Positions 1 to 64,000 of a stretch of 64,000 nucleotides of DNA are shown one piece after another. The first letter of the stretch is position 1; each line of letters opens with the position of its first letter. A model generated the notes under the pieces. It was not told the origin of the DNA. It worked only from the letters and a program-made list of their open reading frames with translations, and searched no databases. The position numbers were made by a program, and so were the translations under genes. Source of the stretch: Myxococcales bacterium. GTDB lineage: Bacteria > Myxococcota_A > Polyangia > Polyangiales > Polyangiaceae. Location: contig JANXLV010000064.1 of NCBI GenBank assembly GCA_025355005.1, positions 1 to 64,000 of the forward strand, in the 5' to 3' direction.

Positions 1-40
1 GCGTCCTTGCGCTTTGGCTCGCGCGAGCTATGCCGTGCGC

Positions 41-499
41 ATGGCGGATTGGCTCGTTTATCAGGAAGGTGGCGCGCATCTCGGACCGTGGCCTGCGGGG
101 GTGATCGCCCAGGGGATTGCGCACGGCCGGCTGCCCGAGGGGATCTTCGTGGCGCTTCCCGGTGGGCCACGATGGCTTCGCGCGATCGACCTGCCTCTGA
201 TCGCCCAGTTGGTGAACGCAGTGGCCGCGAAGCCGTTCGCCGACGGCGCGCCTGCAAAGCCCAACATGTCCGCGTTCGCCGCGACCATGAACCTGAACGA
301 GGATGACCTGGAGCTGTCCGACGTGCACCTCACGACCGCTGCCACGCCCGCCGTCTCCAGTATTCCGCCGCCGCTACCGAACGCGCTCCGCAGCACCATG
401 GTGCTCCCGTCGTCGCCGCCGTTACCGCGGAAGAAGGCGTTCGCGGAGACGGTGGTGCTCGCGAACGGGCCGACCTCCGACATGCTTCGCAGGGTGTAG
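41..499 (+). CDS. GYF-like domain protein
   Basis: A 152-residue protein. Residues 1-60 form a GYF_2-like (DUF4339) module: WLVYQEGG near the start, a G-P-W/V step and an IAQGIAHGRLPE helix. This closely parallels the two modules of the protein at 9141-9563. The rest is Pro/Ser-rich with two short hydrophobic TMVLP/TVVLA motifs and no membrane helix. The ATG at 41 is chosen over an in-frame TTG at 14 because the domain begins right there. GYF-like modules usually bind proline-rich peptides, so a scaffold role is possible, but its partner is unknown. Confidence 0.75.
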   Translation: MADWLVYQEGGAHLGPWPAGVIAQGIAHGRLPEGIFVALPGGPRWLRAIDLPLIAQLVNAVAAKPFADGAPAKPNMSAFAATMNLNEDDLELSDVHLTTAATPAVSSIPPPLPNALRSTMVLPSSPPLPRKKAFAETVVLANGPTSDMLRRV

Positions 500-519
500 A
501 ATACACGCACAGCAGGGCG

Positions 520-2403
520 TCAGTGCTCCTCGAGGCACGCAAGCGAGTCGGCCATGAAGTATGCGGAGACGAGGCCGGCGAGCGTGGAGTCGCCAGCGTC
601 GAAGGAGAGCATGCTCCGCGCGAAGAGCTCCGCGTTGACCATCGTGGGCGCGGAGGGCGTGGAGAACGCGCGGTGTGCATGGCGGACGAAGCCGCGCGCG
701 ATGGCGTCCGGGTCCCTGTTGATGAAGTACTGCGCGAGATCGCTCACCGTCTGCACGTTCTGGTACGGCGCAGCGGGGTTGTTCGTGGAGACGCATGCCT
801 TGCGAGACGTGAGCACCGTCGCCAGGAATGCCTTGTCCACGGGTGTGCTCATGCCCATCGGTGCATCGGCGCGGCCGAATGAAGGCCCCATCGCCGCTGC
901 GACGTCGCTCGCATCCGGCGTGCCCGGGTTGCCGAGCGTCGCGGCATCGAACAGGAGACCGCTCGACGAGAACGGGCGGAACAGCACCTGACCCGCGGCG
1001 GGTCCGCGCAGATGGCACGACTGACACGCGACGCCATCCTGCAGGATCGCGTAGGTGCCGTTGCCGCATTTCAGGTTCGGGAGCTCGTATCGCTTGTCGG
1101 TTGCGTCGATGCAATCCGGCGGAGGAGCCGTGATCGGATCGAGCGCTCCAGCACGCGCGTGAGCGTCGCCGATGAGCGTCATGTACATGCCGGAGAAGCG
1201 ACGCGTGTTGTTCTCGAGCCTGACGAAGCTCTGCGGAAGCAGCTGCAGGTAGCCCAGCGTGGAGAAGAAGCCGAAGCGCGGCGGGATGAGCGGGCACTCC
1301 TTCGTGCCCTGCGTGAGCGAGCAGCCGTAGATCGGCGCAGTGGTCGTGTCTGCCATGACGACGTTCTCGGTGAAGTAACGCGTGTAGGACCAGCCGTCGT
1401 AGTGCGCGAACGCGAGCCTGTAGAGCTCGTTCGCTGCGCTGGGAAATGCGACCTCCGCGCCGCCTTCGAGAGGCGCCGTCGTGGGCGATGCCTGCGCGCC
1501 CGCGTTTCCGATCGCCGTGGTGAGCTTTGCGAGCCCGCTCGTGAGAAACTCCGTCTTCCACTCTGCGGACAGGCGCTTGACCAGTAGCGCGCGCTGCGCC
1601 GTGGTCACCGGTGCCCCGAGGTCGCTCGCGCTCCACGCGGCAAGCTCCGTGGGCGTCGGCGCGCGGTTCAGCGCGGCGCTGGTCAATCGCCGAAGGAACG
1701 TCGACAGCGAAGCGGGGAGGTTGCACTGGAACGTGACCGCTGGACGCGGCAACGCGTTGGGCTTGCGGTGATAGAGGACGTCCGCATCCGCGACCGTGAA
1801 TGGCAGACGACGCTTGAACCAATCCAGCACCGCGATCAGCGCGTTCATCGCATCGGCATCCATGCCACCTTTCGGCATCGGAGCGGGGTAGCCCGCGGCG
1901 CTCGTCTCGTATGCCTTCTTTCGCATCAGCTCGTACGCGACGGTGGTGAACTCCGTGGACTCCAACCATTCGAGGCTGATCGTCTTCGGCATGGGCCACG
2001 ACCCATCCGTCCGGCCAGCCGCGGTCGGCGAATGACAGTTGCCGCAGCGCGACTGCAGCCAACCAATGGCCTGGGCGTCGTCGTAGTAGAGCGGCGCGGG
2101 CCCGCTGGGCGGTGCCACCGGCGTGGGGGCCTGCGAAGACGCGCTTGCGGGCACGGGCATCGTCGGTGTGTCGCCGTGCGACGCGGGCGCGCCGAGCAGG
2201 TTGCCGTCTGTGGGGTCGCCAAGCGCGTCGCAACCAGCGACGACGAGCGCGAAGCACAGTGTGATCGCATCCAGAGCGAGCTCCCCATCACGGCCTCCCG
2301 AAGAGTGGAAGCTGCGCAGCGCGTGCCAGCGAATTTCGCGTCTCTCACGCGTGACAACAGCCGAAAATTCGTGGCCCTGAGCGCGCCGTGGATCGAGGTT
2401 CAT
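520..2403 (-). CDS. Predicted di-haem c-type cytochrome lipoprotein
   Basis: About 627 residues with two CxxCH haem-c motifs: CGNCH shortly after the signal region and CQSCH in the C-terminal third. A lipobox (FALVVAGC) lies about 58 residues in from the chosen ATG, so the protein is probably an exported lipoprotein with covalently bound haem. Between the haem sites is a largely helical region (FLRRLTSAALNRAPTPTE) that loosely recalls DUF1592-type cytochrome-linked proteins; I do not claim membership. The start is unsure: the ATG at 2403 gives an unusually long n-region, the frame stays open to 2475, and no good ribosome site is visible. Role is likely periplasmic electron transfer; the substrate is unknown. 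Confidence 0.75.
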   Translation of the reverse strand: MNLDPRRAQGHEFSAVVTRERREIRWHALRSFHSSGGRDGELALDAITLCFALVVAGCDALGDPTDGNLLGAPASHGDTPTMPVPASASSQAPTPVAPPSGPAPLYYDDAQAIGWLQSRCGNCHSPTAAGRTDGSWPMPKTISLEWLESTEFTTVAYELMRKKAYETSAAGYPAPMPKGGMDADAMNALIAVLDWFKRRLPFTVADADVLYHRKPNALPRPAVTFQCNLPASLSTFLRRLTSAALNRAPTPTELAAWSASDLGAPVTTAQRALLVKRLSAEWKTEFLTSGLAKLTTAIGNAGAQASPTTAPLEGGAEVAFPSAANELYRLAFAHYDGWSYTRYFTENVVMADTTTAPIYGCSLTQGTKECPLIPPRFGFFSTLGYLQLLPQSFVRLENNTRRFSGMYMTLIGDAHARAGALDPITAPPPDCIDATDKRYELPNLKCGNGTYAILQDGVACQSCHLRGPAAGQVLFRPFSSSGLLFDAATLGNPGTPDASDVAAAMGPSFGRADAPMGMSTPVDKAFLATVLTSRKACVSTNNPAAPYQNVQTVSDLAQYFINRDPDAIARGFVRHAHRAFSTPSAPTMVNAELFARSMLSFDAGDSTLAGLVSAYFMADSLACLEEH

Positions 2404-2665
2404 CCACAGCCTGGTTCCAACATTCCGGTCCAGTCGTACGTCGTGGTACTTCAATGACCGTGAAACGGTGGCCATGTGGGACCCGTCGTTCGGGGGCTCT
2501 TGCGATGTTGCTCGTCAGCACGACATCAACAGCGTGGGCATGCCCATGCTCGGAAAGTTCGTGGGCGGCCCACAGCCAATCGCGCACGCGCTCGCCGACG
2601 GCACCTTCTCCTTCGAGCGAGTAGGACTGTCCTCCACCGGCGCACAGGCGTGATAGTTTTCACTC

Positions 2666-4159
2666 GTGAAGGCGCCCTCCGCCGTCCGTGTCGGCGATCT
2701 GATCGACGGCAAATACCGCATCGAAGCGCAGATCGGCGCCGGTGCGATGGCGGTCGTCTATTCCGCGCTCCACACGCAGCTCGACGAGCGCGTCGCGCTG
2801 AAGTTCCTGGATCCGAAGCTCCACGCGAGCGCGGAGGCGAAGGCCCGGTTCGCGCGGGAGGCGAGGGCGTCGTTCTCGCTACGGAGCGAGCACGTCGCGC
2901 GGGTGATGGACGTGGGCGTGACGGCGGGCGGGACGCCATTCATGGTGATGGAGCTGCTCCTCGGAGACACCCTCGAGAAGTACGTGGAGGACAACGGCCA
3001 GCTGCCGGTGAGACTTGCGCTCTCGTTCGCCGTGCAGGCCACGCAGGGGGTGGCGGTCGCGCATGCGAGCGGCATCGTTCACCGTGACATCAAGCCCGAG
3101 AACCTCTTCGTCACGCCGCGCCCGACCGGCGATCCCCTGATTCGCGTGCTCGACTTCGGCATCTCGAAGGAGCTGCTCGGCGAGCGCGAGGGCTCGCTCA
3201 CGGGCACGAACGACCTGATCGGCACGCCGCCGTACATGGCGCCCGAACAGTTCGCGCACGCAAAATCCGCAGATCCGCGCGCCGACGTCTGGTCACTCGG
3301 GATCTTGCTCTACTGGCTGCTCACCGGGACCACGCCATTCGACGCGCCCACGCCGATGGGCATCATGAGCGCGATCCTCACGCGAAAGCCGACTGGCGCG
3401 TCGCTCGTGAACCCAAGCGTGACCCGCGCCATCGACGACGTGATCCTGCGGTGCATCACGCGGGATCGTGCCGGCCGGTTCGACGACGCGACCGCGCTCC
3501 TGCGTGCGCTCGAGCCGCACCTCTTGCAAGCGCGCATCGCGGAGGACCGCGAGGAGCCGGCGTCGCGGCCGCCGACCGCGGAGGAGATACAGGCCCTGGA
3601 AGACGCACCGACGTATGCCGACTCCCGCCCGCCGGTGACGGCGCGCAGCGGGACGATCGAGGTCCCGGAGGAGTACCCGGTGTCGAGTCGCGACGTGATC
3701 TCGGTCGGGCCTGTGTCAGGGAAGACCGCGGTGATGGTGCTGCCGCAGCGTGTGTCCGCGCCGCCACCAGAGATGCCGAGGGCGTCGGCGCCGCCGCACG
3801 CACCCACATTCGATCGGACGTATCCCCTCTCGCAGCATGGGGCATTGCAGCTAGCGGCGAACGCGCTCCGAGCATCGGCTCCCCCGCCAGCGCCCACGCC
3901 CTCTCATATGCCACGCGACTCGCATATGCCACGCGACTCGCAATGGTCGGACGTGTCGCAGGTGTCGCACGTGTCGCAGGTGTCGCGGGTGTCGATGCAG
4001 CCGCCGCAGCTATCGAAGCCGAGCGACGGTGCCCGCGAGCAACGCACCTTGATCCTCACCGCGGCGATCGTGTTCGCTGTGGTCGCGCTCGGTGGGATCG
4101 CGACGCTGGCCATCCGCGGGTGCGCGCAGCCGCGTGGTACCGAACCAGTCGGCAAGTGA
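2666..4159 (+). CDS. Hanks-type Ser/Thr protein kinase, membrane-anchored
   Basis: 497 residues with a full protein kinase domain: glycine loop GAGAMA (24-29), ATP-binding Lys46, catalytic HRDIKPEN (D141), DFG (163-165) and APE (192-194). A long Pro/Ala/Ser-rich linker follows, holding short tandem repeats, and then one membrane helix at about residues 463-487. This is a cytoplasmic kinase with a C-terminal anchor and almost no extracytoplasmic domain, so it is unlikely to sense ligands outside by itself. The GTG at 2666 is the start just before the domain. It is convergent with the membrane-fused aminopropyltransferase-like gene at 4179. Confidence 0.93.
   Translation: MKAPSAVRVGDLIDGKYRIEAQIGAGAMAVVYSALHTQLDERVALKFLDPKLHASAEAKARFAREARASFSLRSEHVARVMDVGVTAGGTPFMVMELLLGDTLEKYVEDNGQLPVRLALSFAVQATQGVAVAHASGIVHRDIKPENLFVTPRPTGDPLIRVLDFGISKELLGEREGSLTGTNDLIGTPPYMAPEQFAHAKSADPRADVWSLGILLYWLLTGTTPFDAPTPMGIMSAILTRKPTGASLVNPSVTRAIDDVILRCITRDRAGRFDDATALLRALEPHLLQARIAEDREEPASRPPTAEEIQALEDAPTYADSRPPVTARSGTIEVPEEYPVSSRDVISVGPVSGKTAVMVLPQRVSAPPPEMPRASAPPHAPTFDRTYPLSQHGALQLAANALRASAPPPAPTPSHMPRDSHMPRDSQWSDVSQVSHVSQVSRVSMQPPQLSKPSDGAREQRTLILTAAIVFAVVALGGIATLAIRGCAQPRGTEPVGK
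3905..3997 (+). repeat. Tandem repeats in the kinase linker
   Basis: Two exact copies of an 18-base unit (3905-3922 and 3923-3940), then five 9-base units of the form gtgtcgcag (3953-3997). They encode HMPRDS repeats and an SQVSHVSQVSRVS stretch just before the membrane helix. Both units are multiples of three, so copy number can change without breaking the frame and would only alter linker length. Confidence 0.85.
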
Positions 4160-4178
4160 GGCGCGTCGTCGTCGGTGC

Positions 4179-6803
4179 TCAGCGGAACGGGAACATGCAG
4201 TCGTACTCGAGGCGCGAGAGATAGTCGGTATACGCGTTCGGGCCGCCGATACGTACTGCGTCGTCGACTCCCGCGCGCGCATCGGCATCTCGCGCGAAGC
4301 GGTAAGCGTCCGCGGCGCGGACCAGCGAGAAGCTTGCGTCCTGATAGTGCGTCAGCCGAACGTCGAGCTCGGGGGATGCGGTGTCGCGGAGGAGCGCGTG
4401 CGGGTGCGTGCGAGCGGCGAGCAGGCCGTCGATCGAGAGCGGGGGGCGCGCGCGGAGCAGCGGATACTCGACCGCTGGAAGATCGTCGGTGACGGGCGCG
4501 GCGCTGCTCGCCCATTGCCGGAGCTCTGCGCGGCCGCTGACCAGCGTCGCGAGCATCGCCTCGGGAGAGTCGAAGCCGACGACGTGGAGGTGCGCGGCGA
4601 CGTCTGGTGATTGCGCGCGGAGACGAGCAAGCTCGAGGTCGATCGCGATGGGCTCGTTGGACGCGAGCAGGACGGCCTCATGGCGCGCCGGGATGAACAG
4701 GAACACCTCGCGGAAGACGTCGGTCATGGCGCGCACGAGCATGCGATTCTGCACGTCGGACTGCTCGTCGAGCGGGATCCACTGCGTGAGGAGGCCTCTC
4801 GGCGCGAGCCGCGACAAGGCGAGCTCATAGAACTCGCGCGTGTAGAGGCTGACCGTGCCTGCGGTGATGGGCGGCGGAGGCTCGAACGAGATCACGTCGT
4901 AGCGATCGTGCGTGGTGAGGAGGTGGTGCCTGCCGTCATCCACGGTCAGGTGCACCTTCGGCGAGAGCTGCACGTCGTGATTCACGTCACGGAAGAGCGG
5001 CGCGGAGTCCAGGACGTCGCGGTTCAGATCCACGACAGTGAGCGACGCGAGGTCGGGATACTGGGCGAACGTGCCAGCCGTGGTTCCGGTGCCGAAGCAG
5101 ACGACCAGCGCGCTGCGCGGAGCGGGATGCGCAAGCATCGGAAGGCTGGCGAGCGTGGTCATGTAACGACGGCCCGTGAGCGCCGTGGTCGCGTACGACA
5201 TCGAGCCGAAGCGGAGCTGGCGATGATGCCACGGCACCTCCGCGCATCGCTCGGGGCAGGTCACGTTGCTGCCGGGGGCCTTGCACGCGGACTCGTAGGT
5301 GTACTCGATGACGGCGAGGAGCCCGTCCCTGCCGTCCACGACGCGGAGGGGCTTGCCCGCGAACATGTCCGTGTAGCGCGAGACGAGCCAGTCCGACGGC
5401 AGCATGAAGGCGACGCCCACGAAGACCAGCGTGGCGAGGAGCACCCTGACGCGCTCTCTCCTCGTCGCGCTGGCGTCCATCCGCGCGACGAGCGCCGCTA
5501 CCGCAAGGCTCAGCGCCGAGAGCGCGAAGAAGCAGCGCTGCGTCCCCAGCCATGGCAAGAGAACGAAGCCCACGCCGAGCGAGCCGAGGATCCCGCCCAC
5601 GGTGTTGACCGAGTACAAGAGACCGACGTTCGCGCCGACGCGCTCGACCCGACGCGTGGTGAGCTGCACGACGCAGGGGAAGACCACGCCGATGATCGTC
5701 GCGGGCACGAGCATCACCAGCGACGCGTGCGCCAGGATCCCGAGCACTCCCGCGCGTTCGAGCGCGAGCTGGAGCGGCTGCGATTGCCCCAGGATCGTCA
5801 TCGACAGGAGCCCGACGAACGCGAGCAGCAGCTGCGACGACGCGAAGACCAGCAGATCGCGCCCGAGCTTGCCCAGCCACACCGCGTAGACCACCGCGCC
5901 CAGCACGAGGCCGAGAAGGAACACCACGAGCAACGCCGAGAACGCGTATGCGGTGGATGGAAGGAAGAGGCCGAGCCCGCGAAACCAGAGCATTTCGTAG
6001 GAGATCGAGACAAACCCAGAGACACCGAACGCAAGCACGAGCCATCGGTCCGAGGTCGAGGCCGAGGTCGAGGTCGAAGTCGAGGTCGTCGTCGAAGTCG
6101 AGGTCGAAGTCGAGGTCGAGGTCGAAGTCGAAGCTCGGCTCAGTGCGAGCGCCGCTGCCGCCACCGCGAGATTCGTTGCGCTTGCGAGGATCGCCGTGAA
6201 CAGGAGGCCGTGTGCGCCGACTAACCAGAAGCCCGCGAGCGCGCAGCCGAGCACGGCGCCGAGGGTGTTCGTGCCGTAGAGAAAGCCGAAGTGTCGGCCG
6301 ACCGCGGTCTGATCGCGCGCCACGAAGCGGGTGAGCATCGGCAGCGTCGCGCCCATCGCGATCGTGGGAGGCAGGAGGAGCGCGAACGTCAACACGACGC
6401 GCGTGGTCTCCGAGCCGCCGCCTGGCGCTCCGAGCGCCTCTCCCAGGCCTTCGAGCCGACGAAGGACGAGCGTGAGGACCATGGCGAGGACGCCCGTCAG
6501 CGCCTCGAGCGCGGCGTAGGTGCGCAGTGGGCTCTTCGCGCGCGAAGCGAGGCGACCGCCGAGAATGCTGCCGAGCGCAAGGCCCGAGAGAAAGGAGCTC
6601 ACCACCACACTGGCCGCGAACATGGTGTGCCCGATGACCAGCGTGAGCTGGCGCATCCACACGACCTCGTAGACGAGCCCGCTGGTCCCCGATGCGAGGA
6701 ACAAAAGGACGACGCCCACATCGTGGAGGCCGAAACGGCCGCGCTGGGTCAAGGGCGAGCCTGTCCTTCTTGCACGATCGCTAGATACCGCAGTGTCGCT
6801 CAT
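4179..6803 (-). CDS. Fused MFS-like membrane / spermidine synthase-like protein (copy A)
   Basis: 874 residues. The first 500 or so form many membrane helices of the MFS-like type found in bacterial fused spermidine-synthase proteins (start SGLVYEVVWMRQLTLVIGHT). The C-terminal part is a Rossmann methyltransferase/SpeE-like domain: VVCFGTGTTAGTF nucleotide loop, DLNRDVLDSA, DDGRHHLL and ISFEPPPPITAG. Where SpeE normally has an acidic pair near the active site this copy has E-P-P-P-P, a common variant in fused proteins, so polyamine synthesis is not certain. The ATG at 6803 begins the first helix. A homologue lies 40 bases upstream on the same strand. Confidence 0.88.
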   Translation of the reverse strand: MSDTAVSSDRARRTGSPLTQRGRFGLHDVGVVLLFLASGTSGLVYEVVWMRQLTLVIGHTMFAASVVVSSFLSGLALGSILGGRLASRAKSPLRTYAALEALTGVLAMVLTLVLRRLEGLGEALGAPGGGSETTRVVLTFALLLPPTIAMGATLPMLTRFVARDQTAVGRHFGFLYGTNTLGAVLGCALAGFWLVGAHGLLFTAILASATNLAVAAAALALSRASTSTSTSTSTSTSTTTSTSTSTSASTSDRWLVLAFGVSGFVSISYEMLWFRGLGLFLPSTAYAFSALLVVFLLGLVLGAVVYAVWLGKLGRDLLVFASSQLLLAFVGLLSMTILGQSQPLQLALERAGVLGILAHASLVMLVPATIIGVVFPCVVQLTTRRVERVGANVGLLYSVNTVGGILGSLGVGFVLLPWLGTQRCFFALSALSLAVAALVARMDASATRRERVRVLLATLVFVGVAFMLPSDWLVSRYTDMFAGKPLRVVDGRDGLLAVIEYTYESACKAPGSNVTCPERCAEVPWHHRQLRFGSMSYATTALTGRRYMTTLASLPMLAHPAPRSALVVCFGTGTTAGTFAQYPDLASLTVVDLNRDVLDSAPLFRDVNHDVQLSPKVHLTVDDGRHHLLTTHDRYDVISFEPPPPITAGTVSLYTREFYELALSRLAPRGLLTQWIPLDEQSDVQNRMLVRAMTDVFREVFLFIPARHEAVLLASNEPIAIDLELARLRAQSPDVAAHLHVVGFDSPEAMLATLVSGRAELRQWASSAAPVTDDLPAVEYPLLRARPPLSIDGLLAARTHPHALLRDTASPELDVRLTHYQDASFSLVRAADAYRFARDADARAGVDDAVRIGGPNAYTDYLSRLEYDCMFPFR
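6051..6133 (-). repeat. Hexanucleotide microsatellite encoding Ser-Thr repeats
   Basis: About fourteen imperfect copies of gaggtc/gaagtc within copy A of the membrane-aminopropyltransferase gene. They encode a Ser-Thr run at about residues 223-251, placed in the loop between the two halves of the membrane domain. The unit is six bases, so slippage keeps the frame. Confidence 0.88.
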
Positions 6804-6843
6804 CAAACAATCGCGTGCGCAGCTCCCACGGCCGTGACATCCG

Positions 6844-9000
6844 TCACCGGAGCAGGCGGATCGGGCTTGAAAAATCATCGGTCCACAGCTCGGTCGAGGG
6901 GACGATCGGCGTGAAGTCCGGCGGAGGGTCTTCTCCGATCCACACCCACTGCGCCGCGCTCTGACGTCCGACCGCGGGCTGTGTTCCGAGGAACGCGGAC
7001 GCGCCGATCTCCTTCGCGAGACGGGCGACCATGCCGTCGAGCGCGAAGTAGCGATTGGAGATGTGGACGAGGAGGACGCCACCGGCGCGCAGCTTCGCGC
7101 GGTAGAGCACGAACGCCTCCCGCGTGAGCAGGTGCACCGGGATCGCGTCGGACGAGAACGCGTCGAGCGCAAGCAGATCATACGAGGCGTCGGGGACCTC
7201 GGCCAGCAGGCGCCGCGCGTCACCCAGGCGAATGTCGACCTTCGTCCGCGCTCTCGCCTCCGTCACGAAGGGGAACAGCCTCGGGCTCTCGGCGATGGCG
7301 ATGATGTCCGGGTCGATCTCGAACACGGTCACGGGCTCGCCCGACCTCACGTACGTGAGCATCGTACCAACGCCAAGGCCCACGAAGCCGTACGAGAGCG
7401 AAGTCGGGCTCCTCGACTGCATCTTCTGGAACGCCGCGCCGACCGCCCCCGCGCGCGCGTAGTAGGTCCACGGCTCCTCCGGATGCGCGAGGTCGACGAT
7501 GCCATGCAGCGTGGCGCCGTGGCCGAGGCGCCTTGTCTCTCCATCCTCCGACACGACGAGGGTGCCGTAGTAGTTCCGCGTTCGGAGGAGCACGCTCCCG
7601 TCCACCGTGAGCCATCGCGCGGGCGCCATGAGGCCAAGCAGGCACAGCGAGAACCGCAGCGGGGCCGCGCGAGATGCGTAGATCACGAGCGAGAGCGCGC
7701 CGAGGCACGCGATGAGCGGCGCCTTCGAAGGCAGGTGCAGCGCGCCGTACATGATGGCCGTGGTAGAAGCCGCGAGCGCGAGGTCGAGCCAGAGCCGCGA
7801 GCGACGCGGCGACGGCCCATTCGCAGCGCCTTCCGCGTGGCTGCGCGCGCCGACGACCACCATCGCGAAGAAGAGCAGCGGGAACTCCGCGTTGAACCGG
7901 AACAGGTGCGGCGCAAGCAGGCCCACGAATGCTCCGCCCAGCGCACCGCCCAGCGACACGAAGAGATAGAACACGGCGAGCTGCCGCGGGGGCGGCCGGA
8001 GATCCCAGAGCCTTCGGTGCGCGAGGTATCCGCCCACGAACAGGAACGCGAACAGCGCGACCGCGGTCCACCACGAGAACAGCGTCGTCCAGGGAACGAG
8101 CACCACACAAGTGAGCACGGAGACGAAGGGAAAATACCGCCGCAACACGCCGTCGAACGGGGCGCGCTCACGGAACGCAAGCACGAACGTGAGCAGGTAG
8201 ATGCCGAGCGGGATCGTCCAGAGCAGCGGGATGCTTCCCACGTCGGAGACGAGCACGTTGGTGAACGCGGAGAGCAACGCCGACGGCAGGAACGCATACG
8301 CGCACCAGCGCACCCAGGTCTTCGCGGGGAGACGCGCTTCGGGGACCGCAGAGGAGGAAGTTTGCAGCGGCTGCACTTGCCTCTTCAGGCTCTTCCACGT
8401 CGAGCGCGCGGCGATGGCAACGAGGACGCTGGTCGCGAGATAGCTGATGGACCAGAGCAGCATGAGCGCGCGCAGGCCGATGAAGGGCTCGAGCGCGAGC
8501 GGAAAGAGGAACAGCGCGAGCATGCTGCCCAGATTCGACGACGAGTAGAGGCCATACACGTCACGGGTGGACGTGGCGGCGGGCGTTTTTACCTTGTCGG
8601 CCCAGCTCTGGAGGAGCGAGGCGTTCGCGGCGAGGACCACGAACGGAGCGCCGATCGCGCGGATCAGGAGCCACAGGGTGGCGACCTCCGGCACGCCGAC
8701 GCTGAACGAGCGAGCGATGGTGAATGGAAACGAGAGCGCGCCCACGACGCAGATCGCGATGGGCTGCGCGATGAGCTGCCATTCCAGCTTGACCCGCCCG
8801 AGCAGGAACGCGCCGAAGTAGCCGAGCAACAGCGCCGTCTGGAAGAACACGAGCGACACCAGCCACACGGACGCGCCGCCGCCCATGATGGGCAGGAGTG
8901 CTTTGCCCATGAGCGGCTCGACGAGAAAGAGCGTGAACGCGCTCGTGCCGATCGCCAGGCCGAATGCGACGCGGGCTGTTCGAGGGCTCTCTCGCGTCAT
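6844..9000 (-). CDS. Fused membrane / spermidine synthase-like protein (copy B)
   Basis: 718 residues. The N-terminal two thirds are hydrophobic with about a dozen or more predicted helices (FTLFLVEPLMGKALLPIMGG is a family hallmark). The C-terminal domain is SpeE-like: LGVGTMLTYV, VFEIDPDIIAIA, GDARRLL and LDAFSSDAIPVHLLTREA. It keeps the Asp-containing active-site strand that copy A has changed. The ATG at 9000 is chosen because the first helix follows at once. Copy A starts 40 bases downstream, so the two are probably cotranscribed. Proteins of this type may modify or move polyamines or related small molecules; this is inference. Confidence 0.88.
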   Translation of the reverse strand: MTRESPRTARVAFGLAIGTSAFTLFLVEPLMGKALLPIMGGGASVWLVSLVFFQTALLLGYFGAFLLGRVKLEWQLIAQPIAICVVGALSFPFTIARSFSVGVPEVATLWLLIRAIGAPFVVLAANASLLQSWADKVKTPAATSTRDVYGLYSSSNLGSMLALFLFPLALEPFIGLRALMLLWSISYLATSVLVAIAARSTWKSLKRQVQPLQTSSSAVPEARLPAKTWVRWCAYAFLPSALLSAFTNVLVSDVGSIPLLWTIPLGIYLLTFVLAFRERAPFDGVLRRYFPFVSVLTCVVLVPWTTLFSWWTAVALFAFLFVGGYLAHRRLWDLRPPPRQLAVFYLFVSLGGALGGAFVGLLAPHLFRFNAEFPLLFFAMVVVGARSHAEGAANGPSPRRSRLWLDLALAASTTAIMYGALHLPSKAPLIACLGALSLVIYASRAAPLRFSLCLLGLMAPARWLTVDGSVLLRTRNYYGTLVVSEDGETRRLGHGATLHGIVDLAHPEEPWTYYARAGAVGAAFQKMQSRSPTSLSYGFVGLGVGTMLTYVRSGEPVTVFEIDPDIIAIAESPRLFPFVTEARARTKVDIRLGDARRLLAEVPDASYDLLALDAFSSDAIPVHLLTREAFVLYRAKLRAGGVLLVHISNRYFALDGMVARLAKEIGASAFLGTQPAVGRQSAAQWVWIGEDPPPDFTPIVPSTELWTDDFSSPIRLLR

Positions 9001-9140
9001 GCGCCTGCCGGATGATACGCGATAAAGCGGCGATCTGCGGGCGGTCAGACCCGTCTCGCACCCACGAATTTCCAGCCGATCCGCGGCGTGCGCACGATTC
9101 GGGTTGCGGACTTCGCTTCTTGGGTAAGAATCGGCACGCG

Positions 9141-9563
9141 ATGACGGCGGACTGGCATGTCTGGGTGGAGGGGGCGGAGCCCGTGGGCCCGGTGACCGCC
9201 GAGTTGATCGCGCGCGGTCTCCGTGCCGGCAAGGTCCCGAGCGACGCGCGTGTGCGCCAGGGCGACGATCCGTTCTGGTCCGACCTGCTCGACGCGCACG
9301 AGATCGTCGCAGCACTCAAGGCCGTGAGCGTAGAGAGCGAGCCGCCGCCGCCGTCGTCCATGACGCCAAACTTGCTCGCGCAGCGGTACCTCGTCTGGGT
9401 GGAAGGCTCGGAGCTGGTAGGGCCCGTCTCCGCGGATCAGATCGCACGCGGCATCCGCGCGGGCAGGGTTCCCACGCATGCGAGCCTGCAGCGTGAGGGC
9501 GATCACTTCGCCTACGACATCCTCGACGAGCCCGAAGTTATCGCCGCACTGAAGCAGCTCTGA
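9141..9563 (+). CDS. Tandem GYF-like domain protein
   Basis: 140 residues made almost wholly of two similar modules of about 58 residues. The first begins WHVWVEGAEPVGPVTAELIA and the second YLVWVEGSELVGPVSADQIA; each ends in an I-x-A-L-K helix. The protein at 41-499 has one module of the same type. With no signal peptide or membrane helix it is probably cytoplasmic, and two modules could bind two proline-rich ligands at once. The kinases of this window have proline-rich tails and are conceivable partners, but nothing here shows that. Divergent from copy B of the aminopropyltransferase-like genes. Confidence 0.82.
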   Translation: MTADWHVWVEGAEPVGPVTAELIARGLRAGKVPSDARVRQGDDPFWSDLLDAHEIVAALKAVSVESEPPPPSSMTPNLLAQRYLVWVEGSELVGPVSADQIARGIRAGRVPTHASLQREGDHFAYDILDEPEVIAALKQL

Positions 9564-9572
9564 AGCAGCTCT
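9551..9572 (+). repeat. 11-base tandem duplication across a stop codon
   Basis: The unit gaagcagctct occurs twice in a row. The first copy codes for the last residues of the tandem-GYF protein and the junction supplies its TGA stop. The second copy lies after the stop, so the duplication ends the protein without altering it. Confidence 0.8.
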
Positions 9573-9593
9573 GAGGATCAGCGCGCTCTGAGG

Positions 9594-10958
9594 TCAGGGC
9601 TGACGCGCGCCGCACCGAAACCCGATCTGCGGATCCGGCGAGCCGTCGACGGACGCGAACCGGGCAAACGTGGCGGCGCTGGATGCACGGCGCCCGTACG
9701 AGCCGCCGCGATGCGGATAAGGACCAAGCCAACTTTCGAAGCCCGTGACGCAGTCGGCGCCGAGCCCGTGCAGCGCCGTCCAGCACGGGTTGTCGTAGTT
9801 GACGAGCGCGCCATCGACCCACTCGGACAGATTTCCGCCCATGTTCCTCACCCCGCGCGGCGTGATGTCGAGCGGAGAGCCACCTGCGACCGGGCCGGTG
9901 CGAACGCAGGTCGGGTCCGCGGCGACGATCGAGCGAGCGCAGTCGGGCGGATCGTTGCCCCACGGAAAGCGATTGTCGGTGGAGCCGTTCTGCGCGGCGG
10001 TCTCCCACTCGTCTTCGGTCGGGAGCAAGAAGCCGAGCTTGTCGCAGATCTGGATCGCAAGCGCGAGCGATACGCAGTTGAGTGGAAGCGCGTCGTTCGT
10101 CGCGTCCTTCGGGCCGAGGTAGGTACATGCGTCAGGCACGCTGGCCTCACCGTGGACCAGGAGGTCGAACGGGAAGAGAGAGAGCTTCGCGATGATCGGT
10201 CGTGCGCGACCCACCGTCATCTCGTCGACGTCGATCTGGCCCGGGAACCCTGGAAATTGCGGCACCGTGGGTGTCGTCGGGTACTCCGTGTCGACCCCGA
10301 TCGAGCTTGCCTCGCCGAGGATGAACGCTTCACCGGGGACACACGCGCGTCCTTCTCCTGGGGTCGTCTTGCAGGCTGCGTTGCGGTTGATCGCGTTCGG
10401 CAGAAACGGATCGATCGAGATGAGCGCCTCGTCGTACATCGCTTGCTCGGGCGCGTCGCAGTGAAAGCTGTCATCGACGCCGAGCTCCACGTTGCACGAC
10501 TTGTGGCCGGCGACGTCGGCCGCACATCCGTAGCAGTAGGCTTCGAGGATCAAGTACGTCTTCGTGGTCTGGAACGGTATGTTCTGGTTCGCTGGGGGCG
10601 TGTCGCCGACCGCGTCAATCACCGCGAGCGGAGGGGGGACACCGTCGGGCCCCACGTCACGAGCATGATAGAGGCGACCTCTTACACGCAGCGACGAGAG
10701 GTTGAGCTCGCCCGGAAACGGCATGCCGAACGAGAAAGGCATCGTGTCGATCGTGGTGTCGAACTCGTGGCGGCAGTCGTCGCATGCGAGCGACCCGTCG
10801 GGCTTCAGCACCTCGACGAGCACACGGTCGCCCCATGATGGCACCGGCGCATCCGTCGTGATCACGACGATGTACTGCTGGCGCCCGCAGCCCGCACCGA
10901 GAACCGCGATCATCAAGAGCACGAACGGCAAGAGACGGAGCGGCTTCAGAACGCGCAT
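9594..10958 (-). CDS. SUMF1/FGE-like domain lipoprotein
   Basis: 454 residues with a lipoprotein signal (LLMIAVLGAGC). The middle has a Cys-rich part (YCYGCAADVAGHKSC). The C-terminal 220 residues match the formylglycine-generating-enzyme (SUMF1) fold: ELDDMTV-like DVDEMTVG, LPTEDEWETAAQ, FPWGND, GGNLSEWVDG and a final GGSYGRR...GFRCG. The fold is often used outside sulfatase activation, as in binding or structural roles, and I see no clear active-site Cys pair, so enzyme activity should not be assumed. Its start overlaps the stop of the upstream gene by 13 bases, pointing to translational coupling in a three-gene operon. Confidence 0.88.
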   Translation of the reverse strand: MRVLKPLRLLPFVLLMIAVLGAGCGRQQYIVVITTDAPVPSWGDRVLVEVLKPDGSLACDDCRHEFDTTIDTMPFSFGMPFPGELNLSSLRVRGRLYHARDVGPDGVPPPLAVIDAVGDTPPANQNIPFQTTKTYLILEAYCYGCAADVAGHKSCNVELGVDDSFHCDAPEQAMYDEALISIDPFLPNAINRNAACKTTPGEGRACVPGEAFILGEASSIGVDTEYPTTPTVPQFPGFPGQIDVDEMTVGRARPIIAKLSLFPFDLLVHGEASVPDACTYLGPKDATNDALPLNCVSLALAIQICDKLGFLLPTEDEWETAAQNGSTDNRFPWGNDPPDCARSIVAADPTCVRTGPVAGGSPLDITPRGVRNMGGNLSEWVDGALVNYDNPCWTALHGLGADCVTGFESWLGPYPHRGGSYGRRASSAATFARFASVDGSPDPQIGFRCGARQP

Positions 10959-12322
10959 CGGAACCCCACGTCTTGCATCGCGCTCGAGCGACCGCGTCTC
11001 AGGGATGCCTCGGCCGCAGTGAGCGGCGTGGACGTGGAGCCGCCTTTGGTGCTGCCGCGTGGGCGATCCTCGGGCGCGCACGTCGGGTCCGTCGCGAGGC
11101 CGTCCTCGATGCATGCGTCGAACGGCACCGCCGCATCCAGCACCCACTCACGAACTCCTCCGGCGAGATCGAGCACGCCGTCACGCGAGACGTCGGCGAT
11201 GCCATTGCACGAGCCCGGCACCGCGTAGCTGCCGATCCCCTTCTTGGGATTGCAGCCGAAGCTGCCGCTGGCGAGCGCAGCAGCGCAACACGTCGGCTCC
11301 TGGTTTCCCCACGGATAGCGATAGCCGCGGCCACGACCACGCGCCGCGTGCTCCCACTGCGCCGCCGTGGGCAACGAGCCGCCCCGCGCCTTGCATGCCG
11401 CCAGCGCGGTCTCGTACGAGACACATCGGACCGCCTGCTTCTCGGCGCTCCCCTTGGTGGTCGTATAGTTGCATTCTACATCAATTGATGAGAGCACTGG
11501 CGGCGCGACGCCAGGGAGCTTTCCTGCGGTGAAGAGCGAGCGGAGCTGCGGGACGGTCATCTCCGTCTCGTCCAGGTAGAACGGGGAGATCAAGACGGCG
11601 CGGGGCGGGTTCGGGATGATGTCGGACACGAGATCGACGATGTGGAGCGCAGGATCGCCGATGTCGCTGACCCCCCCCGGAATGCATAGCGTTCCACTCG
11701 GGCCGGCGGCGCTGCACGCTACTTCTCTTGCTCCGGACCACGAGGCGACGGTTGGTTCTGGGTCGTCGAGCGTGGTGGCGGGGACGGCGCGGCGCGCGGC
11801 GTCGACGCAGGTCGTGGCGCTCGTCAGGTCGACTGGGGTGCCGAAGCAGTCGCCGTGAAGCACGACGTCGATGCGGTCGAACCCAACGATGGTCTTCTGC
11901 GCGAGGCGCGTGAGCGATACGCCGGGCTCGATCGAGGCCGCGCCGTCTTGACCGAGGTGCTCCCACGCGGCGCGGAATCCAGTCACGCGGATGAGCGGGG
12001 AGGAGCCGGTGGGCGCCTCGACACCGAACGAAACCGGAAACGAGGATGAGCCCGACACCACGAAATCGCGGGTCGCAGTAGGGCTACCGTCGCCACCGAA
12101 GACCTCGACGCGCACCCGATCGATCGATGCGGCGGCGGACAGCAGCGGATCGCCGTCGAGCTGGGAGGGAAGCACGACATCCGAGCGCACGGTCACGAGG
12201 AGCTGCGGGCGTGCTGGTGCATCACTGCACGACGCCATGACCAGTGTCGCCGCCGCGAGCGTGACCAGCGTCGCCGCGAGCGTGACCGGTGCGCGCGGGC
12301 TCAGTGCGTCTGCGCGACCCAT
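10946..12322 (-). CDS. SUMF1/FGE-like domain lipoprotein
   Basis: 458 residues. The lipobox is at ATLVMASC, the N-terminal half is a beta-rich region of unknown family, and the C-terminal half is SUMF1-like: FYLDETEMTVPQL, SLPTAAQWEHAARG, YRYPWGNQEP, LAGGVREWVLD and ending VGFRC. It is paralogous to the gene downstream, with which it overlaps by 13 bases, and its ATG overlaps the stop of the TPR/PEGA gene upstream by 22 bases. I chose the ATG at 12322 because the signal peptide follows; an upstream in-frame start at 12424 would add an Arg-rich extension that lies inside the PEGA gene. Confidence 0.88.
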   Translation of the reverse strand: MGRADALSPRAPVTLAATLVTLAAATLVMASCSDAPARPQLLVTVRSDVVLPSQLDGDPLLSAAASIDRVRVEVFGGDGSPTATRDFVVSGSSSFPVSFGVEAPTGSSPLIRVTGFRAAWEHLGQDGAASIEPGVSLTRLAQKTIVGFDRIDVVLHGDCFGTPVDLTSATTCVDAARRAVPATTLDDPEPTVASWSGAREVACSAAGPSGTLCIPGGVSDIGDPALHIVDLVSDIIPNPPRAVLISPFYLDETEMTVPQLRSLFTAGKLPGVAPPVLSSIDVECNYTTTKGSAEKQAVRCVSYETALAACKARGGSLPTAAQWEHAARGRGRGYRYPWGNQEPTCCAAALASGSFGCNPKKGIGSYAVPGSCNGIADVSRDGVLDLAGGVREWVLDAAVPFDACIEDGLATDPTCAPEDRPRGSTKGGSTSTPLTAAEASLRRGRSSAMQDVGFRCAF

Positions 12323-13290
12323 CCGGACGAGCCCCCATTGTAGGGCGGCGGCGGCCGCGTGACCGCGTAGACCGTGAGCGCGCTGCCAAGAACGACCGCG
12401 CCGACGCCCGCCCAGAACCACCACTGGCGCGTGAGGACCAGCTGCTCCTTCACCATCGGCGCCTGGATGTCCGAGCGCCCGCCAGGGCCGAGCGTAACGG
12501 TGGAGGAGTAGGTCGTGTAGCCGGCGCTGCGAACGTCGATCGAATACGTGCCGGGAGGTCTCTTCACGGTGACGGGCACGACACCAACGTCGAGCCCCTC
12601 GATCCGCACGACGGCATTCCCGCGCGAGGACTCCACGTGGAGCGTCGCGTCGAGCGCGCTGAGCGAGAGGTGGAGGTCTGCGTGTTGGCCGACAGGATAC
12701 GTCTCGCGCGAAGCCTGCGGCGCAAAGCCTTGTTTCTGGATCACGATGTCACGCTGACCGGGGTCGACCGCGGTCTCGAACGACGTCGGAAGGTCCGGCG
12801 ACGGATCGGCCGCGGCGGAGATACCTGCAATATACAACTTACTGCGACCGGTCGGGTCGACCGCGAGCGGCTTGCCGTCCACGGTGACGGTCGCGCCGGC
12901 GGGCTCGATCGTGATCGTGAGGTAGACGAGGCGCGTCTCGATGTCGCGAATGAACCCGTTCATCTCGTCCGCGAGCGACGGCGCGAGCTGCGCGTGGTTG
13001 TTCTCCGCGTCCAGCGCGAGTGACCCGTAGAACGCGACGCGCGCACGCGTGAGATGACCAAGGCGCAGCTCCGCGACGCCGATGTTGTAGAGGCTCAGCG
13101 CGTGCGGCTTGATCGCATGCGCGCGCTCGAACCATCCGAGCGCGTCGGCCCATTGCTGTGCGGCGACCGCGTCGACGCCCTTCTGGAATGCCTCGCCGGC
13201 TTCACTGCCTTCCGCGCGCACGGCGGGCGCGAAGAGCGCGAGGACGAGAAAAGAAAGAATGGCGATCGCGGTCGCTGCTCTGCGCTTCAT
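12301..13290 (-). CDS. Exported TPR and PEGA-domain protein
   Basis: 329 residues. A signal peptide (1-26, ending AVRAEG) is followed by TPR-like repeats (30-105: AFQKGVDAVAAQQWADALGWFERA), two PEGA-type beta modules (about 124-210 and 214-278; IEPAGATVTVDGK and RPPGTYSIDVRSAGY), and one membrane helix near the C-terminus (290-311) ahead of a short Pro/Gly tail. PEGA modules are surface-layer-like, non-enzymatic domains. This gene leads an operon with two SUMF1 lipoproteins, so the three may form a cell-envelope complex. The TonB receptor at 40246-43188 starts with the same TPR-PEGA arrangement. Confidence 0.87.
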   Translation of the reverse strand: MKRRAATAIAILSFLVLALFAPAVRAEGSEAGEAFQKGVDAVAAQQWADALGWFERAHAIKPHALSLYNIGVAELRLGHLTRARVAFYGSLALDAENNHAQLAPSLADEMNGFIRDIETRLVYLTITIEPAGATVTVDGKPLAVDPTGRSKLYIAGISAAADPSPDLPTSFETAVDPGQRDIVIQKQGFAPQASRETYPVGQHADLHLSLSALDATLHVESSRGNAVVRIEGLDVGVVPVTVKRPPGTYSIDVRSAGYTTYSSTVTLGPGGRSDIQAPMVKEQLVLTRQWWFWAGVGAVVLGSALTVYAVTRPPPPYNGGSSGWVAQTH

Positions 13291-13478
13291 GTCACCCGTC
13301 GTTCGGCTCGAGAAACATCGTCACATGCGCCGCGAGGCGCGAGAACGGTGACGAAAGTATCACGGAAAACGGCGACGGTCCCGACGGCTGGGTGCCCATG
13401 CCCAGCGTTGAATCTCGCGCCGGTTCGTCGACCGTGTCACGATGCGGCGATGGAATCGTCCTCCACCCAGCAACATCC

Positions 13479-15698
13479 ATGAGAGCCCACCTGCCCGCCG
13501 TCGTCGTTGCTGCGGTGAGCGCGCTTGCCGCTTTGACCATTGCCTGCGAGGACCCGATGCCTCCGAAGACCCCCATGACTGCTCCCGCTCCCGCTCCCTC
13601 CGACGCGCGCGTTCCCGCGGATGCATCAGCCCCGCCGGTGACCATCGCCCCGCCGCCGCTCGCCGCGAAGAAGGCGCACGTGTCGAAGTGGCATGGCGAG
13701 GACGTGAATGACCCTTATTTTTGGCTGCGGGAGAAGACGAACCCCGACGTCATCTCGTACCTCGAAGCGGAGAACCGCTACATGGTGTCGCAGACGGCGA
13801 GCACGCAGAAGTTCGCGGATGCGCTCTACGCGGAGATCCTCTCGCACATCAAGCAGACCGATCTGGGCGTGCCGGATCGCATCGGTCGCTACTTCCACTA
13901 CTCGCGCACGGTGGAGGGCAAGCAGTATTCGATCGTGTGTCGGCGCGCCGCGAAGGCGGACAAGACGTACGACGCGGCCGCGACCGAGGAGGTGGTGCTC
14001 GACTCCAACGTGCTCGGCGAGGGGAAGACGTTCTTCGCGCTCGGCGGGTACTCGATGAGCCATGACGCAAAAGAGGTCCTCTACTCCACGGACACCACGG
14101 GCTTCCGTCAGTACCAGATGTTCGTGAAGAACGTGGCCACCGGCGTGACGTCGCCGGTGCTTGCCGAGCGCGTGACCAGCTTCGTCTGGGCGGCGGATGA
14201 TCACACCATCTTCTTCACGACGGAGGACGCGACCACGAAGCGGTCCAACCAGCTCTGGCGCGTGGACCTCTCCGGCGGGAAGCCCGTGCTCGTGATGGAG
14301 GAGAAGGACGAGCTCTTCAACCTTCGCGTGGGGCGCACGCACGATCACGCGCTGATCGTCGCGGCCAGCACCAGCACGGACACCTACGAGCAGCGCGTGC
14401 TCTCTGCCAAAACGCCCACCGCGGCCTTCCACGTGGTCGTGCCGCGCGAGAAGGGCCACAAGTACGACGTCGAGCATCGCAAGGGCGTCCTCTATATCCG
14501 CACGAACAAGGGCGCGAAGAACTTCCGCCTCGTCGTAGCGCCGCTCGCAGACGCGAAGGAGGCGAACTGGAAGCCGTTCGTGGACCACGACCCGCACGCG
14601 CTGCTCGAGGACATGGAGATGTTCGCCGGCCACGTGGTCGTCTACACGAAGACCGAGGGGCTCGAGCGCCTGCACGTGATCGACCTCGGCACGAAGGCCC
14701 AGCGCACCATCGATTTTCCGGAACCCGTGTATACTGCACGTTCTGCCGGCACGTTCGAGTTCGACACGACTCATCTGCGCTTCCACTACGAGAGCTTGGT
14801 CACGCCACCCAGCGTGTTCGACTACGACCTTGCTACGGGCGCGCGCACGCTGCTGAAGCAGCAAGAGGTGCCGGGCGGGTTCGATGCATCGCGCTATGCG
14901 TCGGAGCGGGCGTGGGCCACCGCGCGGGATGGGACCCTTGTGCCGCTGTCGATCGTGTATCCGAAGGACTTCAAGAAGGATGGCAACGGGGGGTGCTTCC
15001 TCTACGGCTATGGCTCGTACGGCTACGGGATGCCCGCGTCGTTCTCTGCTGCGCGCTTGCCGCTCCTGGATCGCGGGATGGTCTACGTCATCGCGCACAT
15101 CCGCGGCGGCGACGAGATGGGAGAGGCGTGGCACGACGACGGCATGCTGATGAAGAAGAAGAACACGTTCTTCGATTTCATCGACGCGGCGGAGTGGCTC
15201 ATCGCGAACAAGTGGACGCGCAAGGAGCGCCTCGTGATCGAGGGTGGCAGCGCGGGTGGTCTGCTGATGGGCGCGGTGGTGAACGAGCGGCCCGATCTGT
15301 TCCAGGCGGTGCACTCGGCAGTGCCGTTCGTGGACATGATGAACACGATGATGGACGCGTCGCTCCCGCTCACCGTTGGTGAGTATCTGGAGTGGGGCAA
15401 CCCGAACGAGAAGCCCGCGTTCGACTACATGCGCTCGTACAGCCCGTACGACAACATCGCCGCGAAGGCCTATCCGGCGATGCTGGTGACCACCAGCCTG
15501 AACGACAGCCAGGTCATGTACTGGGAGCCCGCAAAATACGTGGCGAAGCTACGCGCGACGAAGACAGACACGCACCCGCTGCTCCTGAAGACGAACATGG
15601 GAGCGGGCCATGGCGGCGCCTCGGGCCGCTACGACCACCTGAAGGAGACCGCCTTCGAGCGCGCGTGGCTGATGGAGCAAATCGGAATCATGCGATGA
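13479..15698 (+). CDS. ptrB: Oligopeptidase B-like S9A serine peptidase, lipoprotein
   Basis: 739 residues. After a lipobox (LAALTIAC, Cys23) and a Pro/Ala linker comes a seven-bladed propeller and a C-terminal alpha/beta hydrolase. The predicted triad is Ser591 in GGSAGG, Asp676 in SLNDSQVMYWEP and His711 in GAGHGGASGRYDH. The NDSQVxYWEPAK and YDHLKE motifs are those of oligopeptidase B, which cleaves short peptides after basic residues. Classical OpB is cytoplasmic and has no signal, so a lipoprotein form suggests peptide trimming in the envelope, in keeping with a predatory or saprophytic life. The start is the ATG at 13479, right at the signal peptide. Confidence 0.92.
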   Translation: MRAHLPAVVVAAVSALAALTIACEDPMPPKTPMTAPAPAPSDARVPADASAPPVTIAPPPLAAKKAHVSKWHGEDVNDPYFWLREKTNPDVISYLEAENRYMVSQTASTQKFADALYAEILSHIKQTDLGVPDRIGRYFHYSRTVEGKQYSIVCRRAAKADKTYDAAATEEVVLDSNVLGEGKTFFALGGYSMSHDAKEVLYSTDTTGFRQYQMFVKNVATGVTSPVLAERVTSFVWAADDHTIFFTTEDATTKRSNQLWRVDLSGGKPVLVMEEKDELFNLRVGRTHDHALIVAASTSTDTYEQRVLSAKTPTAAFHVVVPREKGHKYDVEHRKGVLYIRTNKGAKNFRLVVAPLADAKEANWKPFVDHDPHALLEDMEMFAGHVVVYTKTEGLERLHVIDLGTKAQRTIDFPEPVYTARSAGTFEFDTTHLRFHYESLVTPPSVFDYDLATGARTLLKQQEVPGGFDASRYASERAWATARDGTLVPLSIVYPKDFKKDGNGGCFLYGYGSYGYGMPASFSAARLPLLDRGMVYVIAHIRGGDEMGEAWHDDGMLMKKKNTFFDFIDAAEWLIANKWTRKERLVIEGGSAGGLLMGAVVNERPDLFQAVHSAVPFVDMMNTMMDASLPLTVGEYLEWGNPNEKPAFDYMRSYSPYDNIAAKAYPAMLVTTSLNDSQVMYWEPAKYVAKLRATKTDTHPLLLKTNMGAGHGGASGRYDHLKETAFERAWLMEQIGIMR

Positions 15699-15734
15699 GG
15701 GCTCGCACGACCCATTCGTAGGGCTCGGCACGGA

Positions 15735-16457
15735 TCACTGCGTACACAGCACGTCGTCGAACCAGATCGGGCCGGGCCCGGTGAAGTTGCCGAGCTTGAG
15801 CTCCACGGGGGCCGTGCTCGCGCTGAAACCGATCGGTTGGGTGACGGCGTTGACGGTGACCTGCAGGCCCCCCTTTATGACGGTCTGAATGACCACATGG
15901 GCCCAGCCCTTCGGCGCCGAGAACAGCGTCTGGTTCACCGTGACCCCGCCCGCCGCGGTCGTGAAGGAGACCTGCGAGAGCCTCGTGATGTTCGCGAACG
16001 TCCTCCCGATGGGAACGCTGGCGTCGAGATACACGTCGAAGGAAATGGTCCAGGGAGAGCTCCCAGTGTCGCCTGTGAAGATCACGTAGCCAATGGTGTC
16101 GATCAGGAGCGCGCCGGTTGGGCTCACGACATGGGCGCTCGACACACCAGCATCCACCGACCCGTTGTTCGGCTGGAACTGCGACTCGTTGGTGTGACCA
16201 TCGAAGTCGTTGCAGAAGAAGCTGCCGGACTCGTTCGTGCAGTCGATGGCGACGCCACCGCCGAGAGTCGCGTCGGGCGGCCCCGGCGCGTCGGGCGCGA
16301 AAACAGCGCCCCCTTCCAGCCCCGCGCCAGCGCCGTCCGCGCCGTCGATGCCGCCTTCGCCTTCAACCGACCTACCGTCGGCCGCGGTATCGGACCCTGA
16401 GAATGCGCTGCACGCCGCCACGAGGACGAGGAGCGCGAGGAAGAGCCAGCAGCGCAT
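15735..16457 (-). CDS. Lipoprotein with predicted beta-sandwich domain
   Basis: 240 residues: lipobox LVLVAACS, then a Gly/Asp/Ala-rich spacer to about residue 65, then a single domain rich in beta strands (FFCNDFDGH ... WTISFDVYLD ... PIWFDDVLC). Its outline, with a CNDFDG opening and an FDDV closing strand, resembles LamG or carbohydrate-binding jelly-roll domains, but I cannot name a family. The ATG at 16457 directly precedes the signal; an earlier in-frame start at 16496 is less likely. Convergent with the peptidase gene. Confidence 0.75.
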   Translation of the reverse strand: MRCWLFLALLVLVAACSAFSGSDTAADGRSVEGEGGIDGADGAGAGLEGGAVFAPDAPGPPDATLGGGVAIDCTNESGSFFCNDFDGHTNESQFQPNNGSVDAGVSSAHVVSPTGALLIDTIGYVIFTGDTGSSPWTISFDVYLDASVPIGRTFANITRLSQVSFTTAAGGVTVNQTLFSAPKGWAHVVIQTVIKGGLQVTVNAVTQPIGFSASTAPVELKLGNFTGPGPIWFDDVLCTQ

Positions 16458-16542
16458 CAACACAGGATACCACGATGGGGTCGCATCGCTCGCCACGCGG
16501 CGACCCGGCTACTGCCCCGGATATCCGCCGGCTGCGCCGACC

Positions 16543-17394
16543 TTACTTCTTGACGAAGGTCGGCAACGAATCGATCTCGGAGTTGCCGCCCGAGATTGTC
16601 CCCGAGAGCTCGCATTTGAGCTGCCCAGGCCCGGTCGCAATGGACTTGGTCTTGCCGATCGCGACCATGCAGTCCTGCACCGCTTTGGGCGCGTTGCCGC
16701 CCTGGTAGCTCGCAGTGGTGGCGTGGCCGGTCGGACCGATCTCGACGAGCATCTTGCTCGAGACGTGGCCGTCGAATCCGCCTTTCACGTAGCAGTCGGC
16801 GTAGCCGTCGCAGCCGCCGGTCGCCATCTTCTTGAGATCGCTGTCGGCCTGCGACGCGCCCTTCACGCCAGCGATCCCGTCGATGACGGCGCTGGCCCCG
16901 TGCTTGACCTCACCCTTCACCGTGACGCCGCTTGCCGTGATGTGCGAGGCGCCGCCGGCATCGAGGGCGATCTCGCCTTCCAGCGAGCCCCCGCTCAACG
17001 CGACGCTCGCGTCTGCGCCGGCGTGCAGCGCAGGGGAGCCGGTGACCTTCGTGTTGGTCATCGTGATGCTGGCGTTCGCACCTGCGCTGATCGCGCCCAT
17101 GCCGAAGCCCGGTGCCGCCGCGCTCACCGTGCAGTCGGTGAGCGTCACCTTGCAATGACCGCCCGCGAGGAGCGCAGGTCCGCTCGCGACGTCGAACGTA
17201 CGATTCTTGTACTCGACGGTCTGGTTGCCTCCGCAGATCACCGTCTCCGTGATCGTCGCCCCGCCCGCGGCCACGCCCACTGTGGCCACGCTGACGCCGG
17301 CGTCGCCTCCGCTCACCTTGCCGAATTTCCCACACCCGAGCAGCATCACGGGAAGCAACGTCACGAGGATTTTCGCAGCAGATCGAAAGGACAT
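16543..17394 (-). CDS. Lipoprotein with beta-helix-like repeats
   Basis: 283 residues. Lipobox LPVMLLGC. Residues 45-175 consist of short repeats such as ITMTNTKVTGSPALHAGADA and VALSGGSLEGEIALDAGGA, as expected of a right-handed beta-helix. The C-terminal 90 residues (DCYVKGGFDG, LVEIGPTGHATTASYQGG, AVQDCMV) look like the TonB-like C-terminal module seen in myxobacterial AgmX/PglI proteins. No catalytic motif is visible. Function unknown; surface or periplasmic location is inferred. Confidence 0.75.
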   Translation of the reverse strand: MSFRSAAKILVTLLPVMLLGCGKFGKVSGGDAGVSVATVGVAAGGATITETVICGGNQTVEYKNRTFDVASGPALLAGGHCKVTLTDCTVSAAAPGFGMGAISAGANASITMTNTKVTGSPALHAGADASVALSGGSLEGEIALDAGGASHITASGVTVKGEVKHGASAVIDGIAGVKGASQADSDLKKMATGGCDGYADCYVKGGFDGHVSSKMLVEIGPTGHATTASYQGGNAPKAVQDCMVAIGKTKSIATGPGQLKCELSGTISGGNSEIDSLPTFVKK

Positions 17395-17490
17395 GTGGGA
17401 CTCCCGCAAACTTTTTCGCACCGCACCTGCGGGCACTCAAAAGATAGTCGGGATGGGCACGCTTCGCGGCGAAAGCGACATCGGGGGACG

Positions 17491-18183
17491 TCACCCGTTT
17501 GTAGACATGGCCGCGCCCCCGCACTGGTTCCGCGCGCACGTCCAGGCTTTCGCGCCTGCGTCGACGACGCATATGGGCTTGGCGACACCGGTCACGTCGG
17601 CGCAGTCATCATCGTTCGCGCACTCGTCTTGCTTCGAATGGCAGAAGAATCCGGTGAGCGCGTGCGTGCACGGGTCCTTGGCGGGAGAGCAGAGTCCGGT
17701 CGCGCAGTCGGCATCCACACGGCACGTGCCGATGGGGCTGCACTGGTTCGTGGACATGCCGCCGGCGCCACAGAGGCATGCCGACGCAGCGGGACAGTCC
17801 GTGTCGGTCGTGCACGTGTCGTAGGCGCAGGCGCTGCTCTGCACCTGCGGTATGCACGGCTCGCCGCACGCGCCGCTGTTCCAGAGGCAGCGACCACCGG
17901 GATGCGCGGTGCACTCCTCGTTCGTGCGACACGTGAAGTTGCCCGCGCCCGCGTCCACGTCGGTCAGGCCAGGCTCACCGCCTGGAACGGTCGGCGCGCA
18001 CGTATCGGTGTGCGAGCGATGCTCGGCGGCTGGAGCCAGGTTTTTTGCAGCATCCGCGCCCGCATCCGTCGATGGGTCGGGCGCGCCTTTGGTGTCGCCA
18101 AGCGGCGCCGTCTTGCCCGCGCATCCGGACGCGCATCCGGACAGAAGCACAACGGCGATTGCGAAGTGTGTGTGACGAACCAT
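17491..18183 (-). CDS. Cysteine-rich lipoprotein
   Basis: 230 residues starting with a signal and lipobox (VVLLSGCASGC), an Asp/Ala spacer, then at least 18 cysteines in repeated C-x-T-D-x-D-C patterns (CTTDTDCPAASACLCGAGG, CRVDADCATGLCSPAKDPC, CANDDDCADVTG). These resemble the small disulfide-bonded modules abundant in myxobacterial outer-surface proteins. Related modules occur in the proteins at 25553 and 27595. Function unknown. Confidence 0.78.
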   Translation of the reverse strand: MVRHTHFAIAVVLLSGCASGCAGKTAPLGDTKGAPDPSTDAGADAAKNLAPAAEHRSHTDTCAPTVPGGEPGLTDVDAGAGNFTCRTNEECTAHPGGRCLWNSGACGEPCIPQVQSSACAYDTCTTDTDCPAASACLCGAGGMSTNQCSPIGTCRVDADCATGLCSPAKDPCTHALTGFFCHSKQDECANDDDCADVTGVAKPICVVDAGAKAWTCARNQCGGAAMSTNG

Positions 18184-18287
18184 GCGCGGGCCAGTGCAAC
18201 GCGCATGCCGCACCTCCGACGTGTGGAAGCGCACGAAACGCCGCGATTCTCGCTAAGAACCGCGGCACAGGCGGGCACAGTGAACGG

Positions 18288-19031
18288 TCAGGGGCAGACG
18301 CCGCCGCCCGCTTTCGCTGCGTGGTCGCAGTGGCTGCCGGTGGTCACGTTGCCGGCGTAGGCGTTCTCCAGGTGGTACTCGCGGCAGTCGCGCGGGCCGG
18401 TGCCGGGAAGGAAGCTACCGCCGTCCGTGGTGTCGTTGATTGCTCCAAACATGGTCGGGCAGTTGCCGCCGTAGTTGCCGCCGCCAGTGCACTGCGCGTT
18501 GTACATGAAGCAGAAGTTCTCTGTCTCGGGCCCACATCCACCGAAGCCGTACGGACCGGCGTGCGGGCAATGGGTGGTCGCGTTGGCTCCGCTCATGGCT
18601 GCCACGCTGGCGTGGTAGGCGCGACACGCGAAGCTGTTTCCGGCGGTCGCGCCGGCGTCGCCCTTGGGGAACTTGGCGCACATCGCTTCGCACGTGAGTT
18701 GATCGAGGTACTGGCCGTTCGCGCTTGCCGTGACGCACGTCGCTTGGACCAGGGTGCAGTAGGACTTGCAGTCCGCGGGCGGGGCGCCGTCACCGACGGC
18801 TGCGTCTGTCGTTCCGGCGTCGGTGCCGGGATTCGATCCAGAATCGACGTCGCCGTTGCCGCCGGAGTCGGTGCCAGGGTTCGATGTGCCCGAGTCCTTG
18901 TCCGGAGAGACACCTGAGTCCGTTCCCGACCCAGTGCCGGTCGCGGAGTCGCTGCCGCAGCCGACCCAAAAACCGGCGCCACAGAGGGCGAGAGACGACA
19001 CGAGCACGACATGGCGCGTAGAAAAGTTCAT
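18288..19031 (-). CDS. Cysteine-rich lipoprotein with DxG-rich spacer
   Basis: 247 residues. Lipobox region GFWVGCGSD, then a spacer of G-T-D-S-G repeats (to about residue 85), then two Cys-rich helical units: DCKSYCTLVQATC ... CEAMCAKFP and ENFCFMYNAQC. The unit includes ACRAYHASVAA and HCPHAGPYG, a pattern I recognise as a common paralogous type in Polyangia genomes, function unknown. The ATG at 19031 has a GGGGAG seven bases upstream; the ATG two codons earlier would sit on top of that site. Confidence 0.78.
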   Translation of the reverse strand: MNFSTRHVVLVSSLALCGAGFWVGCGSDSATGTGSGTDSGVSPDKDSGTSNPGTDSGGNGDVDSGSNPGTDAGTTDAAVGDGAPPADCKSYCTLVQATCVTASANGQYLDQLTCEAMCAKFPKGDAGATAGNSFACRAYHASVAAMSGANATTHCPHAGPYGFGGCGPETENFCFMYNAQCTGGGNYGGNCPTMFGAINDTTDGGSFLPGTGPRDCREYHLENAYAGNVTTGSHCDHAAKAGGGVCP

Positions 19032-19159
19032 GTGCATTCTCCCCGGTTTTTGTGGCGCTCTGTACAAGCCCCGCACCACTAGCTGAAGCCTAGCGCAGAT
19101 CGTGCGCCTACCGCGCGCTTTTGACGGGCCGCCGGCGTACCGCTGTGGCGCCAGTGCGT

Positions 19160-19759
19160 TCAGCGCGCGGTCTGGATTGCGCGAATCAGGTCGACGACGT
19201 GGCCGTCACCGGTCAGCGTCTGCCGCTGCACCGTGTAGATCGACGCGGCTTCGGGACCGCACGTGAGGCGTAGCGAGCACGCCGTCGAATCCATGTGAGC
19301 AGCCTCCTGCTCGCGCGCGTCCGCGTCGGTCACGGCCGCGGCCAGCACGGCGATGCGCGCGCATGCGGCCTTGTCGATCTTGGTCGTGTCGCGCTTGCTC
19401 GTCCGTTGCGGATCAAGCTGGCCCGGCGGCGGCTGACTCGACTCCCACGGCGCGCTCTCGCTCGACACGGTCCTCGTGCACGTCGCGAGGTCGACCGCGG
19501 TCTCGTTGAAGCTCGAGCCGAGCCCCGGATGACTGAGCCCGCAGTTGTAGCTCGCCCGGCAGGCCAGCACCGCGCCCCCATCAATGAGCGCGTGCGGCGG
19601 CGTCGACCGCGCCCCTGTCGTTGCCTTCCCGCCCTGCGTGTCCGGCACCGTGGCGGACGCCGTTGTCTGCGTGTTGTCGGCGGTCACGCCCTCTCCGCGA
19701 CGACACGCAGCGCTCAGCAACAAGAGAGCGCCCGCAATCAATCCGTCCCGTAGGTCCAT
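19160..19759 (-). CDS. Lipoprotein of unknown function
   Basis: 199 residues with lipobox LLLSAAC. The mature part has six or more cysteines (ACRASYNCG, ATCTRTV, AACARIA, TACSLRLTCG) and no recognised domain. It begins just downstream of a long stretch without clear genes. The start ATG at 19759 directly precedes the signal peptide. Confidence 0.7.
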   Translation of the reverse strand: MDLRDGLIAGALLLLSAACRRGEGVTADNTQTTASATVPDTQGGKATTGARSTPPHALIDGGAVLACRASYNCGLSHPGLGSSFNETAVDLATCTRTVSSESAPWESSQPPPGQLDPQRTSKRDTTKIDKAACARIAVLAAAVTDADAREQEAAHMDSTACSLRLTCGPEAASIYTVQRQTLTGDGHVVDLIRAIQTAR

Positions 19760-20659
19760 CACCCCATTCTCGCACGACTGGCGACTCAGGCGGAGCGCGG
19801 TGGACTCTTCGGGAAGGGGTGCGAACAATCGACGTACCGGCTGTCTGATCCTCGATTTCGCTCCACCTGACGCCGCCGCGGTTGGAGTCGTTGCGCTTGT
19901 GAATCGCGCCTCCGCAAGCGGTTCCGGGTGAGCAATTTGTAGATCGCGCGCACACGTCCCCTTTACCCCCGGGCGCAAATGACACTGGCGCGAAGCTCAT
20001 CTGAGTTGCGCCACTCCTTTCGACAGACAGCACCACCCGGAATTCCCGGCGACGCCTCTCGGAATCGAGCGCCGTCTCAGGCGATTGAACGAGTGAGGAG
20101 ATCGAGAGATAGAGAGGCGGCGGATCACGACGGAGAGCGGGGCCCTACATGTGAACACACGAGCTGGTAGTCCCATCGCTCACAAAACGACGCCAGGCGG
20201 AGGGGTTCTTCTGCGTGGGTAGCACGCATGCCGCATAGTGGTGAGGGGTCGCGAACAACCAGCAAGGGGAGCGTCTTCATGAAGATCAGGGCGAGTGATG
20301 GGCGCGTGCGTAGGCTGACTAACACTACTGCGGGAGGTCGCCGCCTCAGGCTCGAATTTGCGGCTCGTTCGCGCCGTGACAACGCGACAATACCCGGCGT
20401 AACCGGGGACGATTGGCGACGGGAAGACATCGACGCCACGCGTCGCATGCTCTCTCGGAGGGGTCCTGACACAGCGGCCTCGCCGCAGTTCGTCACGCTG
20501 CCGCGCACAAGCTCGAGCGAACCGATAGCCGGCGCGCAACTTCCCGCAGTAGACTCTCCGCCGAGCGCCGCGTTTCAACCGAGGTGTGCTGCGCAGCGCT
20601 CTGGGTACAGGCAGCTGAACTTCGGCTACACGAGCGAGGCGGTGCCCTAGGTCCACGAC
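19760..20659. other. 900-base stretch with no supportable gene
   Basis: Open frames exist on both strands (for example 20228-20650 plus and 20125-20508 minus), but none has a credible start site, signal peptide or recognisable motif, and those on opposite strands overlap each other. The part next to 19759 and 20660 must hold promoters for the flanking divergent lipoprotein genes, but I can see no clear boxes. No tRNA or strong terminator is apparent. Confidence 0.5.
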
Positions 20660-21223
20660 GTGCGCCTCCGCTCTCCCGTCCGATCTTTGGTCCGGACCGC
20701 TGTTGCCGCAGCGATCACGGCATGCGCCGCCGGCGGCACAGATGCCGGCGACGCTAGTCGGACGGGCACGTCGCCAATCGACTGCGTGGCGGTTCTCGGG
20801 GCCCCTCCACCATCATCGCATGTGTCGTACATGGAGCTGGCCTATTCCGGCGTCCCCAGAGACAAGCGCATCTCCGAGCTCTCCACGGACGAGATCGGGA
20901 AGCTGTGCGATCTTGACGTCTGCCTCACTGGAAATGGATATGCGCGCGTGTGTCTCTTCACAGAAAAAGGGGGCCAGATACAATCACGCGTAATGGCGAC
21001 CTTCATGGTGGAATGCGCTCCAACTGCCGACTTTGGATTGAATGCTATGGAGAGCACTTGGTCATCACGCTCAGGCTGCGTTTCAGCCTACCAGGAGAAT
21101 TTCGGTGGATGCCATGTCGGCGCTTGGGAAGATTGCCTTCGAGAGAGTACGTCCGAACCTCTAGGCGTGGTTGGTGGCGGGCCCGATTGCGCTGTCGTCC
21201 TGAAGGAATGCCCCCTCAAGTAG
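20660..21223 (+). CDS. Small lipoprotein, member of a tandem paralogous pair
   Basis: 187 residues from a GTG start. Signal VRTAVAAAITACA, then a domain with eight cysteines. Shared with the next gene are SPIDCVAVL, a hydrophobic region, ISELSTDEIGKLCDLDVCLTGN followed by GYARVC, and GCHVGAWEDCL. No known family recognised. It ends one base before the ATG of its paralogue, so the two are surely one transcription unit. Base use here seems less GC-rich than in the neighbours, by eye. Confidence 0.75.
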   Translation: MRLRSPVRSLVRTAVAAAITACAAGGTDAGDASRTGTSPIDCVAVLGAPPPSSHVSYMELAYSGVPRDKRISELSTDEIGKLCDLDVCLTGNGYARVCLFTEKGGQIQSRVMATFMVECAPTADFGLNAMESTWSSRSGCVSAYQENFGGCHVGAWEDCLRESTSEPLGVVGGGPDCAVVLKECPLK

Positions 21224-21224
21224 C

Positions 21225-22034
21225 ATGGACAGCGCTATTTTTACCGGGCTGAGAAGGCGGGCTTGGCGCATCCTCATAGGTGGGACGCTTTGTGCGACCA
21301 TCGCCGCCGCGCTGATCACATGCAAGAACGATCCGAAGGCCATCTCCAACACTGGGGTAAGCTCGATCGACTGCGTTGATCTCCTGCACGTTCGCCGCAT
21401 CCGCGGGTTTGAGGTCGCAAACGCTCAGCGGGTTGGTGGGAACAATCTGGGCGTTCGTGAGTCGCGCATCTCGGCGCTCGCGCCGTCTGATCTGCGCGCC
21501 GTTTGCGACTGGGAAGCGTGCATGAAGGTTAATGGCTATGGGCACGCTTGCTGGGTGGATGACGGCGGTGTTGAGCGCTGTCGCGTCTGTGACGGCGGGG
21601 CAGACTGCAGTGGGCTTCCTGTCTCCCAGGACGACTGCGTCGCTCACGCGGCCGAGCCTCCGCGCGCTACATGTCACGTTGGACTGATGCAGGAATGTCT
21701 CCTCCAGCGCGGGCTGCGCGGACCTGCCGATCTTCGGGTGACGCAGGCCTGCAAGTGGAGCCAGCAGGCGTGCGACGGAACGCTCGTGGGCGATCTCACA
21801 GACAAGAATGCCGCCGCCAGGTTCGAAACGGATCAGGTGACCATCGAGACGTGCTGCATCACGGAGCTCAATCAGGCGATTCGCCTTCAGCCGGATTCGC
21901 AGGTCATTCCATACGTGCAAAAAGCGTGTGCCGAGTGGGACGGAGGGTTGCCACCGGACTACGATGCGGGAACCCCGATCGACGGGGGCCCGATCGCGAG
22001 CGATAGCTCCGCGGACGCCGCCGGGAAAGATTGA
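21225..22034 (+). CDS. Exported Cys-rich protein, paralogue of the preceding gene
   Basis: 269 residues. A membrane/signal segment (ILIGGTLCATIAAALITC) with a possible lipobox at ALITC. The mature domain matches the upstream protein: SSIDCVDLL, ISALAPSDLRAVCDWEACMKVNGYGHAC and ATCHVGLMQECLL. It has an extra C-terminal part with four further cysteines and a tail DYDAGTPIDGGP. The ATG lies one base after the stop of the upstream gene. Duplication followed by C-terminal growth is the simplest history. Function unknown. Confidence 0.75.
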   Translation: MDSAIFTGLRRRAWRILIGGTLCATIAAALITCKNDPKAISNTGVSSIDCVDLLHVRRIRGFEVANAQRVGGNNLGVRESRISALAPSDLRAVCDWEACMKVNGYGHACWVDDGGVERCRVCDGGADCSGLPVSQDDCVAHAAEPPRATCHVGLMQECLLQRGLRGPADLRVTQACKWSQQACDGTLVGDLTDKNAAARFETDQVTIETCCITELNQAIRLQPDSQVIPYVQKACAEWDGGLPPDYDAGTPIDGGPIASDSSADAAGKD

Positions 22035-22642
22035 TCGTGGGCAGCTGCGCGATCGCCGTCGTGGTGGGCACGTGCCAAGCTCGTCCTTCGCGGTCATACT
22101 CCTCGTCGGGGCCAGCGCGAGACTGACTGCAAGAACGGTCGCGAGGGCGCGGAGGGCCCCGAAATGAGCGTGCCTTCGTCGGCTTCGCGTTGGTAGAGTG
22201 TCGACGAGCGCGAGGAACCCCGCGGGGAATTGAACTGTAACGTTCACGGTTCGATTCGCGCTTGGGTGGCGGCGCTCGCTTCTCCGCCGCATGCGCGGTC
22301 GAGTTGTGCGAGTGGCTCGCGCGGGTCCGCGAACTCGAAGGAGCTGCTCGCCGACATGAGCGCGACCCCGTGGCGCGAGAGCTGCGAATGCTCGGACGCG
22401 AGCGACGGCAGACTGGCCGCCGACGGAGGCGATGGTCGCGGAAGCCGCTCAAACGCAAGTGGAGCCGTGATGGCATGCGCCCTGCGGCGGATCAGCCGAA
22501 GCGCCCCTCCCCTGGTCAAAAGCCGCTGACCGGGAAAACGTCCGGAGATCCGATCAACGATGAGACTCTTGTACGTGAGCACCGCGCGGAACTCGAAACG
22601 AAGCCTGGCGGGACGGATCTCGCGCCAGGCGACGCTGATTTT
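22035..22642. other. 608-base stretch with no supportable gene
   Basis: Frames are open on both strands (22262-22732 plus, 22244-22582 minus), but their products are Arg/Ala-rich as expected from antisense GC-rich DNA, and the plus frame runs into the P450 gene on the other strand. A GGTTCGATTC at about 22245 looks like a tRNA T-loop but has no pairing stems. I see no terminator or repeat. Confidence 0.5.
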
Positions 22643-23959
22643 TTAGTCGAGGATGACGGGGACGCCGCCTTTGGGGGCGTGGGTGAAGCCTCGCAGGGTC
22701 ACGCGCGCGTGATCCTTGTCGAGCGGACGTAGGCGCACGCTTGCGAGGATGGTCGACAGTACGACCTTCATCTCGAACTGCGCGAACGCGAGCCCGATGC
22801 AGCGCCGGATGCCGCCGCCGAACGGTAGATAGGAGTACGGATCCGCCTTCACATCCAGGAAGCGCTCCGGCCGGAACCGCAGTGGCTCGGGGTACACGTC
22901 CGGCAGGCGGTGCGTGAGCCACACGCCCGGAACCACCAGCGTGCCTTCCGGGATGTCGAAGCCGCCGATCGAGAGCGGCTTCTTGACCATGCGACCCACG
23001 GCCGGGATGACGGGGCAGAGCCTCAGCACCTCCTTGATGGTGGCATCCAGGTATGGCATCCGATCGGTGTCGCCAGCAGCGACCTCGATCTCGGTGGTGA
23101 GGCGCGTGCGCACGGCGCGGTCGCGCAGGATCAGATCGAACGACCACGCAAGCTCCGTCGCCGTCGTCTCGTGGCCGGCGACCAGCAGCGTGACGAGCTC
23201 GTCGCGAAGCTCGACTTCGCTCATCGGATTTCCGTCCTCGTCGCGGGCAGAGAGGAGCATGGTGAGCACGTCGGCTGCAGGCTGTGCGTCCGTCGCGAGC
23301 GCGGCGCGTCGTCGCGCGATCTGCTCGTAGATGAGCGCATTCACGCCGCTGATTGAGCGCTGGAAACGCGCCCATGGCGACAGCCCGAACAGGTCCTTCC
23401 GCAACGCCGGCACGGTGCCCAGCATGGTGAGCGGTGAGGTCAAGTGACCGAGCAGCTCGGTCAGCTTGGCGCGGAGCGGGCCTGCGAGCGCGTCCTCTGC
23501 GCCGAAGATCGTGCGCAGGATCACGTCCATGGTGATGCTCTGCATCTCGCCGTGCAGATCAATGGTGCGACCAGGTCGCCACCCGGCGATCGTGCGAGCC
23601 GTGATCTCGCGCATGGCATCGCGATAGGCGAGCATGCGCTCACCGTGGAACGGCGGCATGAGAAGGCGCCGTTGCCGCAGGTGCTCCTTGCCGTCCAGCA
23701 AGAGGACGCTCTTGTCTCCGACCAGCGGTCCGAGCGCCGCGTTCGCTTCCCCGCCGCGGAGCTGGTCCGGATCTCCCGTGAAGACCTGCTTGATGAGCTC
23801 GGGCCGCACGATACATACCTCGCGCCCGAAGATGACCGTCTCGATCGCGAAGACGTCGCCGTAGCGCGTATGGCAGTCCGTCAGGAACTGCTCCGGACGT
23901 GCGAGGTACTGAAGTGTCTGCACGGAAGCTGGTGTGCGAGGCCCGGGTGCCTGTGCCAT
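22643..23959 (-). CDS. Cytochrome P450
   Basis: 438 residues with all P450 hallmarks: I-helix oxygen-binding AGHETTA (261-267), K-helix ExxR (E310-R313 in IKEVLRLCP), the PERF motif (364-367) and the haem-ligand loop FGGGIRRCIG with Cys387. The overall style (LLMPPFHGERM, TLLVAGHETTA) resembles CYP110-like soluble bacterial P450s that hydroxylate fatty acids or terpenes. It is a lone gene with no adjacent ferredoxin or reductase, so its redox partner must come from elsewhere. No signal or membrane helix; cytoplasmic. Confidence 0.95.
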   Translation of the reverse strand: MAQAPGPRTPASVQTLQYLARPEQFLTDCHTRYGDVFAIETVIFGREVCIVRPELIKQVFTGDPDQLRGGEANAALGPLVGDKSVLLLDGKEHLRQRRLLMPPFHGERMLAYRDAMREITARTIAGWRPGRTIDLHGEMQSITMDVILRTIFGAEDALAGPLRAKLTELLGHLTSPLTMLGTVPALRKDLFGLSPWARFQRSISGVNALIYEQIARRRAALATDAQPAADVLTMLLSARDEDGNPMSEVELRDELVTLLVAGHETTATELAWSFDLILRDRAVRTRLTTEIEVAAGDTDRMPYLDATIKEVLRLCPVIPAVGRMVKKPLSIGGFDIPEGTLVVPGVWLTHRLPDVYPEPLRFRPERFLDVKADPYSYLPFGGGIRRCIGLAFAQFEMKVVLSTILASVRLRPLDKDHARVTLRGFTHAPKGGVPVILD

Positions 23960-23990
23960 GCGTGAACTGTAGCGGATACCTCGACCCCGT

Positions 23991-24485
23991 TCACTCGGTT
24001 CGCATGATGACGTGGAAGCCGAACTCGGTCTCCACCACGTGGCTCACGTCTCCCGGATGTAGCTCGAAGGCTGCGTCCGCAAACGGGGGCACCATGAACG
24101 ATCGCTCGATGGCGCCGAGCGAGCCCTCGCGCGACGTCGCGCCTTGCTCTTCGCTGTAGTCACGGACCACGTCCGCGAAGGACTGCCCTGCCTCCAGCTT
24201 CGACCGAGCCTCCTGCGCGCGGAGGCATGCGTCGCTGCGCGTGCGCTTCACGGTGTCCGGGGCCTTCTTTGCGCCCGCGTACTTCACGAGCACGTGCTTC
24301 ACCGTCACCTTCGCGGGCTCGTCTGCGCGGCGCTCACGCTTCGCTCCGGCGATCGCGAGGCAGCGATCCGCAGCGCTGTCCGAAGCGCCGCCACCTGCGG
24401 GCGCCGTCGCCACAGTCGTGCCGCCTCCACACCCGAGCATCGTCCCGAGCGCGACCACCACGAGCCCCTTCGCACACCTGTTCAT
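23991..24485 (-). CDS. Parvulin-type (PpiC) peptidyl-prolyl isomerase lipoprotein
   Basis: 164 residues: lipobox ALGTMLGC, a short spacer, then a parvulin domain over about residues 60-164 (KHVLVKYAGA, AQEARSKLEAGQSFADVVRDY, EGSLGAIERSFMVPPFADAAF, VVETEFGFHVIMRT). The KVTVKHVLVKYAG start and the GFHVI end are typical PpiC/PrsA elements. Likely assists folding of exported proteins, fitting a region full of lipoproteins. It lies 31 bases upstream of the P450 start on the same strand. Confidence 0.88.
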   Translation of the reverse strand: MNRCAKGLVVVALGTMLGCGGGTTVATAPAGGGASDSAADRCLAIAGAKRERRADEPAKVTVKHVLVKYAGAKKAPDTVKRTRSDACLRAQEARSKLEAGQSFADVVRDYSEEQGATSREGSLGAIERSFMVPPFADAAFELHPGDVSHVVETEFGFHVIMRTE

Positions 24486-24582
24486 GCGGAAAAAGGCTAC
24501 ACGATCTGCAGCTCGCCCACCGAAGCGCCGCCCGTGGTCGATTTCATGACGATCCGGCCCACGAGAACCCAAGCAACGGCGC

Positions 24583-25542
24583 ATGAGAACGTTCGCGTTG
24601 ATCCACCTGGCCATCTTTTCATCCCTCTCCCTCGCGTGCGGCGTCATCTCACTTAGCGGCGCGGACGGCGCGAACGGTGGTGATGTCGCGGGCGACGGTG
24701 GCGCGCACGGAGATGCAGGCGGCGGCGCAGGGGGGGCATCGTCGGGAGAGTGCAGCCTCTCGGTCGATGGAACGAACGTCGTACTGGAGGCGGGTGGTTC
24801 CCGCGCGTCGGCGTCGCTCGACCCGAGAGGCCTCTCCTTGGGCTGCGTGCTCGCGACATCGGACCTCATGACCTCGCGTGGGTTCGATGTGTATGTGCCC
24901 GACGTGACGGGCCCCGGCACGTACGACGGACGGAACGGCAGCTACTCCACGTACGCGTACGACCCGAGCGGCACGAGCTACGAGAGCTACGACGACCGGA
25001 GCGGCGTGGGGTGCAAGGTCACGATCGCCACGTTCACTCCCGCGCAGAGGGGCGGCATGTCTGCTCGATTCGATTGCTCGTCGCTCGTCGCAGAGGTGGG
25101 CGCAGCGATCTCCGTTCGCGTCATGGGCGAGATCACGCTCCCGGCCCGCGAGGGCGCGGACGCAGGGCCCCCGCCCGCCGCCTCCACCTACCTGAACGAC
25201 GCGGGCAAGCCGAGCTGTGAGCTCTTCGTCAGCGGTGCCTACAACACGCACGCCATCGGCTACGGCGACAACTACGACTGCAGCACCACCGGCAGCGACG
25301 GCGACACGTACTTGTTCGCCACGTCCATTGGCGCGACGGAGCCGCTCACGATCAACAGATCATGGTGTCCGACCTGCGCCCTCGCGTTCTCCGGCAGCTG
25401 CACGACCAACGTGGAGCTGGATGAAGGCATCCACGGACGCTACGTCGCGACGTTCACGTGCGAGGACCTCACCGCCCCGGAGGGCTCCAAGGTCAAGGTC
25501 ACGGGGCGCGTCGACGGAATCCACGACCGACCACCGGACTGA
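24583..25542 (+). CDS. Lipoprotein of unknown function
   Basis: 319 residues: lipobox SSLSLAC, a Gly/Ala/Asp spacer to about residue 53, then two similar beta-rich halves, each with a Cys pair (GVGCKVTIATF ... ARFDCSSL; CTTNVELDEG ... ATFTCEDL). The halves end with similar VKVTGRVDGI or ISVRVMGEITL strands, which suggests internal duplication. Family not recognised. Confidence 0.75.
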   Translation: MRTFALIHLAIFSSLSLACGVISLSGADGANGGDVAGDGGAHGDAGGGAGGASSGECSLSVDGTNVVLEAGGSRASASLDPRGLSLGCVLATSDLMTSRGFDVYVPDVTGPGTYDGRNGSYSTYAYDPSGTSYESYDDRSGVGCKVTIATFTPAQRGGMSARFDCSSLVAEVGAAISVRVMGEITLPAREGADAGPPPAASTYLNDAGKPSCELFVSGAYNTHAIGYGDNYDCSTTGSDGDTYLFATSIGATEPLTINRSWCPTCALAFSGSCTTNVELDEGIHGRYVATFTCEDLTAPEGSKVKVTGRVDGIHDRPPD

Positions 25543-25552
25543 CCCGTCTCGA

Positions 25553-26095
25553 TCAGCCGCCGTCGGGGCACGTGGGGCCTGCGCCGCCGCATGTCTGGCA
25601 CATGTCGTTGATGCACTTCGCGGTGCCGAAGAACGGGCAGCCGCACCCCGCCTGCGGAGTCGACACCATCGCGAGCAGCTGGTTCAGATGATCCTGGTAG
25701 GCCTGCTGGTCGCTCACGTTGAGCGCGCCGGCGGCGCAGAGGCACGAGCCCGTATTGCAGATGTTGCCCACCGCCACCGCGACGCAGTCCGTGTCCTGTG
25801 TGCAGGTCTGGTTGAATCCGCTCGGGTCCGCGCTGACACACCGCATCGCGTCCGCACGTGCGTCCACGGTGGTAGTGGACTGGCTTCCGGCGTCGTCGTT
25901 CGTGCTCCACGCACCCGCGTCTTCGTCACCTGCGCAGCTCCCGCTCGGACATGACGACGAGCCCTTCGTGTCCCCGTTGTCCGCGGCGGTAGGCGCGATC
26001 GCCCCTCCGCATCCGATCATGGAGGCCATGATCGCAATGACGCGCAGGAGGTTGAATTGGCACGTGTAGGCACGCTTTTCGGCCGTTTTTTCCAT
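25553..26095 (-). CDS. Cysteine-rich lipoprotein
   Basis: 180 residues; signal VIAIMASMIGC, Ser/Asp spacer, and a Cys-rich module (CTQDTDCVAVAVGNIC, CLCAAGALNVSDQQAYQDHL, GCGCPFFGTAKCINDMCQTC). This module recurs in Polyangia lipoproteins of unknown role and is related to that at 17491-18183. The ATG at 26095 is preferred over in-frame starts further upstream, which would place the signal too deep. Confidence 0.75.
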   Translation of the reverse strand: MEKTAEKRAYTCQFNLLRVIAIMASMIGCGGAIAPTAADNGDTKGSSSCPSGSCAGDEDAGAWSTNDDAGSQSTTTVDARADAMRCVSADPSGFNQTCTQDTDCVAVAVGNICNTGSCLCAAGALNVSDQQAYQDHLNQLLAMVSTPQAGCGCPFFGTAKCINDMCQTCGGAGPTCPDGG

Positions 26096-26169
26096 CTCGC
26101 GCGGCAACGAGCAACATCCGGGCCACCGAACCCACGCTGACACCGTCCGTCGTGCGAACATGCTCCTCG

Positions 26170-27462
26170 ATGACGCGCGCGGCGCACCGCATCCTCTTCC
26201 CGATGCTGGCCTCGGGCGTCGCGTGGGCGCTGGGATCGTGTGCATCGCGCGCCGCACCCGTGGCGCCTGCCCATGTGGAGGACGCAGGACCTCTCGCCGC
26301 CGCAGACGCCGCGCCTCCACCCGCGCCCACCTGGCCGAAGGAGGTCGATCTCACGCTGACCGCACCGGATGCCTTTCATCTCGTTCGGTCGAAGGACAAC
26401 GACGCGCTCGTCACCGTGACCGGCATGACCGAGCTCGTGGACCCGCGCACCGGTCATCAGGTCCGCGCCAGCACGTCCTATCTCGCTCGGATCGATCTGC
26501 GTACCGGCTGCATGACGGAGACGTACGACTTCCCCACCATGGGTCGTGCCGCGGCGACGGGCAGCGTGCGCGCCGCGCTCGAGGTGCTCGCCTCGCCCAC
26601 GATGACAGCGGAGGTCGAGCACGCGCGCGCGATCTCCCTCGCGTTCGGGCGGGGCGCGGCCCCCATCGCGATCAGCGCGGACGGCAAGAGCGCGGTGCTG
26701 GAAGCGAACAACCAGATCTACTGGGCGAAGGACGGCAAGAGCACGTGGACGCGTCTGGGCGATCGCGTTGGAAGGACTCCAGTGCTCACCGCCGATGGCG
26801 CGCACGTGGTCGTGAACCTCGGCGCTGGCTCGTATCGGCCGCACGTCATCGACCTCGCCACCGGAAAGCTCCATGCGATAAGCGGCAAACGCAGCAACGA
26901 GATGGCGGCGGGCGATCTCCACGCGCTCGCTGACGGCGCTGCGCTCGCCGTCGAGACCAACAGTATCAAGCGCAGCCCCACGCGTATCTGCATCACGCGA
27001 ATCGACACTCAACACTACGTGGAGAAGGAGCTCGTGTGCGTCCCCGCGAACGTGATCAGCGCAAGCCTCTCCGAGATCTCCGCCGATGAACGGTATCTCG
27101 CCCTCATGGTGGAAAACCCGCAGCACAATCGCGTGACGGTCTACGACACCAGCACCTGGCAGAAGGTCACCGACGTGGACGGAGACCCCACGCATCGCGA
27201 CGTCGATCCCAACGGACGCGTCGCATGGGACGACGGGAACGGCGCCCTGCTGCTCGCCCATGGGAGCACGACGGACACGTTGAAGCTCCCGGCTCCCGAG
27301 CCCGGCGCGCCGCATTCTGGCTTCGTCGGATTCGTCGGTGACAAGATCGTGGTCGGTCATCCGGCGATGGAGCGCTTCGAGAGCACGAGGCCATTGAAGA
27401 CCCTCGCAGACCTCGCGCCATGCGGCTATCTCAGCGTGGTCGACGCACCCGATCCAAAGTGA
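26170..27462 (+). CDS. Predicted beta-propeller lipoprotein
   Basis: 430 residues from the ATG at 26170; an in-frame GTG at 26152 is also possible. Signal FPMLASGVAWALGSC. The mature protein has repeats of the type DLATGKL, ISADGKSAVLE, TADGAHVVVNL, ISADERYLALMV and VYDTSTWQKV, each ending in a strand that starts a new blade, as in WD40-like or YncE-like propellers. No catalytic residues evident. Divergent from the Cys-rich lipoprotein at 25553. Confidence 0.75.
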   Translation: MTRAAHRILFPMLASGVAWALGSCASRAAPVAPAHVEDAGPLAAADAAPPPAPTWPKEVDLTLTAPDAFHLVRSKDNDALVTVTGMTELVDPRTGHQVRASTSYLARIDLRTGCMTETYDFPTMGRAAATGSVRAALEVLASPTMTAEVEHARAISLAFGRGAAPIAISADGKSAVLEANNQIYWAKDGKSTWTRLGDRVGRTPVLTADGAHVVVNLGAGSYRPHVIDLATGKLHAISGKRSNEMAAGDLHALADGAALAVETNSIKRSPTRICITRIDTQHYVEKELVCVPANVISASLSEISADERYLALMVENPQHNRVTVYDTSTWQKVTDVDGDPTHRDVDPNGRVAWDDGNGALLLAHGSTTDTLKLPAPEPGAPHSGFVGFVGDKIVVGHPAMERFESTRPLKTLADLAPCGYLSVVDAPDPK

Positions 27463-27594
27463 ACGAGGGGATCTGCGAGATCGACCCCAGCAGCTGCCCC
27501 GCCGTGTCTGCGTGCAACTGAGCTATCCGCGCTTGCGGGCTGGGCTCACGGGATCACGGAATTACTGAATCACTGAATCACGGGGTCATTGGGA

Positions 27595-29847
27595 TCACTC
27601 ATGAATGCAGCGAAGACCCATCTTCCCGTACTTGTCGAGGATGTTGTATGCGCCGTTGCCCGTCGTGCTGTGCGCGGTGCCGTGCACCTCCCACGAGCCG
27701 CTGCCGCTCCATGACACCTTGCTACCGGCGAACGCCGGCACCTTCGTGGGGAACGGCACGTCGGTGTAGTTGGAGAGGTTGGAGCTGACCTCGAACAGCG
27801 TGCCCACGATGTCCGCGGCGCCGCTGGGCGCGCGTCCGAGCGTGCGACCCGGAGGCGAGATGAAGACCGCAAAGTCGGAGGTCTTCAACGTGGGCCACTC
27901 GTAGTTGTACTGGTAGTCGGCGAACTCGATCGTGTGGGTCGCGTTCGGGATCGTCCACGCCGCGCAGCCCGTCATGTTGATGTAGCCCTGCGTGTTCAGC
28001 AGGAGATCGGTCGCGGTGGGGAACCGGCACGCTGTGTACGTGGCGACCGGCGTACAGGTCAGGCCAGCGCCGCACTTGCCGCCGGGGTTTCCGCTGCCGT
28101 CTGCGCACTGCGGTGCTCCGACACCAGCGGTGGGGCATGCCACGGGATTGGCCGACGGAAGGTCCGTCTTCGGGAGCAGCGTCGCGCCGGACGTGCCCTG
28201 GCTGTTCATGAGGCCCACGTTGGTCCACGGCATCGTCGACGCGGTCCACGCCGCGTACCACTCCTGCGTGGTCTCGAGGCGGCCGCCGTCCCAGATGCAG
28301 AAGGCCTGCGCGACCAGGTAGTCGACGCACTGCAGCGGCTTCTGATCGTAGATCGTCTGATCGAAGTCGGGAGTCTGGTTGTAGTAGTCGGGGCTGCCCT
28401 CGTAATACGTATGGGTGCCGGGCGCGCCGTAGTTGCAGCCCTGCAGCGTCTGCGAGTTCGCCTTGAAGATTGTCGGTCCGACGTGCTGGCGCGCAGCCGT
28501 GTACATGGGCGCGTACGTCGTGTTGGGCTTGCAGACCAGGTTGGTGGTGTCCCAGCCGCCCTGATCGCAGTCCGCGGGCTCGTTGCCGTCACCATTGGTG
28601 CTGGTGGGCAGGTATTGATCCCACATCGGCGGGAGCACGGTGGTGCCGACGGGGTTCGAGACGGCGGTCACCGGAAGGACGGGCACCTGCCCTGCGGCGC
28701 GCGCAGTCTGGATGAACCCGCGGACGTCGCCATTCACGCTCTCGAGGAACGCGCGCATGCGTCCGGCCGTCACCTTGTACTTGTCCATGTGCACCGTGCG
28801 CGTGACGGCGGGTGTTCCCTCCGTGACGGTCACGTCGACCGTGGAGCAGCAGCTCTCCCACTGCGCCGGGCCGATGCCGCCTGGGCCGCCAAGGCCGCAG
28901 GTGTCCACGCCGTAGTGGCCGCCGGTGGAGTTGCCCGTGCAGCTGCGGTGGATGGCGCAGTGCTTCGTGAAGTCGCAGCCGTCGCTCGTGCAGTCGGTGT
29001 CCGCCTTGCACGCCTTCGTTGGTGCGCAGCCGTACAGCGCGGGATCGCCGCTGCCGCCGCAGTCCACATCCGTCTCGGTTCCGTTCTGCACACCGTCGGT
29101 GAAGGTCGGCGGCTGACAAGCGAGACCGGCGCCCAGGTCGGCGCAGACCCCGTCGATGCAGTCCCCGGCCACCTGGCAACCAAGGTTGTCGGCGCAGCGC
29201 GGGCAGGCGAGGCCGCCGCAGTCGATCGCGGTCTCGCTGCCGTTCTGGATCCCGTCGTTGCAGACAGGCGTGATGCATTTTCCGCCAACGCACACGTCGC
29301 TCGCGCAGTCACCGCGTGCGACGCACTTCTTGCCATCGACGCACATGGGGTTGCCCATGCCGCCGCAGTCCACGTCGGTCTCGGTGCCGTTCTGCACGCC
29401 ATCCATCGAGGTGGGCGCCTGGCACAGAAGACCGGTGCCCTTGTCCGCGCAGACCTTGCTGGTGCAGTCCACGCCGGTCTTGCACTTCTTCAGCACGTCG
29501 CAGGCGGGGCAGGTGCCGCCGCAGTCGAGGTCCGTCTCCGTCTGGTTCACGACGCCGTCGCTGCAGGTCGACGCAGCGCACGTCTTGTTCGGATTGCAGA
29601 CCTTGGAGGGACAGTCCGCGCCCGTCTTGCACGCGATCGGACCGGCATCAGAGCCGGAGTCCTTGCCGCCCGCATCCTTGGCGACGATGCCCCCGTCAGC
29701 CTGAGGTCCCACGGAGCCATCGCCCGTGCCGTCGCCCGCGTCTTCGAGGCCGTTGTCCGGTGACGTCGTGCCGTTGCCGCACGCAACTGTCACCGCGACT
29801 CCGACGATCACGATGCCGGTGAGCAACCAGCGTCCAGACGTTCGCAT
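27595..29847 (-). CDS. Large Cys-rich and SUMF1-like lipoprotein
   Basis: 750 residues. Lipobox AVTVAC; Asp/Gly spacer; then four or five repeats built on DGVQNGTETDVDCGG with flanking C-x-x-C pairs (about residues 75-300); then a SUMF1/FGE-like C-terminal domain (MDKYKVTAGRMRAFLE, CVDYLVAQAFCIWDGGRLETTQEW, ending MGLRC). The DGxQNGxETDxDCGG repeat is a known surface-protein module of bacteria and looks disulfide or metal stabilised. The ATG at 29847 has a GGAGG nine bases upstream; the ATG at 29862 would contain that site. It is the third SUMF1-like lipoprotein in this window. Confidence 0.87.
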   Translation of the reverse strand: MRTSGRWLLTGIVIVGVAVTVACGNGTTSPDNGLEDAGDGTGDGSVGPQADGGIVAKDAGGKDSGSDAGPIACKTGADCPSKVCNPNKTCAASTCSDGVVNQTETDLDCGGTCPACDVLKKCKTGVDCTSKVCADKGTGLLCQAPTSMDGVQNGTETDVDCGGMGNPMCVDGKKCVARGDCASDVCVGGKCITPVCNDGIQNGSETAIDCGGLACPRCADNLGCQVAGDCIDGVCADLGAGLACQPPTFTDGVQNGTETDVDCGGSGDPALYGCAPTKACKADTDCTSDGCDFTKHCAIHRSCTGNSTGGHYGVDTCGLGGPGGIGPAQWESCCSTVDVTVTEGTPAVTRTVHMDKYKVTAGRMRAFLESVNGDVRGFIQTARAAGQVPVLPVTAVSNPVGTTVLPPMWDQYLPTSTNGDGNEPADCDQGGWDTTNLVCKPNTTYAPMYTAARQHVGPTIFKANSQTLQGCNYGAPGTHTYYEGSPDYYNQTPDFDQTIYDQKPLQCVDYLVAQAFCIWDGGRLETTQEWYAAWTASTMPWTNVGLMNSQGTSGATLLPKTDLPSANPVACPTAGVGAPQCADGSGNPGGKCGAGLTCTPVATYTACRFPTATDLLLNTQGYINMTGCAAWTIPNATHTIEFADYQYNYEWPTLKTSDFAVFISPPGRTLGRAPSGAADIVGTLFEVSSNLSNYTDVPFPTKVPAFAGSKVSWSGSGSWEVHGTAHSTTGNGAYNILDKYGKMGLRCIHE

Positions 29848-29949
29848 GCGAGAAGCCTCCAACCTTCAACAGTACACGCCGTTCCGGCATGACGCTGCGC
29901 TATTCGGCAATGGTAGAGGTACGGCAGTGTCGCCACAGCAGGCGCGCCT

Positions 29950-30015
29950 CACTCACCTCGCACTGGCTTCCCACTCAACTCGCACTCACTTCCCACTCAC
30001 CCCGCACTCACTTCC
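29950..30015. repeat. Three 22-base tandem repeats
   Basis: Three adjacent copies of a cactca-ctcgcactcacttcc type unit at 29950-29971, 29972-29993 and 29994-30015, with two to four differences. They occupy the gap between the His-rich membrane protein gene and the large lipoprotein gene, in the upstream region of the latter. Confidence 0.85.
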
Positions 30016-30031
30016 TCATTGCCGCGGGAGT

Positions 30032-31108
30032 TCATGTCGTTTGAGGGAGCGCGGCGGGTGCTGGGGCTTTCGGTCGCTTCCAGATCCGCCCGTCCACCCA
30101 GAAGTGGTGCACGTTCAGCGCGGCTGGCACCAGGATGAACGCGCCGTTCTCGTCCAGCGGGGTCACGTGCGGCAGCGCGCGCGCCACGCCTTCGAAGAGG
30201 AGAAGCCCCACGCCCACGAGTCCCATGAACCAGAACACCGGGCGCACCTCGGTCTTCGCGCGCTCGCGCCAGCCGCATACGGCCAGGTACTGGGTGCAAT
30301 GAAAGAACGGGATCGCGAACGGAAGCCAGATCGCAAGATCTCCTGTCCACGGGGCGGTTGCGCCGGGTAGCCGCAGGCGCGGCACGATGAACCACGCCAC
30401 GTTGGTCCCGAAGAGCACCCACACCATCGGATCCAGGCCGCGGCCACGCTGGCGTCGCGACAGGTAGTCGCTGGCGCCGAACGAGCCGATCGCAACGACG
30501 CCAACGCAGAGCGCGACCGGATATCCAACGCCGGGGAGGATCTCGAGCGGAATGGAGCGGGCGTCATCCGCCACCTGGAACGCCTGACTGTCGTCCACGA
30601 TGACCAGCATCAGAAAGACGCCCACGAGAAGGAATGCGAGCTGCGCGAGCGAGCGAGACGTACCCGTGAGCGGCGCGCCGCGGCGATGCGCATACATCGA
30701 GGCCACGCCAAAGTGCTGCGCGGCGTAGTGATGCGCGGACCAGCACAGGTAGAGCGTCACCAGGGGCCGCAGCACGAGATCCGGCCGCACCGCGCCGAAC
30801 AACACGACGCCGATCATCACCAGCGATGCAAGGATGAGCGCGGTGAAGACCTGTGGCTTCTCACGGCGCTCCTTCACCACCAGCGAGTACGTCGCGGCGT
30901 AGTGCGGATAGTTGCACAATACACCCAGATGGAGGAACGCGATCACGATCAGCCCGGCGGACGGGCGGAACGCCGCGGTCGCCAGACCGGCGAGCACGGC
31001 AAAGCCTACGGACCCGACGCCTGCGATGAGAAGGAGGTCCACGGCCGGGCTCCAGATCCATCGGGTCGGTTGCTTCGGCAGCGCATGCCAGCGGATCGGC
31101 TCACCCAC
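30032..31108 (-). CDS. Multi-pass membrane protein with conserved His clusters
   Basis: 358 residues, with about eight predicted membrane helices. His clusters sit at or near helix ends: CNYPHYAATY, SAHHYAAQHFGVASMYAHRR, FHCTQYLAV and NVHHFWVDGRIWKR. Such spacing suggests a di-metal or haem-binding membrane enzyme, and the closing VHHFWVDGRIWK is a recognisable conserved block, though I cannot attach an activity. Possible relatives are membrane-bound carotenoid or fatty-acid-modifying enzymes; this is a guess. Confidence 0.8.
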   Translation of the reverse strand: MGEPIRWHALPKQPTRWIWSPAVDLLLIAGVGSVGFAVLAGLATAAFRPSAGLIVIAFLHLGVLCNYPHYAATYSLVVKERREKPQVFTALILASLVMIGVVLFGAVRPDLVLRPLVTLYLCWSAHHYAAQHFGVASMYAHRRGAPLTGTSRSLAQLAFLLVGVFLMLVIVDDSQAFQVADDARSIPLEILPGVGYPVALCVGVVAIGSFGASDYLSRRQRGRGLDPMVWVLFGTNVAWFIVPRLRLPGATAPWTGDLAIWLPFAIPFFHCTQYLAVCGWRERAKTEVRPVFWFMGLVGVGLLLFEGVARALPHVTPLDENGAFILVPAALNVHHFWVDGRIWKRPKAPAPAALPQTT

Positions 31109-31147
31109 CCTCCGAATCGTAGCCCAGGAGCGGCGCGCTGATCTACC

Positions 31148-32293
31148 TCACGCGTCTTTGCTCGGCACGACCAGGTATTTCTCGCCCGTGGCCCGCCTTC
31201 CGTAGCTGTTCATGGCTTCCATCGACAGGGTCTCGGCCAGGGAGCCCTCTCCCGAGTACGCGCTTGCGAAGATGGTCTTGAGCTCGCGGGCGATGCGCTC
31301 CTGGAGCTTCATGGTCGCGGCGGGTCCGATCTTCTGGGTGAAGGGAGACACGAGCCAACCGCCGACTCCCCAGGCCAGACCGAAGCTGCGCGAGAGCTCC
31401 GTCGGGCCCATGTCGAGGGCGCCATAGATGTAGACCTGCTTGTGTGTGCTCGAGCCGTAGCGGCTGTAGCCCTTGGCCGTCTTGTTGATCGCGGCCTCCA
31501 TGCACGTCAGGATCTGCCCGGCGATCTTGCCACCGCCGATCGCATCGAATGCAAGCGTGGCGCCGGTGATGGCGAGGGCCTCCGTGAGCTCCTCCATGAA
31601 CGAAGGCGAAGATGAATTGCAGATGTGCGCCGCGCCGAGCGTCCTGAGCGCAGCGGCCTGCTCCTCTTTTCGCACGATGTTCACGAGCGGAACCTTGTCG
31701 GCGATGCAGAGCCGATTCAACATCAGCCCGAGATTGGACGCGGCCGCCGTGTGCACGAGCGCCTTGTGACCTTCTAGCTTCATGGTCTCGACCATGCCGA
31801 GCGCGGTGAGCGGATTGACGAAGCACGACGCGCCGTCCTTCGCCGTGGTTCCCTCGAGGAGCACCAGGCATTGCTGGACCTTCACGGTGCGATACTGCGA
31901 GAACATGGCGCCGCCCAGGACCGCCACGGTCTTGCCCATGAGCGCGCTCGCCGCGTCGGAAGCGCCCGCGCGGACCACCACACCAGCGCCCTCGTTCCCG
32001 ACAGGCATCGACACATCGATGCGCGCGGACATCGCCCGCATCGCCTTCTCGGGGACCGTCGCGGTGACGACGGTGTCTGCGCCCGCGCCGGTCACCTTCG
32101 CCGTGCTCATGTCCGCGGCGCCGAAGAGCAGCCCGAGATCCGACGGATTGATCGGCGCTGCATCCACGCGAACGACCACTTCATCGGCCGCCGGCTCCGG
32201 AGTGGGGACGCGGAGAAGCGAGATCTCCAGCACCCCGTCCTTCTTCACGAGCGAACGCAGCTGAAGACCCGAGTCCGAACCATCCGTCGCCAT
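31148..32293 (-). CDS. Zinc-independent MDR-family NAD(P)H-quinone oxidoreductase-like protein
   Basis: 381 residues. GroES-like N-terminal domain (VVVRVDAAPINPSDLGLLFG) and a Rossmann C-terminal domain with a degenerate nucleotide loop (HTAAASNLGLMLNRL) and FDAIGGGKIAGQIL. The Cys/His ligands of zinc alcohol dehydrogenases are absent, as in quinone oxidoreductase-type MDR proteins. The ATG has AGGAG seven bases upstream. Substrate unknown. Confidence 0.88.
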   Translation of the reverse strand: MATDGSDSGLQLRSLVKKDGVLEISLLRVPTPEPAADEVVVRVDAAPINPSDLGLLFGAADMSTAKVTGAGADTVVTATVPEKAMRAMSARIDVSMPVGNEGAGVVVRAGASDAASALMGKTVAVLGGAMFSQYRTVKVQQCLVLLEGTTAKDGASCFVNPLTALGMVETMKLEGHKALVHTAAASNLGLMLNRLCIADKVPLVNIVRKEEQAAALRTLGAAHICNSSSPSFMEELTEALAITGATLAFDAIGGGKIAGQILTCMEAAINKTAKGYSRYGSSTHKQVYIYGALDMGPTELSRSFGLAWGVGGWLVSPFTQKIGPAATMKLQERIARELKTIFASAYSGEGSLAETLSMEAMNSYGRRATGEKYLVVPSKDA

Positions 32294-32423
32294 GAGCTCT
32301 CCTCCGTTCCGTCCCGCAGGCTACAGCAACCCGGCCCGCTGTACGTGCCCGACGCTGCAGCCGTGACGGCCCTCAAGCATTCGCGCGCGGGCCGATCGGG
32401 TCGGGGCGGCACATGATGAGGCG

Positions 32424-32744
32424 CTACTTGCCGCGCCGCTTCGCCTCCGCGGGCATGTTCGGATGACGGTGCAACAGGTTGCGGAGCTGTGAGTCGCGTT
32501 GAACGAGCGGTTGCCGAGACACGTGCGCAAGGAGCATCGACGGCGTGTCGCTGATCGCCAGACCCTTGTCCTCCAGGAAGGCGAGGATGTTGTCGATCCG
32601 CTCGCCGGGCAGTCCGGTGAGGCTCATGAGCTCGTCCCTGCCGAGCGGCTCGTCGAGTCGGGAGAGCACGAACCCTTCCTCGGCGCTCAACGCAAGGTCG
32701 GAGAGTGCAATCACCGCGTTCGGATTTCGCGACCACCGGGACAC
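32424..32744 (-). CDS. Small helical, winged-helix-like protein
   Basis: 106 residues from a GTG. The core, ALSAEEGFVLSRLDEPLGRD followed by ELMSLTGLPGERIDNILAFLEDKGL, has the helix-turn-helix/wing pattern of a small winged-helix domain, and similar segments occur attached to DnaJ or FHA domains in myxobacteria. The frame stays open to an ATG at 32843, but that would overlap the start of the divergent phosphatase; the GTG at 32744 is used here. A role in signalling with the neighbouring phosphatase is possible. Confidence 0.55.
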   Translation of the reverse strand: MSRWSRNPNAVIALSDLALSAEEGFVLSRLDEPLGRDELMSLTGLPGERIDNILAFLEDKGLAISDTPSMLLAHVSRQPLVQRDSQLRNLLHRHPNMPAEAKRRGK

Positions 32745-32841
32745 CGCACAAAGGTAGCACGCCCGCGCGCTTGCCGCGGCTCGTACCAAGGACCTTTGCG
32801 GGCGGGGAATCGTTTCCTCAGGTAGAGTGAGGACGCTCGAC

Positions 32842-34503
32842 ATGGCGATGTTCAGCTCGGATCCGGCGGTGGCGAAGAAGCAGATGCTTGCGATCGTCTT
32901 CTTGCTGACCGCATTCGGTCACACGGACGGCAAGTTCGCGCTCTCCGAGAAGCGCTTCGTCCAGGAGAAGATCGCGAAGCTGGTCGAAGAGCGAATGCTC
33001 GAGGCCATGCCCGACCCCCTCGCGCGGCATGTGGCGACGGAGCGCGTGACGCTCCAGTTCCAGCGCGTGGCCGCGGCGATCGATCGCGAGATCGCCGCGC
33101 TCTTCACGGAGTCGGTCGCGGAGGGCGAGAGCACGGAGCAGTTCGTCCACGCCAGGCTGGCGCTGCGTTGCTACGAGCTGCTTCGTCCGTTCGACGAAGA
33201 GCAGCGCGCGACGGTCTTCGAGACCGTCAACGAGCTCATCCTCGCCGACGGCGTCGCGCACCCCGAAGAAGAGAAGCTGCGCGAGAACATCCTGCGGCTG
33301 CTCGCGGCGCCGGTCGAGCTCGCGAAGATCGACGTCCAGGAGACGGTCGTCGCGCGGCAGATAGAGCTCGACCCGCCGGAGGTGCTCGTGGCGAAGACGG
33401 CCGACCACCCGTTCTTCACGAGGCAAGAGCGATCATACCCGCGCGACCAGACCGGCTTCGTCAAGGACGCCAGCGAAGACGTCGCGCTGGTCCACAAGGT
33501 CCTCCGCACGCTCGAGGAACAACGCAAGGTCGGCGCGGGCAAGCTCACGGGCGCTGCGACCTTCGCTGACTTCGCCGGCAAGGCCCCCTTCCTGGATGGA
33601 CACGTCCACGTTCTTCCGCCCGATCCGCGTACGCAGTACGAGCTGATCGTCCTCGGCGATCTGCATGGCTGCTACTCGTGCCTCAAGGGCGCCTTGATGC
33701 AGACGGACTTCCTCAAGAAGGTGCAGGCACACGCCGACGATCCGGAGAACACGCCGGACACGCGGCTCGTGCTGCTCGGCGACTACATCGATCGCGGCCG
33801 TTTCAGCTTCGACGGCGTGCTGCGAATGGCGATGCAGCTGTTCGTGACCGTGCCGGACTCCGTGTACTTCTTGCGCGGCAACCACGAGTACTACCTGGAA
33901 CATCAGGGGCGCATCCTCGCCCCCGTCCGCCCCGCGGAGGGCATGATGGGGCTGCAAGGCGTGGCGAGCGACGCGTACTTCAAGGAGTACATGCAGCTCT
34001 TCGAGGCGCTGCCGACGTCGCTCGCGTTCGACCGATTCTTCTTCGTGCACGGCGGCCTCCCGCGAGACGCGGAGCTCGCGGAGAAGTGGAAGGACCTCTC
34101 GACGCTCAACGATCCCGACCTGCGCTTCCAGATGATGTGGAGCGATCCCAGCGACACGGAGGTCGTCCCGGACGAGCTGCAGAAGGCCGCCGCGCGCTTC
34201 AGCTACGGCTCGCATCAGTTCCGAAGCTTCCTCGCGCGCATCGGGTGCTCCGTGATGATCCGCGGCCACGAGCGCATCATCGAGGGCTTCCGCACCACGT
34301 ACGACTTCCCCGACGCAAAGCTCTTCACCTTGTTCTCGGCAGGAGGCGCGACGAGCCTCGATCTCCCCGAGACCAGCAACTACCGCGAGGTGACGCCCAT
34401 GGGGCTCACCATTCGCTGGCAGAGCGGCAAGAGCCGCATCACACCGTTCGCGATCGACTGGGCACGCTACAACGACCCCGCACGCAACCGCTTCCTCACG
34501 TAA
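32842..34503 (+). CDS. PPP-family protein phosphatase with N-terminal TerB-like region
   Basis: 553 residues. Residues 15-180 are two TerB-like helical repeats (AFGHTDGKFALSEKRFVQEK; LILADGVAHPEEEKLRENIL), each with an acidic loop. Residues 265-550 are a metallophosphoesterase of the Ser/Thr phosphatase type with every metal motif present: GDLHG (D273, H275), GDYIDRG (D314), RGNHE (N347, H348), VHGG (H403) and GHE (H476). It can plausibly reverse the action of the Ser/Thr kinases in this window. TerB-like parts bind metals and occur in stress proteins; this pairing with a PPP phosphatase is unusual. Start at the ATG at 32842, with GAGG upstream. Confidence 0.9.
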   Translation: MAMFSSDPAVAKKQMLAIVFLLTAFGHTDGKFALSEKRFVQEKIAKLVEERMLEAMPDPLARHVATERVTLQFQRVAAAIDREIAALFTESVAEGESTEQFVHARLALRCYELLRPFDEEQRATVFETVNELILADGVAHPEEEKLRENILRLLAAPVELAKIDVQETVVARQIELDPPEVLVAKTADHPFFTRQERSYPRDQTGFVKDASEDVALVHKVLRTLEEQRKVGAGKLTGAATFADFAGKAPFLDGHVHVLPPDPRTQYELIVLGDLHGCYSCLKGALMQTDFLKKVQAHADDPENTPDTRLVLLGDYIDRGRFSFDGVLRMAMQLFVTVPDSVYFLRGNHEYYLEHQGRILAPVRPAEGMMGLQGVASDAYFKEYMQLFEALPTSLAFDRFFFVHGGLPRDAELAEKWKDLSTLNDPDLRFQMMWSDPSDTEVVPDELQKAAARFSYGSHQFRSFLARIGCSVMIRGHERIIEGFRTTYDFPDAKLFTLFSAGGATSLDLPETSNYREVTPMGLTIRWQSGKSRITPFAIDWARYNDPARNRFLT

Positions 34504-34520
34504 GAGAGCGCGCCTGATGC

Positions 34521-35309
34521 TCAGGGAACGTTCGGCCCACCTGGTGTTGGTGTGGTGGTGAACTTGAAGTCGGCGGTGGCGTTGTTCGCGTCCGCGCCGT
34601 TTGGCAGCCGTGACAGCGAGCCGGCGGCGCTATTGGAGTCGACCGCTGCCGTGGCCGTTCCCTCCACGAAGTTGCGAGGCGTCATGACACCGGTGACGTC
34701 CGCTGCCGTGACAGCGCCGCCGTAAGAGAGCGCGTCGAGCAGGTTCCCCGTGGCCTTGTCGAGCAAGCCCACAGCGGCAGTGCCGTTTCGCAGCGCGTTG
34801 GTCGAGGTCGGCAAGGCAATCCGAGCAACGCCCGCATCGGGGCCCGACACGTTGGGGCTCGCGACGAGCAGGTACTTGCCCGGAGCGAGCGGGCCCTTCA
34901 GATCCACGCGTCCGTACTCGGAGGTGGTGGAGACGAGCACCAGCGCCACGTTGCTGAGGTCCAGCGTCAACGCGGTCGGGTTATAAATCTCGACGAATTC
35001 CGCGGCGTCCGTACCGACCTGATCGTAGTCCACCTCGTTGATCACGAGGCCGACCGAGGTGCCGCCTTCGAGGAGCGTCACGGCGCCGTCGACAACCGTC
35101 TCACCCGGTCCGCCGGGCCCCACGACCAGCCCCGCGTCGCCCTGCCCGTAGGTGGAAACCGGGTCGATCGAGCCAACATCCGGTCGGGTGGAGCCCCCGT
35201 CGTCCGCGTCGCCCGTGGTCTCGGAGCCGCCAGCGCACCCGCCAAAACCCGCAAGGGTCATGAGCAGCGCCAGACCGAGGGCCCCCGCGTTTTCCCGAAT
35301 CCGTCTCAT
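34521..35309 (-). CDS. Lamin-tail-domain lipoprotein
   Basis: 262 residues: lipobox LAGFGGC, Gly/Asp spacer, then a lamin tail domain (LTD; VGLVINEVDYDQVGTDAAEF, VEIYNPTALTLDLSNVALV, YLLVASPNV, LLDALSYGG). Such bacterial LTDs occur on secreted proteins and are thought to be binding modules. Convergent with the phosphatase and only 52 bases from the divergent metzincin start. Confidence 0.87.
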   Translation of the reverse strand: MRRIRENAGALGLALLMTLAGFGGCAGGSETTGDADDGGSTRPDVGSIDPVSTYGQGDAGLVVGPGGPGETVVDGAVTLLEGGTSVGLVINEVDYDQVGTDAAEFVEIYNPTALTLDLSNVALVLVSTTSEYGRVDLKGPLAPGKYLLVASPNVSGPDAGVARIALPTSTNALRNGTAAVGLLDKATGNLLDALSYGGAVTAADVTGVMTPRNFVEGTATAAVDSNSAAGSLSRLPNGADANNATADFKFTTTPTPGGPNVP

Positions 35310-35361
35310 CAGCAGGCCGAGCTTAGCTCGATGCGCGGCCGCGTGCTACAGCCGGGCGCCG

Positions 35362-38300
35362 ATGCGTCATCTCCTTCGCCTCCTTGTAGCGTTGTTCGTC
35401 CTTGGCCTCGCGATCGCCCCCTCGGGTTGCTCGGAGGAGCGAGACCCCATCAACCGCGTGCAGTCTGCAGCCTTGCCGAAGACCTTCTTCGTGGGCGAGA
35501 AGCTGGCTGATCCGAGCGACGATCCCGAGTTCTACATGCACACGACCGTGGTCGACGTGGCCGCTGGTGCGGACTCCGAAGGGCTCTTCACCAGCTCCGA
35601 CGCGCAGCCAACCGTACGCGTGAAATGGGAGATCACGGAGAAGTCGTTGCTCGCGCGGCTCACCTACGAGCGCATCACCGACACCGATCACACGGGGCTC
35701 CGCGCGACCCCCAACGGCCAGGTCGTGGCCGCGTTCGACATCACCGGACACTTCGACATTCGCCGTGAGTACAACAGCGTCACCGGCGAGGAGTCGAACG
35801 TCATCCTCGAGAACACGACGGACCGCGCCTGGTACGACCGCTCCTTCTTCCGCGTCGACTGGTCGAAGAACCTCATCACCACGGCCTACGAGCTCGACAC
35901 GGTCTCCGCTCTCGGGATCGAAGGCGCCGTCGCCTTCGAGGCGCTCACCTACTACGTGGACGACCCGAAGAGCCCCGATCACCCGGTGGTCGACCTCGCG
36001 AACGGCTACCTCGACACCACGATCAAGGTCTTCGCGAAGCCGCAGATGATTCACGATCCTGACTGGGGCGACGTGCCGGCTTGCTACCTCACGGGGAACG
36101 CCCCGCTGGCGAACTGCAACCCGAGCGAGGTGGTTCTCCGTCAGGCCTTCATGAAGGTCGTCGATCACGACTTCGAGGCCCTCGACTACGACGGCAACCG
36201 CATGGATCTGTTCGGATGGTTCTCTAACGATCGCTTTGGCTACGATCGGCACTACGGCATCGTCGACGACAAGTGGCACCGCTTCGCGTCGAAGTGGAAC
36301 GTGTTCGAGAAGTCGCACGCGAGCCCCGTCGTCGCATGCGCGTCACCCAGCTCCACGCCGGTCGGCAAGGACCCGCACCGCGACGAGAACGCGGACGGCA
36401 CGGAGGACGAGTGCGCAAGCGTCGGCCGCGGCTCGCGCTGCGACGCGTTCCGTGGAGAATGCACGCTTCCCCTGCGCGACCGCAAGGTGAAGACCACGGT
36501 CTGGTACGTGAACCAGGGCTTCGCGGAGGACCTCTTCGAAGGCACGGCGAAGATGCTCGACGGATGGAGCGAAGCCACGCGCGTCGCGATCCAGGCCGGG
36601 CGGCTCGCCGAGTGCCGCAAGACGAAGGGCGCAAGCTGCAACGCCGAGATGGGCTGGCCCGCTCGCTGGGCAGACGACTTCTCGCCGCCGGTCGGCTCCG
36701 GCTCGGCTGCGGAGGTCGGACGCGTCTTCGTGCTCTGCCACAACCCCGTCGACCCCACGAAGGACGACCCCGCGTGCGGTGCGGCAGCGGACAAGGATGG
36801 CGTGCCGATCGTCCGCCGCCTCGGTGACATTCGATACAACTTCATCAACCTGGTCGCGTCGCCGCAGTTCGAGAGCCCCTGGGGCATCATGGTCGACGCC
36901 GAGGATCCGCTCACCGGCGAGAAGATCGCGGGCAGCGTCAACCAGTGGTCGGCCGTGCTCGATCGCGCGGCGGCGACGCTCGTCGATCTCCTGGCCCTCC
37001 TCAATGGAGAGATGCTGCCGACCGACTACATCGAAGGTCAGAACGTGTCCGCGTGGGTCGCGGCAAACCGTCCCGGCGGTAAGGGCGAGGCGTTCGTCGC
37101 CATGGATGCGAACGAGACGGCGTCGCGCGCGGCTGCGTTCGATCCCCAGGTGATCGCCCCGTACCTTGGCGGGCTCTCGGGCGCGCAGAAGGTCTCGCAC
37201 GCACCGCCCGCACAGCGTCGCAAGCAACGCTTGCAGTCGCTGCTGGACGCGAATCGCCTGGGCCCCGGCAACGGCGTCCTCGCTTCGCGGCTCACCCAGC
37301 TCAAGAGCACGTCGATCGAAGCAGCGATGGTCTCGCCGGAAATGGCGCAGGCTGCGGGCTTCGATCCGAGCATGCCGGTCACGAAGGACGCGATCAAGCG
37401 CGGCACTCCGTTCGGCAAGATGAACCCTGTCCTCCGTCGCGAGCGCGACCGCTCGAAGCGAATGGCGCAGGCCGCACGGCACTCCTGCAAGCTGGACTCA
37501 CCCGAGCCGGACAACCTGCTTGGCCTCGCGAAGTACGCGGCGCGCCTCTTCCCCAAGCCGGATCCCAAGAATCCGACGGCGGTCGCCACGCACAAGGATG
37601 CAGTCTACAACTGGGCGCGCCACGAGTACTCCGCTTCGGTCTACGCGCACGAGATGGGGCACTCGATGGGGCTCCGTCACAACTTCGCGGCCTCGTTCGA
37701 CTCGCTGAACTACGCCCCCCAGTACTGGCAGCTGCGCACGAACAACGGCACGGTCACCGCCGCGTGCGCTGACGGCAACACCAACGGCGCCGCCTGCGTG
37801 GGTCCACGCTGGAAGGATCCCCTCACCGTCGACGAGACAGACGGCAACATCCACAAGTACGGCACCACCAGCGTCATGGACTATCCGGGCGACCAGAACC
37901 ACGACATGGACCTCCAGGGCAAATACGATCGCGCCGCGATCCGCTTTGGCTATGGCGGCGTCGTCGATGTCTGGGATGGCGGTGGCGTCAGCGTGACCGG
38001 CAGCGGCGATGGGCGAAAGAAGGCGTACGAGCTCAGCGCCTTCGCGCAGGGAACGGGCCTCTTCGGGATCGAAGACCTCCCCACGGTCGATCCCGCGGTC
38101 GGACCGGCCCACCTCCACTACAGCGCATACCAGACGGAGTTCGGCTTGCTCGGGGACTGCACGGCGTCATCCGCGCCGGACGCGATCCTCGGCAAGAAGT
38201 GCAACGAGCATGCGATGGACGTCGTGGGCTACGACGTCATGCGCGATTTCGCCGCCGATCCCGCCTGGGCGAGCTACCTGTTCGGGATCGCGCCACGCTC

Positions 38301-39714
38301 GGTTGACGACAAGGGTCGCGTGCGACGCGGCTACATGTTCATGAGCGACGAGTACGCCGATTCCGGCAACGTCCCTGCCTTCACCTACGACGCAGGCGCG
38401 GACGCGTACGAGCAGATTCGCTTCCTCGAGGCCGCCTACGAGAACCGCTACATCCTGGACGCCTTCCGTCACAACCGCGTGAACTTCAACTCCGAGGCCG
38501 TGGTCGGGCGCCTGCAAGCGCACTACCTGGACACGATCCAGCTCATCTCGAAGACGTTCGCCTTCGGAATGGTGCTCTCGGCCGACGATCCGAGCGTCCC
38601 CAACAAGGAGCTCCTGGACGACGGCAACTGGGGTGCGCTCAGCATGGGCAGCACGATCGCGTTCGACATGTTCGCGCGCATCCTCACGCGCCCCGAGCCC
38701 GGGTACTACTGCAACGCAAACGCGGACAGCTGCGTCGGCGGGCAACCTTACGGGCTCGATCTCGATCTCTACGTGGCCGACTCCGCGCCGCTCCCTGCGG
38801 CCTCTCCTTACGACTTCCACTTGCCGCTCGGCCCAGGTCGCTACGTCCACAACGACTTCGACTACGGCAAGGGTTACTGGTGGGCCGACTACCAGAAGCA
38901 AGTCGGCGCCTATTACGAGAAGACGTGGGCGACCTTCTACCTCGCAGAGGCGTTCGACTCCTTCATCTCGAATTCGAAGGAAGACTTCGTGGACGGCCGC
39001 TACAAGAACGTGAACTTCGCCACGGTGTATCCCGCGCAGACGCGGCGCCTGTTCGCGTCGCTCTTCACCGGCGACACGGCGCAGTTCGGGCCGTGGGTCG
39101 CTGGCTCGAAGGCGCCGGGCACGAATCCAGCGGATGGCGTCATCACCTACCCCGCGTGGCACGCGCTCACCGACGTGGGCCTTGGCACGCGCCCCGCGAA
39201 CGCGAAGCTCCTGGACCCCAACTGGGGCTTCAACGAGCAGCTCTACGCCATGGTCTGGTCCACGATGTACTTCCCGACGAACTGGTCACAGAGCTTCGTT
39301 GACGAGTCGCGGATCACGACGCTCGCAGCCGACCAGGTCAACTGGCCAGTCACCGAGACCTTCACGTTCTACGATCCCCAGAGCGGCAAGACGTACCGCG
39401 CGCACTCGACAGGGACAGAGAGTATCTTCGGCGTCGATCACGAGAAGGGCATCGGCGCACGCATGCTCGAGTGGGCGACCACGCTGCTCATCCAGACGTA
39501 CATCGTCGAGACCGACGCGATGGGCTTCATCAAGTACAACGCCGACGGCACCGTGAAGCTACAGCTCGACGTCAACGGTCTACCGCAGAAGGACCCCATG
39601 GCGCCGGGCGCAGACGCGCAGCTCCGGAAGTACATGGACCAGGTGGACATCTTCCGGCAGCTCACCGCCGAGTTCTCCCGCTCGCTCGGAGACGCTGACC
39701 TCCCCCAACCTTGA
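35362..39714 (+). CDS. Large metzincin-type zinc metalloprotease lipoprotein
   Basis: 1450 residues. Signal and lipobox at FVLGLAIAPSGC. The zinc site is HEMGHSMGLRH (H763, E764, H767, H773), the extended metzincin HExxHxxGxxH, with a Met-turn TSVMDYPG (Met839) downstream. The 700-residue N-terminal region is beta-rich; the 600-residue C-terminal region has no assigned domain here. This size and build match the myxobacterial zinc-dependent metalloprotease group (DUF5117/DUF4953-like). Its likely job is to digest external protein at the outer surface. The ATG at 35362 is where the signal peptide starts, although the frame is open back to 35152. Confidence 0.9.
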   Translation: MRHLLRLLVALFVLGLAIAPSGCSEERDPINRVQSAALPKTFFVGEKLADPSDDPEFYMHTTVVDVAAGADSEGLFTSSDAQPTVRVKWEITEKSLLARLTYERITDTDHTGLRATPNGQVVAAFDITGHFDIRREYNSVTGEESNVILENTTDRAWYDRSFFRVDWSKNLITTAYELDTVSALGIEGAVAFEALTYYVDDPKSPDHPVVDLANGYLDTTIKVFAKPQMIHDPDWGDVPACYLTGNAPLANCNPSEVVLRQAFMKVVDHDFEALDYDGNRMDLFGWFSNDRFGYDRHYGIVDDKWHRFASKWNVFEKSHASPVVACASPSSTPVGKDPHRDENADGTEDECASVGRGSRCDAFRGECTLPLRDRKVKTTVWYVNQGFAEDLFEGTAKMLDGWSEATRVAIQAGRLAECRKTKGASCNAEMGWPARWADDFSPPVGSGSAAEVGRVFVLCHNPVDPTKDDPACGAAADKDGVPIVRRLGDIRYNFINLVASPQFESPWGIMVDAEDPLTGEKIAGSVNQWSAVLDRAAATLVDLLALLNGEMLPTDYIEGQNVSAWVAANRPGGKGEAFVAMDANETASRAAAFDPQVIAPYLGGLSGAQKVSHAPPAQRRKQRLQSLLDANRLGPGNGVLASRLTQLKSTSIEAAMVSPEMAQAAGFDPSMPVTKDAIKRGTPFGKMNPVLRRERDRSKRMAQAARHSCKLDSPEPDNLLGLAKYAARLFPKPDPKNPTAVATHKDAVYNWARHEYSASVYAHEMGHSMGLRHNFAASFDSLNYAPQYWQLRTNNGTVTAACADGNTNGAACVGPRWKDPLTVDETDGNIHKYGTTSVMDYPGDQNHDMDLQGKYDRAAIRFGYGGVVDVWDGGGVSVTGSGDGRKKAYELSAFAQGTGLFGIEDLPTVDPAVGPAHLHYSAYQTEFGLLGDCTASSAPDAILGKKCNEHAMDVVGYDVMRDFAADPAWASYLFGIAPRSVDDKGRVRRGYMFMSDEYADSGNVPAFTYDAGADAYEQIRFLEAAYENRYILDAFRHNRVNFNSEAVVGRLQAHYLDTIQLISKTFAFGMVLSADDPSVPNKELLDDGNWGALSMGSTIAFDMFARILTRPEPGYYCNANADSCVGGQPYGLDLDLYVADSAPLPAASPYDFHLPLGPGRYVHNDFDYGKGYWWADYQKQVGAYYEKTWATFYLAEAFDSFISNSKEDFVDGRYKNVNFATVYPAQTRRLFASLFTGDTAQFGPWVAGSKAPGTNPADGVITYPAWHALTDVGLGTRPANAKLLDPNWGFNEQLYAMVWSTMYFPTNWSQSFVDESRITTLAADQVNWPVTETFTFYDPQSGKTYRAHSTGTESIFGVDHEKGIGARMLEWATTLLIQTYIVETDAMGFIKYNADGTVKLQLDVNGLPQKDPMAPGADAQLRKYMDQVDIFRQLTAEFSRSLGDADLPQP

Positions 39715-39721
39715 GCGCGTC

Positions 39722-40249
39722 TCAGTCACCGGCCTCCAAGTCGTCAGCATCGCCGTCGGGTCCGTCGTCACCCGCGTCGGCGGTGGTGCTCGCGTCCGCC
39801 GTACCGTCGCTCGCGTCGACCGCTGTGCCGTCGGCAAGGTTGCCGGCATCGTCCGCGCTGCCCGCGTCGCCGCCGTCGTAGGTGCAGGTCGGCTCGTTGC
39901 CGGTGCTCATGCACCACTTGCACGTCCTGTAGGCGGCGAGCGCCGCAACGCACGTGGGGTCATCGGCGGCGCCAAGGGCGACCGTGGTCGCGTAGGGCGG
40001 GCACACCGTGGAGACGTAGGTGGTGCCACTACCGACCAGACACACGGGATCGCAGCCCGAGCTCCCCGTGCCTCCGGTGACGATGTCGAGCGCGGTGTAG
40101 TCGTCGAGGCAGTCGTTCGCTTGCTCGTAGAGCTGCGCGCTGTAGATGTGCGTCGGCGTGTCGTCGCAACCAGGCGCGACCCAGAGCGTGAGCGTGAGCG
40201 GCGCGAGCACGGCGATGAGCGCGAATGCAGCCTTCGGAAGACGCATCAT
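39722..40249 (-). CDS. Cys-rich lipoprotein coupled to the TonB receptor
   Basis: 175 residues. Signal ending LTLWVAPGC, then about ten cysteines (NDCLDDY, SSGCDPVCLVG, TCKWCMSTGNEPTCTYDGG), ending in an Asp/Ala-rich tail of about 45 residues. The ATG overlaps the receptor stop by four bases (ATGA), with GGAGG four bases upstream. It probably acts as a surface or periplasmic partner of the receptor, by analogy with lipoprotein-TonB pairs; this is inference. Confidence 0.8.
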   Translation of the reverse strand: MMRLPKAAFALIAVLAPLTLTLWVAPGCDDTPTHIYSAQLYEQANDCLDDYTALDIVTGGTGSSGCDPVCLVGSGTTYVSTVCPPYATTVALGAADDPTCVAALAAYRTCKWCMSTGNEPTCTYDGGDAGSADDAGNLADGTAVDASDGTADASTTADAGDDGPDGDADDLEAGD

Positions 40250-43188
40250 GGGCCTCCGAACGTCGCGCCCACCGAGGCGAAGAACGTTCGCCCCGGCTGC
40301 AGCATCGTCGTCTGGCGGAACTCGGTGCTCACGGGCGCGACCTGCCGCCAGTCGGCGATGTTGTAGAAGCCGACCGCATAGCGCACGCCCCACTTCGGCT
40401 CGACGCCCGAGAGGATCAGGTCCCAGATGACCGATGCGTCGGTCTTGTTCTGCGGGTCGGGGCTCGTTGCCTGGTCATTGCGATCAAAGCGCGCGCCTTC
40501 GAGCGTGACGCGCGTCATGGCGGTGAGCGCACGGCCGAGCACGGGGACCGCGCCCTTCACCGAGACGAGCCACGGCGGCACGTTGGGGACCTCGCGGAGA
40601 TCAGCGCTACGTCTGTATGCGAGGACATCGGAGACCTGATCGGACTTCATGTACTGCGAGCGCTGGAGCGAGCCGGCCGCCGAGAGCATCCAGCCCGATT
40701 TCCATTCGCGGCGCGCCTCGAGCTCGGTGCCGACACTCGTGACCGGCGTCTGCGTGTTCGTGTATTGCGAGATCTGCTGTACCGGATCGATGTCGCGCAG
40801 CACGATGAGGTTACGAACGTAGTTGCCATAGACGGAGAGGATGCCGGTCGTGGTCGTGGAGAATCGGTGTGAGTACTCGACCTCGGCCGAGTAGACGTCC
40901 TCCGGACGGAGGTCTGGCGCAGGGGGCTGTCCGTATCCAGAGTAGTAGAGCTCGTAGATGCTCGGCGCGCGGAACGCCTTGCCGACCAGCACCTTCACGT
41001 TGTCGCGCTCGTAGGGCTTCAGGATCAACGCGATGCGCGGGTTGAGCGACGAGCCGAACGTCGAATAGGTGTCGAAGCGCGCGCCCGCGGAGATCTTCGC
41101 GCGGTCCGACGGAGAGACGTCGGCGAGGAGATACGCGGCGCCGACGACGAACGGGCGCCGATCGTCGAGGACGGTCCCTTGCTGCTCGTCCGCGACCGTC
41201 TGGTGCACGGCGAAGTGGTCCTGCACCTCGCCGCCGCCAGTGAGCCGAAGTCGCGACCACGGCGAGTAGATGAAGCGTTGCTCCGCGCCGACCCATGCGC
41301 CGTCGTACCCATCTACCTCGATGCCGGACGGGGGGAGGTGAGCGAAGGTGCCGCGGTAGCCGTAGTAGTTGGCGTGCGCGCGTGAGAGCGACTGCAATGA
41401 GTCGGTGATCTTCGGCTCGTATCGCAGCTCCAACATCCCGCGCGTGTCGGTCTGGCGCGTGCGCTTGTCGCCGACGATCGTCACGAACTCGCCGCTCGGC
41501 AGGTGCTTCTGCTGGGAATTGAGCGACCACTGCGCCGTGAGCGCCTTCCACCAGACCTGTCCGGTCCACGTGCCCACGTTGAGCCCGTCCACGCCGCGCG
41601 CATTGCCGGCGACCGATGCTGGGCCGTCGGACACGTGTTCGGGGAAGAAGAAGTCGCGCCCTGCGCCCTTGCCGCCGGAGAAGGACACCCACGCGCCGGA
41701 GTCGGGCCCGAAGTGCCGCGTGACGCGCATGCGCCCGCGCATCATTCCAGCCTCGGGGGTGGAGGCGCCGACCTCCCAACCGTCGGGCGCGTCGCGTCCG
41801 CGAGGGACGAGATTGATGACGCCCGAGAACGCGTTGGTGCCGTACAGCACGGACCCCGGGCCGCGCACGACCTCGATGTGGTCGATGTCTTCGATGTCGG
41901 TCCTGAGGTCGTAGCTGACATACGACGAGCCGATCCAGTTGTCGTTCATCGGCTGTCCGTCGAGCAGGACGAGCACGCGGTTGCCATAGCTGCCCGGATA
42001 GCCGAGCCCGCGAAAGCCAAGCGATGGGTAGGAGCGATCGTCGGAGACATAGACGCCGCGCGTACCGCGTAGCGCCTCGGCCACGGTGGGATAGCTCATC
42101 GCGCGGAGCTCGGCGCTCGGCAAGACGGAGACGGAGCCGGGCGCGTCCTCGACGGCCTCGGAGGCGCGCGACGCAGCCTGGACCTGCTCCGCCGGCTCGA
42201 GGCTCGCCTCGATCTTCACCTGTTTGTCCGTCTCGACGACGACGACCTGGTCGACGGGACGAAACCCGCGCAGGCTGACCCGCACGCGATGCGTCCCGAT
42301 CGGCGTGGTGACGACGGCGGGAGCGAAGCCTTGCGCGCGGCCATCGACCTCGATGAGCGCGCTTGGCTCGTCGGCCTCGACGACCACGGCGCCCGTCCTC
42401 GCAGCGAACGCCACGAGCTGCGGCGGATGCACCGGGACCGTCTCCTTTGCGGTGACAGCGACGACGATCTGCGTGCTCTGGAATCCAGCGCGAGAGACGT
42501 ACATCGTGTGTGTACCCGGTGTGGCCGGGAGATCGCACGGGACGACGCAGCCGGGAGGACCGCCCTCGCTGTCGAGGCGTACCTCGGCGCCTGCCGTGTC
42601 TCCAGTCACGCGGATGGTTCCGAGAATGCGTACGAGCCTGAGCGAGACCACGGACTCCCGGCCGAGCGTCGCGTCGACGACGTCCGAGCTCACGTCCTCG
42701 TATCCGTCGAGCTCGGCGATCACCCTGTATTTCCCAGGCGGAAGGCCAAGTCGCTGCGGCGCGTTGCCGCGCTCGCCGAGGTCCTTGCGATCGAGATAGA
42801 GCCTCGCGCCCGGAGGAACCGTGACGACCTTCAGCACGCCGACCCTCGGAGCGATGCGCGCGATGGCCTCCTCGACGCGCGCGCGCGTGGGCGCGTCCTT
42901 CTCTCCGTCGAGAGCGCGTACGTAGTAGCGATACGCCTCGGGATAGCGCTTCAGTTGCTCGTACGTGCGCGCGATGTTGTAGACGACGTTGCGGTTGGGC
43001 GCGAGCCGGTTCGACGCGAGGAAGTGCTCGAGCGCCCCCACGAAATCGTGAGCCTTGTAGCGCTCTGCGCCGAGCTGGAACTGGAGGTCAACTTCGTCGG
43101 CCACGTCGTCCGCAAGAGCAGAGGGCGAGAGCATGACGAGCGCCGCAAACGCCGCAAACATCGTGAAGGAGCGGCGTTGGCGGCGCAT
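40246..43188 (-). CDS. TonB-dependent receptor with N-terminal TPR and PEGA domains
   Basis: 980 residues. Signal peptide (1-26), TPR-like helices (30-110), three PEGA-like beta modules (about 118-185, 188-255, 265-330), then a plug domain starting VEDAPGSVSVLPSAEL (347-362) with IEVVRGPGSVLYGTNAFSGV (437-456), and an outer-membrane barrel to the end. Typical receptors carry only a signal and perhaps a short N-terminal extension. Its start and the stop of the kinase gene share one base (TGATG), so translation is coupled. The ligand is unknown. Putting TPR-PEGA on the periplasmic end suggests that it docks to other envelope proteins. Confidence 0.9.
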   Translation of the reverse strand: MRRQRRSFTMFAAFAALVMLSPSALADDVADEVDLQFQLGAERYKAHDFVGALEHFLASNRLAPNRNVVYNIARTYEQLKRYPEAYRYYVRALDGEKDAPTRARVEEAIARIAPRVGVLKVVTVPPGARLYLDRKDLGERGNAPQRLGLPPGKYRVIAELDGYEDVSSDVVDATLGRESVVSLRLVRILGTIRVTGDTAGAEVRLDSEGGPPGCVVPCDLPATPGTHTMYVSRAGFQSTQIVVAVTAKETVPVHPPQLVAFAARTGAVVVEADEPSALIEVDGRAQGFAPAVVTTPIGTHRVRVSLRGFRPVDQVVVVETDKQVKIEASLEPAEQVQAASRASEAVEDAPGSVSVLPSAELRAMSYPTVAEALRGTRGVYVSDDRSYPSLGFRGLGYPGSYGNRVLVLLDGQPMNDNWIGSSYVSYDLRTDIEDIDHIEVVRGPGSVLYGTNAFSGVINLVPRGRDAPDGWEVGASTPEAGMMRGRMRVTRHFGPDSGAWVSFSGGKGAGRDFFFPEHVSDGPASVAGNARGVDGLNVGTWTGQVWWKALTAQWSLNSQQKHLPSGEFVTIVGDKRTRQTDTRGMLELRYEPKITDSLQSLSRAHANYYGYRGTFAHLPPSGIEVDGYDGAWVGAEQRFIYSPWSRLRLTGGGEVQDHFAVHQTVADEQQGTVLDDRRPFVVGAAYLLADVSPSDRAKISAGARFDTYSTFGSSLNPRIALILKPYERDNVKVLVGKAFRAPSIYELYYSGYGQPPAPDLRPEDVYSAEVEYSHRFSTTTTGILSVYGNYVRNLIVLRDIDPVQQISQYTNTQTPVTSVGTELEARREWKSGWMLSAAGSLQRSQYMKSDQVSDVLAYRRSADLREVPNVPPWLVSVKGAVPVLGRALTAMTRVTLEGARFDRNDQATSPDPQNKTDASVIWDLILSGVEPKWGVRYAVGFYNIADWRQVAPVSTEFRQTTMLQPGRTFFASVGATFGGP

Positions 43189-44720
43189 CAGTGCGTGAGC
43201 TTGATGTCGAGAGGTACGGAGCCTGCCGGCTGCGCCGGATGCAGGGGTCGATGCGTCGGTGCGCTCGCCGATCGGGAGGGCGCGGAGGATGACGAGGACG
43301 CTGTCGCGGCATTCTCCGCGCTGCTGCCAATGCTGGCAGGAGAGCTGGCAGGAGTGCTGGCAGGAGACGCGACAGACGTGGACGCGGAGGGTTGCGCTGG
43401 AGGAGTGGCTGTCGGCACGGAGGGGGAGGCGGAGGCGGACGGCTGGTCGTGCCGATCTCCGAAGCCCCCGAACACAAGAACGCCGATGCAGGCGACCGCG
43501 ACGATCGCCGCACCCGCGACGATGATCTTCGCGAGCGGCTTCGGGCGCTCCTCCACGCGCTCCACGTTCTCCGCAAGCAAGGGCGTATTCGCGGTGCCTC
43601 CGAGGCTCAGATTTTGCGCCACCGCGCCCACCGCGCCCGATGCGCCCGATGCGACGGGCGGGGTCGGTTGGGGAGCCGCGCCGATCAGACCGCCGGAAGA
43701 CGGATGCTGCGCGAACGGGTTCGATCTCACGCTCGGTGGTGCCACCGCTACGAACGTCGGCTGGGTACCAAGCGACTGCGCCTCGCCCGGGCCGCTCTGC
43801 GCGAGCTCCAACGAAGGCCTGGACGCGACCGCACCGGGCACCACGCCCGCCAGTGCCACGAGCGCCTCCGCCATCTGCTGTGCGTTCTGGAAGCGATCGG
43901 CCGGCTCGCGGGCGCACGCGCGAAAGAACCAGGCATCAAGCCCAGCGGGCAGCGCCGGCTGCAGCTTGACGAGGCTCGGCAGCGTACGCGTGCAGATCTG
44001 CAGGATGAGATCGCCGAACGACGCGCCGGCGAAGGGCTGAACGCACGTGAGCGCCGTGTAGACGACGAGGCCCAGAGAGTAGAGATCGGAGCGACCGTCG
44101 ATCCCGCGGAGTCCGCGTGCCTGCTCGGGGCTCATGTAGAGCGGCGTGCCGATCATCGCGCCCGTGCGGGTCGTGGACTGCGTCTCGTCGGCCATGGAGA
44201 ACTTGGCGATGCCGAAATCGAGGACCTTCACGACGACGCCGTCGTCGTCCTCGGACTCGGACATGAAGATGTTGTCCGGCTTGATGTCGCGATGGATGAT
44301 TCCGAGCGTGTGCGCGCGGCCGAGCGCCCGCGCTACGTGCGTGACGATCTGGACGACGCCAGCAAGGGGCATCGCGCCGGCGCGCTCGAGCCGCGCCTGG
44401 AGGGACTCACCGCGCAGGAGCTCCATGGCGATGAACGGCGTGCCGTCCTCGAGCTCTCCGTTGTCGAAGATCTGCACGACGTGGCGCGACTGCAGCTTCG
44501 CGCCCGCCTTCGCCTCCGTGTCGAAGCGTTTTCGGATCTCCGCGTGACGCGCAAGATCGCTGGTGATGAGCTTCACCGCGACCTGTTTTCCGAGGCCAAG
44601 ATGGGTGGCAGACCAGACCGTGCCCATGCCGCCCTGACCGATCATGGCCTCCAGCTTGTACTTGCCCGCAAGCACGGCGCCAGCCGCGACCACGGGGGAC
44701 GTGGGCACCTCACTCCCCAT
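43188..44720 (-). CDS. Hanks-type Ser/Thr protein kinase, coupled to the TonB receptor
   Basis: 510 residues. Kinase domain with glycine loop GQGGMG (28-33), Lys50, HRDIKPDN (D145), DFG (168-170) and SPE (197-199). After a Pro/Ala/Ser linker lies one membrane helix (about 399-419) and an 85-residue low-complexity Ser/Ala/Pro tail outside the membrane. First gene of an operon of three whose members overlap by one and four bases. A kinase that is translated together with an outer-membrane receptor would suit a surface-sensing pathway. Confidence 0.93.
   Translation of the reverse strand: MGSEVPTSPVVAAGAVLAGKYKLEAMIGQGGMGTVWSATHLGLGKQVAVKLITSDLARHAEIRKRFDTEAKAGAKLQSRHVVQIFDNGELEDGTPFIAMELLRGESLQARLERAGAMPLAGVVQIVTHVARALGRAHTLGIIHRDIKPDNIFMSESEDDDGVVVKVLDFGIAKFSMADETQSTTRTGAMIGTPLYMSPEQARGLRGIDGRSDLYSLGLVVYTALTCVQPFAGASFGDLILQICTRTLPSLVKLQPALPAGLDAWFFRACAREPADRFQNAQQMAEALVALAGVVPGAVASRPSLELAQSGPGEAQSLGTQPTFVAVAPPSVRSNPFAQHPSSGGLIGAAPQPTPPVASGASGAVGAVAQNLSLGGTANTPLLAENVERVEERPKPLAKIIVAGAAIVAVACIGVLVFGGFGDRHDQPSASASPSVPTATPPAQPSASTSVASPASTPASSPASIGSSAENAATASSSSSAPSRSASAPTHRPLHPAQPAGSVPLDIKLTH
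43331..43366 (-). repeat. Three 12-base tandem repeats in the kinase tail
   Basis: The unit (t/a)gctggcaggag occurs three times without gaps and encodes part of the Ser/Pro/Ala-rich extracytoplasmic tail of the kinase. The unit length keeps the frame, so tail length could vary. Confidence 0.8.
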
Positions 44721-44794
44721 TCTCCTAGCGTACCGCGGCCGAGCGGTCCTTGTCCGCTGATTTGCGTATTTGCGCGGCGTGATATCAATGGCGG

Positions 44795-45058
44795 GTGTCC
44801 CGTCACACTGCTCCTATTGCTTCGGTCGTGCTCGCCGCGTCGGCGTTCATCCTCATCATGGTGAGCGTCTCGTGCAGGAAGAAAGAGTGCACGATCGCGG
44901 ACCAGTGCCCGAACGGAGGCGACGAGTGCGGGTGGCTCGTCAGCGACAAGACGCCCCTCTGCCCGCCGAAGATGGAGAAGGCGCGGCTGGTGAAGGTCTG
45001 CGAGCGCGAGAACCTGATGGGCGCAGGGCGAATCGGCGTGTTCTGCCCGTCGCCGTGA
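44795..45058 (+). CDS. Small Cys-containing lipoprotein
   Basis: 87 residues from a GTG start: signal and lipobox (ILIMVSVSC), then a short mature part with six cysteines (CTIADQCPNGGDECGWLV, PLCPPK, VCEREN, VFCPSP). No family recognised. Lies 74 bases from the divergent kinase gene. Confidence 0.68.
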   Translation: MSRHTAPIASVVLAASAFILIMVSVSCRKKECTIADQCPNGGDECGWLVSDKTPLCPPKMEKARLVKVCERENLMGAGRIGVFCPSP

Positions 45059-45140
45059 AACCCGCAGAGGCCTGACGATCAGTCCAAGGTCCCGGCGGCA
45101 CGCGGGTCCAAGCCCCATCGCTTCGGCGCGGAGGTCATCC

Positions 45141-45530
45141 ATGCGGCGTCTCTTCATGCGGGTGCTCGCGCTGGGTTTTGCGATCACGGTTCTCTTCGGG
45201 CTGGTCGCGCACGCAACCCTCACGAGCGGCTGCTCGAAGCCAGAGCCCGTCGCACGCGAGCCCGATCCTGCATCGAACGCGCAAGCGGCGCCCACACTGG
45301 CGTCAGCGCCGGCGCCCGCCTCGACACCAACGACTGTCGTGACGCCTGCTGCGACCGCCAGCGCAGACACGCCCGTCGTGAAAGCAGTCACCACACCAGA
45401 GGCCAAGCCACAGACGAAGCCTGCGACGAAGCCAGGCGGCAAGTCTGCCCCGCCCTCGCAGAATGCGAACCCTCCGCCGAGCTACTTTGGTGGCTCCAAG
45501 TCCGGCGTCATCTTCAGGCCGAGCGAGTGA
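45141..45530 (+). CDS. Pro/Ala/Thr-rich lipoprotein
   Basis: 129 residues: signal with lipobox THATLTSGC-like (ATLTSGC), then a low-complexity Ala/Pro/Thr/Lys stretch that makes up almost the whole mature protein, ending in PPSYFGGSKSGVIFRPSE. It looks like a flexible spacer anchored in the membrane. Its stop overlaps the GTG start of the desaturase-like gene by four bases. Confidence 0.7.
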   Translation: MRRLFMRVLALGFAITVLFGLVAHATLTSGCSKPEPVAREPDPASNAQAAPTLASAPAPASTPTTVVTPAATASADTPVVKAVTTPEAKPQTKPATKPGGKSAPPSQNANPPPSYFGGSKSGVIFRPSE

Positions 45531-46342
45531 GCTTCTCGGTGCTTCTCTCCGCGCTCGCGAGCTTCGCGCTGCTTGCCGCGGTCTTCGTTCCGCTGGAACG
45601 TCTCTTTCCCGCGCGCCCCGGACAGAAGATCCTTCGCAGGAACGTGACCGTGGATGTGTGCTTCTTCGCAGGTCAGTACCTGGCGTGGACGAGCGTCGCG
45701 GTCTGGGTGCTTGCGCGTGTGGAGCCGCTCGTGCGCCACTCGCCCTTGTCGGCAAGCACGTCACTGCCGCTCGTCATTCAAGTGGTCCTCGCGGTCGCGG
45801 GTGGCGACTTCGTCGTCTACTGGTTCCACCGTGCGTGTCATGCATGGGGACCGCTCTGGCGGTTTCACGCTGTGCATCACACCGCAGAGGAGCTGGACTG
45901 GGTCGCCGCGCACCGCGAGCACCCGGTCGACGGCGTGATCACGCAGCTATGCATGAATCTCCCTGCATTCGTGCTGGGCGTGCCGATGAGCGCGCTCGCC
46001 GGCATCATCGTCTTCCGCGGGATCTGGGCGGTGTTCATCCACTCGAACGTGCGGCTGCCACTCGGCCCGCTGCGCTTTCTCTTCGGCGCGCCGGAGCTGC
46101 ATCACTGGCACCACGCACGCCTCGAACGCACGGCGCACAACTTCTCCAACTTGGGCCCGTGGGTCGACGTGCTCTTCGGCACCTATCACCGGCCCCTTGG
46201 CGAGGAAAACTATCCGCTGGGCGTGCCCGAGTCATGGCCGCAAGGCTACCTCGCCCAGCTCGCGAAGCCGTTCCGCCGCGACCCCCGGAAGGTGACGGGC
46301 GTGCGCAACCACACGAACGAGAGCTCCAGCGCCGCGCGTTGA
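45527..46342 (+). CDS. Sterol desaturase / fatty acid hydroxylase family membrane protein
   Basis: 271 residues with four or five membrane helices and the His motifs of the di-iron family: HRACH, HAVHH and HHWHH, plus further His between them. Family members hydroxylate or desaturate sterols or acyl chains; sterol use is known in some myxobacteria, but the substrate is not shown here. The GTG start overlaps the upstream stop (GTGA). The last residues are polar and lie in the cytoplasm. Confidence 0.9.
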   Translation: MSFSVLLSALASFALLAAVFVPLERLFPARPGQKILRRNVTVDVCFFAGQYLAWTSVAVWVLARVEPLVRHSPLSASTSLPLVIQVVLAVAGGDFVVYWFHRACHAWGPLWRFHAVHHTAEELDWVAAHREHPVDGVITQLCMNLPAFVLGVPMSALAGIIVFRGIWAVFIHSNVRLPLGPLRFLFGAPELHHWHHARLERTAHNFSNLGPWVDVLFGTYHRPLGEENYPLGVPESWPQGYLAQLAKPFRRDPRKVTGVRNHTNESSSAAR

Positions 46343-46343
46343 C

Positions 46344-46523
46344 TCAGCGGCACGCTGCGGAACGGCCGCCTGCCGCGGGCGTGCAGGTCTTTCCGATCGA
46401 CGCGCAGTCGAAGCTGACCTTCGCGCCGCTCACGCACAAGTCGATGAGCGAGCCGTTGCACGCGTCCACCCCCGGGTCCACTGGCGTGCATGCCGCGCCG
46501 GGCCGTGTGCAGCGCCACGTCGA
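46344..46523 (-). pseudogene. Remnant of a cysteine-rich surface-protein gene
   Basis: A 59-codon minus-strand frame with no start codon suited to it and an in-frame stop just upstream (46524). It reads with seven cysteines: WRCTRPGAACTPVDP, DACNGSLIDLCVSGAKVSFD, CASIGKTCTPAAGG. The C-N-G-x-L-x-x-L-C-V-x-G-x-x-x-x-x-D-C pattern is a typical repeat of myxobacterial Cys-rich proteins. I take it as a 5'-truncated leftover of such a gene, lying between the desaturase and the oxidase operon. A functional version starting at an internal GTG is the alternative. Confidence 0.45.
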
Positions 46524-46692
46524 TCACGGGGACGACGTTCGGGTGCCGCACCATGGACCAGGATCGCCGCCGCCGCCCACCTTCGTCGGTAAAAAACCCG
46601 CGGGAACGTCCGGGCGACCCGACATCGCAGGACCGGCGCGCGTTCATTTTCTCCCTACGGAAGGCCAGGATCGCCGTGGTAGGGTCGCGCCC
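46524..46692. other. Upstream region of the respiratory operon
   Basis: 169 bases between the Cys-rich remnant and the first oxidase gene. It must hold the operon promoter unless transcription enters from the desaturase gene 350 bases upstream. I see no clear -35/-10 boxes, operator dyad or riboswitch; the GTG at 46693 has only a weak ribosome site. Confidence 0.4.
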
Positions 46693-47616
46693 GTGGTCTT
46701 GGGGACACTACTCGATCCGCGCTCGCCGGGCGCGCGTGTCATCGCCGATCTATTCGGCGACACGCTCATTGTGTGCTTCCTCATCTTCGGGCTCGTCGTT
46801 GCGCTCGTAACCACGGCGATTCTCCGCTTCCGCGACAAGGGCGGTCCTCCGCCGGCCCAGAACGAAGGAAACAAGCGGCTCGAGATCGCGTGGACGCTCG
46901 CGCCGGTGCTCGTTCTGCTCGGCATCTTCTATCTCACGGTGAGAGCCGTGAGCGCTTCGGACCCCGTCCCCGATCGCGCGCCGGACCTCACCGTGATCGC
47001 TCACCAGTGGTGGTGGGAGGTCCACTACAAATCGGGCGCCGTCACCGCGAACGAGATCCACATCCCGACCGGCACGGCGCTCGTCGTCGGCGTGGAGTCT
47101 GCCGACGTGATCCATGATTTCTGGGTCCCCGAGCTGGGTCGGAAGATCGACGCCATCCCGGGCCGGAGCGCCAGCATCTGGCTCCAGGCGGACGCGCCTG
47201 GCACGTACATCGGCGCGTGCGCGGAGTACTGCGGCGTGCAGCACGCGTGGATGCGCATCCAGGTCGTCGCGGAGTCGCCGGAAGAGTTTGCAGCGTGGGA
47301 GAAGCGCACGCTCGCAGCAGCGGCGACGTCGAGCGCTCCCGATGCGCAGCGAGGCGCGCACCTCTTCGCGCAGATGACGTGTGTGAAGTGCCACGCGATC
47401 GCAGGAAATGGTGAAGGCGCGAATTCCGGCCCGGACCTCACGCATTTCGCGGATCGAAAGACGCTGGGCGCGGGCGTGAGGAAGAACTCCCCGGAGGAGC
47501 TCGCGCGGTGGCTGAAGAGCCCGCAGGAGATAAAGCCCGGCTGCCACATGCCGGACGTGCAGCTCACCGATCCGCAGATCGCCGATTTCGTGGCCTACTT
47601 CGAGACCCTCCGATGA
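46693..47616 (+). CDS. coxB: Cytochrome c oxidase subunit II with C-terminal cytochrome c (caa3 type)
   Basis: 307 residues: two membrane helices, a cupredoxin domain with the CuA site CAEYCGVQHAWM (C176, C180, H184, M187), and a C-terminal cytochrome c with CVKCH (C230, C233, H234) and a likely Met ligand in GCHMPD. This is the caa3 form in which the subunit carries its own electron donor. HQWWWEVHY is the aromatic electron-entry patch. The GTG at 46693 fits the usual N-terminus before LLDPRSPGARVIADLFG. Opens the respiratory operon. Confidence 0.95.
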   Translation: MVLGTLLDPRSPGARVIADLFGDTLIVCFLIFGLVVALVTTAILRFRDKGGPPPAQNEGNKRLEIAWTLAPVLVLLGIFYLTVRAVSASDPVPDRAPDLTVIAHQWWWEVHYKSGAVTANEIHIPTGTALVVGVESADVIHDFWVPELGRKIDAIPGRSASIWLQADAPGTYIGACAEYCGVQHAWMRIQVVAESPEEFAAWEKRTLAAAATSSAPDAQRGAHLFAQMTCVKCHAIAGNGEGANSGPDLTHFADRKTLGAGVRKNSPEELARWLKSPQEIKPGCHMPDVQLTDPQIADFVAYFETLR

Positions 47617-49859
47617 CGACCGCCACCACACCGCACGTCGACGATGGCAAGCACGAGCAAGGGCACGACCACGCGGAGGAGAAGGGACCGTTCAGCTGGG
47701 TCGCCACCGTCGATCACAAGCGAATCGGCATCCTCTATCTGCTCACGTCGATCGTCTTCTTCGGGATCGGCGGAATAGAGGCGCTCCTCATCCGCATCCA
47801 GCTCGCGCACCCCGAGTCGCATTTCCTGGACCCGGAGACGTTCAACCAGATCTTCACGATGCACGGCACGACGATGATCTTCCTCGTCGTGATGCCCACG
47901 CTCGTCGGGTTCGCGAACTACTTCGTGCCGCTGATGATCGGCGCGCGCGACATGGCGTTCCCGCGCCTCAACGCGATGAGCTACTGGCTGTTCCCGCTGG
48001 GCGGCGCGCTCCTGCATTTCAGCCTGTTTGCGGGTGGCGCGCCCTCCGCAGGTTGGTTCAGCTACGCGCCGCTCGCGGAGACGCCCTTCAGCTCCAACAC
48101 GGGCACCGACTACTGGATCCTCGCGTTGCTCGTGCTTGGCATCGGCTCCGTCGCGGGCGCCATCAACATCATCGCGACCGTCATCACGCTTCGTGCGCCG
48201 GGCATGACCATTCGTCGCGTCCCGCTCTTCGTGTGGATGACGTTCATCACGGCGATCCTCATCGTCCTTGCGCTGCCGGTGCTGAACGGCGCGCTCGTGA
48301 TGCTCCTCATCGACCGCCAGCTGGACGCGCACTTCTTCCAGGCGCACGGCGGCGGCTCCGTCATCCTGTGGCAGCACTACTTCTGGACCTTCGGCCATCC
48401 AGAGGTCTACATCCTCGCGCTACCGGCGTTCGGCATGATCTCGGAGGTCATCCCGGTCTTCTCGCGCAAGCCGATCTTCGGCTACGAGTTCGTCGCCGGG
48501 TCCACGGTCGCCATCGCGGTCCTCTCGTTCGGCGTGTGGGCGCACCACATGTTCGCAGCGGGCCTCGGTCATCGCGCGGATATCGCGTTCGCCGCGGGAA
48601 CGATGCTCATCGCGATCCCCACCGGCGTGAAGATCTTCAACTGGATCGCCACGATGTGGGGCGGCACGCTGCGCTTCACCACGTCCATGTGCTTCGCCGT
48701 CGCGTTCCTGATCGAGTTCGTGATCGGCGGGCTCTCCGGCATCACGTTCGCGGCGGCGCCGGTCGACTGGCAGATGACGGACACGTACTACGTCGTCGCG
48801 CACTTCCACTACGTCGCGCTCGGCGGCACGCTCTTCGGCATCCTCGCGGCGACGTACTACTGGTTCCCGAAGATGAGCGGCAAGCTCCTGGACGAGCGGC
48901 TCGGCAAGCTGAACTTCTGGACGATGATCATCGGCTTCAACATGACCTTCTTCGTGCAGCACTTCCTTGGCATCCTCGGGATGCCGCGGCGCGTGTACAC
49001 GTACCCGGATCTGCCGAACTGGGGGACGCTCAACATGGTCTCCACCATCGGCGCGTTCGTGATGGGCTTCTCCGTTCTGCTGTTCCTCGTGAACATCGCG
49101 AAGAGCGTCCGCAACGGAAAGGCCGCGGGCGACAATCCGTGGGACGCGTGGACGCTCGAGTGGGCGACGACGTCGCCTCCGCATCCGCACAACTTCGAAA
49201 AAGTGCCGCCGGTGCGCGGGCGTCGTCCGCTCTGGGATCTCGCGAACGCGACGAAAGAAGGCAAAAACAAGCGCAAGAGCGGCGGCACGAGCACGATCCT
49301 GGAGATCGCGCCCTACGACAAGGCGATCGTGGGCGTGTGGGCGTTCATCGCGTCCGAGGCGATGTTCTTCATCATCCTCATCCTCACCTTCGTCTATTTC
49401 AACCTCTCCACGAAGGCCGCCGCCGCCAGCCTCGACGTGAAGACGACGGGCATGTTCAGCATCTGCCTGTTCGCCTCGAGCTTCACGCTCCACCGCTCCG
49501 AGAAGGCGCTCGCCGCGGGGAACGAGAGCGGGTTCCGCGGCTGGCTCATCTTCACCATCCTGCTCGGCGCCGTCTTCATGTTCGGCCAGGCGAGTGAGTA
49601 CCAGAAGCTCTTCACGAGCGGGCTCAGCGTCAACACGAGCCTCTTCACGTCGACGTTCTTCACGCTCACGGGCTTCCACGGTCTGCACGTGACGCTCGGC
49701 CTGTGCGCGCTCGGCGTGATCTTGTGGCTCGCGTTCGCGGGGGATTTCAAGGGCCGCCGTCACTCCTCGGCGTTCAAGGCGATCGGGCTCTACTGGCACT
49801 TCGTGGACATCGTGTGGATCGCGGTCTTCGGCATCGTCTACGTGAGGAACGTCCTGTGA
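47613..49859 (+). CDS. coxAC: Fused cytochrome c oxidase subunits I and III
   Basis: 748 residues. Residues 1-550 are subunit I (WTFGHPEVYIL with the crosslinked His-Tyr, AHHMF copper ligands, VVAHFHYV haem a/a3 ligands). A basic linker (about 510-560) joins this to subunit III (560-748: WAFIASEAMFFIILI, FTLTGFHGLHVTLG, WHFVDIVWI). Subunit I+III fusions are known in some bacteria. The ATG overlaps the coxB stop (ATGA) and the end overlaps the ctaG start (GTGA). Confidence 0.95.
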   Translation: MTTATTPHVDDGKHEQGHDHAEEKGPFSWVATVDHKRIGILYLLTSIVFFGIGGIEALLIRIQLAHPESHFLDPETFNQIFTMHGTTMIFLVVMPTLVGFANYFVPLMIGARDMAFPRLNAMSYWLFPLGGALLHFSLFAGGAPSAGWFSYAPLAETPFSSNTGTDYWILALLVLGIGSVAGAINIIATVITLRAPGMTIRRVPLFVWMTFITAILIVLALPVLNGALVMLLIDRQLDAHFFQAHGGGSVILWQHYFWTFGHPEVYILALPAFGMISEVIPVFSRKPIFGYEFVAGSTVAIAVLSFGVWAHHMFAAGLGHRADIAFAAGTMLIAIPTGVKIFNWIATMWGGTLRFTTSMCFAVAFLIEFVIGGLSGITFAAAPVDWQMTDTYYVVAHFHYVALGGTLFGILAATYYWFPKMSGKLLDERLGKLNFWTMIIGFNMTFFVQHFLGILGMPRRVYTYPDLPNWGTLNMVSTIGAFVMGFSVLLFLVNIAKSVRNGKAAGDNPWDAWTLEWATTSPPHPHNFEKVPPVRGRRPLWDLANATKEGKNKRKSGGTSTILEIAPYDKAIVGVWAFIASEAMFFIILILTFVYFNLSTKAAAASLDVKTTGMFSICLFASSFTLHRSEKALAAGNESGFRGWLIFTILLGAVFMFGQASEYQKLFTSGLSVNTSLFTSTFFTLTGFHGLHVTLGLCALGVILWLAFAGDFKGRRHSSAFKAIGLYWHFVDIVWIAVFGIVYVRNVL

Positions 49860-50689
49860 CCACGGGCGAGCTCCTCCTCACCGCGTGGCAGAGCGACGTG
49901 TTCGTGTACGCGGTCGCGGCCGCGGGGGTCGTCGCGTATGCGGCGCGGATGCAGTGGAAGCTCACGCTGCGCGCGCTGTGGCTCGCGCTGGCAGCAGCGG
50001 TGTTCCTCCTCGCGTTCGTCTCGCCCATCGGCGTGCTCGCGCGCGGATATCTCTTCAGCGCGCACATGCTGCAGCACCTGCTCCTCGTCTTGGTGATCCC
50101 GCCGCTCGTGCTGTCGGCGCTGCGAACCGGATCAAAGGAGGCGCCCAACTCAACTGGTGCTCCCGGCGCCGCAGGTACTGCTGGTACTGCTGGCGCCCCC
50201 GGCGCGCGCCGCTTCGTCCTGCCGTGGCTCGCGGGCGTGTCTGCCATGTGGCTGTGGCACGCGCCCACGCTCTGCGACGCGGCATCGAACAGCATCGGTG
50301 TGCAGCGTCTGCAGACCGTCTCGCTGCTCATCATGGGATGCGCCTTTTTTTGGCCGATCGTGGGCCCGCGCACCGCGCGACGTCTCCCGCCGTTCGGCGC
50401 GATGGTCTATCTGTTCGCGGCTTGTGTCGCGTGCACCTTGCTCGGGATCTTGGTGACGTTCTCGCCCGTGGAGGTCTGCTCGATCTACGCGCACCCGGTC
50501 GATGGCCTCGGCGCGATGCCCCTGCTGCGTGACGGCTGGGGCCTCACGGCGAAAGCGGATCAGGAGATCGGCGGCCTGCTCATGTGGGTCCCCGGGTGCT
50601 TCGCGTACGCAGGCGGGATGCTGGCGATGTTCGCGCGCTACCATCGCGAAGAAGCGGCCGACGAGCTCGCCGCAAAGGAGGCCGCATGA
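49856..50689 (+). CDS. ctaG: CtaG-type cytochrome c oxidase assembly protein
   Basis: 277 residues with about seven membrane helices, of the caa3-type CtaG family (PF09678), not the copper-binding CtaG/Cox11 of mitochondria. Family motifs include LFSAHMLQHLLLVLVIPPL and WLWHAPTLCDAA. A Gly/Ala/Pro/Thr linker lies at about residues 95-115. Needed for making active caa3 oxidase in Bacillus. GTG start overlapped with coxAC, stop overlapped with the next ATG. Confidence 0.9.
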   Translation: MTTGELLLTAWQSDVFVYAVAAAGVVAYAARMQWKLTLRALWLALAAAVFLLAFVSPIGVLARGYLFSAHMLQHLLLVLVIPPLVLSALRTGSKEAPNSTGAPGAAGTAGTAGAPGARRFVLPWLAGVSAMWLWHAPTLCDAASNSIGVQRLQTVSLLIMGCAFFWPIVGPRTARRLPPFGAMVYLFAACVACTLLGILVTFSPVEVCSIYAHPVDGLGAMPLLRDGWGLTAKADQEIGGLLMWVPGCFAYAGGMLAMFARYHREEAADELAAKEAA

Positions 50690-50961
50690 GCGAGGCCGAC
50701 GCAAAAGAGCCCGACGCGAACGAGCCCGACGCGAAGGAGCCCGTGTCCGCGAATCCGGACGCCCGCGCCGACTGGGGCGATCCGCGTCCCGCGCTCATTC
50801 CGAAGCCGTCGTTCTGGCCCATGGGGCTCGCATTCGGAACGACGCTGCTCTTCTGGGGTTTGGTCACGTCGATGGTGCTCATTCTCGTCGGCCTCGCCGT
50901 CGTGGTCACCTCGCTCACCGGTTGGATTGGAGAGATGCGTCATGAAGCAAAGCACTCCTGA
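50686..50961 (+). CDS. Small single-helix membrane subunit of the oxidase operon
   Basis: 91 residues. An acidic start with a repeated AKEPDANEPDAKEP motif, then one long hydrophobic segment (about 45-78, starting PSFWPMGLAFGTTLLFWGLV). The PSFWP-helix layout resembles the small subunit IV of aa3/caa3 oxidases. Four-base ATGA overlap with ctaG and 20 bases overlap with the Rieske gene support translation in one unit. Confidence 0.8.
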   Translation: MSEADAKEPDANEPDAKEPVSANPDARADWGDPRPALIPKPSFWPMGLAFGTTLLFWGLVTSMVLILVGLAVVVTSLTGWIGEMRHEAKHS

Positions 50962-51550
50962 GGACGCAAAAGAGGGCGCGCCCGAGAAGGACGGCGACCC
51001 GAAGGACGAGCACGGCGAGCAGGACGAGCACGACGAGCACGGGCACGTCGAGGCACCGCCCGCCTCTGCGGACACGATCGCGCGCCGTCAGCTGCTCGGA
51101 AAAATGAGCGTTGCGCTCGGCGTTGCGGGCGGCGTTGCCCTCGGCGTCCCGATGGTGGGCTTCATCGTTGCTCCGCTCTTCCGCAAGGCTCCGCGCGAGT
51201 GGCGCGCCGTCGGCAAGATCGAGCAGTTCAAGGTAGGGGAGACCGTGAACGTGGTCTTCGTCGACGCATCGCCGCTCCCATGGGCCGGTGTGACCGCGAA
51301 GACCGCCGCGTGGCTTCGGCGCGTGAGCGAGACGGAGTTCGAGGCCTTCTCGGTCAACTGCGCACACCTCGGCTGTCCGGTTCGCTGGATGGCGGAGGCG
51401 AAGCTCTTCATGTGTCCCTGTCACGGTGGCGTCTACTACCAGGACGGTTCGGTCGCCGCGGGCCCGCCGCCGCACGCGCTCCCGCAGTACCCGGTGCGCG
51501 TGACCGACGGCCAGGTCGAGATCCGCACTGACCCCATCCCGATCGGCTGA
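50942..51550 (+). CDS. qcrA: Rieske 2Fe-2S protein of a cytochrome bc complex
   Basis: 202 residues. A charged N-terminus rich in Asp/Glu/His ([17 protein letters not shown]), one membrane helix preceded by RRQ, and a Rieske domain with CAHLGC (C140, H142, C145) and CPCHGG (C158, H161). The disulfide-bearing cysteines are both present. Likely the Rieske subunit for the cytochrome b/c at 51553. Confidence 0.95.
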
Positions 51551-51552
51551 CC

Positions 51553-52956
51553 ATGGTGAAGCGTTTACTCAAGAGCGTCTGGGCGATCGTCGACGACCGC
51601 ATCGGCATCACTGCGATGGTGAAGCCCATCATGCAGCACCCCGTGCCGCGCGGCGCGCACTGGTGGTACGTGTTCGGTAGCGCGACGCTCCTTGCGTTCA
51701 TGGTGCAGGTGGTCACCGGTATCACGCTCGCGTTCTCGTACATCGCTTCTTCCTCGCAGGCGTACGAGACGCTGCTCTTCATCACCAACGAGGCGCCCTT
51801 CGGTCGCGTGATGCGCGGAATGCACTATTTCGGCGCATCGGCGATGGTGCTCATGGTGGGTCTCCACATGGGCCAGGTGTTCCTCTCTGGCTCTTTCAAG
51901 TTCCCGCGCGAGATGAACTGGCTCTCTGGCGTGCTGCTCCTCGCGTGCACGCTCGGGATGGGCTTCACCGGGCAGCTCTTGCGATGGGATCAGAACGCGA
52001 CGTGGTCGGTCGTCGTCGGCGCGGAGCAAGCGGGCCGCATGCCGGTCATCGGTGAACCGATGGCGCGCTTCATCCTTGGTGGCGACACGGTCGGCGGTGC
52101 GACGTTGAGTCGCTTCTTCGCGATTCACGTCTTTCTCATCCCGGCCGTGATCTTTGCGTTCGTCGGGTTGCACCTGATGCTCGTCATGAGGCACGGCATC
52201 TCGGAGCCACCCACGCCGGGCGATCCGGTCGATCCGAAGACGTACCGGAAGAAGTACAAGGAGCACCTCAAGAAGGACGGCGTGCCGTTCTGGCCCGACG
52301 CCGCATGGCGCGACGCTGTGTTCGGCGTGGCGATGCTCTTCGGGATCGTCCTGCTCGCGATCTTCATCGGGCCGCCGGAAATAGGCCTGCCGCCGGATCC
52401 CAGCCTCACGAACGCGGCGCCGCGCCCGGACTGGTACCTGCTCTGGTATTTCGCGGTGCTCTCGCTCTGCCCAGCGTCGCTGGAGACCGCGCTCATCCTG
52501 CTTGCGCCGCCGGTCATCGGTGGAATCCTGCTGCTGCCCCTCCTGTCGAACAAGGGAGAGCGCAGCGCGCGGCGCCGTCCGTGGGCGGTCGTGATCGTCG
52601 TGATGACGGTCGTGATGATCGGCTCGCTCTGGATCGTCGGTGCGAGATCGTCATGGGCGCCCAACTTCGAAGAGCCGCCCCTCACCGCCGACATCGTCGG
52701 CACGCCGAGCGGACCCGTCGCAGAGGGCGCGCTCCTCTTCCACGACAAGGGTTGCCTCGCGTGTCATCTCATCGACGGGCACGGCGGGCGCCGCGGCCCC
52801 AATCTGTCTCACATAGGCGACCTTCTCACGAAGGAGCAGATCACGATCCGCATCTCCAACGGCGGCACGAACATGCCCGCGTTCGCGAGCACGCTCAACG
52901 CCGATGAGCTCGGCAAGCTGGTCGAGTTCGTGGGCTCACGCCACGCGAAGCGCTGA
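51553..52956 (+). CDS. qcrB: Cytochrome b fused to cytochrome c (bc complex)
   Basis: 467 residues: cytochrome b N-terminal helices with haem-b His pairs ([39 protein letters not shown]), the C-terminal half with the quinol-site loop PDWYLLWYF (a PEWY variant), and then a cytochrome c domain with CLACH (C401, C404, H405). Such b-c fusions are known in bacteria without a separate cytochrome c1. Starts two bases after the Rieske stop. Confidence 0.94.
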
Positions 52957-53028
52957 GGTAGAGCGTCGCGAGACGGGCTCCGCCGCAGGGGACCAAGAAC
53001 ATGCAGAATGCAGCCAACCGGGCTGTGT

Positions 53029-53535
53029 TCAGAGCTTTGGCTTCTTCTTGAACAGGCTGAAAAAGCGGCCCATCAGGCCCGGCGCGGTGAAGTCTGGCAT
53101 GCCCATCTTGTCGAGCTCCGCCTTCGCCTTCGCGATCTCGGCGTCGACCAGCGGCTGCATCTGGTCGCTGATCGCCATGATCGTGTCGACCTCTCCCTTG
53201 TCCAGCCAGATGCCGCCGCAGCTACCGCAGCGATCGATGTCGACGCTCTTGTCCTCGTACTTGATGGCCTGCAGAAGCATGACGGTGCTGCACAGCGGGC
53301 AATGGATGTCGCTGTTCTTCACCGTGCCGCCGGTCTCCGCGCGATCCCAGTACGACGGGTCCGCCTTGATGCCGAACGCCGAGAACATCTCCCCGGAATC
53401 GAAGAACTGACCTTCGCACTTCCCGCAGACGTCGAGCTGGGCTTCACCCGCCTCGTGCTTGTGCAGCGCCGACTTGTCTCTCGGGCAGAGCACGTCCTTG
53501 CGTGCCAGATGCGCGTTGTTGATTCCTCGTTCCAT
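53029..53535 (-). CDS. TFIIB-type zinc-ribbon protein
   Basis: 168 residues with two zf-TFIIB-like ribbons: CPRDKSALHKHEAGEAQLDV followed by CGKCEGQFFDSGEM, and CPLCSTVMLLQ followed by CGSCGGIWLDKGE. The short helical, charged C-terminus ends FFSLFKKKPKL. Cytoplasmic; such proteins are usually of unknown role. The ATG at 53535 has a GGAGG eight bases upstream, better than the longer frame open to 53658. Confidence 0.85.
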   Translation of the reverse strand: MERGINNAHLARKDVLCPRDKSALHKHEAGEAQLDVCGKCEGQFFDSGEMFSAFGIKADPSYWDRAETGGTVKNSDIHCPLCSTVMLLQAIKYEDKSVDIDRCGSCGGIWLDKGEVDTIMAISDQMQPLVDAEIAKAKAELDKMGMPDFTAPGLMGRFFSLFKKKPKL

Positions 53536-53669
53536 GGGCGAACCTCCGGCGCCAGGATCGCGGTCACCGCCACCCAGGTCAATCAAGAAGCGCCGATCCT
53601 TTCGTCCTGGATCTGGGAGCGCTGACCACATACGGTTCGTCTCCACCTCTCTGATCAAGGAGTCTCATC

Positions 53670-53957
53670 ATGAAGATGTCGAACGTAGGTATGGCTGTTT
53701 TTCTTGGCGCAACGATGCTGCTGACAACGGCATGCGGGAAGAGCGCGGCGCTCACGATGAGCGAGGAGTACGAGACGGCCGCGTGTGCCTGCAAGGACAC
53801 CGCCTGCGCGACCGCGGCGACGAAGAAATACGCCGACAACGCCAAGGACATGGTCACCGCCAAGTCCAGCGAGGCAGACCAGATCAGCAAATCCACCACG
53901 AACGCCACCCAGTGCGTGACGAAGCTCGCGATGGCCGGCGTCCCCGGCATGAAGTAA
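53670..53957 (+). CDS. Small lipoprotein
   Basis: 95 residues: lipobox MLLTTAC, then a helical mature domain with four cysteines (ETAACACKDTACATAATKKY ... NATQCVTKL). A strong AAGGAG lies seven bases upstream of the ATG. I recognise the general pattern from other myxobacterial small lipoproteins, but no function is known. Confidence 0.78.
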   Translation: MKMSNVGMAVFLGATMLLTTACGKSAALTMSEEYETAACACKDTACATAATKKYADNAKDMVTAKSSEADQISKSTTNATQCVTKLAMAGVPGMK

Positions 53958-54120
53958 TTTCCGCGATCGACAAAGGGCTCGGCGCGCGTCGGCTCGGGAG
54001 CACCCGGGTCGAAGCGCGCACTGGCACGCGGGCGGTCCGGGAGAAAATAGGTCAACGCCAGGCTTGACGGCGATTGTTTCGTACGCGAAACATATGCCTC
54101 CGAAGTACCTGGAGGCCGAC

Positions 54121-55317
54121 ATGATCTCGTTCGAACCGTCCGAAGACCAGCGCATGATGCTCGACGCCGCTCGCGGTTTCGCGAAGACGCTTCGCGCGCG
54201 CTTGCGTGAGACCGAGAAGGCGCGCGCCATCCCGGACGATCTGCAGAAGATCGCCGCGGACATGGGGCTGTCCATGGTCGCGATCCCCGAGTCGTGCGGT
54301 GGTGCGGGCCTTGGGCTCACAACCGCCGTGCTGCTCGAGCAAGAGCTCGCCATGGGCGACGCGGCGGCGGCCTTCGGACTTCGCGGGCCCGGCGCGTTCG
54401 GTCTCGCGGCCGTGGAGCTGGGGACGGAGGAGCAAGCAGCGCGCGCGATCGCTGCGCTCGAAGGCGGCTTTGGCGCTGTCGCGTGGGGCGAAAGCAAGCC
54501 GCACGCTGATCGCCCCGGCCTGTGCACGACAGCTACGCGCGACGGGACCGGCTACCGTATCCGCGGCGAGAAGAGCTATGTGCTCAACGCGGACCGCGCG
54601 AGCGCGTTCGTCGTCTTCGCGCAGATCGACGACGCCGCAGGGTGGAACGGGCTCGCTGCGTTCATCGTCCCCAAGAACGCCAAGGGCGTCGTGATCGGCG
54701 CGCGTGAGGTGTCGCTCGGCCTGGACGTGGCAAGCATCTCCAGCATCACGCTCACCGACGTGACCGTGGCCGAGGCCGCGCGCCTCTCTGGCAACGGCGA
54801 CTTCAACGCTGCCACGCTGCGCTTCTTCGTGAAGAACGCGCTCATCAACGCCGCGCGCGCGGTCGGTCTGTCGCGAACGGCCGTGGACGTCACGCGTGAC
54901 TACGTGGAGATGCGGAAGGCGTTCGGCAAGCCGGTCGCGCATTTCCAGGCGGTGGCGTTCAACGTCGCGGACCGCTCGATGGATGCAGCCGCATCTGCCG
55001 CCATGGTCCTCCGCGCTGCATGGATGTGGGACGCGAAGGTCCCGGAGAACGACGCGCTGCGCATCTCCGCATTCGCCGTGAGCCACGCGCTCGAAGCGGC
55101 GATGCGCTGTGGTGACGACGCCGTGCAGCTGCACGGAGGCGCTGGCTTCATGCGCGACTACCCCGTGGAGAAGATGATGCGCGACGCGAAGCAACTGCAG
55201 CTCTGCGCCATGCCCGCGGGCTGCGCAGATCAGCTCGCCGCCGCCATCGAACTGGGGCGCCCGATCGATCTTGGTCTCGTGCTCCCCAACGCCGAATCTC
55301 AGTCCGCGCTCGTCTGA
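54121..55317 (+). CDS. Acyl-CoA dehydrogenase-like protein lacking the usual catalytic Glu
   Basis: 398 residues, acyl-CoA dehydrogenase fold (SMVAIPESCGGAGLGLTTA, LHGGAGFMRDYPVEKMMRDA). Where family members have the I-x-E-G-T segment with the catalytic base, this protein reads LQLCAMPAGCADQ, so the Glu is missing. Residues near FAD remain. It probably works with the second dehydrogenase that begins 15 bases after its stop. The ATG at 54121 follows GGAGG by six bases; earlier in-frame starts exist at 54064 and 54094. Confidence 0.88.
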   Translation: MISFEPSEDQRMMLDAARGFAKTLRARLRETEKARAIPDDLQKIAADMGLSMVAIPESCGGAGLGLTTAVLLEQELAMGDAAAAFGLRGPGAFGLAAVELGTEEQAARAIAALEGGFGAVAWGESKPHADRPGLCTTATRDGTGYRIRGEKSYVLNADRASAFVVFAQIDDAAGWNGLAAFIVPKNAKGVVIGAREVSLGLDVASISSITLTDVTVAEAARLSGNGDFNAATLRFFVKNALINAARAVGLSRTAVDVTRDYVEMRKAFGKPVAHFQAVAFNVADRSMDAAASAAMVLRAAWMWDAKVPENDALRISAFAVSHALEAAMRCGDDAVQLHGGAGFMRDYPVEKMMRDAKQLQLCAMPAGCADQLAAAIELGRPIDLGLVLPNAESQSALV

Positions 55318-55332
55318 AAGGCCCATGAGAAG

Positions 55333-56574
55333 ATGATCGACTTCAGCATCTCCAGTCGTCAGCGCGATCTCCGCGACATGATCCACGGCTTCGCCAGGAA
55401 CGTGATCCGGCCGCAGTCCCTCGCGTGGGACCGCGCGCACGGCATCCCGGACGAGTTCCTCTCGCGCTTCGTCATGATGGCCGCGTCCATGGGAGGACCT
55501 GCAGGCGCGTGGGGCGTGCAAGGCCTCGGCGCCGCCACCTCCGAAGGCGAGAAGCCGGTGGAGGGGGCGAAGAAGGCGTCCACGGCGATGGTGAGCACCG
55601 TGCTCTCCGCAGAGGAGCTGTCATGGGGCGACGCCGCGTTGCTCCTGTGTCTGCCCGGCCCCGGGCTCGGTGGACCGCCGGTTCGTAGCACGGGCACCCC
55701 GGAGCAAAAGGAGCGCTTTTTCTCGCCCTTCCGTGACATGTCGCAAGGCCTGAAGTGGGGTGCGTATGCGCTCACCGAGCCCAGCGCAGGAAGCGACGTC
55801 GCGGGGATCCGCACCAGCTGCAGGCGCGACGGCTCACACTGGATACTCAACGGTCGCAAGTGCTTCATCACGAACGGCGGGCGCGCATCCTGGAACGTGG
55901 TGTTCGCCACGGTGGACCCGGCGCTCGGACGCGCAGGACACCGCGCGTTCGTGGTGGAGAAGGGCACACCCGGCTTCTCCGTCGGCAAGATCGAGGAGAA
56001 GATGGGCCTCCGCGCGAGCGAGACCGCAGAGCTCGTGCTCGAGGACGTGCGCGTCCCGAACGAGAACCTGCTCGGCGGCGAGGAGAGCTATGCGAGCAAG
56101 GAGGGCTTCATGACCGCCATGAAGACCTTCGACAACACGCGGCCGATCGTCGCCTCCATGGCCATCGGCATCGGACGTGCTGCATACGAGTACGCGCGCG
56201 ACTTCGCGGCCTCGAACTACGCGCTCGCGCGACACACGCCGCGCTACTCGGCAATCGCCGAGCGCCTCGCACGCATCGGACAGAAGCTCGAGGCCGCGCG
56301 CATGGCCACGTGGCACGCCGCCTGGCTCGCCGACAACGAGAAGCCGAACGCGAAGGAGGCGAGCATGTCGAAGGCGCTCGCCGGACAGGCCTCCATCCGC
56401 GCGTGCATCGAGGCGATCGAGATCTGCGGTGTGGAAGGAACGCTCGCGAAGGACCACCAGCTCCTCGAGAAGTGGTTCCGCGACATCAAGGTCTACGACA
56501 TCTTCGAGGGCACGGGACAGATCCAGCGAATCGTGATCTCGAAGCGCCTCTTCCCGGATCTGAAGTCGTTCTGA
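55333..56574 (+). CDS. Acyl-CoA dehydrogenase with catalytic Glu
   Basis: 413 residues with the complete fold: GAYALTEPSAGSDVAGIRTS at the FAD/substrate site, ITNGGRASW and the C-terminal VYDIFEGTGQIQRIVIS, in which Glu392 is the expected base. It carries a longer N-terminal insertion (residues 60-80) than the short-chain enzymes. Together with the preceding gene it resembles paired dehydrogenases of actinobacterial sterol side-chain breakdown, which form alpha2beta2 heterotetramers; the substrate here is unknown. Convergent with the sdp-like operon. Confidence 0.92.
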   Translation: MIDFSISSRQRDLRDMIHGFARNVIRPQSLAWDRAHGIPDEFLSRFVMMAASMGGPAGAWGVQGLGAATSEGEKPVEGAKKASTAMVSTVLSAEELSWGDAALLLCLPGPGLGGPPVRSTGTPEQKERFFSPFRDMSQGLKWGAYALTEPSAGSDVAGIRTSCRRDGSHWILNGRKCFITNGGRASWNVVFATVDPALGRAGHRAFVVEKGTPGFSVGKIEEKMGLRASETAELVLEDVRVPNENLLGGEESYASKEGFMTAMKTFDNTRPIVASMAIGIGRAAYEYARDFAASNYALARHTPRYSAIAERLARIGQKLEAARMATWHAAWLADNEKPNAKEASMSKALAGQASIRACIEAIEICGVEGTLAKDHQLLEKWFRDIKVYDIFEGTGQIQRIVISKRLFPDLKSF

Positions 56575-56580
56575 GCTTTA

Positions 56581-57543
56581 TCAGTGGGCGAAGTTCTTCG
56601 TGAGCTTTGCGATCTTCAGCTCTTCAGCGAGGGGGTCGCCGGGGTTCTGGTCTTGTGCGTTTGCGAAGGGGATGAACGGCCCTAGGCCCTTGACGGCGAC
56701 GGCCCAGACAGCGATGCCCACGGCCAGCGCCACGGCCGCGCCCACGTATGCACCGGCGCCGACGCGCGTCCCTACCCAGTACTGGTCCCACTTGTAGCTG
56801 TTGTCCTTGTTCGGGAGCTGGTTCGGCACGACGACCGGGTCGATACCTTTGGCTGCCATCGGATCGGCCGGTTTCGCTGCGGGGTTGGTGTTCGGACCGG
56901 CAGCACCAGGCGTGCCGCCGCCGCTGCCACCGTTCCCGGTGTTCATGGTCGTGACCCCGGGTGTTGCGAGACTCCCGTCAGCAGCCGCGAGCGTCGCGAG
57001 CGCGTCGCTCTCGAAGACGGCCACGAGAGTGCGCTTCATTTGCTTCACCGCTGTGTTCACGCGCGCGGCATCGCCGCTCTGCATCTCCGCCGCGAAGGTC
57101 ACGAGGTAGTTCGGCGCGCGACGATTGATCTCGCTGATGACGTATCCGACCAGCTTCTGGAACTGCTCCTCCGAAGGGAGCTGCACGGTGTCGAGCTGCG
57201 TCGCCAGGTTCGTGAGCTCCACCTCCGTTGGCATTCGCGCCGCAAGCCTCGTCGCGGGAAGCGGGTCGCCCGACTGTGGCGCCAGGTCCGCCGCGTTCTG
57301 CTTCAGCACCTCGACGGAGACGGAGCTCATCTTCAGCGATTGCTTCGTGTTGTCCATCCGCTCCTTCAACGTCGACGCGGGTCCGAACCTGTCCGCGGCC
57401 GGTCCCACGCCCATCATTCCCTGCGCGATCTCTTCGCCGGTGTAGTTGCGCGGTGAGTCTGTCTTCGAGCTGCTGCACGCGGCTAGCGCGGCGCCGCCGA
57501 CTACGAGACCGATCGAGATTGCGTTCTTGATACGAGGCTTCAT
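56581..57543 (-). CDS. sdpC: SdpC-like antimicrobial peptide precursor
   Basis: 320 residues. Lipobox-like signal (GGAALAAC, Cys23), then the SdpC-type N-terminal block NYTGEEIAQGMMGVGPAADR (33-52), a helical domain (PSEEQFQKLVGYVISEIN, 123-140), a Gly/Asn/Pro linker (200-230), a hydrophobic segment (VGAGAYVGAAVALAVGIAVW from 261) and a C-terminal EELKIAKLTKNF block (307-318). In Bacillus subtilis the toxic SDP peptide comes from the corresponding hydrophobic part of SdpC. The two Cys that form its disulfide are not seen here. AGGAG lies seven bases upstream of the ATG; 28 bases separate it from sdpB. Family call rests on motif pattern and on its two neighbours. Confidence 0.8.
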   Translation of the reverse strand: MKPRIKNAISIGLVVGGAALAACSSSKTDSPRNYTGEEIAQGMMGVGPAADRFGPASTLKERMDNTKQSLKMSSVSVEVLKQNAADLAPQSGDPLPATRLAARMPTEVELTNLATQLDTVQLPSEEQFQKLVGYVISEINRRAPNYLVTFAAEMQSGDAARVNTAVKQMKRTLVAVFESDALATLAAADGSLATPGVTTMNTGNGGSGGGTPGAAGPNTNPAAKPADPMAAKGIDPVVVPNQLPNKDNSYKWDQYWVGTRVGAGAYVGAAVALAVGIAVWAVAVKGLGPFIPFANAQDQNPGDPLAEELKIAKLTKNFAH

Positions 57544-57571
57544 TCAATTGCTCCTGCGAGATTCGGGGCGT

Positions 57572-58519
57572 TCACGTTCCGGGCGCCCTGCGGTGCACGA
57601 GACGTTCCCGGAGACGTGCCGCGCGCTTCCACAGCTTCCACGAGAAGACATCCTCTGTCGGTCGAAGATACAGGATGAGCGCTGCGCTCATCGCAAAGCA
57701 GAAAGTGACGAGACCCTGCATCAGCGCGATGCCGATGTGGAGCGAGAGCCCCAGCACCAGAAGGTACCTCCAATACCTCTTCGCTGCCAATAGGCCTGCC
57801 ATCAGCGCGAACTCGGTAGCAATGACACCCCACGTCATCAGCGCGACCGTGGAGTGGGTGAGGATGGGCATCATCACCGGTTTGGCCCACGAAGCCACCC
57901 CGTAGAGCGGGTGTGAGAGCCAGTAGAATAGCGCGGTTCCATTGCTCCATTCGGGCGTCGCGCACTTTGCCACGGCGGCGTGGAAATAGATGCCTGCGAC
58001 CTGCAGACGACACAGCCAGAGGCTCGTCTGGGCGAAGAGGCGCTTCGTCGGGAGCCACCTGTCGTTTGGATCTTCCACCCACGCGTCCCAGTGCCATTTG
58101 CGGCCGTCGGTCAGCGTGAGTGGCAGGAGCAGGAGCGTGAGCACTGCGGTCACCTGATCGCCGCCGTCGAGCGACGACGCGCCCACCTGGAAGCTGAGCG
58201 ACACGAACCAGTGGACGACGCCGGTGATGCGCGGGCGCCAGCCCGTCGCGATCACGAGCAGCAGCACCACGCAGATGAAGCGGGCGATCTCGAGGTGAGA
58301 TCTGGGGAACAGGCAGAACATTCCCGCCCGCAATGCGCCCGTGCAGATCGGCGGCTCCGGGAGGCCGGCGACGCGCGGAACGAGATCTTCCATGTCGTTC
58401 GTGATGAGCGTGAGCAGCGTTCCGAGCGCGAGGAGCGTCCTCGCAAGACCGTAGACGTTCGTCCACGGCTTCGACTCCGAGGTCCAGCGGTACGCGACGT
58501 TGCCGAGCGCGGTCAGCAT
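57572..58519 (-). CDS. sdpB: SdpB-like membrane protein (HTTM type)
   Basis: 315 residues and several membrane helices. The start ESKPWTNVYGLARTLLALGT (15-34) is the SdpB signature, and WSNGTALFYWLSHPLYG and the WLCRLQVAGIYFHAAVAK segment fit the HTTM (vitamin K carboxylase-like) membrane domain. In B. subtilis SdpB works with SdpA to mature the SdpC toxin. The ATG at 58519 overlaps the sdpA stop by seven bases; the longer open frame upstream lies within sdpA and is not used. Confidence 0.87.
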   Translation of the reverse strand: MLTALGNVAYRWTSESKPWTNVYGLARTLLALGTLLTLITNDMEDLVPRVAGLPEPPICTGALRAGMFCLFPRSHLEIARFICVVLLLVIATGWRPRITGVVHWFVSLSFQVGASSLDGGDQVTAVLTLLLLPLTLTDGRKWHWDAWVEDPNDRWLPTKRLFAQTSLWLCRLQVAGIYFHAAVAKCATPEWSNGTALFYWLSHPLYGVASWAKPVMMPILTHSTVALMTWGVIATEFALMAGLLAAKRYWRYLLVLGLSLHIGIALMQGLVTFCFAMSAALILYLRPTEDVFSWKLWKRAARLRERLVHRRAPGT

Positions 58520-59073
58520 TTGACCTCGACGACCACCACCTTGCTCTTCATGGTTGGCGGCTTGGAAAGGCGTGCCCACGCCCAGGGTACGCGCGGGGTG
58601 ACGACCACGCCGACCGTCCCGCAGAAGACCGGGCGCCTCGAGCCGGTGCCGATTCGAAGCTTCGGGCGGCGGTTCTGGAGGCACGTGTCTGCGTCGTCCG
58701 GGCACTCCTCGAAGAAGTCCGGAGGGATGGCGGTGAGGATGAAGCCGGACTCGATGCCTTCGTTGCGGCCCTTGCGGGAGAGACCAAAGAGGTTGTGCGA
58801 CGACGCGATCACCCCGCTGTCAGCGCGCGTCCAGTGCCCGTCGCTGTCCTGCTTGTAGAGCAGAGAAATTTCTTCTCGCGCGTTACGGGTGAAGAACTTC
58901 CAGCCCTCCGGAAGGTAAGAGACCGTGTTGAGCTGCTGCTCGAGCGGGAGCTCGACCGCGGTGGCCCCGTCCATCGAACCGTGCACGGCATACCCGAAGA
59001 CGACGGTGAGGAAGCCCCACAACACGAACGCGGTCGCGCCAAGGCGACGCCTATCTTTCACTTCGTCCGCCAA
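58513..59073 (-). CDS. sdpA: SdpA-like toxin maturation protein
   Basis: 186 residues: one membrane helix near the N-terminus (11-31, TAFVLWGFLTVVFGYAV) and an external domain with the SdpA motif LPEGWKFFTRNAREE (54-68), followed by CPDDADTCLQNR. First gene of the sdpA-sdpB-sdpC set. The frame starts with a TTG at 59073; a GTG at 59061 is an alternative. Upstream is a region with inverted repeats and no gene. Confidence 0.85.
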   Translation of the reverse strand: MADEVKDRRRLGATAFVLWGFLTVVFGYAVHGSMDGATAVELPLEQQLNTVSYLPEGWKFFTRNAREEISLLYKQDSDGHWTRADSGVIASSHNLFGLSRKGRNEGIESGFILTAIPPDFFEECPDDADTCLQNRRPKLRIGTGSRRPVFCGTVGVVVTPRVPWAWARLSKPPTMKSKVVVVEVKC

Positions 59074-59147
59074 TTTCTGATCGCGCCTCGGTCCGAAATG
59101 TACCCCAGGTGCGACGCGGGAGGGGGGCCTCTTCGCGACCTCCGTCG

Positions 59148-59261
59148 CGGAAGTACACCTGCGCGGTGAACACGCCTGCAGGAATCCGGACCTTCACCCG
59201 GAATCTCGCACAAGAAACGCACAAAACCCGCAGGGACGTACACTTTTGAGGTGTACTTTCG
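59148..59261. promoter_or_regulatory. Inverted repeats upstream of the sdpA-like gene
   Basis: Two 13-base arms (59148-59160 cggaagtacacct and 59249-59261, reverse complement with one mismatch) lie about 88 bases apart. The distal arm also forms a tighter dyad, gtacac-N7-gtgtac (59238-59256). They occupy the 263-base gap upstream of sdpA and could be operator sites for its regulator, or one long hairpin. I have no experimental basis for either. Confidence 0.35.
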
Positions 59262-59336
59262 AAAACGCTGTTCTTGCGAGGCTCCCTGCGGATGCAACGC
59301 TGGCGCGGACGCAGTCGGAGCCGGGTTGCTGGTGAA

Positions 59337-60308
59337 TCAGCGCCCGCAGCGCGATGAGACGACCGGCAAGTAGATCGAGCCGCTGAGTATCGCTTGCCAG
59401 TTGTTCGTTTCGGTCCCGCCACGGACACCCGACACGTAGAGGTCCGGAAAGCCGAGCGTGGCACGCAAGTCGATGAGCGGGCTGCAGCCAGGCGCGATCG
59501 CATAGCCAACGAACCCGTTGAGGGGCGCATAGATCGTGTCGCCGAAGTGCGAAAAATCGGCGACGCCGAGCCCGGTGCCGATGCCGAGATAGAGCGGGTC
59601 GCTCGCCTGGAACGTGAAGCGGAGGGGCGCGAAGGCGCCGAGGATGGTGCCGCGATCGGCGGCGAACGTGACCGGAATGAACACGCCGCTGTCGAGCCTC
59701 GCGCTGTCACCGAATCGAACGAGCAGGGGGAGACCAGGCGTTATCGTGAGCGCGCCGTTCGCGCGCGTGTCGTGCGTGTAGAGCGTGAGACCGAGGAAGC
59801 CGCCGACCTCGAGCGCCCCTCCGCGAATGAAGCGGTAGGTGCCAGAGACCGTCGGGTTTCCGTACTCGAAGACCGGCGAGAGGAGCAGGGGCAAGAACGT
59901 CGCGTCGAGCTCGAAGTCGTCCGTGACGCCGTATCCAGCCGACACGGCTGCTCCCCAGAGCGCCTGATTGCCGTGTTGATAGGACAATAGAAGGTCGCCG
60001 CGCAGGACGCCGAGCGGCAGCGTGAGCGGGCGCAGGACGAGGCGAACCGGAACAACCGACGACGCGACCTCGGGTGCGACCGTCGCCTGCGCGGGCGCCG
60101 CAGGCGCGGGAACGGGCGAAGGATGCGAACCGGGATGCGACGAAGGATGCGATCCGGGGGGCGGCGTTGGCTGCGTCGTTGGAGACGGGTCCGGTGGAAT
60201 CGTGCCGGGCGGAGGCGGCGTAGGAGGTGGGAGCGGCGTAGGCTCCGCGCTGGCGTGTCCAGTCGTGAGTGCGAGTCCGGTCGCAAGCACGAGCGTGAAT
60301 GCGCGCAT
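59337..60308 (-). CDS. Predicted outer-membrane beta-barrel protein
   Basis: 323 residues: signal peptide ending GHASAEP, a Pro/Ser/His-rich linker to about residue 75 with SHPGSHP repeats, then about 240 residues of alternating short beta strands with aromatic and Gly residues (LLLSYQHGNQALWGAAVSAG, FLPLLLSPVFEYGN, GFLGLTLYTHDTR, FVGYAIAPGCSPLIDLRATL), as in small outer-membrane barrels. Ends SSRCGR. The ATG at 60308 is used; a GTG five codons earlier is possible. Confidence 0.78.
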   Translation of the reverse strand: MRAFTLVLATGLALTTGHASAEPTPLPPPTPPPPGTIPPDPSPTTQPTPPPGSHPSSHPGSHPSPVPAPAAPAQATVAPEVASSVVPVRLVLRPLTLPLGVLRGDLLLSYQHGNQALWGAAVSAGYGVTDDFELDATFLPLLLSPVFEYGNPTVSGTYRFIRGGALEVGGFLGLTLYTHDTRANGALTITPGLPLLVRFGDSARLDSGVFIPVTFAADRGTILGAFAPLRFTFQASDPLYLGIGTGLGVADFSHFGDTIYAPLNGFVGYAIAPGCSPLIDLRATLGFPDLYVSGVRGGTETNNWQAILSGSIYLPVVSSRCGR

Positions 60309-60451
60309 GGGATGAATGAACACGGCCGCAGCTTACTGCGTTGCCGCGAAAACAATCCAGGATCTCCGCGGGCTCTACTCGAAGATGCCAACGCGCTGGT
60401 GCTGGCGAATACGCGCTCAACGCCGCGGGTGGCTGTGTCACAAACGAAGAA

Positions 60452-60477
60452 GCCCCCGATGCTTTTGCATCGAGGGC
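60452..60477 (-). terminator. Rho-independent terminator of the DUF4331 gene
   Basis: An 11-base-pair hairpin with one mismatch and a four-base loop, followed on the minus strand by ttcttcgtttg. It sits about 105 bases beyond the DUF4331 stop and just before the barrel-protein gene on the same strand, so it separates the two transcripts. Confidence 0.72.
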
Positions 60478-60581
60478 CTTCGCTCATTCAAACCTTCCCG
60501 CCTTTCAGTTGGTCGGCTTGCACAAGCGCTTCGCCCTTCGGGCTCACCGACATGTTCAAGTAGGCAGTCTGCGTTATCCGA

Positions 60582-61985
60582 TCACGGAGCCGCTTTGCCG
60601 TGGCCTTGGCTGAAGCCTTCCCAGGGGAGGGCGAGGTACGGCATGCCGGTGAGGAAGGGCTTGTCGTTCGAGTTCACGCCGTCGCCGACTGCGATCGTGC
60701 CCTTCGAGAGGAGCACCGAGAGGAGGACGTCGGTCACGTCAGCCTGCTCCTTGTTGGGCGCCGCGCCGTACGAGATCGGACGGCCGTTGGGGAAGCGAGA
60801 GTCCATACCAAGGTCCACGCGGAGCACGTCGCCCGTCGCAGTCAGCGGGATGGTGTGGCCGCTCGAGGTCAGGTTGATCGTGTCGATGATGTCGAGGCGG
60901 TTCGACTTGAGCGAATCAATCGTCTTCTGATCAACGCCGAGCGCCTTGTAGATGCCAACCGCCTCTGCGTCGCGCACGACGACCGGGTTCAGGAAGTACG
61001 CGCCGAAGTTCTTCACGTCGTTCGCGGGCTTGGTGCGGTTGTACTTGTCCTTGTCCTGGAGACCGATGACGGCCTCGTTGATGAGCGGCAGGCCGAGGCG
61101 CGAGACCTGGACCCAACCACCGAAGTTCTCCGACCCGCCGTTGCCGCGGAGGATTGACACCTTGCGACGGCTGGCAGAGGCCCACACGCCGATGGTGTTC
61201 TCGTTGCTCGCGCCGGCCGCGGGGGCCTTGCCGTCCTTCGTGACGAGCGTGGTCGGGATATCCAGGGCGATCGCGTGGCAGTTGTAGCCTGCAACGTTGT
61301 CCACCGCCGTGCCGCCGAGCAGGTTCGCAAGGTCGAAGATGCGACCGATGTTGACGTAGAAGCCGTCGTCACGCGGACCCGCCCAGATCTTTCCTTCGCT
61401 GCCGTTGAAGCCCATCGGCTTGATGAACGTGGCCGCGTACGCGTCGTCGTACTTGCCGCCCGCGGGCTTGTAGACCACCGCGTTCGTGTTGGGACCGATG
61501 TTGGTCGGCGCGACGGGGACACCCTGCGCGAGCACCGTGCGGTGGCCGCCTTCGATCTTCGTCACCGAGTACGTCTGCGACTTGCCGGACAGCTGCGAGA
61601 AGAACTCCTTGCCGCCGCCGAGGGGCGCCGTGAGGTTCGCCGGATCGACGTGCGGGAAGTCCGTCGACGAGAAGCGAATCTGGTACGTAAGCACGTCGTC
61701 CAGGCTCTTCGCGCCGCGGGTCACGTGGACCTCGTAGAGGACGTCGTCCGAGAACTGGTTGTAGTTCGGGCCGCCGGACGGCTCCTCGAGCGGGTTGTAG
61801 GCGACGACGACGTGAAGCATGTCGTGCGAAGAGTCCGTGACCCAGGCCCACGTGTCCGTGTTGTCCGACGCGGGGTCGAAGCCGATCGCGGGGGCTTCAC
61901 GGTGGCTGGACGCCGAAGCGGCAGCGGCGAGAAGGGTCATGGCCGTGGTCGAGAGCATGCCGGTGACGAGATGACGAAGCTTCAT
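60582..61985 (-). CDS. DUF4331 domain exported protein
   Basis: 467 residues. Signal peptide (1-25, ending AAASAS), then the DUF4331 opening SSHREAPAIGFDPASDNTDT and later DDGFYVNIGRIFDLANLLGG, DNVAGYNCHAIALDIPT and NRLDIIDTINL. DUF4331 proteins are secreted or periplasmic and of unknown function, with a Ca-binding-like SSHREAP site often conserved. AGGAG lies ten bases upstream of the ATG. Next to a lipoprotein of beta-propeller type on the same strand. Confidence 0.9.
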   Translation of the reverse strand: MKLRHLVTGMLSTTAMTLLAAAASASSHREAPAIGFDPASDNTDTWAWVTDSSHDMLHVVVAYNPLEEPSGGPNYNQFSDDVLYEVHVTRGAKSLDDVLTYQIRFSSTDFPHVDPANLTAPLGGGKEFFSQLSGKSQTYSVTKIEGGHRTVLAQGVPVAPTNIGPNTNAVVYKPAGGKYDDAYAATFIKPMGFNGSEGKIWAGPRDDGFYVNIGRIFDLANLLGGTAVDNVAGYNCHAIALDIPTTLVTKDGKAPAAGASNENTIGVWASASRRKVSILRGNGGSENFGGWVQVSRLGLPLINEAVIGLQDKDKYNRTKPANDVKNFGAYFLNPVVVRDAEAVGIYKALGVDQKTIDSLKSNRLDIIDTINLTSSGHTIPLTATGDVLRVDLGMDSRFPNGRPISYGAAPNKEQADVTDVLLSVLLSKGTIAVGDGVNSNDKPFLTGMPYLALPWEGFSQGHGKAAP

Positions 61986-62110
61986 GGAACGAGTCTCCTG
62001 TGGGGCGCGAGCGCCCGGATGTGAATCTTGTAAGTGCCGCGTGGTCTCAGCGGCTGTTGGTCTAGCGAGGGGGCCCGCACGCTCCGACCAGGAGCGAGCT
62101 CGGGCGGGTT

Positions 62111-63109
62111 CTACTTGGCGAGCACGTACACGGTGCCGGTGCCGCCGGCCTTGCTGTCGGCCCAGGCGAACTTGTCGGAGCCCTTGGCGCGGTGCAGACC
62201 CGCAGACTCCGTGAAGTTGCCGATGACGTCGTTGAACGACTTCATCTGACCGGACGCGAGGTCCACCTTGTAGACGACGTCCATGCCGCCGTAGTCGAGG
62301 CCGGAGACGAGCACCGCAGAGTCGTCGGAGAGGAGCGCGACACCGGCGGGATGGCCGACCGCGAGGCCGTCCTTCAGCACCGACACCTGACCGGCCTCGT
62401 CGATCTTGATGAGCGCAGAGCCCACCGCACCGTCGGGGCTGGAGTCCATCACGAGGACCGCTCCGGACTTCGTCACCGCAATGCCGCTCGGATCCGAGAA
62501 GCCGTCCGACGTGCCGAGCTGGGAGACCGCGCCGCCGGCGAGTGCCGCCTTGAACGCGCCGGGCTTGCCGCCCTGGAAACCTGTAAAGTACACGAAGTCG
62601 CCTTCGACCTGCACGCCGCGCGGGTGCATCCCGGCAGTGCCACCGAGGACCGACGGCTTGCCGCCAGCGATCGGGAGCGTGTAGATACCACCAGAGTCCT
62701 CGCCGTCCGCCGCTGCGTCTGCGCTTGCGTCCGCGATGAAGAGCGTCTGCCCGTCGTCGCTGATGCTGATACCGAACGGCGACACGAGCGGGTCGCCCGT
62801 GACGAGCGCGGTCACCGGACCACCGGACGCTGCGACCTTGAACACGGCAGGAGTGCCGTCCATCGTGAGCGCCGTGAAGTAGACGTTCTGTCCGTCCGGA
62901 TCGGGCGTCGCGTCGAATGGCGTCTGGAACGTCGCACCGTCGCCAGTGGCGGCCGGGTCGATGTGGCTGATGCCGATGCCAGAGTCCTCACTGCTGCTGC
63001 TCGACGAGCAACCTGCGAGGATTGCGACAATCAGAGAGCCGATTGCGAGCGGGGCCTTCAAGTTTCTTCCGACGTGCGCCGTGGTGGTCGGCGTAGTTTG
63101 CTGGGTCAT
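62111..63109 (-). CDS. Beta-propeller-like lipoprotein
   Basis: 332 residues. Signal with lipobox AILAGC, a Ser-rich spacer, then repeated NHL/SMP-30-like blades (GDPLVSPFGISISDDGQTLF, GGTAGMHPRGVQVEGDFVYF, GTSDGFSDPSGIAVTKSGAV, GLAVGHPAGVALLSDDSAVL). Such propellers usually bind ligands or partners. GGAGG lies five bases upstream of the ATG. It is 125 bases upstream of the DUF4331 gene and may be cotranscribed with it. Confidence 0.82.
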   Translation of the reverse strand: MTQQTTPTTTAHVGRNLKAPLAIGSLIVAILAGCSSSSSSEDSGIGISHIDPAATGDGATFQTPFDATPDPDGQNVYFTALTMDGTPAVFKVAASGGPVTALVTGDPLVSPFGISISDDGQTLFIADASADAAADGEDSGGIYTLPIAGGKPSVLGGTAGMHPRGVQVEGDFVYFTGFQGGKPGAFKAALAGGAVSQLGTSDGFSDPSGIAVTKSGAVLVMDSSPDGAVGSALIKIDEAGQVSVLKDGLAVGHPAGVALLSDDSAVLVSGLDYGGMDVVYKVDLASGQMKSFNDVIGNFTESAGLHRAKGSDKFAWADSKAGGTGTVYVLAK

Positions 63110-63185
63110 ACGTCCTCCTTCTGGAGACACCTACGCAGCCCAACGGCCATCGGTTGCATCTCACGGACGAAAGTAAAAGAAAGAC

Positions 63186-63201
63186 GAAAACCCCGGTTTT
63201 C
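63186..63201 (-). terminator. Hairpin with T-rich tail after the partial gene
   Basis: gaaaa/ttttc arms around ccccgg, followed on the minus strand by gtctttcttttactttc. It lies 70 bases beyond the stop of the gene at 63272 and ahead of the propeller-lipoprotein gene. The loop is small and the stem weak, so this is only a probable terminator. Confidence 0.5.
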
Positions 63202-63271
63202 CTAGGGTCAAATCGCCTCCCACCATGTAAGACACGCGCCTCTCAATCGCAGATGTTGCAGCCGGCGAGGC

Positions 63272-64000
63272 TCACTTCCAGACGAGGCACGCGCCAGGTG
63301 TGTCGTCGGCGATGAGCTTCTGATCGCGGCCCATCCAGTACGCGACGAGATAGTCGACCCCGGGGAATGTCTGGCCTGGATTTCCCACGTCGTAGAGCGA
63401 CCACGGCGCGCGCTGCCACATGAAATCTCCGGGCGGGCGATCGCCGACGTCCACGGCGGTCGCGTGATCGACCTGGTCTGCGCAGGTCGCGTCGTGCGGA
63501 TACTTCACGTTCGTTCGGAGATCGACGGCGCGCTGCACGTTCGGCGGCGCGACGAAGCCCGAGAGCTGCGCGAGCGCGTCGGGCGCGACGGTCGGGTCCG
63601 CTGCCGGATAGCTGTTCGTGTAGATGAAGGAGAAGAACGGGTTCTTCGTGTGCACGAACGCGGGCCACATCTTCGCGTTCAGGATCTGGTCGCGGATCAC
63701 GGTCCTGCGCTGCGGATCGTCCTCGAGCCGCGCCAGGTTGTACATGGGCTCCATCGTGATGTTGTTCGCGTAGTAGCCGTTGCCGCAGCCGTCGTTCGAA
63801 GACCACTGCGCGCCGAGCGCGAGCCAGTCGTTCGCGCTGCCGCCGGTGCCAGGATGTGACGTGTAGTATGCAAGTATCGCGTCGCGGTCCTTCTTCGAGG
63901 CCGGTACGCCGTCCGTGACCATGAGCGCGACGCGGAAGAACGAGGCGAGCATGATCGCGGACGAGGCGCGCACGATGGGCGGAGTGAGCCCGAGCCCGGG
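63272..64000 (-). CDS. Unknown protein, 5' end beyond the window
   Basis: At least 242 codons; the frame is open through the right edge with no stop and no convincing start (a GTG at 63973 is possible), so the 5' part is missing. Visible parts include ASKKDRDAILAYYTSHPGTG, DGCGNGYYANNITMEPMYNL, PAFVHTKNPFFSFIYTNSYP and QTFPGVDYLVAYWMGRDQKL. Probably an exported protein; I do not recognise the family. Confidence 0.65.
   Translation of the reverse strand, partial: PGLGLTPPIVRASSAIMLASFFRVALMVTDGVPASKKDRDAILAYYTSHPGTGGSANDWLALGAQWSSNDGCGNGYYANNITMEPMYNLARLEDDPQRRTVIRDQILNAKMWPAFVHTKNPFFSFIYTNSYPAADPTVAPDALAQLSGFVAPPNVQRAVDLRTNVKYPHDATCADQVDHATAVDVGDRPPGDFMWQRAPWSLYDVGNPGQTFPGVDYLVAYWMGRDQKLIADDTPGACLVWK

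Follow-up and report, generated by a model that had tools for sequence, protein, structure and literature searches.

A transmembrane Ser/Thr kinase with a conserved C-terminal tag pairs with a TPR-PEGA-TonB receptor in Myxococcota and may form a trans-envelope sensor

Introduction

TonB-dependent transducers such as FecA, FpvA and PupB act with FecR-type anti-sigma factors and ECF sigma factors. Two published accounts describe transducers of this type as outer-membrane receptors whose N-terminal periplasmic domain contacts an inner-membrane partner and signals inward to anti-sigma factors (PMC11637429, PMC7186176). A myxobacterial genome encodes 100 or more Ser/Thr kinases, and the 8.68 Mb genome analysed here at least 150. 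The inputs of most of these kinases are, to our knowledge, unknown.

Here we analyse a kinase–receptor locus in a 64,000-nucleotide stretch of this genome (the window). The locus resembles the FecA class, as those accounts present it, in combining a receptor that has a periplasmic N-terminal domain with a proposed inner-membrane partner, but differs from it in that no STN domain, FecR or sigma partner was seen and a TPR–PEGA region is instead associated with a Ser/Thr kinase bearing a C-terminal tag. No description of such a kinase–TonB receptor pair was found in excerpts of the open-licence literature (including PMC3986340 and PMC3222651), an absence that counts as weak evidence. From the comparison of protein ends, we consider the C-terminal tag on receptor-coupled kinases to be a new finding.

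Results

Organization of the locus

An ORF check of the window recovered the kinase, receptor and lipoprotein-like genes together with both junctional overlaps (Table 1), confirming the coupled operon that an earlier, sequence-only reading of this DNA had described. The receptor layout given there, a TPR and three PEGA modules ahead of the plug, also held, as Pfam identified PEGA in three stretches, the plug and the barrel, with the TPR scoring below threshold. A 1520-residue ORF with a Met-zincin/reprolysin-like signature (35152-39714) lies convergent to the operon, and a separate TPR-PEGA protein devoid of plug and barrel is encoded at 12301-13290 on the minus strand.

Table 1. Features of the kinase–receptor locus, in window coordinates.
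Feature	Position	Strand	Evidence
Hanks-type Ser/Thr kinase gene, 510 aa	43188..44720	-	Pfam Pkinase 1.9e-37
Predicted cytoplasmic kinase domain, about residues 21-291, HRD and DFG	43848..44660	-	Pfam; high-confidence predicted fold
Kinase transmembrane helix, residues 396-417	43470..43535	-	hydropathy; predicted helix
Kinase tail, residues 418-510, Pro/Ala/Ser-rich, disordered, predicted periplasmic	43191..43469	-	pLDDT about 41-55 (ten-residue blocks)
Kinase C-terminal tag LDIKLTH-COOH; in relatives [DE]I[RK]xxR	43191..43211	-	comparison of kinase C-termini
Kinase stop/receptor start overlap TGATG	43186..43190	-	sequence
TPR-PEGA-TonB receptor gene, 980 aa	40246..43188	-	ORF; Pfam; relatives in 77/377 genomes of the phylum
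Receptor signal peptide, residues 1-26 (...SPSALA/DD)	43111..43188	-	by eye; predicted helix 2-19, then low-confidence linker
Receptor TPR module, residues 28-115, five helices, signature SNRLxPNRNVxFNIAR	42844..43107	-	conservation; model; covariation with kinase tag
Three PEGA modules of receptor, residues 116-335	42184..42843	-	Pfam; model
TonB-box-like segment QVQAASR (family EVTAASR)	42166..42186	-	conserved V336, A338, S340, R341; role by analogy
Receptor plug domain	41809..42165	-	Pfam Plug 1e-20
Receptor beta-barrel	40249..41808	-	Pfam TonB barrel 7.8e-26; structural matches to BtuB, Cir
Receptor stop/lipoprotein start overlap ATGA	40246..40249	-	sequence
Accessory lipoprotein-like gene, 175 aa, unconserved	39722..40249	-	ORF; homologue search

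The window kinase contains a canonical PknB-like domain with the HRD and DFG motifs. Since lysines and arginines lie on the kinase side of the transmembrane helix, the 93 residues that follow the helix, which are predicted to be disordered, are assigned to the periplasm. The kinase had previously been read as cytoplasmic, which agrees with the predicted location of its catalytic domain but overlooks the helix and the predicted periplasmic tail. Tails measure 76-197 residues from helix to C-terminus in the adjacent pairs of our first locus set, a range that leaves out L104, L106 and L113, where the kinases are not adjacent; about 90 fully extended residues would span an estimated 30 nm, roughly, which should suffice to cross a periplasm. 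A PEGA match of their own was detected in 17 of 35 coupled kinases, and none of the 35 matched PASTA. The Stk1 model scored under its cut-off.

The AlphaFold2 model of the receptor (mean pLDDT 91.6) comprises five helices at residues 28-115, beta modules to about residue 330, the plug and the barrel. Its best matches among solved structures are BtuB (1nqg, TMt 0.85), Cir (9nn6, TMt 0.79) and FepA-type receptors, and from residue 335 onwards we therefore regard the protein as a typical TonB-dependent transporter. Among 34 relatives, Pfam detected the plug in all and the barrel in 33, and no STN domain was found in these (E up to 0.001) or in the window receptor (E up to 0.1). The EVTAASR segment is conserved at residues 335-341, ahead of the plug, and may, by analogy, correspond to a TonB box.

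Because the TPR and PEGA modules are located behind a signal peptide, they are predicted to be periplasmic. ATP is not available in this compartment, which makes it unlikely that the receptor arm becomes phosphorylated; the suggestion in the sequence-only reading of N-terminal receptor phosphorylation by the kinase is thus unsupported. That reading would have been undermined by receptor N-terminal domains lying beyond the reach of the kinase with nothing to join them: the domains are indeed predicted to be periplasmic, but the transmembrane helix, disordered tail and conserved tag together constitute a predicted link.

The kinase–receptor pair is conserved across Myxococcota

Searching 377 Myxococcota genomes at E up to 1e-60 gave relatives of the receptor in 77. 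We assembled 161 receptor loci, consisting of 80 from these phylum matches, 80 named loci from a contig scan and the window, which reduced to 133 non-redundant loci at 95% identity. The scan yielded no match with a single receptor protein as query and succeeded with an alignment, which gave 575 confirmed stretches; the best 80 of them were used. These best 80 come from Labilithrix, Sorangium, Polyangium, Myxococcus, Corallococcus, Archangium and many metagenome bins, and their titles denote Myxococcota, 'delta/proteobacterium' bins or evident mislabels. Two contigs titled as Klebsiella pneumoniae MAGs (L263, L284) carry a myxobacterial kinase–receptor pair and are evidently mislabelled bins. 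No receptor relative was found in viral contigs.

Adjacent FecR and ECF sigma genes accompany receptors of the FecA class, whereas the upstream neighbour here is a transmembrane kinase, directly adjacent on the same strand (within about 300 nt), at 99 of the 133 non-redundant receptors. The intervening gap has a median of 9 nt, is at most 30 nt in 66 of the 99 pairs and reaches a maximum of 301 nt. The remaining receptors lie at contig ends (8, of which 2 still show a tagged tail), have a kinase farther off (5) or have no kinase in the stretch (21). Given the kinase density of the window's genome, we estimate that a kinase would directly precede about 1-2% of genes by chance; the pairing exceeds this expectation. 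Nine plug-domain receptors were found in that genome: a kinase precedes each of the two that carry this type of TPR, and the other seven show no TPR and no kinase in the stretches taken (at L390 the contig ends upstream). Gene pairing and domain layout are thus established at the level of sequence, and the survey of kinase–TonB neighbours proposed in the sequence-only reading reveals a deeply conserved pair, contradicting the possibility, raised there, of an arrangement peculiar to one strain. At L236, L039 and L042, two tandem kinases precede a single receptor, and both L236 kinases end in the tag pattern described below.

The lipoprotein had been counted as part of the unit. A convincing homologue was found at only one (L098) of the 80 other receptor loci searched, and we rejected the gene as a conserved third component; judged by this distribution, it is accessory or incidental to the kinase–receptor unit. 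No neighbour convincingly hinting at a ligand was conserved among 116 loci, the largest neighbour cluster occurring at 27, with an example that looks antisense, and the next largest at 8. Pfam searches of six nearby ORFs in the window detected no FecR-type anti-sigma factor and no ECF sigma factor.

The same six ORFs include no TonB or ExbB protein, which bears on a reading in which control runs from inside to outside: a kinase held by its tail would phosphorylate cytoplasmic parts of TonB–ExbB–ExbD, or other transport proteins, and thereby tune uptake. Such control, also raised in the sequence-only reading, would fit the same docking anatomy and the canonical PknB-like kinase domain, and we judge it very unlikely.

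A conserved tag at the C-terminus of coupled kinases

All 99 coupled kinases terminate in a tag of the form [DE]-[IL]-[RK]-x-x-R-COOH, 78 matching a strict pattern ([IL][RK]..R-end) and 21 a relaxed one ([ILMFV]...[RH]-end), both patterns having been formulated after inspecting the kinase ends. In the first locus set, coupled kinases were initially detected using the kinase domain alone as query, with the tail excluded. Across 88 pairs, 87 kinases close with Arg, 87 have Ile or Leu at -5, and 67 carry Asp or Glu at -6. The window kinase, which ends in DIKLTH, belongs to the relaxed class only, with a final His versus the Arg found in 87 of the 88 pairs.

The tag also occurs on kinases that are not linked to the receptor gene. 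In six genomes of the Myxococcus group (Myxococcus, Corallococcus and Archangium), the receptor has no kinase neighbour. When an Archangiaceae-type coupled kinase was compared with these genomes, its best relative, encoded elsewhere, ended in GIKTGR in 6 of 6, compared with 0 strict and 1 relaxed match among 12 other complete-ended kinases from the same genomes. L291 and L281 represent an intermediate state, with the GIKTGR kinase 1.0 and 1.65 kb, respectively, from the receptor. We inspected the five best kinases (30 in total) in each of six further genomes having a receptor without an adjacent kinase and identified an unlinked tagged kinase in four, clearly in G061, G234 and G159 and in relaxed form (DINMNR) in G086; the candidate in G310 is doubtful and none of the five best kinases of G320 carries the tag. 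G234 and G159 each yielded two receptors, along with one coupled and one unlinked tagged kinase.

In ten genomes devoid of this receptor, none of 30 kinases (the three best of each) bears the strict tag and one matches the relaxed pattern. The strict tag is likewise missing from 60 kinases with complete C-termini sampled from the at least 150 of the window's genome, partly chosen for TPR or PEGA neighbours; four of them are relaxed matches, one being the window kinase itself. Sequence comparison thus shows a tag that is conserved, persists after loss of linkage and is absent from the kinases sampled in receptor-less genomes.

These results weigh on an alternative account, in which the tag only tethers the kinase, either where receptors are located or to the outer membrane, or in which kinase and receptor merely have a promoter in common and the kinase senses something else through its own tail, often with PEGA. 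The PEGA matches within coupled kinases could represent such a separate sensor. The TPR is retained where no kinase adjoins the receptor, being intact in all nine such receptors examined from the first set; we rejected the notion that these receptors lose it, their TPR scores overlapping those of coupled receptors, and the TPR may therefore have another use. Mere co-expression, however, predicts neither a tag on every coupled kinase nor its persistence on unlinked ones, and we regard tethering or co-expression as an unlikely explanation.

The tag covaries with the receptor TPR

For 88 non-redundant pairs, we computed the APC-corrected mutual information that relates the seven C-terminal residues of the kinase to 917 positions of the receptor. 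The TPR module, which accounts for about 10% of positions, holds 6 of the top 8 tag–receptor pairs (0.8 expected), and entropy-matched control columns from the kinase domain place at most 5 there, with 0 of 300 draws reaching 6. Seven of the top 20 pairs fall in the TPR, a number reached by 1 of 300 controls, and 9 of the top 50, reached by 10 of 300, a modest enrichment. An acidic residue at -6 is accompanied by receptor Tyr44 in 67 of 67 pairs, and all 14 receptors lacking Tyr44 are paired with a non-acidic -6. We take receptor residues 44, 67, 74 and 101 to be ligand-facing helix positions of TPRs, from a by-eye mapping onto the repeat.

Phylogenetic correction weakens this covariation. In 13 phylogenetically independent contrasts, the association between Tyr44 and an acidic -6 is favoured by 6, opposed by 0 and unchanged in 7; receptor positions 129, 212 and 776, outside the TPR, outscore Tyr44 and three more tie with it. 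The links of -4 with residues 101, 56 and 67 are weak, with few contrasts. Taken together, conservation and covariation suggest that the kinase tag likely docks in the receptor TPR.

The weakening of the signal would also agree with covariation that reflects shared ancestry, the tag binding another envelope partner, such as peptidoglycan, the Ton complex or one of the many other PEGA and TPR proteins encoded in the genome. We find this hard to credit, as the strict tag does not occur among the kinases sampled in receptor-less genomes, and a different receptor family is paired with a different tag.

A second receptor family pairs with a different tag

This second family is represented in the window's genome by L195 (G000:C30:8500-16500), where a kinase ending in GFKETPY precedes a receptor composed of a TPR, a Pro/Thr linker, a plug and a barrel. 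Seven similar loci were found in other genomes. Among 12 kinase loci inspected, 8 have a TPR-plug receptor downstream, and at all 8 the kinase closes with G[YF][KR] and a further two to four residues (GFKETPY, GYREW twice, GYKAEPY, GYKASPY twice, GFKGAY and GYKSSPY), and the 4 kinases with no downstream TPR-plug receptor have other endings. At L398 (G027:C433), one kinase is followed by two tandem TPR-plug receptors.

A kinase followed by a TPR gene with no receptor recurs in the window's genome (L133, L185-L190, L192, L196, L198, L223 and L224), with varied tails that include PLDYRGN, DIDFR, DMYGPRK, TPY and NPY. We therefore rejected a single tag common to all myxobacterial kinase–TPR pairs, as these other pairs have different ends.

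Discussion

Our analysis suggests that the kinase and the receptor probably form a trans-envelope sensor in which docking of the kinase tag in the receptor TPR connects a transporter of the outer membrane with a kinase domain in the cytoplasm. The receptor, a TonB-dependent transporter, would occupy the outer membrane, its N-terminal TPR-PEGA arm hanging in the periplasm, and the kinase would be anchored in the inner membrane, its catalytic domain facing the cytoplasm. The disordered, proline-rich kinase tail would cross the periplasm and present its last six or seven residues to the receptor TPR groove; ligand binding or TonB-driven transport would alter docking, for instance through clustering or release of the kinase, and altered docking would switch kinase activity. 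The compartments, the disorder of the tail and the TPR fold invoked here are predicted. Outside-in signalling by a co-produced kinase and transporter, as put forward in the sequence-only reading, thereby gains strong comparative support from a pair conserved across Myxococcota, the signalling itself being what we infer.

The two receptor families raise the possibility, which we advance tentatively, that outer-membrane transporters are wired one-to-one to transmembrane Ser/Thr kinases, each kinase bearing at its C-terminus an address tag for a periplasmic TPR to read. The tags would be specific to each family, [DE]I[RK]xxR for TPR-PEGA-TonB receptors and G[YF][KR]xxPY, GYREW and the like for TPR-linker-TonB receptors; other kinase–TPR pairs might use further addresses of the same code, and the whole would amount to a further kind of TonB-receptor signalling in Myxococcota. 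Were such a code true, the last seven residues of a kinase, together with its partner gene, would reveal its input, what myxobacterial kinases sense would become directly testable, and kinases would join the known outputs of TonB receptors.

The proposed partners each have counterparts in known systems. Like the PASTA kinases PknB and StkP, the coupled kinases feature a PknB-like domain, one transmembrane helix and a C-terminal part outside the membrane; unlike them, they have no PASTA domain and instead possess a disordered tail, PEGA in 17 of 35 cases, a terminal tag and a proposed outer-membrane partner. The receptor module recalls the TPRs of Hop, CHIP and PP5, which bind the EEVD end of Hsp70/Hsp90, in that a short TPR is predicted to hold the extreme C-terminus of its partner. 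It differs from these in its predicted periplasmic location, in comprising only two repeats and a capping helix, and in the different tag that it would recognize, with docking proposed from sequence.
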